Shown here in pieces: positions 1 to 64,000 of a stretch of 64,000 nt of DNA; position 1 is the first letter of the stretch; each line of letters starts with the position of its first letter. The notes beneath the pieces were generated by a model that was not told where the DNA came from, made no database searches, and worked only from the letters and a program-made list of their open reading frames with translations. The translations under genes and the position numbers were made by a program. Source of the stretch: Gammaproteobacteria bacterium (GTDB lineage Bacteria; Pseudomonadota; Gammaproteobacteria; S012-40); NCBI GenBank assembly GCA_029884425.1, contig JAOUHV010000001.1:1-64000 (forward strand). Direction: 5' to 3'.

Positions 1-232
1 GTCCCAGCTTGTACAATTTCTCGGTGGAAAAATCCTTGGGATGAACGCTCAGATCCGCATCACGCCTGGCCAGCTTGGCTGGCATGTACTCTTTCACCAC
101 CACCTCGGCGCCGGTTTTGAGATTGGTGGCCAGATACACTATGCTAAAGCCTCCACCGCCAATCACCTGTTTTATTTGGTAGTGGCTTATTTTGGTCTCT
201 GCCGGTAGCGGTAAGATCGTTTTAGTTCCCAT
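1..232 (-). CDS. Serine/threonine protein kinase, N-terminal part (gene runs off the window)
   Basis: Only the first 77 codons are inside the window; the gene continues past base 1. Translating the minus strand from the ATG at 232 gives a Hanks-type kinase start: a short leader, a glycine-rich loop GGGGFSIVYLA around residues 24-34, then the ATP-anchoring lysine in VVVKEYMP near residue 48. These are subdomains I and II of bacterial eukaryotic-like Ser/Thr kinases, which phosphorylate protein substrates using ATP. The catalytic and activation loops are outside the window, so activity and any sensor domain cannot be judged. It is divergent from yicC, with a gap of about 65 bp between the starts. 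Confidence 0.8.
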   Translation of the reverse strand, partial: MGTKTILPLPAETKISHYQIKQVIGGGGFSIVYLATNLKTGAEVVVKEYMPAKLARRDADLSVHPKDFSTEKLYKLG

Positions 233-298
233 GCCTTCTGATTCGTATTAAACGCGTCTAGGTTATCGCCAAATCCATGAGTTTTTTAAGAGGTTAAT

Positions 299-1168
299 AT
301 GTTACGCAGTATGACGGCTTTTGCCAGACAAGACGCATCTGGCGAATTTGGCTCATTGAGCCTGGAACTCCGCTCCGTAAATCACCGCTACCTTGAGTGC
401 TATGTCCGCTTGCCCGACGAACTGCGCAGCCTGGAGCCCAAAATCAGGGAACGCGTTGCGCAGCAGACATTTCGCGGCAAGGTCGAGTGCAATTTCAGCT
501 TCAAGCCCGCCACCGACACCAATCAGTTACGCGTCAACGAAGATCTTTGCAAAAACCTGATCGATTTGGCAGAAGGCATTCACCGGCAAATGCGCAACCC
601 CGGTCCGCTGTCGCCGTTCGACGTACTGCGCTGGCCTGGTATTTTGCACAATCCCGGTGTGAATATGGAAGCCCTGCAAAACGCCCTTACCGAGACTATC
701 GACAAGGCACTGGACGAATTCATTGCCACCCGCAGCCGCGAGGGCGAAAAACTGCGGGAAGCCCTGCAGGAGCGACTCAACGCGGTTTCCGCGATTGTTG
801 CCGAAGTCCGCGTGCGCCTGCCGGAAACACTGCAAGCAACCCAACAACGGCTAAAAACCCGTTTTGATGAGCTACAGCTTCAACTGGACCCCAGCCGGCT
901 GGAACAGGAAATGGTGCTGATTACCCAGCGCTCGGACGTTGAAGAAGAACTCAAGCGCCTGGAAACCCACCTGATCGAGCTGCAACGCATCCTCGATGAC
1001 AAATCCAGCCAGCCCGTTGGCCGCCGCCTGGACTTCCTGATGCAGGAATTTAACCGCGAGGCCAATACTCTTTGCTCCAAGTCCCAGGACGCCCACGTCA
1101 CCAAACTGGGCATAGACCTGAAAGTATTCATCGAACAGATGCGCGAACAGGTACAGAACATCGAATAA
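299..1168 (+). CDS. yicC: YicC family endoribonuclease
   Basis: A 289-residue protein of the usual YicC/YloC length. The N-terminus LRSMTAFARQ followed by LELRSVNHRYLE is the family signature, and the C-terminus holds the conserved SKSQDAHVTKLGIDLKVFIEQMREQVQNIE-type tail (conserved helix in the last 40 residues). Proteins of this family are reported endoribonucleases acting on mRNA/sRNA in the cytoplasm. In many gammaproteobacteria yicC lies near gmk/rpoZ or rph; here it sits between a kinase gene and a histidine kinase gene. The start at 299 follows an AAGAGG-like ribosome site about 6 bases upstream. Confidence 0.93.
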   Translation: MLRSMTAFARQDASGEFGSLSLELRSVNHRYLECYVRLPDELRSLEPKIRERVAQQTFRGKVECNFSFKPATDTNQLRVNEDLCKNLIDLAEGIHRQMRNPGPLSPFDVLRWPGILHNPGVNMEALQNALTETIDKALDEFIATRSREGEKLREALQERLNAVSAIVAEVRVRLPETLQATQQRLKTRFDELQLQLDPSRLEQEMVLITQRSDVEEELKRLETHLIELQRILDDKSSQPVGRRLDFLMQEFNREANTLCSKSQDAHVTKLGIDLKVFIEQMREQVQNIE

Positions 1169-1246
1169 TTTTCACCGACCAGGGCTTAAGCCGGGCGCGA
1201 ACCGGGTCGATGTCGTTGCAGTCTCCCCGAACGCATCTCGGCCTAA

Positions 1247-3319
1247 ATGCTTTATATCAGTATTGGTTTTTTCAGCGTCTTGGCCCTTCTGTCGGCATAC
1301 GCTATCCGCAAAAGGCAATCCTGCCAGCACATCGTCAACGAGCAGGCACAGCGCATGCGCCGGCTATACGCCATTACCCAGGATTCGTCCATGGATTTGC
1401 CCACCCAGCTGGCGAATCTGCTGCGCACCAGCTGCGACATTCTCGATGTCGATGCCTGCTCTGCGATTCAGATCGAAGACAAGCATCACGTTGGCCACAT
1501 CATCAGCTGTCAGGCGCATTCTCATCCTCCATGCAACCAGGGCAAGACACTGCATCTGAATAACAGCTTGGCGCTGAAAACCTATCAAAGCAATGAGTTG
1601 TTGATCTGTCAGGGATCACAAATACAAGACTTCCGCAACAGCCACGTCTGCCGTGAAAGTGATTCTAATTTTTATCTTGGCGTACCCATGATCATCAACA
1701 ACCAGCGCTATGGCGTACTCAATTTTTATGCGCAACAGCCACCGGTAAAACCATTTACAACGCTGGATCTGGAATTCGTCAATTTGATTAATGCCTGGGT
1801 ACGCAGCATTTTGGAACGCATCATCGCCCAGGAGCATATGGAACAAGCAGCGCGCTCTGCACGCGCCGCCAACGATGCAAAAAGTTATTTTCTGGCCAAC
1901 ATGAGCCACGAAATTCGTACGCCGCTGACCACCATCATTGGCTACTCTGAAAATCTTACCAGCCTGGCCTACTTAAAAGACGATGCCCGCAAACATCTCA
2001 ATACCATCATTCGTGCCGGGCGTCATTTGCATGAATTGATTAATGACATTCTCGATCTTTCCAAAATCGAAGCCGGCCAACTGCTGCTTGAAATTGTGCA
2101 AACCTCACCTATCGCAACATTGCAGCAAGCCATTCAGGTGATACAGCCCTTGGCTGAAGCCAAAAAACTCAAAATTAATTTGGATATTTCCTATCCGATA
2201 CCTGAATTTATTTACACCGATCCCACCCGCCTACGGCAAATTGTATTGAACCTGTGCAGCAATGCTGTCAAGTTCACCGAGCAAGGCGAAATCACCATTC
2301 GCATGCGCTATCTTGAGCCCATGGCAAAATTACAATTCACCGTGGTTGATACCGGAATAGGCATGACCGATGAAGAAATGGAGCGTATTCTCCACCCATT
2401 TACCCAGGCAGATTCCAGCATCACCCGACGCTATGGCGGCACCGGATTGGGCTTATACATTTCGCAGCAACTGGTGGAAAAGCTTGGTGGTCACATGAGC
2501 TTCTTCAGCAAACGCTACCAGGGCAGCGAATTTGATTTCACCATTGATGTTGGCGATGTCAGCAATGTAAAACTCATCCACAACGAGCAACCAAATAATT
2601 CCGCTACTGAGCACGAATTCTATTTGCCCTATCAACAGGTGGATGCCACAGCGTTAATCGTTGATGACACCACAGAAAACCGTGATTTACTGAAGTACTA
2701 TTTGAATCAAATCGGCCTGCAAGTCGAAGAAGCACTAAATGGGATGGAAGCGCTAACCATTCTGAAATACAAGTCTTACGACTTGGTGTTGATGGACACC
2801 AACATGCCTGAACTTGATGGCATCAGCACCATCAAGGCTCTTCGGGAGAATGGTTATAAGAATGCAATTTTATCCGTGAGCGCCAATGCATTGCAGCAGG
2901 ATTTTCAACGCAGCCAACTGGTAGGCGCCAATGGCTATATCACCAAACCCATTGAACCAAAGAAATTTTACGAGACCATTTATCGCTTGCTTGAAAAAAA
3001 CGACGATTCAGATCCGGCCACTCAGACTGCAGCGCAAACTGACGCACGATTTGAAAGTCTCGTGTCGCGTTTTCTCGATCATCTGCCAGAAAAATTAAAA
3101 GCACTGAGTGATGCGGTTGAACGTCAGGATTGGGCTCTGGCAACGGACATTTCGCACAACCTCAAAGGGCTGGGCGGCGGCTATGGTTTTCAGGCCATTA
3201 CAGAGCATGCCAAAGTTTTGAATGATGAGCTGAAAAATGGTCGCTGTGAATTTGCGCCACAACTCTGTAAACAACTGGTCGATGTGTGCAATCAAATCCT
3301 GACTAACAAATCGAATTAA
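1247..3319 (+). CDS. Hybrid sensor histidine kinase (GAF-like, HisKA, HATPase, REC, HPt)
   Basis: A 690-residue multidomain signalling protein. One hydrophobic segment spans residues 2-19, with no periplasmic loop, so it is probably membrane-anchored with a cytoplasmic sensor. Residues about 50-195 look like a GAF domain. The HisKA box MSHEIRTPL has the phosphoacceptor His221; the ATPase domain shows the N box (NLCSNAVKF) and G boxes (DTGIGM, GGTGLGL). A receiver domain carries Asp517 in LVLMDTNMPELDG, and a C-terminal HPt domain has His637 in SHNLKGLGGG. The full His-Asp-His relay is therefore on one chain, but no response regulator is encoded nearby. It ends by overlapping the convergent hemW by 4 bases, with no terminator between them. 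Confidence 0.9.
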   Translation: MLYISIGFFSVLALLSAYAIRKRQSCQHIVNEQAQRMRRLYAITQDSSMDLPTQLANLLRTSCDILDVDACSAIQIEDKHHVGHIISCQAHSHPPCNQGKTLHLNNSLALKTYQSNELLICQGSQIQDFRNSHVCRESDSNFYLGVPMIINNQRYGVLNFYAQQPPVKPFTTLDLEFVNLINAWVRSILERIIAQEHMEQAARSARAANDAKSYFLANMSHEIRTPLTTIIGYSENLTSLAYLKDDARKHLNTIIRAGRHLHELINDILDLSKIEAGQLLLEIVQTSPIATLQQAIQVIQPLAEAKKLKINLDISYPIPEFIYTDPTRLRQIVLNLCSNAVKFTEQGEITIRMRYLEPMAKLQFTVVDTGIGMTDEEMERILHPFTQADSSITRRYGGTGLGLYISQQLVEKLGGHMSFFSKRYQGSEFDFTIDVGDVSNVKLIHNEQPNNSATEHEFYLPYQQVDATALIVDDTTENRDLLKYYLNQIGLQVEEALNGMEALTILKYKSYDLVLMDTNMPELDGISTIKALRENGYKNAILSVSANALQQDFQRSQLVGANGYITKPIEPKKFYETIYRLLEKNDDSDPATQTAAQTDARFESLVSRFLDHLPEKLKALSDAVERQDWALATDISHNLKGLGGGYGFQAITEHAKVLNDELKNGRCEFAPQLCKQLVDVCNQILTNKSN

Positions 3320-4467
3320 TCCGCCAGAAACAACGCCATCACATCATTCAAGAACAGCTCGCCTTTTTCGGTCAGGTGCAAACTTTGTCCATCCAGGGTA
3401 ATCAGCTGTTGATCTGATGCTTTCTGCAAGCCTGGCTGCAATAACGTGCGCGGCAAACCAGTCGCTTGTTCAAACAACGTGACATCAAAACCGTGTTTTA
3501 GCCTGAGCGCGTTGAGCATAAACTCGAACGGCATATCGTACGACTCCAATTTTTCGCTGCTGGACAATTTCTCGACCGCATCGATGTACGCCTGGGGATT
3601 ACGATGCTTTATTCGCCGCTCAATAAATTGAAATTGGGCGTTGCTTATTTTTCCATGCGCACCCGCACCAATACCGATGTAATCACCAAAGCGCCAGTAA
3701 TTTAAATTGTGTTTGCACTGGAATCCCTGACGCGCATACGCCGACACTTCATATTGTGCATACCCTGCCGCAGCCAGCGCCTCTTGGCCTTTTGCCTGAA
3801 TATCCCAGGCATCATCATCTTCTGGCAGCACTGGCGGATGATGATAGAAGTAGGTGTTTTGTTCTATGGTCAGGTGATAATACGAAATATGCGTGGGACC
3901 AAGTTGCACAGCGCGTCGCACATCTTCTGCCGCTGTTGCTGGTGTTTGACCAGGCAAGGCAAACATCAAATCCAAGTTGATATTCTCAAAGCCCGCCTGT
4001 TGTGCTTGCTCGATTGTTTTTACAGCCTGCCCGGCATTATGAACCCGGCCGATGCGCTGCAATGCCGCATCATCAAAACTTTGCACACCCACCGACAAGC
4101 GATTTATGCCCGCTTGAAAATAACCTGGCAAATGTCCCGCATCGACAGTACCCGGATTCATTTCCAAGGTGATTTCTGCGCTGGGCAACAATGGCAAACG
4201 GGCGCGAATAGCACACAACAATTGATCGATGGCGTCAGGTGAAAACAGGCTGGGTGTACCGCCGCCGATAAACACGGAACTGATTCGTCGCCCCCATACC
4301 AGCGGCAATTCTTGCTCCAGATCCTGAATCAGCGCAGCAATGTATGATTGCTCTGGAAGATCACCGCTTACCGCATGCGAATTGAAATCACAATACGGAC
4401 ATTTTTTTATGCACCATGGCAGGTGAACATACAGCGCTAGCGGCGGTAGTTGACTGAAAGCGAACAA
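3316..4467 (-). CDS. hemW: HemW heme chaperone / radical SAM coproporphyrinogen oxidase-like protein
   Basis: A 383-residue radical SAM protein. The cluster motif CxxxCxxC is at Cys19, Cys23 and Cys26 (WCIKKCPYCDF), followed by FIGGGTPSLF and the GVQSFDDAALQRIGRVHN segment typical of HemW/HemN-like proteins. Homologues once annotated as oxygen-independent coproporphyrinogen III oxidases mostly act as heme-binding chaperones. It is the last gene of the minus-strand run that begins with the ArsR gene, 5 bp after gpsA. HemW is favoured over HemN because the protein is short and starts close to the cluster motif. Confidence 0.92.
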   Translation of the reverse strand: MFAFSQLPPLALYVHLPWCIKKCPYCDFNSHAVSGDLPEQSYIAALIQDLEQELPLVWGRRISSVFIGGGTPSLFSPDAIDQLLCAIRARLPLLPSAEITLEMNPGTVDAGHLPGYFQAGINRLSVGVQSFDDAALQRIGRVHNAGQAVKTIEQAQQAGFENINLDLMFALPGQTPATAAEDVRRAVQLGPTHISYYHLTIEQNTYFYHHPPVLPEDDDAWDIQAKGQEALAAAGYAQYEVSAYARQGFQCKHNLNYWRFGDYIGIGAGAHGKISNAQFQFIERRIKHRNPQAYIDAVEKLSSSEKLESYDMPFEFMLNALRLKHGFDVTLFEQATGLPRTLLQPGLQKASDQQLITLDGQSLHLTEKGELFLNDVMALFLAD

Positions 4468-4472
4468 GGGAA

Positions 4473-5480
4473 TCAGTCAGTTTCAGACTTGAGCGACCGA
4501 CCAAGCAGATCGCGCGCCGCCCGTTTTGGATCCTTGTGGCCATACAACACCGCGTACACTTGTTCAGCGATGGGCATTTCCACTTGATGACGGGCAGCAA
4601 GTTGTTTGATTTCTTTGGCGGCATACACGCCTTCCGCCACCTGCCCCAGGTCAGCGAGAATTTGTTCCAGTGCTTTGCCCTGCGCCAGCGCCAAACCCAC
4701 TCGACGATTGCGCGATTGATTATCGGTACACGTCAGCACCAGATCGCCCAGCCCCGCCAATCCCATCAGCGTCTCAGGTTTGCCGCCCATCGCCACGCCC
4801 AGGCGCTGCACTTCCGCCAATCCGCGAGTAATCAACGCCGCGCGTGTATTGGCACCCAGGCCCATGCCATCGGCAATACCGGCAGCAATGGCCAATACAT
4901 TTTTCACTGCGCCGCCAATTTCGACGCCAATAACATCATCACTGGTGTAGGCGCGAAATGTTTCGCTACTCAACCAGTGCGCCCACGCTTCGGCGTAGCT
5001 CGCCTGCGGCGATGCCGCTGTGATCGCGGTTGGCAATCCTGCCGCGACCTCCTTGGCAAAAGTTGGCCCGGACAACACGGCGGTCCGGCGCTCACGCCCC
5101 ATGTGTTGTTCGACTACTTGATGCAAGGGGATGCAGGCTTTCGGCTCCAGACCTTTGGTGGCCCAGGCAATGCCCACGGCTTTCGGCAGCATGGTCGACA
5201 ATTGGGTGAGCGTCTCGGCAAACACGTGCGAAGGAACCACCAACAGCACGTCGGTGATCCCATCTACCGCGCTCGCCAGATCAGGCGTTATGCGCAATGA
5301 CGATGGCAGCGCAATGCCCGGTAAATATCGTGCGTTTTGTCGGGACTGGTTCATCTCGAGCATTTGTTGCTGGTCACGCCCCCAAAGACGGGTATCGATT
5401 CCGTTGCGCGCAAGCAAACTCGCCAACGCGGTTCCCCAGGAACCTGCGCCCAATACAGCGATGGATACGGTGTTCGTCAT
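4473..5480 (-). CDS. gpsA: NAD(P)-dependent glycerol-3-phosphate dehydrogenase
   Basis: A 335-residue protein that reduces dihydroxyacetone phosphate to sn-glycerol-3-phosphate, the backbone precursor of phospholipids. The Rossmann motif GAGSWGTALA is at residues 11-20. GPTFAKEVAAGLPTAI and GAVKNVLAIAAGI, carrying the catalytic lysine, are family signatures. The length is normal. It follows secB by 9 bp, and secB-gpsA adjacency is conserved in E. coli (yibN-grxC-secB-gpsA), so co-transcription is very likely. Confidence 0.96.
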   Translation of the reverse strand: MTNTVSIAVLGAGSWGTALASLLARNGIDTRLWGRDQQQMLEMNQSRQNARYLPGIALPSSLRITPDLASAVDGITDVLLVVPSHVFAETLTQLSTMLPKAVGIAWATKGLEPKACIPLHQVVEQHMGRERRTAVLSGPTFAKEVAAGLPTAITAASPQASYAEAWAHWLSSETFRAYTSDDVIGVEIGGAVKNVLAIAAGIADGMGLGANTRAALITRGLAEVQRLGVAMGGKPETLMGLAGLGDLVLTCTDNQSRNRRVGLALAQGKALEQILADLGQVAEGVYAAKEIKQLAARHQVEMPIAEQVYAVLYGHKDPKRAARDLLGRSLKSETD

Positions 5481-5489
5481 GAAGTGTGA

Positions 5490-5966
5490 TTAATGCGCTG
5501 TTTCCGGTTTCGCCGATTGCAACTGCTGCAAATGTTGCTGGTACAACGCATCGAAGTTGACCGGTGCCAGCAACAACTGCGGGAATCCACCGCGCGTTAC
5601 CAGTTCAGAGACCAGCTCGCGAACGTATGGGAACAAAATATTGGGGCAAAATGCACCAACCATCGCGCCCATTTCCTGGTCATTGTAGTTTTTTATGGTG
5701 AAAATGCCTGCCTGCTGTACTTCGCAAAGATAAGCCGTCTTATCGCCAATCTTCGCGGTCACGGTCACACTCAATACGATTTCGTGTACACCTTCACCCA
5801 GCGATTGGGCCTGGTTGCCCAGCTGCATGTTTACCTGAGGCTGCCACTGCTCACGAAAAACCATGGGGGTATTGGGCGCTTCAAAGGACATGTCCTTGGT
5901 GTAGATTTTTTGAATGGTGAATTCACGTTGTGCGCCGTTACCAGTATTGCCTTGGGTATCCGTCAT
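5490..5966 (-). CDS. secB: Protein-export chaperone SecB
   Basis: A 158-residue cytoplasmic chaperone that keeps preproteins unfolded and delivers them to SecA. The core is recognisable: FTIQKIYTKDMSFEAPNTP at the N-terminus, then LSVTVTAKIGDKTAYLCEVQQAGIF, and PYVRELVSELVTRGGFPQLLLAPVNFDALY near the C-terminus. It lies 15 bp after trxC and 9 bp before gpsA in the same operon. Confidence 0.97.
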   Translation of the reverse strand: MTDTQGNTGNGAQREFTIQKIYTKDMSFEAPNTPMVFREQWQPQVNMQLGNQAQSLGEGVHEIVLSVTVTAKIGDKTAYLCEVQQAGIFTIKNYNDQEMGAMVGAFCPNILFPYVRELVSELVTRGGFPQLLLAPVNFDALYQQHLQQLQSAKPETAH

Positions 5967-5981
5967 GAGCTTTCTTTTCTC

Positions 5982-6404
5982 CTATAAACTCTGTTGTATC
6001 CATCTGCGTAGATTTGCGCTGTCCATTGCCCCGGACATGCGCTGAAGTTCGTTGCCCTGGCGGAAAAGTATCAAGGTGGGAATACTGCGTATCGCATATC
6101 TCGCCGCCAGTGCTTGCTGGCTTTCGGTATTGACCTTGGCAAAACGCAATCGCGGTTCCAGCTCGGCCGCCACCTGACTGAACGCCGGCGCCATCGCCTG
6201 ACAAGGACCGCACCAGGATGCCCAGAAATCCACCAACACCGGCAATTCCGAGCGCACCACATGCGCATCAAACCCGGCGTCGTTTAGCTCCACCGGCTTG
6301 CCTGCAAATAGACCCTGCTTGCACTTGCCACATTTACCACCTTCTGCCAAACGTTCGGCAGGTAACCGATTAATCGCATTGCAGTGGGGACAGGCAAGCA
6401 GCAT
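5982..6404 (-). CDS. trxC: Thioredoxin 2 with N-terminal zinc ribbon
   Basis: A 140-residue TrxC-type thioredoxin. Two CxxC pairs at Cys5/Cys8 and Cys25/Cys28 form the N-terminal zinc-binding extension that distinguishes TrxC from TrxA. The redox site WCGPC is at residues 64-68. In E. coli TrxC is an oxidative-stress thioredoxin reduced by thioredoxin reductase. It is inserted between grxC and secB, which are adjacent in E. coli; the neighbouring glutaredoxin and rhodanese point to a thiol-redox role for the operon. Confidence 0.93.
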   Translation of the reverse strand: MLLACPHCNAINRLPAERLAEGGKCGKCKQGLFAGKPVELNDAGFDAHVVRSELPVLVDFWASWCGPCQAMAPAFSQVAAELEPRLRFAKVNTESQQALAARYAIRSIPTLILFRQGNELQRMSGAMDSANLRRWIQQSL

Positions 6405-6409
6405 AGGCC

Positions 6410-6676
6410 TTACTCCGAAGTGTTGTCGTTCAACAGCACATCCAGCTTGTTGGCTCTGTCCAATGCATTCATGTCATCAAAGCCGCCAATGTGCTGACCA
6501 TTGATAAATATCTGCGGGACGCTGGTGCGCTTGGCCCGACCGACCATTTCCTGTCGCAGCCCGGGTTGCAGGTCAACGCGATATTCCTGATATTGCACCT
6601 GCTTGCGCTCAAACAGCATGCGGGCACGCACGCAGTAGGGACAAGCACCAGTGCTATACATTTCTATCTTTGCCAC
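6410..6676 (-). CDS. grxC: Glutaredoxin 3
   Basis: An 88-residue dithiol glutaredoxin with active site CPYC at Cys12-Cys15. It has the TSVPQIFINGQHIGGFDDM segment, which holds the cis-proline and the glutathione-binding residues. It reduces disulfides and glutathione mixed disulfides in the cytoplasm. It is 5 bp downstream of the rhodanese gene and 5 bp upstream of trxC, as expected within an operon. Confidence 0.96.
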   Translation of the reverse strand: MAKIEMYSTGACPYCVRARMLFERKQVQYQEYRVDLQPGLRQEMVGRAKRTSVPQIFINGQHIGGFDDMNALDRANKLDVLLNDNTSE

Positions 6677-6681
6677 GACAC

Positions 6682-7137
6682 TTATTGTTCCCGTTTTTTC
6701 TTTTTTTCCGCGCGTTTATTCGTCACCGGCATGTTGGCATTACTCCACGCGTTCATGCCACCACGAAGACTAAACACATTGGCAAAACCATGTTTGCGCA
6801 GCACCGTACCACCAGTCACTGAACGCGCGCCGCTTTGGCATACCACCAGCACATTGTGTGACTTGTACTTTTCCAGCTCACCAATCCGCGCGGGTAACGC
6901 ACCAACCGGGATGTTGGTTGACTTGGCCACGTGACCTGTTTCGTATTCACGATCCAGACGCACATCCAACACCAACGTGTTGTCCGCATCAATCAAACGC
7001 ACCGCCTCGTTAACATTGACTTCTTTCAGTCCACTGATGCGAGGAATGACCACCGACCGCACCAACAACGCCAGAAGGATGATCAGCGCCGAAAACAACA
7101 ACCACTCTTCAGCAATAAAATTTAGATAAGTTTCCAT
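6682..7137 (-). CDS. yibN: Membrane-anchored rhodanese-like sulfurtransferase (YibN type)
   Basis: A rhodanese domain attached to one N-terminal transmembrane helix (about residues 12-31 from the ATG), giving a cytoplasm-facing sulfurtransferase. The active-site cysteine sits in VVCQSGARS, and LDVRLDREYETGHV is the domain's conserved entry motif. Rhodaneses move sulfane sulfur from donors such as thiosulfate or persulfides to acceptors. The reading frame is open to a GTG at 7146; the ATG at 7137 is preferred because it is a stronger start codon with a GAG upstream. It corresponds to yibN of the E. coli yibN-grxC-secB-gpsA cluster. Confidence 0.9.
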   Translation of the reverse strand: METYLNFIAEEWLLFSALIILLALLVRSVVIPRISGLKEVNVNEAVRLIDADNTLVLDVRLDREYETGHVAKSTNIPVGALPARIGELEKYKSHNVLVVCQSGARSVTGGTVLRKHGFANVFSLRGGMNAWSNANMPVTNKRAEKKKKREQ

Positions 7138-7231
7138 TACGCGCACTCAAAACCAAAAAACGTTAGACCAGTAAAAAATACACGTGCCGGATGACAAAAC
7201 GCTGTCAGTACACGCACACCTTCGCCGGAAA

Positions 7232-7549
7232 TTAAATGAAACTGGGACAAAATACGTCGCGCATCATCACGATCAGCGCCAACGTCCGGGCATCACTGAC
7301 GCGATAATACACACGATTGGCGTCTTTGCGAGAGGCTAAAATACCCTTATCACGCAAAATAGCCAAATGTTGGGAAATATTGCTCTGAGATGTTCCCACC
7401 AGTTCAACGATCTCCTGCACGCTGATTTCTCGGTCGCCCAAGGTGCACAAGATCTTCAAACGCAGGGGGTGTGCCATCGCCTTCATCGACATCGCTGCTC
7501 GCTCAATGTCTTCGTCGCGACTAATAATGTCTTGATTCTCTTCGTTCAT
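7232..7549 (-). CDS. ArsR-family repressor, likely persulfide-sensing (BigR/SqrR/YgaV type)
   Basis: A 105-residue winged-helix protein (107 from the alternative GTG at 7555). The recognition helix is in TSQSNISQHLAILRDKGIL and the wing in NRVYYRVSD. It has exactly two cysteines, Cys35 in KILCTLGDREISV and Cys101 in DVFCPSF, 66 residues apart. That matches my recollection of BigR (Cys42/Cys108) and SqrR (Cys41/Cys107), which form a tetrasulfide link and release DNA when hydrogen sulfide or persulfides accumulate. The metal-site motif ELCVCDL of ArsR/SmtB sensors is absent. It lies 94 bp upstream of the rhodanese ATG on the same strand, so it probably regulates its own operon; the sulfide-sensing role is inferred. 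Confidence 0.85.
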   Translation of the reverse strand: MNEENQDIISRDEDIERAAMSMKAMAHPLRLKILCTLGDREISVQEIVELVGTSQSNISQHLAILRDKGILASRKDANRVYYRVSDARTLALIVMMRDVFCPSFI

Positions 7550-7637
7550 ACCCACGCACTGCCTTCATTTGCCAAATTTCGACAGAGAAGCCAACCGCAC
7601 AAAAACGCAAATAGCTGCTACTGCTTTATCAACAATC

Positions 7638-7649
7638 CATTATACAATG
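7638..7649. promoter_or_regulatory. Candidate operator palindrome between the ArsR gene and gpmI
   Basis: CATTATACAATG is a 12-bp palindrome with one mismatched pair. It lies about 90 bp upstream of the ArsR start in an AT-rich stretch of the 246-bp divergent gap before gpmI. Its size and location would suit an ArsR-type dimer acting on its own promoter. A short imperfect palindrome can arise by chance, so this is tentative. Confidence 0.25.
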
Positions 7650-7795
7650 ATACGCCATCCCTAAAGGATTTTGTGTAATTTTGCTCACGTTTTCTTATAA
7701 TTGCCGCGCACCACGACCCGGTGATATGACTGGCTCCTTATGCCTTCCATATCCCTTTGATTTTTAAAAACATTGATTAAGACATATAAATAACC

Positions 7796-9343
7796 ATGGT
7801 ACCCACAACACGCCCCGTCGCCTTAATCGTCCTTGACGGTTGGGGATACAGCGAAAATCGCGAAAACAATGCCATTGCCCATGCCCACACCCCGAATTGG
7901 GACAAGCTCTGGAACACGTACCCTCACACGCTCATTTACGCCTCTGAAAAAGCAGTAGGCCTACCCGCTGATCAAATGGGCAATTCCGAAGTTGGGCACC
8001 TCAATCTTGGGGCGGGTCGCATTGTTTATCAGGAAACCTCCCGGGTCATCAACGCCATCGAATCCGGCGAGTTTTTCCACAATCCGGTCCTGTGCAGCAA
8101 CCTGCAACAAGCAGTCAAATCTGGAAAATCGGTTCATATCATCGGCTTGCTTTCCGACGGCGGCGTCCACAGCCACATTCAGCACATTCAGGCGATGGTT
8201 CGCATGGCCGCCCAGCAAGGCGCCGACAGCATTTATCTGCACGCATTCACCGACGGCCGCGACACCGCACCCATCAGTGCGCTTGGCTACATTGAGCAAA
8301 TGGAACAAACCTTCGCCGAAGTGGGCAAAGGCCAGTTTGCCAGCATCATCGGCCGCTACTTTTCCATGGACCGTGACAATCGCTGGGCACGCGTGCAGGC
8401 CGCCTTTGAGCTGATCGCCAATGGCAAGGCCCACTTCACCGCCCATTCCGCAGCCGACGCAGTCAATGCTGGCTATGAGCGTGACGAAACTGACGAATTC
8501 ATCAAATCCACCGCCATTCTTGACGCCCACGACCAACCCGTCCGCATGCAGGATGGCGATTTGGCGATTTTCATGAACTTCCGCTCTGACCGCGCCCGCC
8601 AACTGACCCGTGCGTTCATTGAAGACGATTTCCAGAGCTTTGAGCAATCCCATCGGCCAAAACTTGCCAATTTTGTCACGCTGACGCAGTACAGCGCCGA
8701 TTTCAATGCGCCGATTGCCTTTACACCGTCCAGCCTGGAAAACGTGTTTGGCGAGTACATTTCCAATCTTGGGCTAAAGCAGCTGCGCATCGCCGAAACT
8801 GAAAAATACGCTCACGTGACGTTTTTCCTCAACGGCGGAGTGGAAGAGCCCTTCCCTGGCGAAGACCGCATTTTGGTCCCCTCTCCCAAGGTAGCCACTT
8901 ACGATCTGCAACCGGAAATGAATGCCGCAGAAGTCACTGACCGCCTGATCAACGCCATCGACAGCCACCAGTACGATGCCATTATTTGCAACTTCGCCAA
9001 CCCCGACATGGTTGGTCATACCGGCAACTTTGACGCCACCGTGCGCGCCATTGAGGCACTGGACGTCTGCATTGGTCGAGTGATTGACGCACTGACTGCT
9101 GCTGGCGGAGAAGCGCTGATCACCGCAGATCATGGCAACGCGGAAATGATGCTCAACGGCGAGACGGGACAAGCACACACTGCACACACCATGAACCCTG
9201 TGCCGTTCCTGTACATTGGACGTGCTGCAACCATGGCCGACACCGGCGCACTGTCTGATGTCACTCCCACCATGCTGTACCTGATGGGTCTTGATAAGCC
9301 CAAAGAAATGACCGGGGTTTCTTTGGTCACCCTGCAGGAGTGA
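7796..9343 (+). CDS. gpmI: 2,3-bisphosphoglycerate-independent phosphoglycerate mutase
   Basis: A 515-residue alkaline-phosphatase-superfamily enzyme interconverting 3- and 2-phosphoglycerate in glycolysis and gluconeogenesis. The phosphoserine site is in [14 protein letters not shown] (near residue 63). Metal-ligand motifs include VLDGWGYSE at the N-terminus, [27 protein letters not shown] and ITADHGNAE. The length is standard. It is divergent from the ArsR operon and runs directly into envC, as gpmM-envC-yibQ does in E. coli. Confidence 0.97.
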
Positions 9344-9345
9344 GC

Positions 9346-10509
9346 ATGATTCGCCCGCCAGTGGCGACGCGGTTTTTCGTTTTCGCCGCGATACTGGCGG
9401 GCTTGTTCACGGGCCTAGCCCCCGCAATATTGCTGGCCGCCCCCAGCGATGATCTGGCCAAACTGCAGCAACAGATTCAGGCCATCCAAAAAAATCTTCT
9501 GCATCAGTCCGAATTAAAAACGCAAAATGAAAAACTGCTGCTCGAGAGCGAGCAAAAAATTGCCGAGTCCGCCCGGCAATTATCCGGTCTGCAAGCCGAC
9601 ATGCGTCGCACCCAACGCCAAATGCTGCAACTGCGCTCCCAGCGCAATGACATTATTAGCAGGAGCAGTTCGCATCGCGAAGCCTTAAAAACCCAGGTGC
9701 TGACACATTACATGATGGGTCGCAACCATCATCTGAAGTTGCTGCTGAACTCTGAAGACCCCGCGCTCGTGGGCAGAAACCTTGCGTACTATCATTATTT
9801 CAATCAACAGCGCGTGGAAATCCTTGCCTCACTTGACGAAGAACTTGCCCGCCTAAAAACCTTGGAACTCGAACTGGATGCTGGGCAGCAACAATTACTG
9901 CAACAACAATCCGCCGCGCAAGAACAGCATCAAACACTGCGCGCACAGCGCATCTACCGCAAGGAAGTGCTTGCTCAAATCAATCAGGAAGTTCGCAAGG
10001 ACAACTCTCGCCTTAATCGCCTTCGCGCCGATGAACAACGCCTGAGCAAACTTGCCCGCGAAATTTATCAATCGGTTACCCGTGACACGCCCAATATCGA
10101 CCCGCAAAAGCCATTTGCCAAACTCAAGGGAAGCCTGCCTTGGCCCGTTAAAGGTCGTATTGAGAACCACTATGGCAGCCAACGAGGGAATGGCGGCCTG
10201 CGCTGGAACGGCATTAGCATTCGCGCCGATGAAGGCACCCCGGTTAGAGCCGTCGCCAGAGGCCGCGTCGTATTTGCCAATTGGCTTGGTGGTTACGGAT
10301 TTTTGTTGATCATTGATCACGGTAACGGCTATATGAGTCTTTACGGCCACAACCAGCAGCTTTACAAAAATGTTGGCGACAAAATCAGCTTGGGCGAAAC
10401 CATCGCACAGGTTGGCAGCAGTGGCGGCCGTGACGAACCTGGTCTGTATTTTGAAATTCGCCGCGATGGTCGTACGCTTGATCCTGGTCAATGGATTGCT
10501 AGGCGTTAA
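9346..10509 (+). CDS. envC: Murein hydrolase activator EnvC
   Basis: A 387-residue periplasmic protein: N-terminal signal/anchor segment (about residues 8-32), long Gln/Leu/Arg-rich coiled coil (about 35-240), then a C-terminal LytM (M23) domain. EnvC activates the septal amidases AmiA/AmiB at division. The LytM domain is degenerate: the usual first metal-binding HxxxD region reads WNGISIRADEG without the histidine, as in E. coli EnvC, while MSLYGHNQ and YFEIRRDG remain. The ATG at 9346 is chosen because AGGAG lies 5 bases upstream, overlapping the gpmI stop; a GTG at 9340 is also in frame. Confidence 0.93.
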   Translation: MIRPPVATRFFVFAAILAGLFTGLAPAILLAAPSDDLAKLQQQIQAIQKNLLHQSELKTQNEKLLLESEQKIAESARQLSGLQADMRRTQRQMLQLRSQRNDIISRSSSHREALKTQVLTHYMMGRNHHLKLLLNSEDPALVGRNLAYYHYFNQQRVEILASLDEELARLKTLELELDAGQQQLLQQQSAAQEQHQTLRAQRIYRKEVLAQINQEVRKDNSRLNRLRADEQRLSKLAREIYQSVTRDTPNIDPQKPFAKLKGSLPWPVKGRIENHYGSQRGNGGLRWNGISIRADEGTPVRAVARGRVVFANWLGGYGFLLIIDHGNGYMSLYGHNQQLYKNVGDKISLGETIAQVGSSGGRDEPGLYFEIRRDGRTLDPGQWIARR

Positions 10510-10609
10510 CGTTATGTAAAGCGTTTGGATGCGTGTATAGTTAGTACGCGTCGCAACGCCCGGAATTAATTACCTTTTGCTATTAATCGACAGGCCCGTG
10601 GAGCTAGTA

Positions 10610-11932
10610 ATGAAAGATAGAACGCGTCAAATTCTCATTTTGTGTACGGGTGTGGTCCTCGGCGTAAGCCTGTCTATCGTCAGCACGGTCTTCGCTGAAA
10701 AAGAAGAAGTGCCGATGTCCATCCCGGTCAATGAGTTGCGCACGTTCAACGAAGTCTTTGCCAAAATCAAAAGTGATTACGTCGAACCTGTCGACGACAA
10801 AACCCTGTTGGAAAACGCCATCCGCGGCATGCTGCAGGGCCTGGATCCCCACTCCAATTTTCTCGACGCTGACGGCTACAAAGAATTACAAGTAGGCACC
10901 ACCGGTGAATTTGGCGGCCTGGGCATTGAAGTCGGCATGGAAGACGGCTTTGTCAAAGTCATCTCTCCCATTGACGACACGCCTGCGGATCGTGGCGGCG
11001 TCAAAGCCGGCGACGTCATCATTCGACTTGATGATACCCCGGTCAAAGGTCTGACCCTGACCGAAGCCGTCAAAATCATGCGCGGCAAACCCGGTTCCAA
11101 ATTATTGCTGACCATCGTGCGTGAAGGCTCTGACAAACCAATCAAGATCGAATTGACTCGCGATGTGATCCGCGTCCAGAGCGTCAAATACCGCATGCTC
11201 GACCAGGACTTTGCCTATTTGCGTATCACCAGCTTCCAATCCAAAACCGGTGATGCCGTACTTGATGCCATCAAGAAACTCAAAAAAGAAGCCAAGGGCG
11301 GCATCCATGGTCTGGTCATTGACCTGCGCAACAACCCCGGTGGCGTGCTCAATGCGGCAGTTGAAGTATCCGACGCGTTCCTGACCGAAGGTCTGATCGT
11401 GTACACCGAGGGTCGTGATCCCGAATCGCGTCTGAATTTTAGCGCCAATCCCGATGATGTTCTCGACGGTGCGCCCATCGTAGTACTGGTCAACGAAGGT
11501 TCGGCCTCCGCGTCTGAAATTGTCGCTGGTGCGCTCCAGGACCACAAACGCGCCATCATCATGGGCAGCCGCTCATTTGGTAAGGGCTCGGTTCAGACCA
11601 TACTGCCACTGCTGGGCGACGCGGCGCTGAAGTTGACCACCGCGCGCTACTTCACCCCCAGCGGCCGCTCGATCCAGGCCGAAGGAATTCAGCCCAACAT
11701 TGTTCTGGCGCCGCTGAACGTTACTGCTGCCGATGAGCAGTCCAACCGCGTCAAAGAAGCGGATCTGGCCCGCCATCTGGAAAACAATGGTAAAAAGAAA
11801 GAATCGTCATCTGCCAAAGAGGCTGAGAAAACTCCTGATGACACTGATCTTGCGCAAAAGGATTACAACCTCTACGAAGCCTTGAATATTTTGCGCGCCA
11901 TGAAGATCATGGGCCAAATCAACACTAACTAA
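10610..11932 (+). CDS. ctpA: Carboxyl-terminal processing peptidase (S41, CtpA)
   Basis: A 440-residue periplasmic serine protease. After a signal peptide (about residues 1-29) come a PDZ domain (LGIEVGMEDGFVKVISPIDDTPADRGGVKAGD region) and the S41 catalytic domain, with Ser300 in GSASASEIV and Lys325 in SFGKGSVQT forming the Ser-Lys dyad; the 25-residue spacing is the family's. A charged, low-complexity tail (about 390-420) precedes the end. CtpA-type proteases trim or degrade envelope proteins, including peptidoglycan hydrolases in Pseudomonas. The ATG at 10610 has GGAG 6 bases upstream; an in-frame TTG at 10577 is less likely. Its place between envC and yibQ resembles Pseudomonas. Confidence 0.94.
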   Translation: MKDRTRQILILCTGVVLGVSLSIVSTVFAEKEEVPMSIPVNELRTFNEVFAKIKSDYVEPVDDKTLLENAIRGMLQGLDPHSNFLDADGYKELQVGTTGEFGGLGIEVGMEDGFVKVISPIDDTPADRGGVKAGDVIIRLDDTPVKGLTLTEAVKIMRGKPGSKLLLTIVREGSDKPIKIELTRDVIRVQSVKYRMLDQDFAYLRITSFQSKTGDAVLDAIKKLKKEAKGGIHGLVIDLRNNPGGVLNAAVEVSDAFLTEGLIVYTEGRDPESRLNFSANPDDVLDGAPIVVLVNEGSASASEIVAGALQDHKRAIIMGSRSFGKGSVQTILPLLGDAALKLTTARYFTPSGRSIQAEGIQPNIVLAPLNVTAADEQSNRVKEADLARHLENNGKKKESSSAKEAEKTPDDTDLAQKDYNLYEALNILRAMKIMGQINTN

Positions 11933-11942
11933 GTCTTGCCAA

Positions 11943-11968
11943 CCCCTCCTTCCGAATGGAAGGAGGGG
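11943..11968 (+). terminator. Perfect 11-bp hairpin after ctpA
   Basis: Inverted repeat with arms 11943-11953 and 11958-11968 and loop GAAT, a very stable GC-rich hairpin 10 bp after the ctpA stop and 17 bp before yibQ. No T-run follows, so it is not a classical intrinsic terminator. It may reduce read-through or protect the 3' end of the ctpA mRNA. Confidence 0.5.
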
Positions 11969-11985
11969 CGCTACCAAACCTATAG

Positions 11986-12774
11986 ATGACCTCACTTCGT
12001 ACCGCTGTTTTTCTGCTGCTCACCTTGGTCTGCGCATCGGCACAGGCTGCGCCAGCACGTATTGCAATTATCATTGATGACCTTGGCTATTTGTTCGAGG
12101 AGGGCCAGCAGGCCATTGCTCTGCCCGGCGACATCAGTGTTTCCATTCTGCCTAACACCCCTCACGCCCTGGCGCTGGCACAACTGGCCCATGACAATAA
12201 TCGCGATGTTTTACTGCATCTGCCCATGCAGGCTCATAACACCAAACAAGCCGATGCTGAATGGCTAAGCAACTCCATGAACAAGCAAGCCTTCGTCGCC
12301 CAGCTGCGGCGTTTTATCGGTGCCGTCCCCTACGCCTATGGCGTCAACAATCACAAAGGCAGTCTGCTGACTGAAAAAGCCAAGCCCATGGGCTGGCTAA
12401 TGGAAGAGCTCAAACAATGGGGCAATGTTTATTTCATCGACAGCCGCACCAGTTCCAACAGCATCGCCCTGTCGCAAGCGGGCAAGCACGGCATTCCCTC
12501 GCTGGGCCGGCATGTTTTTCTCGACCACGACAAGCAGTTCGGCAATCTTGAAACTCAGTTCAAACGCCTGTTAAATAGGGCGCGCCGTAAAGGATACGCC
12601 GTGGCCATCGGTCACCCGCATCCCGAAACGCTGGAGTTTTTGCGTCAACAATTGCCACAATTGGCGGCAAAAGGCATAGAATTAGTCCCCATCAGTCAAT
12701 TGGTCCAACAATACAGCGAGACACCCTCATGGCAAGCGTCCTTATCCCCCTCGCTCAAGGCTGTGAAGAATTAG
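11986..12774 (+). CDS. yibQ: Divergent polysaccharide deacetylase family protein (YibQ)
   Basis: A 262-residue secreted protein with a clear signal peptide (residues 1-21, ending ASAQA). The mature part starts with IAIIIDDLGY, the hallmark of this family (PF04748), followed by SVSILPNTPHA, LLHLPMQA, FIDSRTSSNS and AIGHPHPETL, which supply NodB-like metal and substrate motifs. The family resembles carbohydrate deacetylases, but its substrate is not established. It sits downstream of envC/ctpA, as yibQ follows envC in E. coli, suggesting a periplasmic cell-wall role. Confidence 0.88.
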   Translation: MTSLRTAVFLLLTLVCASAQAAPARIAIIIDDLGYLFEEGQQAIALPGDISVSILPNTPHALALAQLAHDNNRDVLLHLPMQAHNTKQADAEWLSNSMNKQAFVAQLRRFIGAVPYAYGVNNHKGSLLTEKAKPMGWLMEELKQWGNVYFIDSRTSSNSIALSQAGKHGIPSLGRHVFLDHDKQFGNLETQFKRLLNRARRKGYAVAIGHPHPETLEFLRQQLPQLAAKGIELVPISQLVQQYSETPSWQASLSPSLKAVKN

Positions 12775-13304
12775 AAGCCGTCACCATCATTGATTTGTTG
12801 CGCCGCGCCGGCATTACCGTCACCACCGCCAGCCTCGACCCGGATAAACTGGTCGTCGCCAGCCGTGGTACTAAACTGGTCGCAGACAAAACCCTGGCCG
12901 ACATTGGCGATCAATTGTTTGACATGCTGGTGTTGCCCGGTGGCCTTCCTGGCTCGGATTACCTGCGCGACGACCCCAAAGTTCAGGCCTGCATCAAGGC
13001 ACACTTCAAGGCCAAGCGTTACGTCGCCGCCATTTGCGCCGCGCCACGAGCACTCGCGGCAGCGGGTGTACTGGATGGCTGTAATGCCACCAGCTATCCC
13101 GGCACCCTGGACAAAATGACCAATGTGCCCGGCATGCGCTACGTTGAACAAGATGTTGTTATCGACGGCACTATCATCACGTCCCGTGGGCCAGGCACAG
13201 CGATGGATTTTGCACTCACGCTGATCGAAGTTCTCGACAGTAAAATCAAACGACTGGCAGTGGAAGGCCCACTGCTGCGTCCCAAGAAGGAAACTCCGCA
13301 GTAA
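12729..13304 (+). CDS. yajL: DJ-1/PfpI family protein (YajL-like)
   Basis: A 191-residue protein of the DJ-1/ThiJ/PfpI superfamily. The nucleophile-elbow cysteine is Cys103 in AAICAAPRAL, matching DJ-1 Cys106, and the conserved glutamate is in LAQGCEELEAVTIIDLLRRAG. YajL is described as a chaperone/deglycase protecting against oxidative and electrophile stress; its enzymology is debated. The start overlaps the end of yibQ by 46 bp, and the family's N-terminal pattern begins right at this ATG, so the overlap is real and suggests translational coupling. Confidence 0.9.
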   Translation: MASVLIPLAQGCEELEAVTIIDLLRRAGITVTTASLDPDKLVVASRGTKLVADKTLADIGDQLFDMLVLPGGLPGSDYLRDDPKVQACIKAHFKAKRYVAAICAAPRALAAAGVLDGCNATSYPGTLDKMTNVPGMRYVEQDVVIDGTIITSRGPGTAMDFALTLIEVLDSKIKRLAVEGPLLRPKKETPQ

Positions 13305-13305
13305 C

Positions 13306-13887
13306 ATGTCCAGCCGTCACAGAAACGAACGCGCCGCCAAAAAAGAAATCAAACGACTGTTCGACCGCAGTTTTGATATTTATCGGCTAAATTACAAAGC
13401 CCGCGTCAAAAAGCACAAACCCAAAGCACTGCTATACGGTATTTTTGCCGCCTTCAGCCTGTACACCATTGGTTTCGTTGGTGGTTATTATGGCTTCAGC
13501 AATAATCTGATTCCGCTTGCCGGGTTCGCCAAGATGGTCTGGATTTTTATGATTCCTTCCATAGTGGTGGGCCTGCTCACCTACCTGATTTCCAAAAACC
13601 GGATGGACTATCCCACCCGCGTCGACATTCGTGAGTACATCACCGAACTCGAAAAAGGTGACGGTCTGTTATGGAAATTTTTCCCTTTGTGGGAGAAATA
13701 CGATGGCACCACTGGCCCGACCAAAAAAGCCCTGGCCTGGTCGCAGGAAAAGCGCACCGACAAACTGGATCTTGAGGACTACACCGATGCCATCGCTGCG
13801 CTTTATCACATACTTGACGAACGCGAAGTCAAAGCACTGGATAACGATGTGGTAGAAAAAATTCTGCGTAATTTCGGCAAGGAATAA
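13306..13887 (+). CDS. Unknown protein with two transmembrane helices
   Basis: A 193-residue protein I do not recognise. It has a basic N-terminus (residues 1-45, rich in Lys/Arg), two hydrophobic helices (about 45-66 and 72-97), then a hydrophilic, charged C-terminal half with WKFFPLWEKYDGT and a predicted helical end. The topology suggests both ends in the cytoplasm with a short periplasmic hairpin. It starts 2 bp after the yajL stop and ends just before a strong terminator, so it is the last gene of the gpmI-side transcript. Confidence 0.75.
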   Translation: MSSRHRNERAAKKEIKRLFDRSFDIYRLNYKARVKKHKPKALLYGIFAAFSLYTIGFVGGYYGFSNNLIPLAGFAKMVWIFMIPSIVVGLLTYLISKNRMDYPTRVDIREYITELEKGDGLLWKFFPLWEKYDGTTGPTKKALAWSQEKRTDKLDLEDYTDAIAALYHILDEREVKALDNDVVEKILRNFGKE

Positions 13888-13922
13888 AACCTTCGGCGCT
13901 ACAACCTGATGGCTAGCTCAAC

Positions 13923-13954
13923 AAAAAAGCCGAAGTAAATACTTCGGCTTTTTT
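13923..13954. terminator. Bidirectional intrinsic terminator
   Basis: Perfect inverted repeat with arms 13923-13937 and 13940-13954. A GCCGAAGTA/TACTTCGGC core is flanked by six A on the left and six T on the right, so it works on both strands. It lies between the convergent unknown gene ending at 13887 and glmS ending at 13976. Confidence 0.93.
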
Positions 13955-13975
13955 GCGTAGGCGAAATTTATTCGC

Positions 13976-15814
13976 TTATTCCACCGTTACAGATTTCGCC
14001 AGGTTACGTGGTTGGTCCACATCGGTACCACGCAACACAGCCACGTAATACGACAGCAATTGCAGTGGCACAGTGAACAGGATCGGCGATATCCACTCGT
14101 CGGACTTTTCGATCACGATGGTGCGAATATTTTCACCCTGGGTGGTTTTCGCCGCAGGATCCGCAAATACGTACAACTGACCACCACGCGCAGCGACTTC
14201 CTGCATGTTGGAGTTCAGTTTTTCCAGCAAATCATCGTTGGGTGCGACAGTAATTACCGGCATTTGCGCATCCACCAGCGCCAACGGTCCATGCTTTAGT
14301 TCGCCTGCGGGATACGCTTCAGCATGAATGTAGGAAATTTCTTTCAGCTTCAGCGCCCCCTCCATGGCAATGGGGTACATCACACCGCGCCCCAAAAACA
14401 GCGCGTGATTTTTGGCGATGAAATCCTCGGCCAGCAATTTAATCACTTCGTCACTGTTTTTCAGCGTTGCCTCAATTTTGCCCGGCAATCTGTGCAGTTC
14501 GTGGATGATTTCGGCTTCCAGCTTGCTGCTCAAACCACGGCGACGGCCCAATGCCAGAGTCAACAGCATCAGCGCGACCAATTGGGTGGTAAACGCCTTG
14601 GTCGAAGCCACACCGATCTCGGGACCTGCGCGCGTCATCAGCGCCAGATCAGATTCGCGCACCAGTGAACTTTCGGACACGTTGCAAATCACCAGACTGG
14701 CACCGAATCCCAAACGCTTGGCTTCGTGCAATGCGGCCAAGGTATCTGCCGTTTCGCCGGACTGGGAAATAGTCACCACCAAGTTATTTTTGCGTGGTAC
14801 CGGATCGCGATAACGGAATTCTGAGGCGATTTCCACGCTAGTGGGCATGCCGGCGATCGACTCCAGCCAATATTTGGCCACCATACCTGAGTGGTAACTG
14901 GTACCGCAGGCAAGAATCGTTACGCCATCAACCTTGTCAAAAATCGCTGGCGCATCGTTGCCAAAGGACACATCGACCACTTTGCCATTCAAGGTCCGAC
15001 CTTCCAGCGTGTCGGTAATGGCTTTGGGTTGCTCGAAAATTTCCTTGAGCATGTAGTGCTTGTACTGACCTTTATCCGCGCTGTCTGCGCTGAGGGTTGA
15101 GAAGGTCACATCGCGCTGAACTGGTTGATCGTTTAGATCAAAAATCTCCAATTTTTCCCGCGTGATTCGGGCAACGTCACCATCTGCCAAAAACACGAAT
15201 TTGTTCGTTACCGGCAACAGTGCGGAAACATCCGAGGCAATAAAGTATTCGCCAATGCCAATCCCAACCACCAAGGGGGAGCCTTTGCGCGCGACCACCA
15301 TTTCGCCATGATTTGCTTTCTGCAATACGGCGATGGCATACGCACCTTCAAACACTTTGACTGCCGTCTGTACCGCTGTCAGCAGGTTTGAAGTTTTTTC
15401 CCATTGCGCAAAAACTTCATGGGCAACAACCTCGGTATCGGTTTGCGAAGTGAAACGGAAACCTTCCGCTTTCTGCCGCTCGCGCAGCTCTTCGTGATTT
15501 TCGATAATGCCGTTGTGTACGACTGCGATCGTGCCGTTACAAATGTGCGGATGGGCGTTGGCCTCGGAGGGCTTGCCGTGGGTTGCCCAGCGGGTGTGTG
15601 CAATGCCCACATCGCCGGCCAGACCGTGTGCGGCAATATTGTCGGCCAGAATTTTGACCTTGCCCATGGAACGTTGGCGACCAATTTCACCATCGGTTTT
15701 ATTCACGACAGCAACGCCGGCAGAGTCATAGCCTCGATACTCCAGGCGTCGCAAACCTTCCACCAGAATAGGTACCACGTTACGCTCGGCGATTCCGCCT
15801 ACAATTCCGCACAT
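13976..15814 (-). CDS. glmS: Glutamine--fructose-6-phosphate aminotransferase (isomerizing)
   Basis: A 612-residue enzyme that makes glucosamine-6-phosphate from fructose-6-phosphate and glutamine, the first committed step to UDP-GlcNAc. The N-terminal Ntn glutaminase domain starts with the catalytic Cys immediately after Met (MCGIVGG). Two SIS isomerase domains follow, with TCGTSYHSG-like (ACGTSYHSG), SQSGETADT and EGALKLKEISYIHAEAYPAGELKHGPLALV motifs. It lies downstream of glmU on the same strand, 10 bp apart, coupling the two enzymes that feed peptidoglycan and lipopolysaccharide. Confidence 0.97.
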   Translation of the reverse strand: MCGIVGGIAERNVVPILVEGLRRLEYRGYDSAGVAVVNKTDGEIGRQRSMGKVKILADNIAAHGLAGDVGIAHTRWATHGKPSEANAHPHICNGTIAVVHNGIIENHEELRERQKAEGFRFTSQTDTEVVAHEVFAQWEKTSNLLTAVQTAVKVFEGAYAIAVLQKANHGEMVVARKGSPLVVGIGIGEYFIASDVSALLPVTNKFVFLADGDVARITREKLEIFDLNDQPVQRDVTFSTLSADSADKGQYKHYMLKEIFEQPKAITDTLEGRTLNGKVVDVSFGNDAPAIFDKVDGVTILACGTSYHSGMVAKYWLESIAGMPTSVEIASEFRYRDPVPRKNNLVVTISQSGETADTLAALHEAKRLGFGASLVICNVSESSLVRESDLALMTRAGPEIGVASTKAFTTQLVALMLLTLALGRRRGLSSKLEAEIIHELHRLPGKIEATLKNSDEVIKLLAEDFIAKNHALFLGRGVMYPIAMEGALKLKEISYIHAEAYPAGELKHGPLALVDAQMPVITVAPNDDLLEKLNSNMQEVAARGGQLYVFADPAAKTTQGENIRTIVIEKSDEWISPILFTVPLQLLSYYVAVLRGTDVDQPRNLAKSVTVE

Positions 15815-15824
15815 ATTTTTTTCC

Positions 15825-17195
15825 TTACTTCTTCTTCACAGGTCGTTGCCAATTGTCCAAGCTCATTTGCTTGGAACGGCTCAACGTCAATTTGCCCGCC
15901 GGCGTGTCCTTGGTGATGGTGGAGCCCGCACCGATGGTGGTGCCCTTGGCCAAGGTCACTGGCGCAACCAATTGCGTGTCTGAACCGACAAAAACGTCGT
16001 CTTCGATAATCGTCTGATATTTGTTGGCACCATCGTAGTTGCAAGTAATCGTGCCCGCACCAATGTTTACATTATCACCCATGGTGGTATCGCCGATATA
16101 GCTCAGATGGTTGACCTTGGAATCGTGACCGATGGTGGATTTTTTAACTTCAACAAAGTTACCCACTTTCGCACCGGATTTGAGCACGCTGTCGGGACGA
16201 ATCCGCGCAAACGGCCCAATGTCACAGTTGGCCTCAATGACGGAATTTTCCAGCACACTATTGGGATAAATGTGCACATCATCGCCAATGCGACAATTTT
16301 TGATAGTGCAGTTGGGGCCAATCTGTACGTTTTCTCCCAGCACCACGTCGCCGATAAACACGTTGTTCACGTCAATCAGCACATCCCGTCCGGTAGTCAA
16401 CTTGCCGCGCACATCAATACGCGCCGGGTCCATCAAGGTTACACCTTGTTCCATGAGCTGTTCGGCAATATTGCGCTGATGCTGGCGCTCCAGCTCAGCC
16501 AGTTGTTTTTTGTTGTTCACGCCGGCCATTTCCCATTCGCGGCGAATAATGCTGGCTTCGACCCGCTTGCCGTCGGCCACGCTCATGCCGATCACGTCAG
16601 TCAGGTAGTACTCACCCTGCGCGTTGTTGTTGCCCAGCCGGCCCAGCCAGGTTTTCAGATCAGCATAGCTGGCAGCCAAAATGCCGGTGTTGACTTCTGA
16701 AATCTGTAGCTCAACTTCGCTGGCGTCTTTTTGTTCGACGATGCGCACCACCTCATGGTTTGCGTCACGCACAATCCGCCCGTAACCCGTCGCATCTGCC
16801 AACACTGCCGTTAGCAAGGACACACCAACTTCCTTATTGGCCAGTGCTGCCGTCAAAGCTTGCAGCGTTGCCTGCTGCACCAGGGGCACATCACCGTAAA
16901 GAACCAGAATCTTGTCCGCCTTGGGCAGCGCGTTGACTGCCTGGGCAACCGCATGACCAGTCCCCAGTTGTTCCTTTTGTTCCACCCATTGGATAGAGGC
17001 ATCGTTGATGGTGCTGGGCACGATTTCACCACCATGACCGTAGACCACGACGATTTTCGCTGGATTGAGCGCTTTGGCGGTATCGATAACGTGCTGGACA
17101 AGGGGTTTGTCTGCCAGTTTGTGCAACACTTTTGGCAGGGCGGAACGCATACGGGTACCTTTACCCGCAGCGAGAATTACGACGGTTAGATCCAT
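15825..17195 (-). CDS. glmU: Bifunctional GlcN-1-P acetyltransferase / GlcNAc-1-P uridyltransferase
   Basis: A 456-residue enzyme catalysing the last two steps to UDP-GlcNAc. The N-terminal pyrophosphorylase starts with VVILAAGKGTRMRS; the C-terminal half is a left-handed beta-helix of hexapeptide repeats (from about residue 250), ending in the acetyltransferase site with GAGTITCNYDGANK. The start is set at the ATG at 17195, which has a GGA-containing ribosome site and gives the family's standard length; the frame is open to an upstream ATG at 17225 that would overlap the terminator hairpin. Confidence 0.97.
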   Translation of the reverse strand: MDLTVVILAAGKGTRMRSALPKVLHKLADKPLVQHVIDTAKALNPAKIVVVYGHGGEIVPSTINDASIQWVEQKEQLGTGHAVAQAVNALPKADKILVLYGDVPLVQQATLQALTAALANKEVGVSLLTAVLADATGYGRIVRDANHEVVRIVEQKDASEVELQISEVNTGILAASYADLKTWLGRLGNNNAQGEYYLTDVIGMSVADGKRVEASIIRREWEMAGVNNKKQLAELERQHQRNIAEQLMEQGVTLMDPARIDVRGKLTTGRDVLIDVNNVFIGDVVLGENVQIGPNCTIKNCRIGDDVHIYPNSVLENSVIEANCDIGPFARIRPDSVLKSGAKVGNFVEVKKSTIGHDSKVNHLSYIGDTTMGDNVNIGAGTITCNYDGANKYQTIIEDDVFVGSDTQLVAPVTLAKGTTIGAGSTITKDTPAGKLTLSRSKQMSLDNWQRPVKKK

Positions 17196-17223
17196 CTGTT
17201 TTCCATCTCTAAAATGTATAAAC

Positions 17224-17252
17224 AAAAAAGGGCCCCAAAGAGGCCCTTTTTC
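17224..17252 (-). terminator. Intrinsic terminator of the ATP synthase operon
   Basis: On the minus strand an AAAAAGGGCC arm pairs with GGCCCTTTTTT-type sequence around a short loop, followed by more T residues. It lies between the atpC stop at 17292 and the glmU start at 17195, so it should end the atp transcript and separate it from glmU-glmS. Confidence 0.88.
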
Positions 17253-17291
17253 TATCGTCAGCTTACGGAATAAGCTTAAATCCCATGCAGT

Positions 17292-17717
17292 TTAGCGCTG
17301 CACGTTCTTTTTGATGCGTTGCAATGCGCGCAGCTGCGCCACTGCTTCGGCCAACTGACGCTCAGCTTCGGCGTATTCGATCTCGGAAGTCTTATCCGCC
17401 ATTGCTTTTTCCGCACGCTCTTTCGCTTCTACCACCGCCGCTTCGTCCAAATCTTTGGCACGAATCGCCGTGTCGGACAGAATCGTCACAACGTGAGGCT
17501 GTACTTCCAGAATTCCACCGGATACGTAGATGAAGTGTTCTTCACCATCGGCGGTCTGGATGCGCACTTCGCCAGGTTTTAAGCCTGTCAACAATGGAGC
17601 GTGGCGGGCCATAATGCCCACCTCGCCCATTTCCGCAGGAGCGAACAGCATCTCGGCGGTGCCGGAATACAGTTCATCTTCTGCGCTGACGATGTCTACA
17701 TGAAAGGTCATTGCCAT
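17292..17717 (-). CDS. atpC: ATP synthase F1 subunit epsilon
   Basis: A 141-residue central-stalk subunit that couples rotor to catalytic head and inhibits ATP hydrolysis. N-terminal beta-sandwich ([34 protein letters not shown]), then a C-terminal two-helix domain rich in Ala/Glu/Arg from about residue 90. It is the last gene of the operon, 20 bp after atpD. Confidence 0.96.
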
Positions 17718-17737
17718 GACATTACCCTCTTATTGGG

Positions 17738-19123
<1,386 letters not shown>

Positions 19124-19157
19124 TTAGTTCCCCTTAATCGTTTATAAACCTGTTCGC

Positions 19158-20024
19158 TTACACCGCAGCTGCGCCGGCGCAAATCTCGGAAATTTCCTGA
19201 GTAATCGCCGCTTGACGCGCTTTGTTGTAGACCAATTGCAGATCGCTGATGAGATTGCCTGCGTTGTCTTTTGCAGCCTTCATAGCCACCATACGTGCGG
19301 CCTGTTCACAAGCGATGTTTTCAACCACACCCTGGTAGACCAGAGACTCGATGTAACGAACCATCAATTTGTCCAAAACGGGTTTGGCTTCTGGTTCGTA
19401 CATGTAATCCCAATGGTGCTTCAGCTCTGCCTCTGGTTCTTCAATGGCAATGGGAAGCAACTGTTCTACGTGAGGCAATTGCGTCATGGTATTCACGAAC
19501 TCATTGCTCACCAGGTACAAACGATCGATCTTACCGGTGTCGTATGCATCAAGCATGACTTTAACGGTACCGATCAATACGTTAACCCCAGGCGAGTCGC
19601 CCAACTGCGTGGCAGAGGCCACTATCTCGCCTTTAAAGCGCTTCAGGAATGAAGTGCCTTTCTGACCGATAGTGCAGACGTCCACTTGAACGCCCTTGTC
19701 GTCCCACGCGCGCATGGCTCCGACCGCCGCTTTCAGTACGTTGGCGTTCAAGCCACCGCACAGACCGCGATCAGACGTAATAACGATAAAGCCTACGCGT
19801 TTAACAGTTTCACGAACCGCCAGATACGGATGTCTGTATTCTGGATGAGCATGAGCAAGGTGGCTGACCACATTGCGAATCTTCTTCGCATAGGGGCGTG
19901 ACGCCTCCATGCGCTTCTGAGCTTTACGCATTTTGCTGGCAGCCACCATTTCCATGGCGCGGGTGATCTTCTGAGTGTTTTTAATACTCTTGATCTGATT
20001 TCTAATCTCTTTGCCTACGGCCAT
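19158..20024 (-). CDS. atpG: ATP synthase F1 subunit gamma
   Basis: A 288-residue rotor shaft subunit. The N-terminal coiled-coil helix begins with [33 protein letters not shown], including the conserved MVAASKM; the C-terminal helix has [12 protein letters not shown] and ends in [21 protein letters not shown]. The central Rossmann-like part has [12 protein letters not shown]. It is 16 bp downstream of atpA. Confidence 0.97.
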
Positions 20025-20040
20025 GATTAGTTACCCCGCC

Positions 20041-21582
20041 TTACCAAGTGCTTGTGGCTTTAAATTTCTCAATCGCTGCGCGCATCTGAGCTGCAATTTC
20101 GTCATTGTAATTGGCCGTGCTGTTGATGTTTTTCACCAACTCAGCGCAGCTGGAATTAATGTACGAATGCAAGGCTGCTTCGAAATCGACAACTTTCTTA
20201 ACATCAACGTTGTCCAGGAAGCCTTCGTTAGCAGCAAACAGCGAGAACGCCATTTCTGCAGTGCTCAGTGGTACGTACTGCTTCTGTTTCATCAGTTCAG
20301 TAACGCGGCGACCACGCTCGATCTGCTTACGGGTTGCTTCGTCCAGGTCAGAAGCGAACTGGGCAAATGCTGCCAATTCACGGTACTGAGCCAAGTCAAG
20401 ACGAACACCACCACCCAGCTTCTTGATGATTTTGGTCTGAGCTGCACCACCTACGCGCGATACTGACAGACCTGCGTTGATCGCAGGACGGATACCGCTG
20501 TTGAACAGGTCGGTTTCCAGGAAGATCTGACCGTCAGTGATCGAGATTACGTTGGTTGGTACGAACGCAGATACGTCACCCGCTTGGGTTTCGATGATTG
20601 GCAGTGCGGTCAAAGAACCGGTTTTGCCTTTCACTGCACCGTTGGTGAACTTCTCAACGTATTCAGCGTTAACGCGAGATGCGCGTTCCAGCAGACGTGA
20701 GTGCAGGTAGAAAACGTCACCAGGGTATGCTTCACGACCTGGAGGACGACGCAGCAACAGAGACACCTGACGGTAAGCCCAAGCTTGCTTGGTCAAGTCG
20801 TCATAGATGATCAGTGCGTCTTCACCACGGTCACGGAAGTATTCACCCATGGCGCAACCGGAGTAAGGTGCCAGGAACTGCATTGCTGCAGATTCAGAAG
20901 CCGACGCAGACACGATAATGGTGTGCTCCAGTGCGCCGTATTCTTCCAGCTTGCGTACTACGTTGGCGATAGAAGAAGCCTTCTGACCGATTGCAACGTA
21001 AACGCACTTAATGCCAGTGCCTTTTTGATTGATGATGGCGTCGATGGCTACAGCGGTTTTACCCGTCTGACGGTCACCGATGATCAACTCACGCTGACCA
21101 CGGCCGATTGGCACCATCGCGTCGATCGCCTTGATACCTGTTTGAACAGGCTGGTCAACGGATTTACGATCGATAACGCCAGGTGCAATTTTCTCAACAG
21201 GAGAAGAAGTGCGGGCATTGATCGGGCCTTTGCCATCGATTGGATTACCCAGAGCGTCCACAACGCGACCCAACAATTCTGGGCCGGTAGGAACTTCCAG
21301 GATCTTACCAGTACATTTTACTGCGTCACCCTCGGACAGACCTTGATAGTCACCCAGGATTACCGCACCAACGGAATCGCGCTCCAAGTTCAGCGCCAGG
21401 CCGTATACGTTGCCGGGAAACTCGAGCATTTCACCAGACATTACGCCGGACAGACCGTGAATACGGGCGATACCGTCAGTCAAGCTAACTACTGAGCCTT
21501 CATTATGAGCTTCAGCAGCGCCGTCATAGTTTTTAATCTTTTGCTTAATCAGATCACTGATTTCGGCTGGATTCAGTTGCAT
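20041..21582 (-). CDS. atpA: ATP synthase F1 subunit alpha
   Basis: A 513-residue non-catalytic nucleotide-binding subunit. Family markers: an N-terminal [16 protein letters not shown] helix that docks the stator, P-loop [15 protein letters not shown], Walker [18 protein letters not shown], and the VSRVGGAAQ arginine-finger segment near residue 375. Length is the usual 513. It is 25 bp after atpH. Confidence 0.98.
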
Positions 21583-21607
21583 GGGATTTTCCCTCTCAAA
21601 ACTTGGA

Positions 21608-22144
21608 TTAGCGCGACATCACACTGGCCAGTCGATCCAACTGCCCGGATACCGAGCCGTCGATCACCAGGTCACCTGCGCGAATAATGGCGCCACCGAC
21701 TACGGACGGATCTAGCTTGCACTCCAGACTTACTTCACAGCCCAGACGCTTTTTCAGCGCGGCGATGAATTTGTCTTGCTGTGCTTTATCCACCGCGACT
21801 GCAGCAGTCAGTACAGCATGCACCGTGCGCTCAGCTTGGGCTTTCAATTCCTCGAATAAAACAGAAATTTCGGGAAGAAGTTCCAAACGATCGTTATCGG
21901 CGAGCACTTTAACCAGATTCGTCGCACCTGCTGTCAGTTTGCCTTGGCATACAGACAGCAACAGCTCAACGGTTTTCTCTGGCGCTACTTTTGGATTCGA
22001 AATCAACGCAGCCATCTGGGCGTCGCTAACCACGGCAGCAGCAAATTGCAAACTGTCTGACCAGTCTTTCAACGACTTGCTCTCGTGAGCCAGATCGTAA
22101 ACCGCCTTAGCATATGGCCGCGCGATAGTAATTGCTTCTGCCAT
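21608..22144 (-). CDS. atpH: ATP synthase F1 subunit delta
   Basis: A 178-residue stator subunit linking the b-subunit stalk to the top of the alpha/beta head. It starts with [18 protein letters not shown] and ends with [25 protein letters not shown], both typical of OSCP/delta. It lies 13 bp downstream of atpF. Confidence 0.96.
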
Positions 22145-22157
22145 GATCTGTTACCCG

Positions 22158-22628
22158 TTAAATCTGAGCGGCCAGATCGTCGAGCAAGTCTTTGTGGGAC
22201 TTGGCGTCGATCTCGCGTTTGAGTATTTTGCTGGTACCGGCCAGGGCAATTTGAGAAACCTCTTTACGCAGAGCTTCTTTCGCGCGGTTAACTTCTTGCT
22301 GGATTTCGGCATTGGCAGCAGTGACGATGCGATCTGCTTCGGCACGTGCGGCATCTTTTGCCTCATCCACAATTTCGTTACTACGCTTTTGCGCCTGGAC
22401 AATAATTTCAGCCGCTTGCTTCTTGGCATCGCCAATCAGTTCAAGTGCTTTCTTTTCCGCCAGCTCCTGTTCTTGCTTACCCTTTTCCGCTGCGGCCAAA
22501 CCATCAGCGATACGCTTTTGACGCGCTTCCATCATCTCTGACAAGGGCTTCCACAGCACCTTGTTTACAAAGTAAATCAGGATGATAAACGCAACCATCT
22601 GCGCTAATAGGGTTACCGTAATGTTCAT
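22158..22628 (-). CDS. atpF: ATP synthase Fo subunit b
   Basis: A 156-residue peripheral-stalk subunit. One N-terminal membrane helix (about residues 5-25, LLAQMVAFIILIYFVNKVLWKP region) is followed by a long charged Ala/Glu/Lys-rich coiled coil that dimerises. The size and pattern match the standard b subunit. The gap to atpE is 56 bp. Confidence 0.96.
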   Translation of the reverse strand: MNITVTLLAQMVAFIILIYFVNKVLWKPLSEMMEARQKRIADGLAAAEKGKQEQELAEKKALELIGDAKKQAAEIIVQAQKRSNEIVDEAKDAARAEADRIVTAANAEIQQEVNRAKEALRKEVSQIALAGTSKILKREIDAKSHKDLLDDLAAQI

Positions 22629-22684
22629 GGCGTAATCCTCTTAGGCTCTGTTAAACATTGGTTGGCAATATCGAGTAAACCCGA

Positions 22685-22978
<294 letters not shown>

Positions 22979-23019
22979 TCAAAGTTAAGAAAACAAAAAA
23001 ACCAAAAACAAAACCGAAA

Positions 23020-23862
<843 letters not shown>

Positions 23863-23876
23863 TCAACTCCTAAAGT

Positions 23877-24269
23877 TTAGACAGAGGCCTTAGCAGCGCC
23901 CCGTACATTAAAAAGAAACCCTAGTTGCGCAGCGATGAATCCCGCGCACATGGCCGGCGCGTCCAGGCCCAACAGGCCGAGGCCAACCATGAAAAAAGCC
24001 AGTACCAGAACAAAGCGCTTCACTGCGCCAAAATAAAGAATGCCCATACTGTTCTTGGGATCGCGCAATGCGGCTGCGCTGGCGCGTGTTACGCCCGTAC
24101 CCAGCATCAAGGCTGACGATAGGGCGGCGCTTAATCCGAACAGTGCTGAAACAGCTTGCCAGCCATTTCCCCAGAAGAAAAACCCAGCAGCAACAGCAAC
24201 GCCTATGGCCGCCTGGAACATCATCAAGCGTCGGGTGTTATTGCTGACGTCGCCGTTTGGGTTTTTCAA
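23877..24269 (-). CDS. atpI: ATP synthase subunit I
   Basis: A 130-residue protein with four hydrophobic helices and the small-residue-rich pattern of proteobacterial AtpI (PF03899-like): FQAAIGVAVAAGFFFWG, then ALFGLSAALSSALMLGTG, the KRFVLVLAFFMVGLGLLG helix and a last helix with GFIAAQLGFLF. AtpI is an assembly factor helping c-ring formation and sits at the head of the atp operon. Its start overlaps the end of the upstream atpZ-like gene by 32 bp. Confidence 0.88.
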   Translation of the reverse strand: MKNPNGDVSNNTRRLMMFQAAIGVAVAAGFFFWGNGWQAVSALFGLSAALSSALMLGTGVTRASAAALRDPKNSMGILYFGAVKRFVLVLAFFMVGLGLLGLDAPAMCAGFIAAQLGFLFNVRGAAKASV

Positions 24270-24477
24270 CGTTATTAAATTCCGGGTGACTCAATACTTT
24301 CATTACTTTTTGGGCGCCGCCGATCAAACCCAAAAGACCAAACAACAGAAAAAACAACGGCGTTGTATCAAGCCAGTAATCCGTGGCATAACCAAGCAGA
24401 AAACCGGCGATTACCATCGAGCCAAGCAAGCTACTTACGCCGCCTGCCAGCAGGTTGATTCCTTGTTTTTCTGCCAT
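24238..24477 (-). CDS. AtpZ-like small membrane protein, first gene of the ATP synthase operon
   Basis: A 79-residue protein with two hydrophobic helices separated by a short loop (GYATDYWLDTTP), the arrangement of the AtpZ / putative F0F1-ATPase subunit family (PF09527-like); the tail KPKRRRQQ is basic. In alkaliphilic Bacillus, AtpZ with AtpI was reported to help magnesium uptake for the ATP synthase. The ATG at 24477 is preferred because the hydrophobic pattern begins just after it; the frame stays open to 24525. It overlaps atpI, so the two are probably translationally coupled. Confidence 0.8.
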   Translation of the reverse strand: MAEKQGINLLAGGVSSLLGSMVIAGFLLGYATDYWLDTTPLFFLLFGLLGLIGGAQKVMKVLSHPEFNNVEKPKRRRQQ

Positions 24478-24600
24478 AAAATTCGAGCCCAAAAAAGCGG
24501 GCGCAATTATAGCCCGGTGTTCCAAACAGCCGCAAGGACTTTAATCCACGGTTAATCTAGTTTCTGTAGGGAAATGGTTGAATTAACCCGGTTTTTTTAA

Positions 24601-25515
24601 TCATTTTATGTGGGCGAGTATACCGTCCAGCTCATCCAGGCTGTTGTAGTATATCTCCAGGCGGCCCTTGCCTTTTCCGCTTTGGGCAATCTTTATTTTG
24701 GCACCCAGCCGCTCGGAAATACGCTCCTCCAAGCTGCGGATGTTTGGATCTTCGACGCTAACTTTTTGTTCCGGATGCTCTTTGGCGATTTGAATTTTTT
24801 TCACCAGCCGCTCGGTTTCTCGCACCGACATGGATTTGGCCACTACTATTCGGGCGGCCTTGAGCTGTTCATTACCCTCCAGCGGCAACAGGGCGCGCGC
24901 ATGACCCATTTCCAGGTCACCGTTGACCAGCATGCGCTTCACTTCCTCTGCCAGCGACTGCAGGCGTAGCAGATTGCTGACTGCGACGCGGGAACGCCCC
25001 ACCGCATCGGCGGCCTGCTGGTGTGTCATGTTGAATTCGTCAATCAGCCGTTGCAATGCATTGGCCTCTTCCATCGGGTTGAGTTCTTCCCGCTGGATGT
25101 TCTCGATCAATGCCATGGCAACGGCGGCTTCATCCGGCACGTCGCGGATGATTACCGGGATTTCATGCAGTCCGGCCAACTGGGTAGCCCGCCAGCGACG
25201 CTCACCGGCGATGATTTCGAAGCGTCCGCCGCCAATGGGACGAACTACGATCGGCTGCACCACACCCTGAGCCTTGATGGAGTTGGCCAGGTCCTGCAAC
25301 GCCTCGGTGTGCATGTCGATACGCGGCTGGTATTTGCCTCGCTGGATCAAATCCACTGACATCTGTCGCAACTGGCCATCGACGCCGCCATCACGCATTT
25401 CGCTGTCACCGTCCACTGTTGTACCCGGAGTCGTCGAAACAGGTTTGCTGCTTGATGCTCCAATCAGTGCGTCCAGTCCTCGTCCCAGGCCACGTTTTTT
25501 CACCATGTTGCTCAT
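24601..25515 (-). CDS. parB: Chromosome partitioning protein ParB
   Basis: A 304-residue CTP-dependent DNA clamp that loads at parS. The N-terminus KKRGLGRGLDALIG is the conserved Soj/ParA-stimulating peptide. The ParB/Srx domain carries QPIVVRPIGGGRFEIIAGERRWRA, the HTH region has MTHQQAADAVGRSRVAVSNLLRLQ, and the C-terminal dimerisation domain ends the protein. It is 13 bp after parA. Its target sites are visible in this window inside recF. Confidence 0.97.
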   Translation of the reverse strand: MSNMVKKRGLGRGLDALIGASSSKPVSTTPGTTVDGDSEMRDGGVDGQLRQMSVDLIQRGKYQPRIDMHTEALQDLANSIKAQGVVQPIVVRPIGGGRFEIIAGERRWRATQLAGLHEIPVIIRDVPDEAAVAMALIENIQREELNPMEEANALQRLIDEFNMTHQQAADAVGRSRVAVSNLLRLQSLAEEVKRMLVNGDLEMGHARALLPLEGNEQLKAARIVVAKSMSVRETERLVKKIQIAKEHPEQKVSVEDPNIRSLEERISERLGAKIKIAQSGKGKGRLEIYYNSLDELDGILAHIK

Positions 25516-25528
25516 ATTCCTTCAGCCA

Positions 25529-26311
25529 TTAGTCTTGATGCACGACCGGATCATCCCGCCGCAAAATTTCACCCGCCAGCGACAAATAGGCCTGCGCACC
25601 ACGGGATGCTTTGTCATAAATAAGGATTGGCTGACCGTAACTGGGGGCTTCAGCCAATCTCACGTTGCGTGGAATTATAGTTCGATAAACCTTGTCACCA
25701 AAATATTTGACCAATTGTTCAGTCACTTGGGTAGCAAGGTTGTTGCGCGGATCGTACATGGTGCGCAGCAATCCCTCGATTTCCAATTCGGGATTGATGG
25801 TTTCCTGTACTTTGTTGATCGTATCAAGCAGTGCCGATAACCCTTCCAGCGCAAAATATTCGCACTGCATGGGAATCATCACCGAGCGTGCCGCCGCCAA
25901 GGCATTCAGTGTCAGCATATTTAGCGATGGTGGGCAATCGATCAGGATGTAATCGTAATCATCTTCGATAGTCGCCAATGCATTGCGCAGACGCTTTTCA
26001 CGGTTGTCCAGATTCAGCAAATGCACTTCGGCGGCAGTCAAATCCGCATTGGTCGGCATCACCGTATAGCCGGATTCTTCCACCTTGATCAAAACATCTT
26101 TGGCAGCCACGCCTTCGACCAGAACATCGTAGGTGGATAATTCAACATCATGTTTATTCACCCCACTGCCCATGGTCGCATTGCCCTGGGGGTCCATATC
26201 GATCAACAACACGCGGCGTTTGGTTGCTGCCAGTGATGCTGCAAGATTGACCGTGGTCGTGGTTTTTCCTACTCCACCCTTTTGATTAGCAATGGCAATA
26301 ATTCTTGCCAT
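25529..26311 (-). CDS. parA: Chromosome partitioning ATPase ParA
   Basis: A 260-residue Walker-type ATPase that binds DNA nonspecifically and moves ParB-parS complexes. The deviant Walker A motif KGGVGKTTTTVNLAAS is at about residues 10-25, followed by LLIDMDPQGNATMGSG and YILIDCPPSLNMLTLNALAA. The ATG at 26311 is chosen because GGAG lies 6 bases upstream; another ATG at 26323 overlaps that ribosome site. Confidence 0.96.
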   Translation of the reverse strand: MARIIAIANQKGGVGKTTTTVNLAASLAATKRRVLLIDMDPQGNATMGSGVNKHDVELSTYDVLVEGVAAKDVLIKVEESGYTVMPTNADLTAAEVHLLNLDNREKRLRNALATIEDDYDYILIDCPPSLNMLTLNALAAARSVMIPMQCEYFALEGLSALLDTINKVQETINPELEIEGLLRTMYDPRNNLATQVTEQLVKYFGDKVYRTIIPRNVRLAEAPSYGQPILIYDKASRGAQAYLSLAGEILRRDDPVVHQD

Positions 26312-26341
26312 ACAGCACTCCATGATTAGGTTCGAAAGCAG

Positions 26342-26974
26342 TTATTGCGCTTGATTGCGACGTAATATCAGTACATTACGTTCGGCATTTAAATTTGGCA
26401 CCGTGAACGATTGGAGTTTTTTATCATAAAAGTCCGGCAATTGCTGTAATTCTTCGCCGGCCTGTTTGGACTTCATCAACACAATTTCGCCTTGCGGCGC
26501 CAGGAGATGCTCAATCAACGCCACCGCTTTGGGCGCAGCAGCAAAGGCTCTGGCCATGACGCAATCATACAAATTGGTGGGATGAAAGTCTTCGCAGCGG
26601 GAATTAATCACTTCGACATTTTTCAATTTCAGCTGGGCAAACGCCTGAGTAATGAAGCGGGTTTTTTTGCCATTACTGTCGACCAAGGTGAAATGCCGCT
26701 GCGGATTCATAATCGCCAGAGGAATGCCCGGCAGGCCCGCGCCGCTACCAATATCGACCACCCGCTGGCCACTGACAAACGGTTGCACCGCCAGACTGTC
26801 GAGAATGTGCAAGCGCAGCATGTCGTCTTCGCGGCGTAGCGCCGTCAGGTTGTAAACCTTGTTCCATTTTTTTAGCAACGCGACAAATTCCAGCAGTTGC
26901 TGCTGCTGCGTTTCATCGGCCTGCATGTTCAAATGCGCCAGACCTGCCCGCAGTTCGCTCAACAGATCAGCCAT
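26342..26974 (-). CDS. rsmG: 16S rRNA (guanine527-N7)-methyltransferase
   Basis: A 210-residue SAM-dependent methyltransferase that modifies G527 of 16S rRNA. The SAM motif [17 protein letters not shown] is near residue 70, followed by [18 protein letters not shown] and the N-terminal [10 protein letters not shown] segment characteristic of GidB. It overlaps the end of mnmG by 8 bp, as in many gidA-gidB pairs. Confidence 0.96.
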
Positions 26975-28874
26975 GCTTTAGTTCACCGTCATCGTCTTTG
27001 AGCAATCGCTTGCGCTTCAAGTGTACCAACAACAGTGAAATCGCTGCGGGTGTTACGCCGGGAATGCTGGCCGCCTGCGCTACGCTGGTCGGTTTCACAC
27101 GATTGAGCTTCTGGGTCACCTCGGCGGACAAACCACGAATGTCGGCGTACTCCAAAGTGGTCGGCAAACTGACATCCACGTAACGCTGATTTCGCTCGAC
27201 TTCGTCTTTTTGCCGATCAATGTAACCCGCGTACTTGGCCGCAATTTCCAACTGTTCGATCACTGCCGGGTCTGTTTCACCCGGCCCCATGCCTGGCAGG
27301 GTCATCAGTTTCTCATAGCTAATTTCCGGGCGACGCAGCAGATCCATCAAATTGGCCTCGCGCGCCAATGGCTTGCCTAAAACACGCGTCATTTCGACTT
27401 CTTCCAACTTGGCGGGAACTGCCCAAGTTGCCCTCAATCGCTGCTGTTCGCGAGCAATCGCTTCCTGTTTTTCGGAGAAGGCGCGCCAGCGTGCCTCGCC
27501 GACCAGGCCCAGTTGATAGGCGCGTTCGGTCAGGCGCATGTCAGCATTGTCTTCACGCAGCATCAGGCGATATTCGGCGCGGCTGGTGAACATACGGTAA
27601 GGTTCGGCGGTACCACGCGTGATCAGATCGTCGATCATCACACCGATATAGGCCTCGTCACGGCGCGGCGACCATCCCTCTTTGCCCTGTGACAGGCGGG
27701 CGGCATTCAAGCCAGCGATCAAGCCCTGCGCCCCTGCCTCTTCGTAACCAGTGGTGCCATTAATCTGGCCGGCAAAAAACAGTGCGTGTACATGCTTGGT
27801 TTCCAGCGTGGGTTTAAGGTCACGCGGATCAAAAAAGTCGTATTCAATGGCATAGCCAGGACGCATGATGTGGGCATTTTCCAGTCCACGAATAGAGCGC
27901 ACCAATTCCAGCTGCACGTCAAACGGCAAGCTGGTGGAGATGCCGTTGGGGTAAACCTCGTGGGTGTTCAGACCTTCTGGCTCAATAAAGATCTGATGCG
28001 AATTTTTGTCGGCGAAGCGCACGATTTTGTCTTCAATCGACGGGCAATAGCGCGGACCAACACCTTCGATCACGCCGGTGTACATGGGCGAGCGGTCCAT
28101 ACCGCCACGAATAATCTCGTGGGTTCGCTCGTTGGTGTGGGTGATGTAGCAGCAAATCTGCTGCGGCTGATCAGCATGACTGCCCATGAAGGAAAACACC
28201 GGGCGCGGCGTATCGCCGGGCTGGGCTTCCATCACCGAAAAATCGATACTCTTGCCATCGATGCGTGGCGGGGTACCGGTCTTCAGCCGCTGTACATTGA
28301 ACGGCAACTCGCGCAGACGGCGTGACAGGGCGTTGGCGGGAGGATCGCCAGCGCGCCCCCCCTGGTAATTGTTCAAGCCGATGTGGATTTTTCCGCCGAG
28401 GAAAGTGCCAACCGTCAACACCACCGCCTTGCCACGGAAGGCCAAGCCCATCTGCGTCACTACACCAACTGCTGCTTCATTTTCGACGATCAGGTCATCA
28501 ACTGCCTGCTGAAACACTGTCAAGTTGGGCTGGTTTTCCACCATTTCACGTATGGCGGCTTTATACAACACCCGGTCGGCCTGGGCGCGGGTAGCACGTA
28601 CCGCCGGCCCCTTGCGCGAGTTCAAGGTACGAAACTGGATGCCGCCCTTGTCAGCGGCCCGTGCCATGGCTCCGTCCATGGCATCGATTTCTTTCACCAG
28701 ATGGCCTTTGCCAATGCCGCCGATGGCGGGATTGCAGCTCATCTGGCCGATGGTTTCCACATTATGGGTCAGCAACAGGGTTTTGGCACCCATGCGCGCA
28801 GCCGCCAGGGCTGCTTCGGTACCGGCATGGCCACCGCCCACCACAATCACATCAAATACGTCGGAGTAAAACAT
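26967..28874 (-). CDS. mnmG: tRNA uridine-5-carboxymethylaminomethyl modification enzyme MnmG
   Basis: A 635-residue FAD- and NADH-dependent enzyme that, with MnmE, builds the cmnm5 group on U34 of certain tRNAs. The FAD dinucleotide motif [21 protein letters not shown] is at residues 9-29, followed by [20 protein letters not shown] and [10 protein letters not shown]-like ([18 protein letters not shown]), all GidA signatures. Length is standard. It lies between mnmE upstream and rsmG downstream. Confidence 0.98.
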
Positions 28875-28951
28875 GGAAAAACCTGGTTAAACGTCAAAAA
28901 AGGGCGTCATTTTAGCCGTTTAGGACTTAAGACTCTATTTTTTATGAAACT

Positions 28952-30304
28952 CTATTTGCCGATGCAGAAAGAGGAAAAGATACGGCCAAGCAAATCTTCG
29001 TGGTCAAACTCGCCGGTAATTTCGTTAAGCACCTGCTGCACCTGGCGTAAATCCTCGGCCAACAGCTCGCCGGCGGCATGCTGTTGCAACTGGGCCATAC
29101 CCGTTTGCGTCAGCGCCAGAGCCCGCTGCAGAGCATCTACATGCCGCCGGCGAGCCATGAACACCCCCTCGCCGCCACCCTGGTAACCCATGAGCTGCTT
29201 TAAGTGGGATTTCAATTCATCCATTCCCGCACCGGTCTTTAGCGAGATGCCGATCGACGGCCCATGCGTGGGCGATTGCCCCACCACGTTGCCGCCAGAC
29301 AGATCAATTTTGTTACGCACCACCGTCACCGGCGTACCCCTGGGCAGTTTGTCGATAATGGCCTGTTCCGCCGCCGTCCACCCCTGGGTATCATCCAGCA
29401 GCAGCAAAATGCGGTCGGCCTGTTCCACTTCGCGCCAGGCCCGGCGTATACCTTCCAACTCAACCACATCGGTGGATTCACGCAAACCAGCGGTATCGAC
29501 AATGTTCACCGGCATGCCGTCGATCTGAATCTGCTCGCGCAATACGTCGCGGGTCGTACCGGCAATGTCGGTGACAATCGCCGTTTCCCGCGCCGACAAG
29601 GTGTTCAACAAACTGGATTTGCCCGCATTGGGCTGACCCAGGATGACCAGGGTCATGCCCTCGTTCAGCAGGCAACCCTGCTCGGCGGCGTGTAGCACCT
29701 GTTGTAGCTCGGCCAAAAACTCACTCGACATGCGCTCGACTTCGCCATCGCTGAGAAAATCGATTTCTTCTTCGGGAAAGTCGATAGCCGATTCAACGTA
29801 CATGCGCAGGTAGATCAACTGTTCGACCAGTGCGTGCACCTTGGCAGAAAAATCGCCGCGCAGGGAACGCATCGCCGACTTTGCCGCCTCTTCGGTGGAG
29901 GCATTGATCAGGTCGGCGATGGCCTCGGCCTGGGCCAGATCGATCTTGTCGTTAAGAAAGGCACGACGGGAAAACTCGCCCGGTTCGGCCAGTCTGGCAC
30001 CCGCGGCCACCACGCGCCGCAACAACATGTCCATGATGACTTGGCCACCATGGCCCTGCAATTCCAGCACGTCTTCGCCGGTAAACGAATTCGGCCCTTT
30101 AAAAAACAGCGCAATACCCTGATCGAGCATCTGACCATGTTCATCGTTAAAGGGAAGAAATTCAGCGTAACGGGTTTTGGGACAGTGGCCGAGAATAGTT
30201 TCGGCAATGGTCGCCGCTTTCGGACCAGAGATACGGATAATGCCAACGCCCCCCTTACCGGGGGGCGTTGCCTGGGCGCAAATGGTATCGCCCTGAGTTT
30301 TCAT
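28952..30304 (-). CDS. mnmE: tRNA modification GTPase MnmE
   Basis: A 450-residue GTPase partner of MnmG. N-terminal tetrahydrofolate-binding domain ([20 protein letters not shown]), helical domain, and an inserted G domain with P-loop [27 protein letters not shown] and NKID. It ends with the invariant CIGK motif whose cysteine is functionally important. A strong hairpin lies about 35-60 nt into the coding region. It starts 5 bp downstream of yidC. Confidence 0.97.
30244..30270 (-). other. Perfect 11-bp hairpin inside the start of mnmE
   Basis: Arms CAACGCCCCCC and GGGGGGCGTTG enclose a 5-nt loop, within codons about 12-21 of mnmE. In the mRNA this is an unusually stable GC stem just downstream of the initiation region. 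The glycine-rich protein motif PGKGGVG explains the G run on one arm but not the matching C run. It could influence initiation or early elongation; no function is established. Confidence 0.45.
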
Positions 30305-30309
30305 CGGTG

Positions 30310-32001
30310 TTATGCAGTCGCTTTTTCAATTTTGCGCATGATGTACCACTGCTGCAAAATCGACAGTACGCTGTTGACCACCCAGTACAGTACCAGACCG
30401 GCCGGGAACAGCATGAAGAACAGCGTGAACACGATCGGCAGGAACTGCATGATCTTGCGATGCATCGGGTCCATGGACGGGTTGTCACTCAGTTTTTGCT
30501 GAATGTACATCGAAATACCCATCAGGATAGGCAATACAAAGTACGGATCCTTGGTCGACAGGTCGGTTATCCACAGGATAAACGGCGCCTGACGCATCTC
30601 GACGCTTTCCAGCAGTACCCAGTACAACGAGATAAACACCGGAATCTGTACCAACATCGGCCAGCAGCCGGACATTGGATTGACCTTTTCCTTTTTGTAC
30701 AGCTCCATGGTCGCCTGGGTCATGCGCTGACGGTCATCGCCGTAACGGTCACGAATGGCCTGGAACTTGGGTGCCAACTGGCGCATGTTGGCCATGGAGC
30801 GGTAGCTCGCCTCGGACAACTTGTAGAACACCAGCTTGATGATCAAGGTCAGCAAAATGATGGACCAACCCCAGTTTTGCGTCAGCTGGTGCAGCTTTTC
30901 CAACAACCAGAACAGCGGCTGGGCGATGATCGACAAAATGCCGTAATCCACCGCGAGCTTCAGGTTAGGTTCAATTTCTTCCAGCACATGCTGCAACTTC
31001 GGACCAATATACAGCTGGGTATCCAGTACCTGCTGCTGACCTGGCTGCACCGACACTTCTTTGCCCGTCATCCCCAGGATGTAACGAGTATCGTTGTAGT
31101 TGCGGGTGTAGATATTGTTAACTTCGTCTGACTTGGGTATCCAGGCGGTAACGAAATAGTGTTGCAGCATCGCTACCCAACCGCCGGTTGTGTAACTCTG
31201 TTCTGCCTTCCATTCTGCAAATTCATCAAAATCGATTTTTGAATACGGAATTTCCGGTGTTGATACTGCGCCACCAGTGAAGGTGTAGAGCAGACGTGAT
31301 TTACCGGGTTCATCGTATTCTGAACGCTGGAATTGACGGTATAAACGTCCCTTCCACTCTGCGCCAGCGTTGTTTTTTACGATGTGGTCAAGTTTGATCA
31401 GGTACGAACCACGCGTGAACGTGTACTGCTTGATCACTTCCAGACCATTGCCATCTGTCCAGCGCAACGCAACTGTAACAGTGTCTTCGCCATCGTTGAG
31501 CACGAATTGGTCCTGATCAACCTGGTACATAGCGTGGTGATCCGGGCCACCCTGCTGAGACAACAGGCCGGACTGCGCCACAAACAACTGCGGCAGTTCG
31601 TCGCCCATCAATGGGTAAGGTTTATTCGGTGTATCTTGGCTAACAGGATATGTCGGCAAGTAGGCGCGACGTAAATCACCACCCAGCGTGTCGATGTCCA
31701 CATCCAGCACATCGGTAACAACACGAATGCGCTTCTGTGTTGCCAGACTGCCGCGATCCATGTTGGCGTTGTCAGCCGCTTCGGCGGGCTGAGCTGGCTC
31801 TTCCATCGCTACCGCAGTCGGCAGATCAGAAGGTGTGGTGGGTGCAGATTTATCGGCTGGTACGGCAAGCGGGGTTGTTTCACCACTGCTTACTGTCGCA
31901 ACTGTTGGGGTAACAGGCGTATTTTTATCCTGCCATGCCTCCCATATCAGGAGAATGACCAGGCTCAGAGCTAAAAACAGCAAAAGACGTTGGTTTTCCA
32001 T
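30310..32001 (-). CDS. yidC: Membrane protein insertase YidC
   Basis: A 563-residue inner-membrane insertase of the Gram-negative type: a first transmembrane helix (about residues 4-20), a Ser/Thr/Pro-rich linker, a large periplasmic beta domain (about 60-350), then five conserved C-terminal helices beginning at [19 protein letters not shown], with [30 protein letters not shown] and [17 protein letters not shown]. It works alone or with SecYEG. It is 3 bp downstream of yidD in the usual rpmH-rnpA-yidD-yidC-mnmE cluster. Confidence 0.98.
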
Positions 32002-32004
32002 AAG

Positions 32005-32235
32005 CTAGTTTTTTGTTTCAGACTTCTCAGGTACTAAATCGACACCCCCTTCACAAAAGGGGTGGCAACGACAAATACGCTTGGTGGCCAAGTATGACCC
32101 TTTCAGCGCCCCATGTTTTTCGATAGCTTCCTGTGCGTACGCGGAACAGGTGGGATAAAAACGGCAATTATTACCTAAAAAAGGACTGATGCCATAGCGA
32201 TACAGCCAGATTACACCGGTCAGAATTTTACGCAT
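32005..32235 (-). CDS. yidD: Membrane protein insertion efficiency factor YidD
   Basis: A 76-residue protein with the compact cysteine-rich pattern of Yid[31 protein letters not shown], then [15 protein letters not shown]. YidD assists YidC-dependent insertion of membrane proteins. It overlaps the 3' end of rnpA by 8 bp and is followed by yidC after 3 bp. Confidence 0.95.
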
Positions 32236-32587
32236 GCTGTTTCACCCGCCGCCATGCCTGCTCCAAGGCACACATGATATCTTGGTTTGTGCGTTCGTCT
32301 ACGCCTTTGTAGGCAAGAAAAACAATATCCACCGATCCTAGATCCCGGTGATGGCGAAAACTCTCACGAACCAGTCGCTTCAAGCGATTTCGGCTACTGG
32401 CCAGTTTGACTGCCTTTTTGGGGATTGCAAGACCCAGTCGAGAATATTGCAACTGGTTAGTGCGCACATACAGTGAAAATCCCGCCGAGTTTATTTTTCG
32501 TGGTTTTTCAAAAACATTTTTGAATTCCGCAGCGCTGCATAAACGCACCGACTTTGGAAAACGACAGTCTGTTGTTTCCTGCTGCAC
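32228..32587 (-). CDS. rnpA: Ribonuclease P protein component
   Basis: The protein subunit of RNase P, which with the M1-type RNA matures tRNA 5' ends. The RNR motif is visible in [16 protein letters not shown], with [17 protein letters not shown] at the N-terminus. I choose the GTG at 32587 (119 residues), which gives the usual length and N-terminus. The frame is open to a TTG at 32668 immediately after the rpmH stop, but that codon lies within a terminator-like hairpin and would add 27 unrelated residues. Confidence 0.93.
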
Positions 32588-32648
32588 GAGATCTGTGCTG
32601 CCTTTATCGCCCGTGTGATTGATCAGCGTGGGCAAAAGGAGACGTGGG

Positions 32649-32682
32649 GAAAAAAGAACTGTCAGCAATTAAGCTGACAGTT
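32649..32682 (-). terminator. Terminator/attenuator between rpmH and rnpA
   Basis: On the minus strand a perfect 10-bp stem (arms 32682-32673 and 32666-32657) with a 6-nt loop is followed by CTTTTTT. The loop contains the rpmH TAA stop codon. This is a classical intrinsic terminator placed so that most transcripts would end after rpmH, with read-through supplying rnpA and the genes beyond. Confidence 0.8.
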
Positions 32683-32803
32683 TTGCTCTACCGCGTGCAC
32701 GACGGGCATTCAGAATCTGACGACCAGATTTGGTGGCCATACGAGCACGGAAACCGTGAACGCGCTTGCGCTTCAGATTGCTTGGTTGAAACGTACGTTT
32801 CAT
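32669..32803 (-). CDS. rpmH: 50S ribosomal protein L34
   Basis: A 44-residue very basic protein read from the ATG at 32803: it begins [19 protein letters not shown] and continues with [19 protein letters not shown], the invariant L34 sequence, ending KLSA. It is a component of the large ribosomal subunit. It is divergent from dnaA across a 164-bp gap, the conserved rpmH/dnaA arrangement beside bacterial origins. The stop codon is embedded in the attenuator hairpin. Confidence 0.98.
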
Positions 32804-32967
32804 AGTACAAATCCTACTTGGTAGTCTGTAAAAAGGCGGCCAAGAATACGTCCGTGAGGATATTTTGTCAAGGCGATCCCCCTGCTTTTTTCCACATAAA
32901 TAGGTGGAACGATCATTTGAACATCGCTAAACTGGGCAGTTTGATTCGCCACCATGGTCCATATCTC

Positions 32968-34398
32968 GTGTCCGATTTACTCTGGAATAAAGTGCTAGAT
33001 TCGCTTGAAAGCGAATTGTCTGCGCAGCAATTTAACACTTGGATCAGGCCCTTACGGGGTGTACTTGAAAACCAGCAGCTTCGTATTATTGCGCCCAATA
33101 ATTTTGTACTTAAATGGGTTAAGGACCGGTTTTTTCAGCGAATTCTGACACTGGTCGACGACCCCGGGGTAAGCATCCAACTAGAAGTTGGCGCCCCGGC
33201 CCCCACAAGAACGACTACAAACACGGCTCCCAGCGTCGCCGCCCGAGAAAACCTGCCAGCGCGTTCGCCGCTGGCGGCTGCGATGGCTGGTGCCCCTACT
33301 GCTGGCTCGCACAACACCGCAACCATTGCACCACCCCGCTCGGTCGCGTCGGTTGACGATACCCCCAACATACTGCACAGCAGCAGTCTGAACAAACATT
33401 TTACTTTCGACACCTTTGTCCAAGGCAAGTCCAATCAGCTGGCTCGCGCCGCCGCGGACCAAGTCGCCTCAAACCCCGGCACTGGCTATAACCCACTGTT
33501 CATTTACGGTGGTGTTGGTCTGGGTAAAACCCACTTAATGCACGCGATCGGCAATGCCATTCTCGCCCGCAAGCCCAAAGCCAAGGTCGCTTATCTGCAC
33601 TCAGAAAAATTCGTTAAAGACATGGTCAATGCTCTTCAGAAGAATGCCATGTCACGGTTTCAAACCTACTATCGATCACTTGATGTGCTGCTAATCGACG
33701 ATATTCAATTCTTTGCCGGCAAAGAGCGCTCTCAGGAAGAATTTTTTCACACCTTCAATGCCCTGCTCGAAGGTCAACAGCAGGTTGTTTTGACCTGTGA
33801 CCGCTTCCCCAAAGAGGTCAACGGCCTGGAAGAGCGTCTCAAATCCCGTTTCGGCTGGGGTTTGACGGTTGCAGTTGAGCCGCCTGACTTTGAAACCCGT
33901 GTTGCGATTCTGCTCAGTAAGGCACAGGGTCAGGATGTGCATGTACCCGATGATGTGGCGTTTTTCATTGCCAAGCGCATTCGCTCCAACGTCCGTGAGC
34001 TTGAAGGCGCTCTTCGTCGGGTAGTTGCCCATGCGCGCTTTGCCAATAAGCAGATCACGGTTGATTTCGCACGTGAAACCCTAAAAGACCTATTGGCAGC
34101 GCATGAAAAACAGGTCACGACAGAGAACATCCAGAAAGTAGTATCTGAGTACTACAAGATCCGGCTAAACGATTTGCTCTCAAAGAGCCGCTCACGGTCT
34201 GTGGCGCGTCCACGCCAAGTGGCCATGGCCCTCGCCAAGGAACTCACCGATCATAGCTTACCGGAGATTGGCAACGCGTTTGGAGGCAGAGACCACACCA
34301 CTGTGCTCCATGCCTGCCGGAAAGTTGAAGAGTTAAAGCGCAAGGATGTTAAAATTTCCGAAGATTATAACAACCTGTTAAGAATACTAACGACTTGA
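32968..34398 (+). CDS. dnaA: Chromosomal replication initiator DnaA
   Basis: A 476-residue AAA+ initiator that binds DnaA boxes and opens oriC. Domain I starts [26 protein letters not shown]; domain II is a Pro/Ala/Thr-rich linker (about 85-150). Domain III has Walker [17 protein letters not shown] and Walker [13 protein letters not shown]; domain IV ends with [17 protein letters not shown], the box-binding signature. The frame is open back to a TTG at 32818, but homology begins at the GTG at 32968, which I take as the start; no strong ribosome site is visible there. Confidence 0.97.
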
Positions 34399-34629
34399 TG
34401 TAGACAACCTGTGGATAACTCGACGAAAATCTTACACTGCCTTTTTTGTCACAGTTTATCCACAAGCAATAAGCCGGTTCCTAACTGGTTATATTGCGAA
34501 AATATTGGCTTAACTTGTTAATTTTTCTATTAAAATTAAAGTTATCCACTGAAACATGGCTCAGTAATAACAATAGCAAGTAAAGTAATACTTTAATCTA
34601 TATATATTAACAAACCGGGACGGCGCAAA
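34399..34629. other. Probable origin of replication oriC (dnaA-dnaN intergenic region)
   Basis: A 231-bp AT-rich gap. It contains TGTGGATAA at 34410-34418 (DnaA box on the minus strand), a perfect TTATCCACA at 34456-34464, and a one-mismatch box TTATCCACT at 34542-34550. Runs of A/T between 34497 and 34612, including TATATATATTAA, could be the DNA unwinding element. The neighbours dnaA and dnaN, and the switch of gene direction here, support the call. The rpmH-dnaA gap has only one weak box-like site, TTTTCCACA at 32888-32896. Confidence 0.85.
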
Positions 34630-35730
34630 ATGAAGTTCAGTACACAAAGGGAAACTCTACTTAAACCGTTGCAAACTGTGAGTGGTGTTGTTGAGAAAAG
34701 GCAAACCTTACCGATTCTTTCCAATGTACTGTTTAAACTCGACCCCAATGGGTTAACCATCACCGCAACTGACCTTGAAATGGAGGTCATTGCCGGTTGT
34801 GTGGTTGACTCACTAGAATCTGGGGCAATAACCGTTCCGGTTCGTAAACTTCAAGATAGCTGCAAAGCGCTTCCCGAAGGTGCTACGGTTAGTTTTGAAG
34901 TGAACAATGAAAAAGCTTACCTGAAGTCTGGCAAGACCCGGTTTTTGCTTGCCACATTAGGTGCAGATGATTTTCCGGTTATCAATTCAGACAATCCACG
35001 CTTTAAAGTTTCGGTTTCTCAGACTGAACTAAAGAAACTCATTGAAAAAACTTCTTTCGCTATGGCATTGCAGGATGTCCGTTATTACCTCAACGGTCTT
35101 CTGCTTGAAATTACCGCCAACCGTATTCGTGTAGTTGCAACTGATGGGCACAGATTGGCTTTGGCTCAATGTCATGTTGAAACTGGCTTAAACGAAGTGT
35201 TTCAAGCGATTGTTCCCCGTAAAGCGGTTATGGAACTCAGTCGCCTGCTCAATAGTGCAGATGATCATGTGCAGATGCTGCTGGGTGAAAATTATATTCA
35301 GTTCCAAACAGCTGACGTGACGTTTACCACCAAATTAATCGATGGTAAGTACCCAAACTATGACGCAGTTATTCCCAAGAGCGGTGACAATGTTGTCTAC
35401 GCCAATAAAGATGATTTGAAGCAGTGCTTGATGCGTACTGCTATTTTGTCGAATGAAAAATATCGCGGCATTCGCTTGGAATTACAAAATGGCATGTTAA
35501 AAACCAAAGCCAACAATCCCGAGCAGGAAGAAGCTGAGGATGAAATCGCCATTGATTACCAGGGTGCAGATCTCACTATTGGCTTTAACGTAAATTATCT
35601 GACAGATGCCATCAGTGCTGTAGATACCGATCAAGTCAAAATCCGTTTTACTGATGCCAATGGCAGTGCCTTGGTAACGCCAACTCAGGGTGATAATTCT
35701 CTGTACGTTGTTATGCCAATGAGACTTTAA
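34630..35730 (+). CDS. dnaN: DNA polymerase III beta sliding clamp
   Basis: A 366-residue ring-forming processivity clamp with three repeated domains. It begins MKFSTQRETLLKPLQTVSGVVEKRQTLPILSN and ends with the conserved hydrophobic tail region YVVMPMRL that forms part of the partner-binding pocket. LLEITANRIRVVATDGHRLA is the domain-2 signature. It directly follows oriC and leads into recF after 6 bp. Confidence 0.98.
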   Translation: MKFSTQRETLLKPLQTVSGVVEKRQTLPILSNVLFKLDPNGLTITATDLEMEVIAGCVVDSLESGAITVPVRKLQDSCKALPEGATVSFEVNNEKAYLKSGKTRFLLATLGADDFPVINSDNPRFKVSVSQTELKKLIEKTSFAMALQDVRYYLNGLLLEITANRIRVVATDGHRLALAQCHVETGLNEVFQAIVPRKAVMELSRLLNSADDHVQMLLGENYIQFQTADVTFTTKLIDGKYPNYDAVIPKSGDNVVYANKDDLKQCLMRTAILSNEKYRGIRLELQNGMLKTKANNPEQEEAEDEIAIDYQGADLTIGFNVNYLTDAISAVDTDQVKIRFTDANGSALVTPTQGDNSLYVVMPMRL

Positions 35731-35736
35731 CCATAA

Positions 35737-36834
35737 ATGGCCTTGGAAACACTGTCCATACACAATTTGCGAAACATCAAACAAATGGACATTCAACTGT
35801 CACCGGGTGTTAATGTCCTGTTTGGTGACAATGGCAGTGGTAAGACTTCTATCCTGGAAGCGGCTTATTTGCTAAGCACAGGTAGATCGTTTAGAACTAA
35901 TCTGCAGCGCAGTGTCATTCGTGATGGTGAAGCCAAGACTACAGTTTTTGGTTCTTGTAACTTTTCCCAAGGACTGCACAACAACACGCTTGGTGTTTCT
36001 CTAGGTAATTCTGGCAGTGAATTTCGTGTTAATGGCTGTGGCGTTAACAATCGGGCTGAGCTCGCTAAAGCACTACCACTACTGGTTGTGACTCCAAGTA
36101 GCCATGAACTACTAGATGGTGGGCCACACCATAGAAGGCGCTTTTTAGATTGGGGAGTGTTTCACGTGGAACATTCCTATGGCAAAACTTGGAGCATGTT
36201 TAAAAAAGCGATCAGGCATCGCAATGCATTATTGATTAAAGGATTACGCAATAAACAAGATGCAGATCTACTGGCATCTCTTGATGTTGAACTCGGAAGA
36301 TTAGGCACTGGTGTTACCGAACTTAGGGAATCATATTTCTCCTCACTGGTGCCTTTTATAAATACGCTTTGCAGTTCGTTATTTGAGGATATGGATCTAA
36401 ATGTTCAGCTGAGATCCGGTGTATCTCAAGAACTATCGTTTGTAGAGTATTTGAAGTCTGGCCTTGAGCAAGATCTTAAACGTGGGCGTACCATGCAGGG
36501 ACCCCACGTTGCTGATATACGTATAAAAGTTGGAAAACACGATGCCAAGGAAGTGCTATCACGAGGACAGCAGAAATTACTTGTTTACGCTCTACTTGTA
36601 TCCCAGATTATTCATTTCCGTTCGGTGTCTGGGAAAGAAAGTATTCTTGCATTAGATGATGTTAGCTCTGAGTTAGATGAGAAAAGTTTTGACCAGTTGT
36701 TGGATGTGTTGTTAGCTCAAAAAACTCAGTTATTGATTACCAGCGTTAAAAAAGAAGATTTACGGCTGGACAGATTTTTGGATAGTTCGATGTTTCACGT
36801 GAAACACGGTACTATAAGCTCAATAAAAAATTAG
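35737..36834 (+). CDS. recF: DNA replication and repair protein RecF
   Basis: A 365-residue SMC-like ATPase for gap repair and replication restart. Walker A is FGDNGSGKTSILEAAYLL (about residues 28-45), the ABC signature is in LSRGQQKLLVYALL, and Walker B is ILALDDVSSELD. Two ParB-binding parS sequences are embedded in the coding region, encoding VFHVEH and MFHVKH. AT content is higher than in flanking genes. Confidence 0.96.
   Translation: MALETLSIHNLRNIKQMDIQLSPGVNVLFGDNGSGKTSILEAAYLLSTGRSFRTNLQRSVIRDGEAKTTVFGSCNFSQGLHNNTLGVSLGNSGSEFRVNGCGVNNRAELAKALPLLVVTPSSHELLDGGPHHRRRFLDWGVFHVEHSYGKTWSMFKKAIRHRNALLIKGLRNKQDADLLASLDVELGRLGTGVTELRESYFSSLVPFINTLCSSLFEDMDLNVQLRSGVSQELSFVEYLKSGLEQDLKRGRTMQGPHVADIRIKVGKHDAKEVLSRGQQKLLVYALLVSQIIHFRSVSGKESILALDDVSSELDEKSFDQLLDVLLAQKTQLLITSVKKEDLRLDRFLDSSMFHVKHGTISSIKN
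36158..36173. other. parS site 1 (ParB binding) within recF
   Basis: TGTTTCACGTGGAACA is a 16-bp near-palindrome around CACGTG. It matches the bacterial parS consensus (TGTTYCACGTGRAACA) in both half-sites. It lies about 1.6 kb from oriC, a normal parS position. Confidence 0.9.
36791..36806. other. parS site 2 (ParB binding) within recF
   Basis: TGTTTCACGTGAAACA is a perfect 16-bp palindrome identical to the classical parS consensus. It lies 633 bp from the first site, near the recF 3' end. Together with parAB in the same window it completes a chromosomal partition system. Confidence 0.95.
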
Positions 36835-36842
36835 ATATCTAG

Positions 36843-39269
<2,427 letters not shown>

Positions 39270-39283
39270 CACGGGTGCAAATT

Positions 39284-39808
39284 ATGCTGCGATGGCTTGA
39301 ATTCTTTTTTAAAGTCAGTACTTTAAAAGCATCGCCAGCAGATGCGCCGTTATCATTAACGGCGCAGTACACCGCTATCCTCGCCTACTGGACTGTGGGC
39401 GTCATCATTCTGATCCAAAGCCAAAGCCTGATCGAATCGGTGTTCGTCAGTGCAGTGCAGACAGGATTGTTGATATTCATCGTTAACGTTTCATTGTGGA
39501 TAAGAAAAAATCCAGAACGGATTGTGCAGACCGTAACAGCCATAACCGGTGCGGGCACGATCATCTCCATAATCGCCTTCCCTATCATCATGTTGTTTAG
39601 CGGCGCAGAAGGTACAACGCAATATCTGTACACGGCGTTCTGGATTGTGTTGGTGGTGTGGGAAACAGTGATGATCGCGCACGTGTTTCGTTTTGCGCTT
39701 GATATTCCATTCATCGCGGCAGCGGGAATGGCAATGATATTTTTGTACCTATCCGCGACCATTACGCTGCGTTTGGTCAAAGTTCTCAGCATGTATACGG
39801 CGGGCTAA
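39284..39808 (+). CDS. Unknown four-helix integral membrane protein
   Basis: A 174-residue protein (177 from an alternative GTG at 39275) that I do not recognise. Four hydrophobic segments are visible at about residues 28-45, 52-70, 85-105 and 115-165, the last long enough for two helices. Few charged residues are present outside a WIRKNPERI loop, and no catalytic motif is apparent. It is 14 bp after gyrB and overlaps the mpl start by one base, so it is probably co-transcribed with mpl-ubiX. Confidence 0.7.
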   Translation: MLRWLEFFFKVSTLKASPADAPLSLTAQYTAILAYWTVGVIILIQSQSLIESVFVSAVQTGLLIFIVNVSLWIRKNPERIVQTVTAITGAGTIISIIAFPIIMLFSGAEGTTQYLYTAFWIVLVVWETVMIAHVFRFALDIPFIAAAGMAMIFLYLSATITLRLVKVLSMYTAG

Positions 39809-41169
39809 TGCATATTCATATTTTAGGAATTTGTGGCACTTTCATGGGGGGCGTTGCGCTGCTTGCCCGTGAAATGGGTTTTGAAGTGTCGGGCAGTGAT
39901 CAACAAGTTTATCCGCCGATGAGCACGCAACTGGAAGAGCAAGGTATTGCGCTGACTCAAGGATATGATCCTGCTTCCGTTGCAAAACAACCCGATCTCT
40001 ACGTCATTGGCAACGCCATGGCACGGGGCAATCCATTTGTTGAGCATATACTCAACAATCAACTGCCCTATGTTTCCGGTCCACAGTTTATTCATGATCA
40101 CGTGCTAAAAGATAAATGGGTAATTGCTGTCGCTGGTACGCACGGCAAAACCACTACGTCGAGCATGGTCGCGCAGATTTTGGATTATGCGCACATGGCG
40201 CCAGGTTTTTTGATTGGCGGCATTCCAGAAAATTTTGGTATTTCGGCCCGCATGGGTGAAACGCCATTTTTTGTCATCGAAGCAGATGAATACGACACTG
40301 CATTTTTTGATAAGCGATCAAAGTTCGTACACTACTCGCCCAGAACCGCGATACTGAACAATCTGGAATTCGATCACGCCGACATTTTTGAAAATCTGGA
40401 TGCGATAAAAAAACAATTCAATCATTTGCTGCGAATTGTGCCAGGCAATGGTTTGGTCGTATATCCCGCCGATGATACCAATCTTGCAGACGTGTTGGGC
40501 AAAGGCTGTTGGACGCCCAGTGAGAAATTTTCATTAGAAAATTCTCAGCAAACAGGTTGGCATGCGGTACTGCATGCAGATGATGGTTCAGAATTCGATG
40601 TCATGTTTGGCGGCGAAAAATTAGGCACAGTTCGCTGGAATTTGCTGGGCATTCACAACGTGAGCAATGCGCTTGCGGCAATCGCTGCGGCACGTCATGC
40701 GGGTGTGCCGGTAGATGTTGCCTGTGAAGCGCTGGCTGAATTCATCAACGCCAAACGACGCATGGAACTACGCGGCGAGCCACGCGGCATTAAAATTTAC
40801 GATGACTTTGCCCATCATCCAACCGCAATTCAAACCACGCTCGATGGATTGCGCAGAAAAATCGGCAATAAAAAAATTATCGCCGTATTTGAACCACGAT
40901 CCAACACCATGCGTAAAGGTTCGCACATTGATACTTTGCCGGCGTCGTTTGCTCCGGCAGATGAAGTTGTTTTTTTTCAGCCACCGGGTTTGAGTTGGGA
41001 TTTGCATGCGATGGCCAAACGGATGCCGCAACCTGCAGCAGTGTACGACAGCGTGCAGGAGGTCATCGATCATCTCAAAGCCTCGGCCCATCAGGGTGAC
41101 GAAATCGTGATTATGAGTAACGGAGGTTTCGAAAATATCCACCGCCGTTTGATTGAGGCATTAAGTTAG
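39808..41169 (+). CDS. mpl: UDP-N-acetylmuramate:L-alanyl-gamma-D-glutamyl-meso-diaminopimelate ligase
   Basis: A 453-residue Mur ligase that reattaches recycled murein tripeptide to UDP-MurNAc. It starts HIHILGICGTFMGGVALLAREMG and has the ATP site VAGTHGKTTTSSMVAQIL, then EADEYDTAFFDKRSKFVHY and DDFAHHPTAIQTTL, characteristic of Mpl rather than MurC. Its stop codon shares a base with the ubiX start. Confidence 0.96.
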   Translation: MHIHILGICGTFMGGVALLAREMGFEVSGSDQQVYPPMSTQLEEQGIALTQGYDPASVAKQPDLYVIGNAMARGNPFVEHILNNQLPYVSGPQFIHDHVLKDKWVIAVAGTHGKTTTSSMVAQILDYAHMAPGFLIGGIPENFGISARMGETPFFVIEADEYDTAFFDKRSKFVHYSPRTAILNNLEFDHADIFENLDAIKKQFNHLLRIVPGNGLVVYPADDTNLADVLGKGCWTPSEKFSLENSQQTGWHAVLHADDGSEFDVMFGGEKLGTVRWNLLGIHNVSNALAAIAAARHAGVPVDVACEALAEFINAKRRMELRGEPRGIKIYDDFAHHPTAIQTTLDGLRRKIGNKKIIAVFEPRSNTMRKGSHIDTLPASFAPADEVVFFQPPGLSWDLHAMAKRMPQPAAVYDSVQEVIDHLKASAHQGDEIVIMSNGGFENIHRRLIEALS

Positions 41170-41786
41170 TGGCCAATTCGGCAATCGCAATTGCCATCAC
41201 CGGTGCTTCGGGCGCGGTGTATGCGTTGCGTTTGATCGAATGTTTGTTGCGGGCAAGGCAGCAAGTCTATTTGATGATTTCATCGCCAGCCAAAGTGGTG
41301 TTGGCGACCGAAATGGATTTGCACTTGCCTGGAACCAACCGCGAAATTGCGGAATACCTGGCGCAACGTTTTTCAGCAGACCCTACCCTGCTCACCGTTT
41401 TTGGTAAAAATGAATGGATGGCACCGGTGGCCAGTGGTTCTAACGCGCCACGTGCCATGGTCATTTGTCCTTGTTCTACCGGCACACTTTCTGCAATCGC
41501 TAATGGGTCGAGCCGATCGTTAATCGAGCGCGCCGCAGACGTGATGCTAAAAGAACAACGGAAGCTGATCATTGTGCCTAGAGAAATGCCCTATTCGGCT
41601 ATACATCTGGAAAACATGCTGACACTGTCACGCCTGGGCGTGACGGTGATGCCAGCCAGCCCAGCGTTTTATCACCGTCCGACAACGATCGCAGAACTGA
41701 TCGATCATGTGGTGGCGCGTATCCTGGATCACTTGAATGTTCCTCAGGATTTGATAAAACCTTGGGGCAGCAATGGCAAGCTCTGA
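41169..41786 (+). CDS. ubiX: Flavin prenyltransferase UbiX
   Basis: A 205-residue flavoprotein that prenylates FMN to make the cofactor of UbiD-type decarboxylases, needed for ubiquinone synthesis. It starts with the GTG at 41169, giving AIAITGASGAVYALRLIE; the motifs CPCSTGTLSAIANGSSRSLIERAADVMLKE and PREMPYSAIHLENMLTL are diagnostic. It overlaps mpl by 1 bp and the next gene by 14 bp. Confidence 0.96.
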   Translation: MANSAIAIAITGASGAVYALRLIECLLRARQQVYLMISSPAKVVLATEMDLHLPGTNREIAEYLAQRFSADPTLLTVFGKNEWMAPVASGSNAPRAMVICPCSTGTLSAIANGSSRSLIERAADVMLKEQRKLIIVPREMPYSAIHLENMLTLSRLGVTVMPASPAFYHRPTTIAELIDHVVARILDHLNVPQDLIKPWGSNGKL

Positions 41787-42366
41787 AGTCACCCCTATCT
41801 TCCCCCTGCACACAGTTTTATTTCCCGGCGGATTGCTGCCGCTAAGAATTTTTGAACCTCGCTACATTGACATGATTCGCAACTGTCTGCGAAACAACAG
41901 TCAGTTTGGAATTTGTCTGATCAGTGATGGCGAAGAAGTGGGCGGTGGTGCAACCACTACCCATGACGTAGGTACCTTGGCATCAATTCATGACTGGCAT
42001 ACGCGTCAGGATGGTCTGCTAGGTATTACGGTGTTGGGAGAACAGCGAATCAATATCGAAAAAGCTGCGCAACAACCCAATCGGTTGATTACAGCAAGCG
42101 TGCATCCATTTGATGCAGAACCCGCAGAAGCTATACCGTCAGAGTATATGTACTTGGTGGATATGTGTCGCGACATAATCGACCAGGTGTCTTATCGCTA
42201 TTTGAACATGCCTAAAAATTATGAAGATGCCACTTGGCTGGGGTTTCGTCTGGCGGAGCTGTTACCGATGAAGCTGAGCCAAAAACAGTATTTTCTGCAA
42301 TTGACCGATCCCATCGTGCGCCTGGAAAGGCTCGCGGCTCTGCTGAAAAAACTAAAACTCAAATAG
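41773..42366 (+). CDS. LON peptidase N-terminal (substrate-binding) domain protein
   Basis: A 197-residue protein consisting essentially of the Lon N-terminal domain (PF02190 type): IFPLHTVLFPGGLLPLRIFEPRYIDMI at residues 9-35 and GICLISDGEEVGGG, with a helical C-terminal half. No ATPase or protease domain is present. The function of such stand-alone proteins is unclear. It overlaps ubiX by 14 bp and ends overlapping the convergent PfkB gene by 8 bp, with no terminator visible. Confidence 0.88.
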   Translation: MASSEVTPIFPLHTVLFPGGLLPLRIFEPRYIDMIRNCLRNNSQFGICLISDGEEVGGGATTTHDVGTLASIHDWHTRQDGLLGITVLGEQRINIEKAAQQPNRLITASVHPFDAEPAEAIPSEYMYLVDMCRDIIDQVSYRYLNMPKNYEDATWLGFRLAELLPMKLSQKQYFLQLTDPIVRLERLAALLKKLKLK

Positions 42367-43225
42367 TTAAATTATCAAAACCCTGTTGCGCCAATTTGCG
42401 AGCGGTCAATTGATTGGCCATTTGCAGCGAATTGAGTAGATCAGTGTTTTGCAGTTGGGCGTGGATAAATGCAGCGATAAAACAGTCACCCGCGCCTATG
42501 CTGTCGACGACCTGGACATTGGCGACTGCCGGGGCAAAAAAGGTATCTTTGCTGGTGTAGGCGTAAGCGCCCTCTTCTCCCCAAGGAATAACCACAAGCT
42601 GATCGGCTTGAATCGACAGGCCAGCAGTAAATTCAGACGCTGACGAACACCCCTGCTTGCGGACATAGTCACGCGAGAAAAACACCACATCGGCAAAAGC
42701 GATAAGCTCGCATTCACGTTCACGCACTTTTTCAATTTCGATCGACACTTTGGGACGATGCGAGCAATCCAGGGCATGAATTTGTTGTAATTGCATGAGG
42801 GTGACCGATTCGTTTCGGCCCTCGAAATGAACCCAGTCATAGTCCTGCCAGGCAGCCGAGGCATGCGCCAGCATTAACTCCGGCAGGTTGCGGTAATGCA
42901 CTATGGTTCGGGAACCCGTGCGCCGGCTTTGGGCTATGTATGAGGTTGGTGTGGCCGAGCGCGCAATCACCGGGGCCTGGGGGTAATTCACCTGGTAGCG
43001 AGCAAGGTCGGCTTTGATCAAATCCGCATTCAGGTCATCGGCCAGATTGCCCAGCCAAGCAACCCGATGTCCTTGCTGTGCGAGAACAACCGCGTTGTTG
43101 GCGGCATTGCCGCCACGGCGGATGTGCTGGGCCAGCGCACGAACCTCGGCGTCCTCGGCCGGATACGCATCAACTTCATTCACAATATCCAGCGTGGCGA
43201 TGCCAACGCATAACACTGAACTCAT
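42359..43225 (-). CDS. PfkB-family carbohydrate kinase
   Basis: A 288-residue ribokinase-like sugar kinase. The N-terminal glycine motif is HIRRGGNAANNAVVLAQQGHRVAWLGNLADD, and the C-terminal anion-hole/catalytic motif is DSIGAGDCFIAAFIHA with the catalytic aspartate in GAGD. The overall shape resembles ketohexokinase/ribokinase relatives, but the sugar cannot be assigned. It overlaps the upstream zinc-ribbon gene by 4 bp, indicating an operon of two. Confidence 0.88.
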   Translation of the reverse strand: MSSVLCVGIATLDIVNEVDAYPAEDAEVRALAQHIRRGGNAANNAVVLAQQGHRVAWLGNLADDLNADLIKADLARYQVNYPQAPVIARSATPTSYIAQSRRTGSRTIVHYRNLPELMLAHASAAWQDYDWVHFEGRNESVTLMQLQQIHALDCSHRPKVSIEIEKVRERECELIAFADVVFFSRDYVRKQGCSSASEFTAGLSIQADQLVVIPWGEEGAYAYTSKDTFFAPAVANVQVVDSIGAGDCFIAAFIHAQLQNTDLLNSLQMANQLTARKLAQQGFDNLTI

Positions 43226-43533
43226 TGGGCGGAGGTGTTAGGTTGTTTGCGACGCAACCGCAACAGCGGCAGGTAAAAAGCAAAAAACTGCAGAATCCCC
43301 CAACCAACCAGCATCACGGCCAAGTACACCAGACTTTCTTCGGCGACGGCCATAAAGCCAAAAAAAGCAACGTTCCACACCCAGGTCATGTAAATGAGGG
43401 CCAGGCCAATGTGGTTGAGCGAACTCCTCCCGCCGCAGCCAGAACAGTACATGTCCATCCACAAGGTGCCCAAAAGGCGTTGTTTGGAGGTAATCAGTGC
43501 CTCTTGGCAATGGGGGCAAACCGCGTTTTCCAT
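43222..43533 (-). CDS. Small zinc-ribbon-like membrane protein
   Basis: A 103-residue protein I cannot name. Two CxxC pairs (CPHC at residues 6-9 and CSGC around 30-33) could bind a zinc ion. Two hydrophobic helices follow (about 43-62 and 67-90), then a basic tail LRLRRKQP. The metal-site-plus-membrane layout suggests a small envelope or regulatory protein. It overlaps the PfkB kinase start by 4 bp. Confidence 0.75.
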   Translation of the reverse strand: MENAVCPHCQEALITSKQRLLGTLWMDMYCSGCGGRSSLNHIGLALIYMTWVWNVAFFGFMAVAEESLVYLAVMLVGWGILQFFAFYLPLLRLRRKQPNTSAQ

Positions 43534-43714
43534 GACATTATTCCGTGTGGGCTATCGATTGATTTCATTGAATAAACAATCGCCTAGGGCGATTAACCGC
43601 ATGAACAAATTCTAAAGAACCTTGTGCTTCTGCCGCCAAAGCAGTTATCTGTCCGACCGAGCGTGATTGGCCAGGACCAGGATTGGTGGCGCCCCTATTT
43701 TACAGACCCGCTTG

Positions 43715-45019
43715 ATGAAAAAAACCAAATTCGCATTATTGCTCTGCTTGTTAAGTTCGCCGGTGTGGAGTGCGCCAGTAAACCTACCGGCTGGGTCGAA
43801 TTTAACCTTGGGAAATGGCAGCAATTTGCAGTTGCTGAATTCCTATAGCAATAACCCGGCGATGCCAGCGATGACCCTGGAATGGGAGCGGTGGGGACTG
43901 GGCATGGGATTGCTCAGCAGCATCGGGTTTGGCTATGAAGTTGGCCGGGTGGATAATTTACAGACAGATTTGGAAGCGCTGCAAAAAGAATTAAAAAATC
44001 AGGACAACATGACGCTGGACACAGCGGAGCAGCTCAAAGAACGGTTTGATAGTTTTTTGAGCCAAGCCGGGCGTAATGGCTATCTGAATATTTATGGGGG
44101 GATGGAACTGCCCATGAATCCTCTTATTCTCACTTCAAGAGAACTTATGGGTGGTTCGCTGGTGTTTGACAGCAACATCAGCAGCGCAACCAGCATTCGT
44201 CTGCTTGATGCACCGCTGAAGGTAAATCCGCTGGCGCCGCCAAGTGGCATGCTGGAAACCAACAGTGCGTTGTATATCAAAACTGCGATGATTGCCGAAG
44301 CCTCGCTTGGTTACAGCCTGCCGGTGGTTGTGGATGATCAGTCGACCATGACGCTGGGCGTGCGCGGCGTCTATTACATGGGTGGACTGCGCAAGACGCT
44401 GATCGGTTTGGCCGTGGCTGACGGGATAGACGCTATCGCCAAAGACGAACAACAAAAATCCATTACGCTGACAGACACGGTTGGTTTGGATGTTGGCGCA
44501 TTGTGGCAATGGCGCAACCATCGATTGGGATTGATGGGCAAAAACCTGAACAGCCCGTACCTGGAATACCAATCCATTGGCGAAAACTGTGAAGGCAAAA
44601 CAGGGGCCGCGCGCGACGCATGTTATATCGCACAGACGTTTGCTGAACGAGTGGATATGAACGAACGCTGGGTGATGGATCCACAAGGAAACATCGAACT
44701 GGGTATTTTCAATGACGGCCTGGATGCGGTTGGGCAGATTACGCTGGATACCAACCCGGTTAATGATGCCTTGGGCAATCGCTATCAATGGTTGACGATC
44801 AGCGGTGGATATTTGACCAGAAGTTGGTTTGTCCCCGGCGTACGCGCCGGAATCCGCCAGAACTTGGCGGGGAGCAAGCTGAAGTACGTTTCGTTCGGTT
44901 TGACCTTCTTCAAAATGGTCAACCTGGATGTGGCCTATACCCTGGAAAATGTCGTGATCGATGGCCAGGGCGAGCCACGTTCCGGCTACATCAATCTGGG
45001 TTTTGAGTTGCTGTTTTAA
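43715..45019 (+). CDS. Outer-membrane beta-barrel protein, conjugal-transfer TraF-like family
   Basis: A 434-residue secreted protein with a clear signal peptide (residues 1-20, ending VWSAP). An NNPAMPA motif follows near residue 46, then GLLSSIGFGYEVGRVD, a helical insert (about 80-125) and alternating amphipathic strands to a C-terminal aromatic (GFELLF). This resembles the TraF_2/FadL/PorV-like barrels often annotated as plasmid transfer TraF, though no other conjugation gene is present. The ATG at 43715 is chosen for the signal peptide. The lipoprotein gene starts 14 bp downstream. Confidence 0.75.
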   Translation: MKKTKFALLLCLLSSPVWSAPVNLPAGSNLTLGNGSNLQLLNSYSNNPAMPAMTLEWERWGLGMGLLSSIGFGYEVGRVDNLQTDLEALQKELKNQDNMTLDTAEQLKERFDSFLSQAGRNGYLNIYGGMELPMNPLILTSRELMGGSLVFDSNISSATSIRLLDAPLKVNPLAPPSGMLETNSALYIKTAMIAEASLGYSLPVVVDDQSTMTLGVRGVYYMGGLRKTLIGLAVADGIDAIAKDEQQKSITLTDTVGLDVGALWQWRNHRLGLMGKNLNSPYLEYQSIGENCEGKTGAARDACYIAQTFAERVDMNERWVMDPQGNIELGIFNDGLDAVGQITLDTNPVNDALGNRYQWLTISGGYLTRSWFVPGVRAGIRQNLAGSKLKYVSFGLTFFKMVNLDVAYTLENVVIDGQGEPRSGYINLGFELLF

Positions 45020-45033
45020 GTTGAGATGCTGCA

Positions 45034-46653
45034 ATGAAAAAACGAGCTAGTTACGTTGCATTACTGGTAGCCATGGCGGCCTGTACAACCACGCCACAAG
45101 ACGCAGGCGACGGCAGTTCTGCCCCCATCAGTGGCCGGGCCATTGATGGCTACCTGGCCAATGCGATTGTTTACGTCGACACCAACCAAAACGGCATACT
45201 CGATCCGTGGGAACCAAGAGCGTTCACCGATACGGATGGATATTTTGGCTATAACAGCAAAGTCGATGGCGAGAATTATGGTGAGAACTATTGTGCCTTG
45301 CCCAAATCTGACTCCAAATACAAACATTGTCTGAAACTACCACCATATGCTGACGAGGCGCTGATACAGATTACCAAGGGCTATGACACGGTGACCGGAG
45401 AGCCATTCAAAGGCACATTGACCAGCTGGGCTACGAGAACAGATGCGATGGAGTTGCCAGGATCCAACAGCGCCAGTCCCATTACGAGTTTGCTTGCCTA
45501 CATGACCCCAGCCTATCGTTTGGAATACGCCGCCGTCGAGGGTTTGACCGGTGCTGAAATGGCCGGCGATATTTTGGTCAACCTGGGTGAGATCGGTGAA
45601 CCGTTAATTGAGCAAAGCCGTCGTTACCGCATTAATCTGGCGATGCAGATTCAAAAGACCGCTGAAATAATCAATCCGTATCTCAACAGCCTGTATAAAG
45701 ACAGCGACGGACAAAAGGATTTATTTGGCAATAACAAGAACTATCCACAAGATCCGAATCCCTATTGGATGAAATCACTGGCGAAGACACTAATGGGGAA
45801 CGCAGTACCCTCCTCGGTTTCCAGTATCCACAGCGATCCAGCCAAATTATGGACCCAGATTATTGCGGCAAGGGATCTGATCAATGCCGACACCGTGCCG
45901 GATGGAATTGCCGCCGATACCACGCTGACCAGCGGCAGTCGTCAGAATATCGCCGATCGGCTTAGCGAATTTGCGTTGTTCGTGGATACCCTGATGTCGG
46001 CGGCGACTAACTCCACGGACAAGGACACTGCAGGCTTGCTCAGTGATGAGCGCGATATTGGCGCCCGCATGCGGGCTATTGAGGTTGTCACCTCTTTGCT
46101 TAGAGATCCAAGTAAGGCCAATTTGCCCAACATGGACCCGGCGGCGCAACGGGCAATAGATTTGGCGCTGGGAACAGGCAGCGCCACACCGAGCGATGCG
46201 GTGGATTACTTGTTTGGACTGAGTTCGCCCAAGGCGGACATATTCCGCCTAGTAGAAGATTTTCAGACCAATGGAATGGCGGTCGCGGCAAGCGCGTCGG
46301 ATTTCGTCAATCGACAAACCATGGATCAACAAGTGGGGGGCGTGCTTGGTACAGATGAGGTTAACCTCAATCTAACCAGCAACAAAGACAGCACAAATAC
46401 CGCCGACTTGGTCTTTAATCCGGACGGGACGCTGACTGCGGCGATTGGTTACACCGATCCCAACAATTCAGGAAACAACTTGAGTGCAGACACGCCCTTG
46501 CCGGGCACTTGGGAAAAAATCAACGACTACACCATATTGGCGAACGTCAATGTGGGCGGCGAAGTCAGACCAATGATTGTCCGCACAGATTCGAACGGAA
46601 CCGGGTATGTGTTCGATTTTGGTGGCGACATCGCCGAGTGGACACCACACTAG
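45034..46653 (+). CDS. Large lipoprotein of unknown function
   Basis: A 539-residue lipoprotein: the lipobox VAMAAC ends a short signal peptide at Cys17, and the next residue is threonine, so outer-membrane sorting is expected. The first mature part has ISGRAIDGYLANAIVYVD followed by DTNQNGILDPWEP, an EF-hand/dockerin-like calcium loop within a carboxypeptidase-regulatory-like beta domain. The rest (about 150-450) is helical, and a C-terminal section has repeated Asn/Gly/Asp turns ending DFGGDIAEWTPH. I do not recognise a family. It follows the TraF-like barrel by 14 bp and probably forms an operon with it. Confidence 0.75.
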   Translation: MKKRASYVALLVAMAACTTTPQDAGDGSSAPISGRAIDGYLANAIVYVDTNQNGILDPWEPRAFTDTDGYFGYNSKVDGENYGENYCALPKSDSKYKHCLKLPPYADEALIQITKGYDTVTGEPFKGTLTSWATRTDAMELPGSNSASPITSLLAYMTPAYRLEYAAVEGLTGAEMAGDILVNLGEIGEPLIEQSRRYRINLAMQIQKTAEIINPYLNSLYKDSDGQKDLFGNNKNYPQDPNPYWMKSLAKTLMGNAVPSSVSSIHSDPAKLWTQIIAARDLINADTVPDGIAADTTLTSGSRQNIADRLSEFALFVDTLMSAATNSTDKDTAGLLSDERDIGARMRAIEVVTSLLRDPSKANLPNMDPAAQRAIDLALGTGSATPSDAVDYLFGLSSPKADIFRLVEDFQTNGMAVAASASDFVNRQTMDQQVGGVLGTDEVNLNLTSNKDSTNTADLVFNPDGTLTAAIGYTDPNNSGNNLSADTPLPGTWEKINDYTILANVNVGGEVRPMIVRTDSNGTGYVFDFGGDIAEWTPH

Positions 46654-47798
46654 AGTCGAATGCCCAGGGAAAGGCCGGTAGAGAGCGCATCGGTGCTGGC
46701 TTGGCCGAAAGCATTCAACGTGAGCCACTCGCTGTTGTAACCCAAACCGGCTGATAGCGCGGTGGGGTATTGCGCCAGGAGGTCATACGCTACCCCGGCA
46801 CGCAGCGCGAATCGCGCCCTGGGGCTAAACTCCAGACCTGCGCGGACGTGTTGTGAATCCTCGCCCCAAAGATCCTGTACTGGAACAAGCTCTACTTCTG
46901 CCGTGCTAAACCAGCGCCCCTGCTGGTGGGCAATGCCCAAGCGGGCATCGGGGCGTTGGCGGTAACTGCCGGGGACGAGAAAAAAATCAACCGCTTGCGG
47001 TTGCACGTTGTGCACGGACAGCCCGGTGTACAGAGTATCGACCCGGTACAGTGCGCCGACATCCAGATTGAACTGGCGGGCAAAATCACTCGCATAAGGT
47101 ATGCCGCTGATATTGTGCGCGGAAAAATGGTAGGCGCGGCTGCGAAGGCTAACCAGCTTGGGCCTGATCCCGATGCTCAACTGCCGGGCCGAGGCCGCAT
47201 CCCCCAGCACAATGCCCGCGAAGGTGGCGGCCATCGTGACGCTGGTCAGGGCGCGATAGTCGCCATAGACATGGGTCAGTGGCTGGTTGGGGTCGGAATA
47301 ATCGCTGGTGGCAGTTTTGCTGCCGCGAAATGCTGCCTGGTGGTGTACCTGAACCTGGGCATCCAAACTGATTGGCAGGTGCGGTAAGACAATGCCACCG
47401 AAGGCGTGTTTGGATTCTTGCTGATCGCTGCTGGCAAAGCGCTGGGCAGCGGATTCGAGTGAGGATTGAGTGTTGGCCGATGGCGACGCGAGAAATTGGT
47501 CATATTGGCTTTGATAGTTGGCCAGTGCGGCGTTGTAGTCCCGCTCTGTTCCATGACCCTCGGTGTAACTGCCGGGATAAATCAATAATTCGGTGGGATC
47601 ACGTAACATGGGTAACTGCGCAGGATTGGCGCCGGCGATATAGGACATGATCGGGGTGGTTAACGTGCCACCCAGCGCCAAACTGGTGACATCGCCATTG
47701 GCGCGGCCATCAGCGACAGCGTTTCCGGAGATCAACAACGAAAGCAAAATAGCGACAGGGAAGACACATGGTAACAAACGGATGGAGAAAACAGTCAT
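46650..47798 (-). CDS. Second outer-membrane beta-barrel protein, TraF/FadL-like
   Basis: A 382-residue secreted protein with a long signal peptide (about residues 1-29, ending GNAVADG). Near residue 55 it has a GANPAQLP motif reminiscent of the NPA segment of the barrel at 43715, then a helical insert (about 85-125) and amphipathic strands to a C-terminal GLSLGIRL. It overlaps the convergent lipoprotein stop by 4 bp, sharing a CTAG. No conserved catalytic site is seen; membership in the same broad barrel superfamily is inferred from shape. Confidence 0.7.
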   Translation of the reverse strand: MTVFSIRLLPCVFPVAILLSLLISGNAVADGRANGDVTSLALGGTLTTPIMSYIAGANPAQLPMLRDPTELLIYPGSYTEGHGTERDYNAALANYQSQYDQFLASPSANTQSSLESAAQRFASSDQQESKHAFGGIVLPHLPISLDAQVQVHHQAAFRGSKTATSDYSDPNQPLTHVYGDYRALTSVTMAATFAGIVLGDAASARQLSIGIRPKLVSLRSRAYHFSAHNISGIPYASDFARQFNLDVGALYRVDTLYTGLSVHNVQPQAVDFFLVPGSYRQRPDARLGIAHQQGRWFSTAEVELVPVQDLWGEDSQHVRAGLEFSPRARFALRAGVAYDLLAQYPTALSAGLGYNSEWLTLNAFGQASTDALSTGLSLGIRL

Positions 47799-48055
47799 CA
47801 GCGTAGAAGAGATTCTCAGTGGTGGATAAAACGCAGCTTAACGGGATTTGTACTCATCAGGTAGCAAATTATGCCGGTGGCTAAAAATAACCCAACGATG
47901 GACAAGTTTTATGAACTTTGTCAGCAGCTTATCTATCATAAAATAAACTAACTTCAAATTTACCAAGGTCTAATGAACGGTGTATCATACCGCCAATGAT
48001 CTGACGGATTTCCTGCCAAAACCAACTTTGGAAGACCTGACACCTAGGGGGAAAA
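47799..48055. other. Intergenic region before the cytochrome c gene
   Basis: A 257-bp AT-rich gap between divergent genes. I see a possible -35-like TTGTCA near 47918 and AT-rich sequence after it, but no convincing -10 at standard spacing and no FNR-type palindrome. A strong ribosome site AGGGGG lies 5-10 bases before the cytochrome ATG. Nothing else is recognisable. Confidence 0.4.
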
Positions 48056-48388
48056 ATGAAAAAGTTGCAAGGAACCTTCGCTGTGGCCATGCTGCTTTCA
48101 GCAACGCTGCAATCGGCGAACGCAACGGAAATGCCTCAACTTGCCAAGAAAAGTGGCTGTACGGCCTGTCACGCCATAGACCACAAGATCGTGGGGCCGG
48201 CCTGGGTTGATGTCGCCAAACGCTATAAAGATTTGGAGGCAGCTCGGGGGGTTTTGATCGAGCGGGTTAAAAAAGGCACCAAAGGCAACTGGACGGACGT
48301 AACCAAGGGCGTGCCCATGCCGCCGTACTCGCCGCGCGTAACGGACGAAAATATCGAAAAGTTAGTGGATTTTATCCTGTCGTTGTAA
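48056..48388 (+). CDS. Periplasmic cytochrome c, class I (c551/c552 type)
   Basis: A 110-residue monoheme cytochrome with signal peptide (residues 1-23, ending ANA). The heme-binding motif CTACH is at about residues 35-39, with a KIVGPAW segment after it as in c551. The axial methionine is in GVPMPPYSPRV near residue 88, followed by the C-terminal helix NIEKLVDFIL. It would carry electrons in the periplasm. Its partner oxidase or reductase is not in the window. Confidence 0.92.
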   Translation: MKKLQGTFAVAMLLSATLQSANATEMPQLAKKSGCTACHAIDHKIVGPAWVDVAKRYKDLEAARGVLIERVKKGTKGNWTDVTKGVPMPPYSPRVTDENIEKLVDFILSL

Positions 48389-48399
48389 GCCAACGATTG

Positions 48400-49338
48400 T
48401 CAGGCCGCGATCGTTTGGTCGCGGAAGTGGCGCAGCAGCCGGCCAAATTCCTCCGGGTCTTTGATGTGGGTTAGCTCGCCTGGCTGGGGGTTGTGCATGT
48501 CGAGCAAGCGCGACAGGTAGAACCGCAACGCCGCCCGACGTAAAGCCCAATCGAATGCCTGCTGTTCGGCGTTGGTCAGCGGTCTGACGGACTGATACCC
48601 GGCGAGCATGGCGTCAACCAGATTCGCTTCCAGCGAACCCTCATGATCTCCACACCAGTCGTTAATGCAAATGGCCAGATCAAACAGCCAATGATCGACG
48701 CTGGCCGCGTACCAGTCCAGTACCGCCGACACCTGATCACCCAGCATCAGGCAGTTATCGCGGAACAAATCGCCATGAATGACGCCGCCAGGCAAGTCAT
48801 CCACCCAGTGATGTGCCTGGAAATCCAGTTCTGTCTGGATCAGGGCGCGTTGGGTTCCGTCAATTTGCCCACCCAGCGCCTGAAAACTGCGTTTCATCCA
48901 CTTCAGGCCGCGCAGGTTGGATTCGGGACCTGCGGGAAAATCGCGACAGGCCAAGTGCAATTGCGCCAGCACCGCGCCAACAGCGAATGCTTGCTGGGGA
49001 GACACGCTGAAAATGCTGCGGCCAGGCTGGAACTGGATGAGCGCGGCGGGTTTGCCTTTGAGCGTGGTGACCAACTGACCATGATGATTGGCGATGGGCA
49101 GCGCAATGGGCAAGCCTTGCTGGTACAAAAACTGTTTCAGTTGCAGAAAATAGCGGACTTGCTCGCTGCTGAGGCGCTCGAAAATTGTGAGCACATACTT
49201 GTCGCGAGTTGTCTGTAACTGGAAATTGGTATTGATGATGCCGCTGTGGATGCCGGTAAAGGAATCAAGCTGGCCGATATCATAGCCATGCGAAAAATCG
49301 AGCAGCTCTGCCCAGGTTAGTGAGGTGTAAACAGACAT
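48400..49338 (-). CDS. thrB: Homoserine kinase, APH-fold type
   Basis: A 312-residue kinase of the aminoglycoside-phosphotransferase fold, the homoserine kinase found in Pseudomonas and relatives instead of the GHMP-type ThrB. Signatures: GIHSGIINTNFQLQTTRDKYVLTIFER at the N-terminus, GGVIHGDLFRDNCLM (catalytic aspartate) near residue 195, and SAVLDWYAASVDHWLFDLAICINDWC. It makes O-phosphohomoserine for threonine synthesis. The neighbouring DUF2782 and polA genes reproduce the Pseudomonas-type arrangement. Confidence 0.93.
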   Translation of the reverse strand: MSVYTSLTWAELLDFSHGYDIGQLDSFTGIHSGIINTNFQLQTTRDKYVLTIFERLSSEQVRYFLQLKQFLYQQGLPIALPIANHHGQLVTTLKGKPAALIQFQPGRSIFSVSPQQAFAVGAVLAQLHLACRDFPAGPESNLRGLKWMKRSFQALGGQIDGTQRALIQTELDFQAHHWVDDLPGGVIHGDLFRDNCLMLGDQVSAVLDWYAASVDHWLFDLAICINDWCGDHEGSLEANLVDAMLAGYQSVRPLTNAEQQAFDWALRRAALRFYLSRLLDMHNPQPGELTHIKDPEEFGRLLRHFRDQTIAA

Positions 49339-49354
49339 AATGTGCGAGTGAGCC

Positions 49355-49648
49355 TTACCAGCTGAACAGTACCCAGCGTGGAATCAGCATATGAGGATCA
49401 AGATCCGACTTGCGTTGATCCAATTCGCCATCACCGTTTGAATCGACCAAAAAGTAGGAAGGACCTTTTTTGGGCGTAACCTTGATCATGTACAGATTAC
49501 CGTTGACGCGGTATTCCTCAATGATGGATTCATTCTGCTGGGAACGAATGGTGATTTCAGGTTCAACATCGTCACCTTCGGCCTGAGCAGAAGGCAACCA
49601 CGCCAATGTGGCCAAAGTGGCCAAGAGTAGAGTTCGCAAGGTTGTCAT
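49355..49648 (-). CDS. DUF2782 family small secreted protein
   Basis: A 97-residue protein with a signal peptide (residues 1-23, ending AQAE). The mature part holds EYRVNGNLYMIKVTPKKGPSYFLVD and a short Asp-rich segment DSNGDGELDQRKSD resembling a calcium loop, ending MLIPRWVLFSW. This matches DUF2782, commonly found between polA and thrB. The function is unknown. The ATG at 49648 is chosen over 49684 because it begins the signal peptide. Confidence 0.85.
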   Translation of the reverse strand: MTTLRTLLLATLATLAWLPSAQAEGDDVEPEITIRSQQNESIIEEYRVNGNLYMIKVTPKKGPSYFLVDSNGDGELDQRKSDLDPHMLIPRWVLFSW

Positions 49649-49686
49649 ACCCTGATTATAAACAGTTGGACACGGCTTGGCCAACG

Positions 49687-50412
49687 CTACAAATCAAGCA
49701 TGATTTCCGCTTCCTCGGCGCTGGGCTCAAAACCACTGTGTTCGTAGTGATTAAAAATGGCTTCGACAATCTCCTTCGGGTCATCCAGTAGCTGAATCAA
49801 TTGCATGTCTTCGGGATTGATCATGCCCTCAGCAATCAGGCTGTGCTCAAACCAGCTCAGCAAGCCCTGCCAAAAGGGTTTATTCACTAGAATGATCGGA
49901 ATGCGGCGGGATTTGCGGGTTTGCACCAGGGTGAGAATTTCCGCCAGCTCGTCCAGGGTACCAAACCCGCCAGGCATGACCACGTAGGCAGCGGCGTACT
50001 TGACGAACATCACCTTGCGCGAAAAAAAGTGACGGAAGCTCAGGGAAATATCCTGATAGGGATTGCCCACCTGCTCTTTGGGCAGTTGGATGTTCAGGCC
50101 GATGCTGGGCGACTTACCCTCAAACGCACCTTTGTTGGCGGCCTCCATGATGCCGGGGCCGCCACCACTGACAACGCTAAAACCAGCGTCAGATAAAGCG
50201 CGGGCGATGTCCTCGGTTTGTTTATAATAGGGGTGGTCGACCGGGGTTCGGGCCGAGCCAAAAATACTTACCGAAGGCCGGATTTGCGCCATGCGCTCAA
50301 AGCCTTCGACGAATTCGGCCATGATTTGAAAAATTTTCCACGACTCACGGGATAACATCGTATCGCTTGCCGGAGCCATCCCCGGATGTGACAACTTGTG
50401 CTGTGACGTCAT
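49687..50412 (-). CDS. LOG family protein (nucleotide 5'-monophosphate phosphoribohydrolase)
   Basis: A 241-residue Rossmann-like protein of the TIGR00730/LOG family, often misannotated as lysine decarboxylase. The signature PGGFGTLDELAEILTLVQTRK is present, with SVSIFGSART and VVSGGGPGIMEAANKGAFE earlier. Family members hydrolyse nucleoside monophosphates to base and ribose-5-phosphate. The start at 50412 lies 28 bp from the divergent polA ATG, so promoters of the two must overlap or lie within coding DNA. Confidence 0.9.
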   Translation of the reverse strand: MTSQHKLSHPGMAPASDTMLSRESWKIFQIMAEFVEGFERMAQIRPSVSIFGSARTPVDHPYYKQTEDIARALSDAGFSVVSGGGPGIMEAANKGAFEGKSPSIGLNIQLPKEQVGNPYQDISLSFRHFFSRKVMFVKYAAAYVVMPGGFGTLDELAEILTLVQTRKSRRIPIILVNKPFWQGLLSWFEHSLIAEGMINPEDMQLIQLLDDPKEIVEAIFNHYEHSGFEPSAEEAEIMLDL

Positions 50413-50440
50413 ATGTTTTCCTAAAATTTTGCTAGGTGCT

Positions 50441-53176
50441 ATGAACAATAAACCCCTGATACTCGTTGATGGCTCGTCCTATCTATACCGCGCCTTCCAT
50501 GCCATGCCCAATTTCAGCAACTCCAAGGGCGAGCCCACTGGCGCCATCTACGGTGTCATCAACATGATGAAGCGCTTGCTGCGCGACTACGACACCGACC
50601 GAGTCATTATGGTTTTCGACGCGAAAGGCAAAACCTTTCGCGATGAAATGTATCCAGAATACAAAGCCAATCGGCCATCGATGCCCGACGAGCTGCGCGG
50701 CCAGATCGAACCCATTCACCAGATCCTGCAGGCGATGGGGTTTCCCATCCTGATGATCGAAGGGGTCGAGGCTGACGATGTAATCGGTACCCTCGCCGCC
50801 CACGCCAGCCAGGCCGGTCAGCGCACCATCATTTCCACCGGCGATAAGGACATGGCGCAGTTGGTCAACGAGCACGTGCAACTGGTCAACACCATGACCG
50901 AAACCCACATGGACATCGACGGCGTGGTGGAAAAATTCGGCGTGCCGCCACAGCTGATTGTCGACTACCTGGCATTGATTGGAGACAAGGTCGACAACAT
51001 CCCCGGCGTCCCCAGTTGCGGTCCCAAGACCGCAGTGAAGTGGTTGACCACTTACGGCTCACTGCAGGGCGTGATTGACCATGCAGATGAAATTGGCGGC
51101 AAAGTGGGTGAAAAATTACGCGAGACCCTGCCGCAGTTGCCCCTCTCCTATCAACTGGCGACCATCAAATGCGACGTGCCGCTGGAGGCTTCTCTCGACA
51201 GCCTGCGCATGTCGACACCGAACAATGCGGTACTGGCTGACCAGTTCCAGCGTTGGGAATTCCGCACCTGGTTGCGCGAGGTCAAACAGGCCGGTACCGT
51301 CCAGCAGGAAATGGATTTGGGCATGCCCGAGATTGAAGAGGAGTTGCCTGCCTCCTCGCCTGCGACGGTAAAGCGCAACTACCAGATCATTACCGAGCAA
51401 GCCCAGCTGGACGATTGGCTGCAACGACTAAGTACCGCCACACTGTTCGCCTTTGACACCGAGACCACCAGCCTGGAGTACATGCAGGCACAGATCGTCG
51501 GCGTGTCTTTTGCCATTGAGCCGGGCGAAGCGGCCTATGTGCCCCTGGCCCACGACTACGACGGCGCGCCTGCGCAACTGGATCGTGCCAGCGTATTGGC
51601 CCAGCTCAAGCCGCTGCTGGAAAACCCGGCACAGACCAAGATCGGCCAAAACCTGAAATACGACATGAACGTGTTGGGCAACTACGGCATTGCCCTGCGC
51701 GGCATTGCGTTTGACACCATGCTTGAGTCCTACGTGCTCGACTCTGTGGGTCGTCACGACATGGATTCGCTGGCGGAAAAGCATCTGGGCGAAACCACCA
51801 TTCACTTTGAGGATATCGCCGGCAAGGGCGCAAAGCAGAAAACCTTCAACCAGATCGAGGTGGCGGTGGCCGGTGAATATGCCGCCGAGGACGCCGACAT
51901 CACCCTGCGCTTGCACCGGGCGTTGTGGCCACAGCTCGGCAAGACCCAAACCCTGCCCAAGGTGTTCAACGAGATTGAATTGCCGCTGGTGACGGTGCTG
52001 TCCCGACTGGAGCGCAATGGAGTGTTGGTGGATGCTAACTTACTGGCTATCCAAAGTGGTGAACTAACCCAACGGCTGGCCGAGGTTGAGCAACAGGCCT
52101 ACGATCTGGCCGACGGTGCCTTCAACCTCAATTCGCCCAAGCAGATTCAGGAGATCCTGTTCGAAAAACAGGGCATCCCGGTCATCAAAAAAACCCCGGG
52201 CGGGCAGCCCTCCACTGCCGAGCCGGTACTGCAGGAACTGGCGGAAAACTATCCGTTGCCTCGTCTGATTCTGGAGCACCGCAGTCTGGCCAAGCTCAAG
52301 TCGACCTACACCGACAAACTGCCGCAGATGATAGACGCGAACACCGGTCGAGTGCATACCTCCTACCATCAGGCGGTGGCGGCCACCGGGCGTTTGTCCT
52401 CTTCTGATCCTAACCTGCAGAACATTCCGGTGCGTACCCAGGAAGGGCGGCGGATTCGTCAGGCGTTTATTGCCCTGGCGGGTTTCAAAGTGGTGGCGGC
52501 GGATTACTCGCAAATCGAATTGCGCATCATGGCGCACCTCTCCGGCGATGCCGGTCTGGTGAAAGCGTTCCAGTTGGGTGAGGACATTCACCGCGCTACC
52601 GCCGCAGAAATCTTCGGCGTCGAATTGGCTGATGTGAGCGCTGACCAACGTCGCAACGCCAAGGCGATCAACTTTGGTCTGATTTATGGCATGTCCGCGT
52701 TTGGCCTGTCACGCCAGCTCGGTATTGAGCGCGGCGAGGCCCAGCAGTACATGAATCACTACTTTGAGCGTTACCCCGGTGTGGCGGATTACATGGAGCG
52801 CATCCGCAATCAGGCGCGTGACCAGGGTTACGTCGAGACCCTGTTTGGTCGTCGGCTTTACCTGCCGGAGATTCGTTCGTCCAACGCCCAGTTACGCCAG
52901 TACGCCGAGCGCACCGCTATCAACGCTCCCATGCAGGGTACGGCGGCAGACATCATCAAAAAGGCAATGATTGCCCTGCACCAGTGGATTGGGGATGACA
53001 ACCAGGACGTGCGCATGATCATGCAGGTGCATGACGAACTGGTGTTTGAGGTGGCGGAAGGTGAGCTAACGCGAATTAACGGCGAGATCCGCCGGATCAT
53101 GGAAGCGGCGGCCAGCCTGGATGTGCCGCTGGAAGTGGACGTGGGGGTGGGCAATAACTGGGACGAGGCACACTAG
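50441..53176 (+). CDS. polA: DNA polymerase I
   Basis: A 911-residue polymerase. The N-terminal 5'-3' exonuclease begins with PLILVDGSSYLYRAFHAMP and has EADDVIGTLA. The proofreading domain is intact with FAFDTETTSL (catalytic Asp and Glu) and YAAEDADITLRL. The polymerase domain has DYSQIELRIMAHLSGD, RRNAKAINFGLIYGMSAFGL and MQVHDELVFEV. It fills gaps in Okazaki fragment processing and repair. The ATG at 50441 is chosen from homology; the frame is open to 50396. Confidence 0.97.
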   Translation: MNNKPLILVDGSSYLYRAFHAMPNFSNSKGEPTGAIYGVINMMKRLLRDYDTDRVIMVFDAKGKTFRDEMYPEYKANRPSMPDELRGQIEPIHQILQAMGFPILMIEGVEADDVIGTLAAHASQAGQRTIISTGDKDMAQLVNEHVQLVNTMTETHMDIDGVVEKFGVPPQLIVDYLALIGDKVDNIPGVPSCGPKTAVKWLTTYGSLQGVIDHADEIGGKVGEKLRETLPQLPLSYQLATIKCDVPLEASLDSLRMSTPNNAVLADQFQRWEFRTWLREVKQAGTVQQEMDLGMPEIEEELPASSPATVKRNYQIITEQAQLDDWLQRLSTATLFAFDTETTSLEYMQAQIVGVSFAIEPGEAAYVPLAHDYDGAPAQLDRASVLAQLKPLLENPAQTKIGQNLKYDMNVLGNYGIALRGIAFDTMLESYVLDSVGRHDMDSLAEKHLGETTIHFEDIAGKGAKQKTFNQIEVAVAGEYAAEDADITLRLHRALWPQLGKTQTLPKVFNEIELPLVTVLSRLERNGVLVDANLLAIQSGELTQRLAEVEQQAYDLADGAFNLNSPKQIQEILFEKQGIPVIKKTPGGQPSTAEPVLQELAENYPLPRLILEHRSLAKLKSTYTDKLPQMIDANTGRVHTSYHQAVAATGRLSSSDPNLQNIPVRTQEGRRIRQAFIALAGFKVVAADYSQIELRIMAHLSGDAGLVKAFQLGEDIHRATAAEIFGVELADVSADQRRNAKAINFGLIYGMSAFGLSRQLGIERGEAQQYMNHYFERYPGVADYMERIRNQARDQGYVETLFGRRLYLPEIRSSNAQLRQYAERTAINAPMQGTAADIIKKAMIALHQWIGDDNQDVRMIMQVHDELVFEVAEGELTRINGEIRRIMEAAASLDVPLEVDVGVGNNWDEAH

Positions 53177-53210
53177 CCATAGATGAAGCTAAAAAAATTT
53201 TCAGAATGCT

Positions 53211-53238
53211 GAAACTTTTTCTATTGGTGTCCCTCTAA
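53211..53238 (+). promoter_or_regulatory. Candidate sigma-E/AlgU-type promoter after polA
   Basis: GAAACTT at 53211-53217 and TCTAA at 53234-53238 are separated by 16 bp, close to the envelope-stress sigma consensus (GGAACTT, 16 bp, TCTRA). It lies 35 bp past the polA stop and directly upstream of the hairpin-rich sRNA candidate. The Pseudomonas sRNA ErsA at this same locus is known to be AlgU-dependent. Confidence 0.55.
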
Positions 53239-53244
53239 CTTTGT

Positions 53245-53360
53245 ACGAGCTCCCAGAATCGCCTGTTTGCCCCTCCCTCGAACAGGCACACCGATTCCCC
53301 AGAGTCGGTATGGCTCCCAACGGCCCCGGAACCCCCTCTCTCCCTCCGGGGCCATTTCTT
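53245..53360 (+). ncRNA. Candidate small RNA in the spf (Spot 42) / ersA locus
   Basis: The polA-engB gap has no ORF but three ordered inverted repeats: GCCTGTT/AACAGGC (53261-53287) with a C-rich 13-nt loop; ACCGA/TCGGT (53290-53309) with a CCCC-containing loop; and a perfect 9-bp GGCCCCGGA/TCCGGGGCC stem (53322-53353) followed by ATTTCTTTT, an intrinsic terminator. The single-stranded C/U-rich loops could pair with Shine-Dalgarno sequences. Position and promoter resemble ErsA of Pseudomonas and Spot 42 of enterics. The transcription start is estimated from the candidate promoter. Confidence 0.65.
53322..53360 (+). terminator. Intrinsic terminator of the candidate sRNA
   Basis: A perfect 9-bp GC stem (53322-53330 with 53345-53353) with a 14-nt pyrimidine-rich loop is followed by ATTTCTTTT. 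It abuts the stop codon of the convergent engB. Confidence 0.75.
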
Positions 53361-53361
53361 T

Positions 53362-53988
53362 TCAGGTGGTTTCCAACGGCGGCAAATCCAGCCAGGTACA
53401 GAGTTTGGCCAGCACCGGCTCTAATCCAACCGCATTGAGCGACGAAAACAGCTGCACTTCATGATCAACTTTCCATTTCTGCAGTTCCTTGCGGACTTTC
53501 TGCAATTCGTTGCTGGCAGCGCCACGGCTGAGTTTGTCGGATTTGGTCAGCAGGACATGCACCGGGGTTTTGGTGGCCTCGCACCAGTCCAGCATGATTT
53601 GGTCGTAATCGCGCATGGCGTGGCGCACGTCCATGACCAGTACCAGTCCCTTGAGGCTGGCGCGCTGGCGAAAATAACCTTCCATCAGATTTCGCCAGTG
53701 GTCCTTTACTTCGAACGGAACCTTGGCAAAGCCGTATCCGGGCAGGTCGACCAGCCGGCGCTGTTCGTCCAGGGAGAAGAAAATGATTTGCTGGGTACGG
53801 CCCGGTGTTTTACTGGTGCGAGCCAGTGAATTCTGCCCGGTGATGGTATTTACGGCGCTGGATTTGCCGGCATTGGAGCGCCCGGCAAATCCCACTTCCA
53901 GACCGTTGTCCGCAGGCAATTGACTTATGGCATTCGCCGCCATGGTGAAAAAGGCGCGGCGGAGCGCGGGATGACGTAATTCGGCCAC
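53362..53988 (-). CDS. engB: Ribosome biogenesis GTP-binding protein EngB (YihA/YsxC)
   Basis: A 208-residue GTPase needed for large-subunit assembly and cell division. P-loop GRSNAGKSSAVNTI near residue 33, switch II DLPGYGFAKV, and LTKSDKLSRG for guanine recognition. EngB commonly lies next to polA with an sRNA gene between, as here. It is convergent with polA and 3 bp downstream of the cyclic-nucleotide-binding gene. Confidence 0.95.
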   Translation of the reverse strand: MAELRHPALRRAFFTMAANAISQLPADNGLEVGFAGRSNAGKSSAVNTITGQNSLARTSKTPGRTQQIIFFSLDEQRRLVDLPGYGFAKVPFEVKDHWRNLMEGYFRQRASLKGLVLVMDVRHAMRDYDQIMLDWCEATKTPVHVLLTKSDKLSRGAASNELQKVRKELQKWKVDHEVQLFSSLNAVGLEPVLAKLCTWLDLPPLETT

Positions 53989-53991
53989 GGT

Positions 53992-54480
53992 TTAGTGTTT
54001 GCCTTTGCCGTACAGGATATTGGAGTAGGTGGCGACGTCGGAACTTAGACGGCGGAACAGGTGGTCAAGGCTGACGATGGCATGCTCCAGAATGTTCACT
54101 GCGATGTAGGGGTACTCAACACGCAGACGGTTGTACATGGTGCGTGACAGCTTCAGCAGCTGAGTATCATTTTTGAGCGCCATCATGCGCACTGAGCGAG
54201 GCTCCAGGTCAAAGAACGACATTTCACCCATCAATTCGCCTTCGTGAACGCGGCCCACTTCGGTTTCGTTGGTGCCATCGACATGGATCAAGCCGGCCTG
54301 CCCTTTGATAACGAAGTACAACGACTCACCGACAGTGCCAATTTCGGCAATGATCTGGTTTTTGCTGAAGGTGACCACTTCGGTATAGTCCAACAGCAAC
54401 TGGACTTCTTTGATAGTCAGCGATTCACACAAGTGTTGCTGATTAAGAAATTGAATCAGATTGATCTTTTCCGAGGTCAT
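53992..54480 (-). CDS. Stand-alone cyclic nucleotide-binding domain protein
   Basis: A 162-residue protein that is almost entirely one cNMP-binding beta-barrel: FSKNQIIAEIGTVGESLYFVIKGQAGLI at about residues 38-65 and GELMGEMSFFDLEPRSVRMMAL around 80-101, which resembles the phosphate-binding cassette. The CRP-type DNA-binding helix-turn-helix is missing; the C-terminus is a short helix. It may bind cAMP/cGMP or be a degenerate sensor, and its output is unknown. It lies upstream of engB with a 3-bp gap and is divergent from dsbA. Confidence 0.85.
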   Translation of the reverse strand: MTSEKINLIQFLNQQHLCESLTIKEVQLLLDYTEVVTFSKNQIIAEIGTVGESLYFVIKGQAGLIHVDGTNETEVGRVHEGELMGEMSFFDLEPRSVRMMALKNDTQLLKLSRTMYNRLRVEYPYIAVNILEHAIVSLDHLFRRLSSDVATYSNILYGKGKH

Positions 54481-54597
54481 ACTGCCCTCCAGGCAAAATA
54501 CTGAGTTAAACGATCATATACCGCGGATGTTAACAAACTTTATTGTTTTAACCTATGAAATCCGCTAGTCTGGCCGCGGTACTACGGGAGGTAAATC

Positions 54598-55221
54598 ATG
54601 AAAAAAATCGCTCTGATCTTTTGTGCTTTGTTTATGCTGGCCCCTTTGGCCACAGTTTCTGCCGCTGAATTTAAGGAAGGCGTGCAGTACATCAAGCTTG
54701 CCGATCCACAACCCACCAGCACCGGCGACAAGGTCGAGGTGATGGAGTTTTTCTGGTACGGCTGTCCGCACTGTTTTCGTTTTGAGCCATTCGTTGAGCG
54801 CTTGGTAAAACAGCTTCCTGCCAATGCCCAGTTTGTGCGCACCCCGGCAATGTTCCGCGCTACGTGGGAACTGCATGCTCGCGCCTATTACGCGGCAGAA
54901 ATTTTGGGTGTGCTTGAGAAAGTACACAAGCCCATGTTCAATGCGCTGCACTTGGAACAACGTACGCTGGAAACGGATGAGCAGATTACCAAACTGTTCG
55001 TTGAGCAAGGCGTAGACAAGGAATCATTCACCAAGACTTTCCGCTCGTTCGCGGTAGAAACCCGAATTCGCCGCGCCAAGACGCTGGCTGAACGCTACAA
55101 CCTTGATGGTGTGCCCGCAGTTATTGTTAACGGCAAGTACATGGTCAATGGCCGTACCGCAGGCGGCAATGCGCAAATGCTGCAAGTGATCGAATATCTG
55201 GTGAAGCAAGAATCCAGATAA
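54598..55221 (+). CDS. dsbA: Thiol:disulfide interchange protein DsbA
   Basis: A 207-residue periplasmic oxidase that introduces disulfide bonds. The signal peptide ends about residue 22 (VSAAE). The thioredoxin-fold active site CPHC is in FFWYGCPHCFRFEPF near residue 58; the cis-proline loop is GVPAVIVNGKYMV. A strong GGGAGGT ribosome site precedes the ATG. The gene ends 20 bp before a terminator shared with lpxL. Confidence 0.95.
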   Translation: MKKIALIFCALFMLAPLATVSAAEFKEGVQYIKLADPQPTSTGDKVEVMEFFWYGCPHCFRFEPFVERLVKQLPANAQFVRTPAMFRATWELHARAYYAAEILGVLEKVHKPMFNALHLEQRTLETDEQITKLFVEQGVDKESFTKTFRSFAVETRIRRAKTLAERYNLDGVPAVIVNGKYMVNGRTAGGNAQMLQVIEYLVKQESR

Positions 55222-55240
55222 CGCCGGGTTTCATGGGCGT

Positions 55241-55269
55241 AAAAAAGGCGGGAATTCCCCGCCTTTTTT
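55241..55269. terminator. Bidirectional intrinsic terminator between dsbA and lpxL
   Basis: AAAAAAGGCGGG pairs with CCCGCCTTTTTT around a 5-nt loop, with A and T runs on both sides, so it can stop transcription from either side. It lies between the convergent dsbA and acyltransferase genes, touching the acyltransferase stop codon. Confidence 0.9.
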
Positions 55270-56212
55270 ATTTGGCGTACAAATCCGGATACGGTGGCGG
55301 ACGCTTTTTGAAGCGGCGATGTGACCACAAATACTGTTCCGGAGCGCGGCGGGTGTGTTCTTCGATCAATTGATGATAAATCGCCACGTCCTGTTTTTCG
55401 TCGCCGGAAGGAATGCCGACTGCCGGTTGCAACCGCAGCAGATAGCGACCACTGTCCTGGCGCTGGACAAAAAACGGCACAATGGCGGCACCACTGACCT
55501 TGGCCAGCCGTGACAGTGCGGTGTTGCAGGTGGCATCGATGCCAAAAAACGGCGCCATGATGTAGTGCTTGTCGTTGTAGCCCTGGTCCGAGGCGTACCA
55601 CACCACCCTGCCCTGTTTGAGCGAGCGCACCAGTTGGCGAATGTCGGTTTCGGTGATCATGTTGGCCATGTGGATGTTGCGGTAATGGCTGATGACATGT
55701 TCTTTGAAGGCATGTTTGTGCGCCTGGTACATGGCGTCCAGTCCTTCTGCCAGTTGGTCGTTCATGATGCGATTGCCCAGTTCCAGCGAGGTGAAATGCG
55801 CGCTGAGCAGAATTACCCCCCGGCTTTGGTCCGTCCACTGGCGGATGTGTTCCATGCCTTCCACATCGACCAGTTTTTGCAGGGCGGACTTGTCTTCCCA
55901 CCAGGCGATACCGGTTTCCACCAGCGCCATGCCCAGTGACTGGAAATGTTTTTTAACGATGGCTTGTTGCGCGGAGCTGTCCAGCTCAGGAAAGCAGTGG
56001 CGAATATTGACCGAGGTGACATGGCGGCGAGAACCCGCAGCCGCATAGGCGAGTCGACCAATCATGCGCCCCACGGCCAATCGCGCGGGATGCGGCAACG
56101 TGGTGACGAGGCGCAGCGCGCCAATGCCCAGCCAATCGGGCCAGTAGCGGGGGTGAGTAAAGGGTTTGGCGAACAGCTTGTGAGACACGCGATAATCAGG
56201 CCTGTGATACAC
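55268..56212 (-). CDS. lpxL: Lipid A biosynthesis acyltransferase (LpxL/HtrB-type)
   Basis: A 314-residue LABLAT-family acyltransferase. An N-terminal hydrophobic anchor (about residues 28-62) is followed by the catalytic HFTSLELGNR (HxxxxE/D motif) near residue 138, then WYASDQGYNDKHYIMAPFFGIDA, a family motif for acyl-donor binding. It adds a secondary acyl chain to Kdo-lipid A at the inner membrane. It lies beside gmhA and waaA, other LPS core genes. LpxL versus LpxM/LpxP cannot be settled here. Confidence 0.9.
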   Translation of the reverse strand: MYHRPDYRVSHKLFAKPFTHPRYWPDWLGIGALRLVTTLPHPARLAVGRMIGRLAYAAAGSRRHVTSVNIRHCFPELDSSAQQAIVKKHFQSLGMALVETGIAWWEDKSALQKLVDVEGMEHIRQWTDQSRGVILLSAHFTSLELGNRIMNDQLAEGLDAMYQAHKHAFKEHVISHYRNIHMANMITETDIRQLVRSLKQGRVVWYASDQGYNDKHYIMAPFFGIDATCNTALSRLAKVSGAAIVPFFVQRQDSGRYLLRLQPAVGIPSGDEKQDVAIYHQLIEEHTRRAPEQYLWSHRRFKKRPPPYPDLYAK

Positions 56213-56250
56213 TATGTCACGTATTGTAACTGTTTGAGCGAGATAGCTAA

Positions 56251-56820
56251 ATGCTACCTGATTTAGAAAAGGCCCTGCAGCAGCACCAAGCGGTGATGGC
56301 AGGCCTGCTGGAACTGCAAGTACCGGTAAACAAAGCCATTAATGCCATGCGTGAAAGTTTTGCCAACGGCGGAACGGTTTACGCCTGCGGCAACGGTGGT
56401 TCGGCCTCGGACGCCCAGCACTTTGCTGCCGAGCTGACAGGCCGCTTTGAAAAAACCCGTCGCGGCTATCCGGCAGTGGCGTTGACCACGGACACGTCCG
56501 CCCTGACGGCGATTGGCAATGACTTTGGTTTTGACCGCATTTTTTCCCGGCAGCTGGAATCCTTGGGGCGTAAAGGCGATGTGGTGATTCTGATTTCCAC
56601 CTCGGGCAATTCATCCAACCTGATGGAAACCTGCCGCCAAGCCCAAGCACAGGGTATTACCACCATCGGCCTGTTGGGGCGTGACGGCGGCGAACTGGGC
56701 AAGGTGGTGGATGTGGCACTGGTGGTTCCCGGTCAGCGGACTTCGCGCATTCAGGAAGCGCATATCTTCCTGCTGCATCATTTGTGCGAAGCCTTCGAAG
56801 CCGACAACCCCTACGTCTAA
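56251..56820 (+). CDS. gmhA: Phosphoheptose isomerase (SIS domain)
   Basis: A 189-residue SIS-domain isomerase converting sedoheptulose-7-phosphate to D-glycero-D-manno-heptose-7-phosphate, the first step to LPS core heptose. Signatures: CGNGGSASDAQHFAAELTGRF near residue 48, VVILISTSGNSSNL and QEAHIFLLHHLCEAFE. The related DiaA shares this fold; the adjacent waaA and lpxL favour GmhA. The waaA start lies 4 bp after its stop. Confidence 0.92.
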   Translation: MLPDLEKALQQHQAVMAGLLELQVPVNKAINAMRESFANGGTVYACGNGGSASDAQHFAAELTGRFEKTRRGYPAVALTTDTSALTAIGNDFGFDRIFSRQLESLGRKGDVVILISTSGNSSNLMETCRQAQAQGITTIGLLGRDGGELGKVVDVALVVPGQRTSRIQEAHIFLLHHLCEAFEADNPYV

Positions 56821-56824
56821 TCTC

Positions 56825-58069
56825 TTGCGCCAACTCTATTCACTTTTACTCTGGCTGCTGTTGCCCGGGCTGCTGATCTGGTTGTGGTTGCGCCGTGATC
56901 AGCGGCCGACCCTGGCGCAGCGGCTGGGGTTTTATTCGTCAGCCGAACCCGCGTTTTACTGGGTACATGCCGCCTCGGTGGGCGAAGTGCTGGCCGCACG
57001 GCCACTGATCGAGGCCATGCTGCAGCGTTTTCCGCAGCGATCCATTGTGGTGACCACCTTTACCCGTACTGGCGCTGATTTTGTTGCCAGCAGCTTCGGC
57101 GCTCGGGTGCAACATGCCTATTTGCCCATTGATCTGGGGCCGATGATTGGCCAGTTTTTGCGTAAATTTCAGCCCAGATGCGCGATTTTTCTTGAAACCG
57201 AGCTGTGGCCAAACATGCTGGCCAGCCTGCAACGACGCGGCATCAAAACCATGATTGCCAATGGACGGATTTCACCGGCCACGGCGCGCCGCTATCAGCA
57301 GTTTTCAGCGCTGTTTGCGCCCTTGCTGGCCAAGCTGGATGTGGTTGCGGTGCAAAGCAACGCCGATGCGACGAGCTACCAGTTACTGGGCGTACCGGCA
57401 TCGCGGTTGGCGGTGCTGGGCAATCTCAAGTATGACTTGCAGCTGCCAGCCAACACCGATGAGGTTGCCAAGGATTTGCGTCAGCAGTGGCGCGGCAGGC
57501 AGGTGTTGCTGGCGGCCAGCACCCGGGACGGCGAAGAGGCTGCGTTGCTGGAGTTGTACCCTCGGCTGCGGCAGCGTTTTCCGCAATTGTTGCTGGTGCT
57601 GGTGCCACGCCATCCGCAGCGGTTTGAATCGGTGGCGGCTCTGGTGTTGGACGCGGGCCTGAGTCTGTGTCGGCGCAGCGAGGCTAGCCCCGTGCCTTGT
57701 CAGCAGGATGTTTTTCTTGGCGATACGCTGGGAGAATTGCCGGGATTTTATGCGGCGGCGGATGTGATTTTCATCGGTGGCAGTCTGGCGCCGCTGGGAG
57801 GACATAATCCGTTGGAAGCCGCTGCGGTGGGCAAAGCCGTGCTGGTGGGCGAGCATACTTTTAACTTTGCCGAAGTGTATGTCCGCTTAGAGCAGCAGGA
57901 CGCGGTGCGACGGGCAACGGGATTGATTGAACTGGCGCAATTGTTTGAGCAGCAATTGGCGAATCCGCACCTGGTGAGCCAGATGGGGGAACGCGCACGT
58001 CAGGTGATGGTGGAAAATCGCGGCGGGGTGAATCAGACCTTGGCGCGAATCGCCCAGCTGACGCCTTAG
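56825..58069 (+). CDS. waaA: 3-deoxy-D-manno-octulosonic acid (Kdo) transferase
   Basis: A 414-residue GT30-type glycosyltransferase that adds Kdo to lipid IVA. N-terminal anchor LYSLLLWLLLPGLLIWLWLRR, then FYWVHAASVGEVLAARPLIEAML and the C-terminal domain with IFIGGSLAPLGGHNPLEAAAVGKAVLVG. I take the TTG at 56825 as start because the WaaA pattern begins there; the frame stays open back to 56681 inside gmhA, but that stretch is tryptophan-rich shadow sequence. No clear ribosome site is seen, suggesting coupling to gmhA. Confidence 0.9.
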   Translation: MRQLYSLLLWLLLPGLLIWLWLRRDQRPTLAQRLGFYSSAEPAFYWVHAASVGEVLAARPLIEAMLQRFPQRSIVVTTFTRTGADFVASSFGARVQHAYLPIDLGPMIGQFLRKFQPRCAIFLETELWPNMLASLQRRGIKTMIANGRISPATARRYQQFSALFAPLLAKLDVVAVQSNADATSYQLLGVPASRLAVLGNLKYDLQLPANTDEVAKDLRQQWRGRQVLLAASTRDGEEAALLELYPRLRQRFPQLLLVLVPRHPQRFESVAALVLDAGLSLCRRSEASPVPCQQDVFLGDTLGELPGFYAAADVIFIGGSLAPLGGHNPLEAAAVGKAVLVGEHTFNFAEVYVRLEQQDAVRRATGLIELAQLFEQQLANPHLVSQMGERARQVMVENRGGVNQTLARIAQLTP

Positions 58070-59397
58070 TTCAAGGTGGAAGAATCCAGCCAGTTGTTGA
58101 CCATCACCAGATCGTCGACGGTGGCCTGACCCACCAGCGTGCGTAGCCGCATGGTGTTGATGATGAAGTCGTAGCGGATTTGTTCGTAGCGGCCACGGGT
58201 GTCAAAGAAACTTTCGATGGCATCGGTCAGTTCGGCAATGGGGCGCTGCCCCCGGTCGTAATCGCGAATGGTGGCGTTGAGCGCATTCTGGCTGGAGTTG
58301 AGTGCGTGGTTCATGGCGCGCACATTACTCATCCCGGACAGCACGCTGAGATAGGCGTCACGGGTGGCGATGAGTACTTCGTTTTCGGCTTTTTGATATT
58401 CCGCCTTGGCCAGTTCCACATTGCTATTGCCCTGCTTTACCCGCGACGAAGTGGTACCGCCGGCGAACAGTGGCATTTTGAAATCGACCGCAACGCGCTG
58501 ATCCAGTGATTGGGTGCCAAAGAAACTGCCATCGGTATAGCGGCCGTAGGATGCGCGCAGATCAATCTGCGGTAAGTGCTCGGATCGATAACGACTGACT
58601 TGGCGTTGCGCGGCATCGACACGCATTTTCAGCGATACCAGCTTCAGGTTTTGCTGCAGCGCGGTGTTGGTCCAGGCTTCCATGTTGGTTGGGGTGGGCG
58701 GACTGAGCGGCGTGTTGGCAATCAAGCGGCGCATGTCGGTGACTTCTTTGCCGGCCAGTTGGCGCAATACTTCCCGGCGATAAATCAATTGGTTTTCTGC
58801 TTGCACTTCCGCGACCACAGCCAGGTCTTTAGCGGCTTCTACGGTTTGCACGTCACTGGACGGTGCCTTGCCGGAGCGCACTAAGGCCTGTGCTTTTTGC
58901 AGGATATCTTCGTACACGCTGCGCTTTTCGCTGGCCAGTTTGAGGCGATCGGATTGGGCCAGGGTGCTCAGGTAGGCGTCGGTCACCCGGAAAATCAGTT
59001 GTTGTTGTTCGTAGCGGTATTCGGCAGTGGCGGCCAGCGCCTCGGCATCGGCCACGCGGATGTCATGAAACGCCGGGATGTTGAATAGCGGCTGGGTCAG
59101 GTTGAGCTCGTACCAGATATCGTCGTACTGATAGGGGCCCAGTTCGTCGGGTTGAACCAGCGCGCCGCCCTGTAACTGCTGTGTTACTTTGCCATAACGG
59201 CCTTGGACGTTAATTTTGGGCAACCACTGCGACACGGCCTGGGGATAGTTTTGTTTGACGATGTCCAGTTTCGCCTTGGCGGCGGCAATCACCGGGTCGT
59301 TTTGCAGTGCCTGATCAAAAACGTCGAGCAAATTGGCGCTGAAGGCTGGTTTGCAACAGCCTATTGTAATCGCCAACAGCACGAGGCGTAGTTTCAT
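58066..59397 (-). CDS. tolC: TolC-family outer membrane efflux protein
   Basis: A 443-residue outer-membrane channel of type I secretion and tripartite efflux. A signal peptide (residues 1-20, ending AFSA) is followed by NLLDVFDQALQNDPVIAAAKAKLD and two homologous halves of long helices plus short strands, with YELNLTQPLFN and VDFKMPLFAGG marking the strand segments. The ATG at 59397 has GGAG 5 bases upstream. It overlaps the convergent waaA stop by 4 bp and is followed upstream by rhodanese and pcm genes, as in other gammaproteobacteria. Confidence 0.93.
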   Translation of the reverse strand: MKLRLVLLAITIGCCKPAFSANLLDVFDQALQNDPVIAAAKAKLDIVKQNYPQAVSQWLPKINVQGRYGKVTQQLQGGALVQPDELGPYQYDDIWYELNLTQPLFNIPAFHDIRVADAEALAATAEYRYEQQQLIFRVTDAYLSTLAQSDRLKLASEKRSVYEDILQKAQALVRSGKAPSSDVQTVEAAKDLAVVAEVQAENQLIYRREVLRQLAGKEVTDMRRLIANTPLSPPTPTNMEAWTNTALQQNLKLVSLKMRVDAAQRQVSRYRSEHLPQIDLRASYGRYTDGSFFGTQSLDQRVAVDFKMPLFAGGTTSSRVKQGNSNVELAKAEYQKAENEVLIATRDAYLSVLSGMSNVRAMNHALNSSQNALNATIRDYDRGQRPIAELTDAIESFFDTRGRYEQIRYDFIINTMRLRTLVGQATVDDLVMVNNWLDSSTLN

Positions 59398-59404
59398 GCC
59401 ACTC

Positions 59405-59725
59405 CTAATAAGTCGCCATGTTGAAATCAACATCCCTGGCCCATGCGTCCACTCCCCCTTCCAGATTGATCAGCCGCAGAAAGCCGTGTTGTTGCAGGTA
59501 AAACCCAACCCGTCGACTGCGGACGCCATGGTGGCATATAAGCACAATTTCTTGCGCCGGATCAATATGTTGTAGCTGATTGGGTATGCTGCCCATGGGT
59601 ATTAGCACGGCATTGTCGAGGTGACAGATGTCGAACTCCCAGGGTTCGCGTACGTCCAGCAGCAGCGGGGGCGGCTCCGCCTTAGCCAAGTATTCCACTA
59701 GCTGTTTCGGAGTAAATGACCGCAT
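59405..59725 (-). CDS. Rhodanese-domain sulfurtransferase, single domain
   Basis: A 106-residue cytoplasmic rhodanese. It has LLLDVREPWEFDICHLDNAVLIPMG and the active-site loop LICHHGVRSRRV with the catalytic cysteine, as in GlpE/YgaP-type proteins. No signal or membrane segment is present. It lies 7 bp before tolC and 64 bp after the pcm-like gene. It is the second rhodanese in the window and is unrelated in context to the membrane-anchored one. Confidence 0.92.
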   Translation of the reverse strand: MRSFTPKQLVEYLAKAEPPPLLLDVREPWEFDICHLDNAVLIPMGSIPNQLQHIDPAQEIVLICHHGVRSRRVGFYLQQHGFLRLINLEGGVDAWARDVDFNMATY

Positions 59726-59789
59726 TCTTTATCCTGGAAGAGGAAAATACCTCCCACAATCAGGCTTGTGGGAGGTGGATTGGCAATGA

Positions 59790-60458
59790 TTAGAACTGGA
59801 ACTCGGGTTTTTTACCGGCATTGATCAGGTGTGGCAGCTGGGTTTCGAACAGGACTTTCTCGTCCCAGTGCGTGCCCCAGGTGCGGGTGATCAGCATGGC
59901 CGACTGCGCGCCACCGTTGGGGTTGCCCACGACCACGAACAGACGTCCGCCAATGGCCAGTGCATTCTTGTAAACCTCGGGTACGGCAGGCATGGCACCG
60001 CTGAGCACGATCGCGTTGTATGGGCCGTGCTTGTTCCAGCCCTGCGCCGCATCGCCCTGCTCCAGGGTGACGTTGCTGATGTTCTGTGATTTCAGGTTGG
60101 CGGCCGCTTGATTCAGCAGGTCCTGATAGTATTCCACGCTGTAGACGTGTTTGGCGCTTTTGGCCAGCAGAGCGGTCAGAAAACCACTGCCGGTGCCCAC
60201 TTCCAGCACCACGTCGTCGGCCTTGGGGGCGAGGGCCTGGTGGATGTGGCCTTCGATTTTTGGGAACAGCATGGCTTGGCCGTGTGCCAAAGGAATTTCG
60301 ATGTCGGCGTAGGCCAGCTGGTGATAGGCGGCGGGGACAAACGGCTCACGCGGCGTGTCCATTAGCATGTCCAGGGTCGCAGGGGCCAGTACGGTCCAAG
60401 TGCGAATCTGTTGTTCGACCATGTTGAAACGAGCTTGGTCTAAATTCAGATTTGTCAT
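59790..60458 (-). CDS. Protein-L-isoaspartate O-methyltransferase family protein
   Basis: A 222-residue SAM-dependent methyltransferase of the PCMT family. It has ARFNMVEQQIRTWTVL at the N-terminus, FVPAAYHQLAYADIEIPLAHGQAM in the substrate region and the SAM motif VLEVGTGSGFLTALLAK. The usual PIMT segment GGLTxPVG-like is divergent (SGAMPAVPEV), so true isoaspartate repair is likely but not certain; homologues next to tolC are common in gammaproteobacteria. Confidence 0.88.
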   Translation of the reverse strand: MTNLNLDQARFNMVEQQIRTWTVLAPATLDMLMDTPREPFVPAAYHQLAYADIEIPLAHGQAMLFPKIEGHIHQALAPKADDVVLEVGTGSGFLTALLAKSAKHVYSVEYYQDLLNQAAANLKSQNISNVTLEQGDAAQGWNKHGPYNAIVLSGAMPAVPEVYKNALAIGGRLFVVVGNPNGGAQSAMLITRTWGTHWDEKVLFETQLPHLINAGKKPEFQF

Positions 60459-60565
60459 GAAATTGTCTCGTAATAAACGCGTGAAATCGGAAAAAGCCCA
60501 CCATTATAACCATCGCAGGCTAAAAGCAAAGTACCCTGATGGGGCATTTTGTGGTACTTTTGCGT

Positions 60566-62571
<2,006 letters not shown>

Positions 62572-62590
62572 GCCTGACGCTGAATCAGAA

Positions 62591-62614
62591 AAGCCCGCGA
62601 AAGCGGGTTTTTTT
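62591..62614 (+). terminator. Intrinsic terminator after thiC
   Basis: A short CCCGC-GAAA-GCGGG hairpin with A residues before and TTTTTTT after it, 20 bp past the thiC stop. A typical intrinsic terminator for the riboswitch-controlled transcript. Confidence 0.9.
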
Positions 62615-62626
62615 GTGTCTGCAGCC

Positions 62627-62659
62627 ATGTCTCCGAACAGGGTGTTACCTATGTCCCCG
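62627..62659. repeat. Imperfect direct repeat, possible insertion-element end remnant
   Basis: ATGTCTCCG at 62627-62635 and ATGTCCCCG at 62651-62659 form a spaced direct repeat with a 24-bp period in the gap after the thiC terminator. Short repeats of this look occur at transposase-binding ends of some insertion sequences, but no transposase gene of that type is present. Confidence 0.25.
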
Positions 62660-62725
62660 GTCTGTACACCACGCGCACCACAGCACAGGCCAACAAAATA
62701 TCACCAAACCAATTTTATCCACGTC

Positions 62726-63259
62726 CTACAATTCGAGTTCTTTTTCACCCCCACACCAATCCACCGAATAAACCCCATCCCTCACATACCGATGAAAAGT
62801 CGAATAAGGCCAGTCGACAACCCTGTCCACCAAGCCATGTTTGACGGGATTCCAATGGATGTAATCCATGTGTCGGTTAAAATCATTCTGGTCACGAATA
62901 TCATGTTCCCAAAACCGACGTTGCCATAAAGTGGATTCGCGGCGCTTGTGTTTTGATTGGGTGACTAAGCTCTGGTTATAGGCGATATAGGGAACTTCCT
63001 GCGTCACAAGCCGCTTTATCCACGACCAACGTTTTGAAAAATCGCTGTCGTTGGGAGGTAGCTGCCAGATGCAGTGCAGGTGATCGGGTAAGAGTACCCA
63101 GGCGTAAATTTCAAATGGATACTTCTCACGAACGAGATTGATGGACTGCCGCAATGCCTGCCGGACTTCATCATGGCATAACAGCGGTTGTTTCAGGTGT
63201 GTGTTGACGGTGAAGAAGTAGCATCCGCCATTTCGTGGAAAGCGAATATATTGAGGCAT
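62726..63259 (-). CDS. REP-associated tyrosine transposase (RAYT, IS200-like Y1 family)
   Basis: A 177-residue single-copy Y1 transposase relative. The HUH metal motif is in LLPDHLHCIWQLP, and the catalytic tyrosine lies in DYIHWNPVKHGLVDRV, both typical of RAYTs. RAYTs are usually domesticated and act on nearby REP palindromes. I saw no obvious REP pair flanking this gene. The ATG at 63259 is preferred (MPQYIRFPRNG matches family starts); the frame extends to 63292. Confidence 0.9.
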   Translation of the reverse strand: MPQYIRFPRNGGCYFFTVNTHLKQPLLCHDEVRQALRQSINLVREKYPFEIYAWVLLPDHLHCIWQLPPNDSDFSKRWSWIKRLVTQEVPYIAYNQSLVTQSKHKRRESTLWQRRFWEHDIRDQNDFNRHMDYIHWNPVKHGLVDRVVDWPYSTFHRYVRDGVYSVDWCGGEKELEL

Positions 63260-63360
63260 AAACATTCCTTGTTGGTTCGCGAGACAATCCATTCCCGCTG
63301 CGTTCTAAAAAATTACGCCCCTCCGTGCTGGAGTTCGAGCAGAACAAACGCCCCCACCAA

Positions 63361-63675
63361 TCACATCCCAATATGCGGCTTGATCCGGCCAATTCTGCGT
63401 TTGATGTATCGGCTGGAGAAGCGGCGGTAGTGTTTGCGGTAGGACGCCGCCAGCGTTTTGCGCCACGGCGGGCGCGGTTTTTTGCCGTCGACAAACTGGT
63501 CAAGCGAGGGTATGTCGTCGTCCCCGGATTGTTGGTCGTAGTAGACGGTGAAAGCGTAAAACACCGCGAAGCCAATGCCCGCAATACAAAAACCGTAAAA
63601 CAGCCAATCGGCAAAAGCACTGAATTCGGGCGGGGTGGGAAAGAAAATCAGTCGTTCAGAGAAGTACAGAATCAC
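63361..63675 (-). CDS. Small single-pass membrane protein of unknown function
   Basis: A 104-residue protein with one transmembrane helix (about residues 22-43) followed by an acidic patch (SGDDDIPS) and a very basic tail rich in Arg/Lys (KKPRPPWRK, SSRYIKRRIGRIK). The pre-helix segment TPPEFSAFADWLFYG resembles that of the next small gene upstream, suggesting a shared origin. No function is known to me. Confidence 0.7.
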   Translation of the reverse strand: MILYFSERLIFFPTPPEFSAFADWLFYGFCIAGIGFAVFYAFTVYYDQQSGDDDIPSLDQFVDGKKPRPPWRKTLAASYRKHYRRFSSRYIKRRIGRIKPHIGM

Positions 63676-63762
63676 GCAAGCCTCCTAACTGAATCAGCCA
63701 CGAGATGACGCAATTATAGACCGTGGATAACACTCCGGGTTCCCCAAACGGGGGGTGATGAC

Positions 63763-63930
63763 TTACTTTTCGTCTTTATCGTCGCTTTTGCCAGGGAAAA
63801 TCATTTTGAATATGAAAATAATCACAACAATCGTCATAAACAGCACGATGCCGTAAATCACCCATTGGCCAAAACTCTCCCACGCCGGTGGGGTGGTAAG
63901 GGTTAGGTCGTGCGAGTTGTCTTCATTCAT
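63763..63930 (-). CDS. Small single-pass membrane protein of 55 residues
   Basis: Read from the ATG at 63930 to the TAA at 63763. The N-terminus is polar, then comes TPPAWESFGQWVIYG and one hydrophobic helix (about residues 23-42), ending in a charged tail PGKSDDKDEK. The TPP...F..W..YG pattern is shared with the gene ending at 63361, which lies 87 bp further along the same strand. A GGATATTTCC stretch precedes the start. No function is recognised. Confidence 0.65.
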   Translation of the reverse strand: MNEDNSHDLTLTTPPAWESFGQWVIYGIVLFMTIVVIIFIFKMIFPGKSDDKDEK

Positions 63931-64000
63931 GGAAATATCCTGTCAATCAATGGTTAAAAAGCTGAGGCCATTATGCCCGCCAAGGTGGGGCGAGGCCAGC

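Follow-up and report, generated by a model that had tools for sequence, protein, structure and literature searches.

We describe a gene for a small regulatory RNA in the gap between polA and engB of a gammaproteobacterial genome, at positions 53245-53362 (+) of the 64,000-nt stretch of DNA that was analysed (hereafter the window). It is a real and conserved sRNA gene, of the kind with C-rich, anti-Shine-Dalgarno-like loops, and it scores below the Rfam thresholds. We assign a probability of roughly 0.7 to the reading that it encodes a trans-acting sRNA, transcribed from a sigma-E promoter, that represses translation through pairing of its loops. Within this reading, sigma-E is probably what drives the sRNA, and the most likely mode of action, by analogy, is that of sX13 and alpha-r14. 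A large group of Gammaproteobacteria beyond the enterics and pseudomonads would thereby gain a predicted envelope-stress sRNA, mostly unrecognised by Rfam, and the anti-hemB family would become tied to sigma-E and to the locus of ErsA. The corresponding prediction is that RpoE induces anti-hemB-type RNAs and that these repress translation by imitating the ribosome's anti-Shine-Dalgarno sequence.

The polA-engB gap is 185 nt long, with the polA stop at 53176 (+) and the convergent engB ending at 53362 (-); the true start of polA is probably an inner ATG rather than the listed TTG. A preliminary description, made from the letters alone, had proposed for this gap a GAAACTT/TCTAA promoter with 16-nt spacing followed by three hairpins with C/U-rich loops, the last being a perfect GC terminator with a T-rich end, and every one of these parts was found in place (Table 1). 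Transcription is expected, from the sequence, to start near 53244-53246. The minimum free energy of the segment 53244-53362 is -47 kcal/mol; 200 dinucleotide shuffles gave -29.1 +/- 3.2 (z -5.57), none of them folding as well. The U-tail of the terminator is broken by one C. A terminator scan with a loop limit of 8 did not report hairpin 3, presumably because its 14-nt loop exceeds that limit. The possible outer helix around hairpins 1 and 2 was found in the window alone and was not seen in the gaps of relatives, several of which carry a separate 5′ hairpin (GAGTAGGCGCAA..CTACTC).

Table 1. Features of the polA-engB region, in window coordinates.
Feature	Position	Strand	Basis
polA, 5′ neighbour	50396-53176	+	ORF and translation; polymerase matched in relatives
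-35 element GAAACTT, sigma-E/AlgU-type	53211-53217	+	sequence; motif in relatives and before rpoE
-10 element TCTAA, 16 nt past the -35	53234-53238	+	sequence
predicted sRNA, about 118 nt	53245-53362	+	fold z -5.57; leave-one-out covariance model
possible outer helix around hairpins 1 and 2, GAGCU (53247-53251) / GGCUC (53312-53316)	53247-53316	+	fold only
hairpin 1, 9 bp	53261-53287	+	fold; covarying stem, near-invariant loop in 55 relatives
hairpin 1 loop, 9 nt, CCCCUCCCU, anti-Shine-Dalgarno-like	53270-53278	+	sequence, fold
hairpin 2, apical CCCA	53290-53309	+	fold; compensatory changes
conserved UCCCCAGAG, containing the hairpin 2 apex	53296-53304	+	sequence
hairpin 3 / intrinsic terminator, perfect GC stem, 9 bp	53322-53353	+	fold; conserved in relatives
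terminator loop, 14 nt, C/U-rich, containing CCCCCUCUCUCCC	53331-53344	+	sequence, fold
U-rich tail AUUUCUUUU, reaching the stop codon of engB	53354-53362	+	sequence
engB/yihA GTPase gene, 3′ neighbour, convergent	53362-53988	-	ORF; adjoins the sRNA in most relatives

Because a DNA similarity search matched almost nothing but the ends of polA, structure models were used to follow the element across genomes. Gaps from the same family, despite low overall identity, have in common two hairpins, one with the loop ..CCCUCCCU and one with ..CCCAGAG.., as well as a terminator. When eight relatives were aligned with MAFFT, the three helices were supported, with 92% of cells paired and 17 double-sided compensatory cells against 7.5 +/- 2.0 after shuffling, the values for slid controls being far lower. 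The covariance model derived from this alignment (R1) found matches in 11 of the 13 genomes of the window's family and in 131 of 369 sampled Gammaproteobacteria genomes; the element also occurs in genomes labelled Steroidobacteraceae, Woeseiaceae, Chromatiales, Ectothiorhodospiraceae, Spiribacter, Sedimenticola, Piscirickettsiaceae and Methylothermaceae. In an alignment of 55 matches, which leans towards the structure of the model because it was fitted to it, 97% of cells pair, double-sided changes number 172 against 41 +/- 6.4 in shuffles, and 19 of 20 pairs show compensation; the unfitted eight-row alignment agrees. All six modelled pairs of hairpin 2 carry compensatory changes, with 99.4% of cells paired, the CCUCCC(U) loop of hairpin 1 is near-invariant across the 55 relatives, and the terminator hairpin is kept. 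A leave-one-out model, built from 16 relatives with the window excluded, matched the window at 53263-53362 with 57.4 bits (E 1.1e-11), and this was the only strong match in the whole genome (E 5e-10).

The 3′ end of engB is the site of most matches, which polA usually flanks on the opposite side; at loci with polA at a distance of more than 0.7 kb (L018, L048, L043), the element remains by engB. In a polA tree, whose root is arbitrary and whose deep support is moderate, the named carriers of the element share one half with the window's family and with Chromatiales-type, Steroidobacteraceae and methanotroph lineages, and Pseudomonas (ErsA) and the enterics with Photobacterium (Spot 42) fall in the opposite half. 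More than one family copy is present at L019, L129, L133 and L135. Three genomes of family f22 (G033, G180, G287; L138-L140) each have three copies of the RNA, one of them beside engB, and the sigma-E motif found at other loci was not found at these f22 loci. Two records, L074 (a metagenome-assembled genome labelled Klebsiella pneumoniae) and L086 (Pantoea), have a polA that places outside the enterics, that of L086 within Pseudomonas; both are probably mislabelled.

What would switch this gene on? The strict promoter motif GA(A)ACT-N15-18-TCNNA occurs just twice in the 64 kb of the window, counting both strands. It is found upstream of the element in 31 of 55 relatives, compared with 0.8% in shuffles, and stands 45-68 nt before hairpin 1 with one exception at 89. 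A looser motif, which also admits TCTAT and GAACC, raises the count to 45/55 against 2.8% of control windows from the same loci; as it was composed after inspecting the misses of the strict motif, 31/55 is the cleaner figure. Against a sigma-E assignment, the window's promoter (GAAACTT / CTCTAA) differs from GGAACTT/GTCTGA. The window's genome encodes one RpoE above the family cut-off, followed by ORFs that resemble, by eye, an anti-sigma factor and RseC. Directly before the rpoE start of this genome lies GAACTA-N16-TCTAT, with the same spacing as at the sRNA promoter; of nine rpoE loci inspected, six have a motif of that type. A sigma-E-type promoter and a cognate RpoE, as a place in the sigma-E regulon would require, are both found in this genome, which also encodes an Hfq above cut-off. 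At the sequence level, sigma-E control of the sRNA is well supported, if unproven. In these respects the preliminary description has held up: the fold, the covariation and the leave-one-out match speak for a real sRNA gene, the frequency of the promoter in relatives (45/55) for the sigma-E/AlgU type that it had suggested, and the hairpins and promoter, whose absence from relatives that keep polA-engB it had named as grounds for abandoning the idea, are conserved there.

To which known RNAs is the element closest? An Rfam scan of the window gave nothing at threshold for it. The anti-hemB model (RF02837) reached 23.2 bits (E 0.0011; gathering cut-off 49.5) and the alpha-r14 model (RF02344) 26.7 bits (E 0.0015; threshold 58.8), matches that an Rfam scan of a longer stretch did not list. 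The anti-hemB cut-off is passed by the sibling L090 (50.7 bits) and by the relatives L018, L043, L137, L144 and L145, and many more relatives match below it; in all, 20 of the 369 sampled genomes pass this cut-off, as against the 131 with an R1 match. By such chained similarity the window RNA may be grouped with anti-hemB, of which it is not a member under the family's own rule. Its nearest kin are anti-hemB by sequence and structure, and alpha-r14/cuckoo and the Xanthomonas RNA sX13 by anatomy.

The anti-hemB RNA (Burkholderia RNA 7; ncS04 of B. cenocepacia) has a hairpin with a CCUCCCU loop, a second hairpin and a GC terminator, and the window RNA shows the same parts in the same order. The window differs in the loop of hairpin 2, which is C-rich, and in its C/U-rich terminator loop. 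No function for anti-hemB was found in the literature consulted; ncS04 is expressed in biofilms (PMC5688073). In the case of sX13, which lies next to polA and has three stem-loops with C-rich loops, repression requires these loops and G-rich motifs near the starts of its targets, and Hfq is dispensable (PMC3771888). Compared by description, the window RNA shares the location next to polA, the three stem-loops and the C-rich loops, whereas the loops of sX13 are CCCC/CCCC/CCCCC. The alpha-r14 RNAs keep an anti-Shine-Dalgarno loop on stems that diverge (PMC10746234; PMC3927594), an arrangement like that of the window, but the promoter of one of them, NfeR1, is sigma-70-type (PMC10746234). Alpha-r14 is recognised by three identical CCUCCUCCC loops; in the window the loops differ, being CCUCCC(U) in the first hairpin, CCCA/CCCC in the second and, in the terminator, a C/U loop containing CCCCCUCUCUCCC. 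The double-hairpin RNAs of Burkholderia carry the reverse complement of the ribosome site and were named for inhibiting the growth of E. coli (PMC5688073). This family (Betaproteobacteria toxic small RNA, RF02278) has two hairpins with such CU-rich loops as well; its RNAs are shorter and its model did not match the window, and a weak match (26.3 bits) was obtained in the relative L024. The Rfam 6C model, with 26 bits on the window under a cut-off of 47, was set aside as a likeness of C-rich loops.

A model of how the RNA might act can be drawn from these features. The 16S anti-Shine-Dalgarno sequence is CCUCC, and the loop of hairpin 1, which comes near to it, would be the part under selection, with stems that drift under compensation. 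Two hairpins and an intrinsic terminator would make up the RNA, the stems keeping the C-rich loops open. Once the envelope is stressed, RpoE would transcribe the RNA, and its loops would then pair with GGAGG or GGGAGG at or near start codons. Such pairing would block ribosome binding and lower the output of a set of mRNAs. The combination of a fixed CCUCCC loop with drifting paired stems, as in alpha-r14, suggests loop pairing with GGGAGG/GGAGG, and the sequence of the loops fits the earlier suggestion that they are suited to such ribosome sites. That repression would be broad and stress-induced, as the preliminary description also proposed, is an inference.

In the window's genome 14 ATG codons are preceded by AGGGAGG and 7 by the reversed control pattern; most of the 14 are not real starts. 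Five ORFs of at least 60 codons have the AGGGAGG motif, and besides petB and two TRL-like lipoproteins they comprise one membrane protein and one protein predicted to be secreted; canonical AAGGAGG sites likewise precede some exported proteins, and the lipoprotein AGGGAGG site is not conserved in the relative G003. The AGGGAGG list would suit an envelope regulator, but it is small and no target is claimed. The hfq mRNA, considered as a target by comparison with sX13, gained no support, since its leaders have ordinary AAGGAG-type sites only and no long G-run. Three TRL-like lipoprotein genes are found in tandem at G000:C67:1843-2691 (-) (L205), and are in tandem in G003 too; two have GAGGGAGG-type ribosome sites.

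Could the element be ErsA or Spot 42 itself, drifted in sequence? The preliminary description had noted that these two RNAs occupy the polA-engB gap elsewhere, and indeed their Rfam models matched their own RNAs there in other genera, which served as positive control. The covariance search that it had proposed went against kinship: the ErsA (Pseudomon-1, RF01719) and Spot 42 (RF00021) models had no match in the window even at E = 10. A whole-length model (R2) gave weak matches of 13-26 bits exactly at the ErsA and Spot 42 loci, as drift would predict. However, a model of hairpins 1 and 2 without the terminator (R3; window and L070 among its sequences), which recovers independent family members, found nothing at the loci of ErsA, of Spot 42 or of other methanotrophs; the R2 likeness is therefore attributed to the terminator, and homology on that ground was rejected. 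ErsA is sigma-22 dependent (PMC7565897), and the window has in common with it the locus and an AlgU-type promoter, whereas hairpins 1 and 2 are not shared. With Spot 42 the common feature is the locus; no sigma-E-type promoter was found at the Spot 42 loci of Edwardsiella and Enterobacter (L045, L079). With a different hairpin layout in addition, we regard a drifted copy of either gene as improbable: what stands of the proposed analogy is a parallel in function with ErsA, which occupies the same locus, and kinship with ErsA or Spot 42 is not supported.

That the element is merely the polA terminator with extra hairpins, and not a separate RNA with its own promoter, would agree with its place 3′ of polA and with its end in a GC hairpin and a U-rich tail. 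Such a terminator would not account for two covarying hairpins with a near-fixed loop ahead of it, for a promoter kept at a nearly constant distance, or for an element that stays by engB when polA lies at a distance (L018, L048), and we consider this explanation very improbable. The C/U loops might also act as a sponge, titrating free 30S subunits or an RNA-binding protein, be it Hfq or another, which would fit a loop that mimics the anti-Shine-Dalgarno sequence with no single target, and the lack of conservation of the sole target site checked in a relative. CsrA sites carry GGA and Hfq/Crc sites A-rich repeats. The loops of the window contain neither, and mRNAs are the actual or predicted targets of the look-alikes sX13 and alpha-r14, so that we hold a sponge to be unlikely and favour the antisense repressor.

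A broader reading, which we put forward tentatively and consider rather doubtful, is that the polA-engB gap held one ancient sigma-E-controlled sRNA gene directed against ribosome sites, and that the window's family, anti-hemB, sX13, ErsA and Spot 42 are its descendants, diverged beyond recognition. It is suggested because the strict motif is present in 42 of the 54 polA-engB gaps considered, whatever the RNA inside, compared with 1.7% of control windows, a count in which many gaps are from Pseudomonas and are not independent. In three Methylococcales gaps (L008, L011, L017) hairpins with CCCCC loops, unrecognised by R3, come after a sigma-E-type promoter, and these gaps apparently hold further C-loop RNAs. 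A Porticoccaceae polA-engB gap (L010:3436-3907) contains two tandem RNA-like units, each with a sigma-E-type promoter and weak R2 matches. Elsewhere in the window, a TPP riboswitch was identified at 60562-60665 (+), directly before an ORF at 60670, with a score of 67.3 bits, above the Rfam cut-off.
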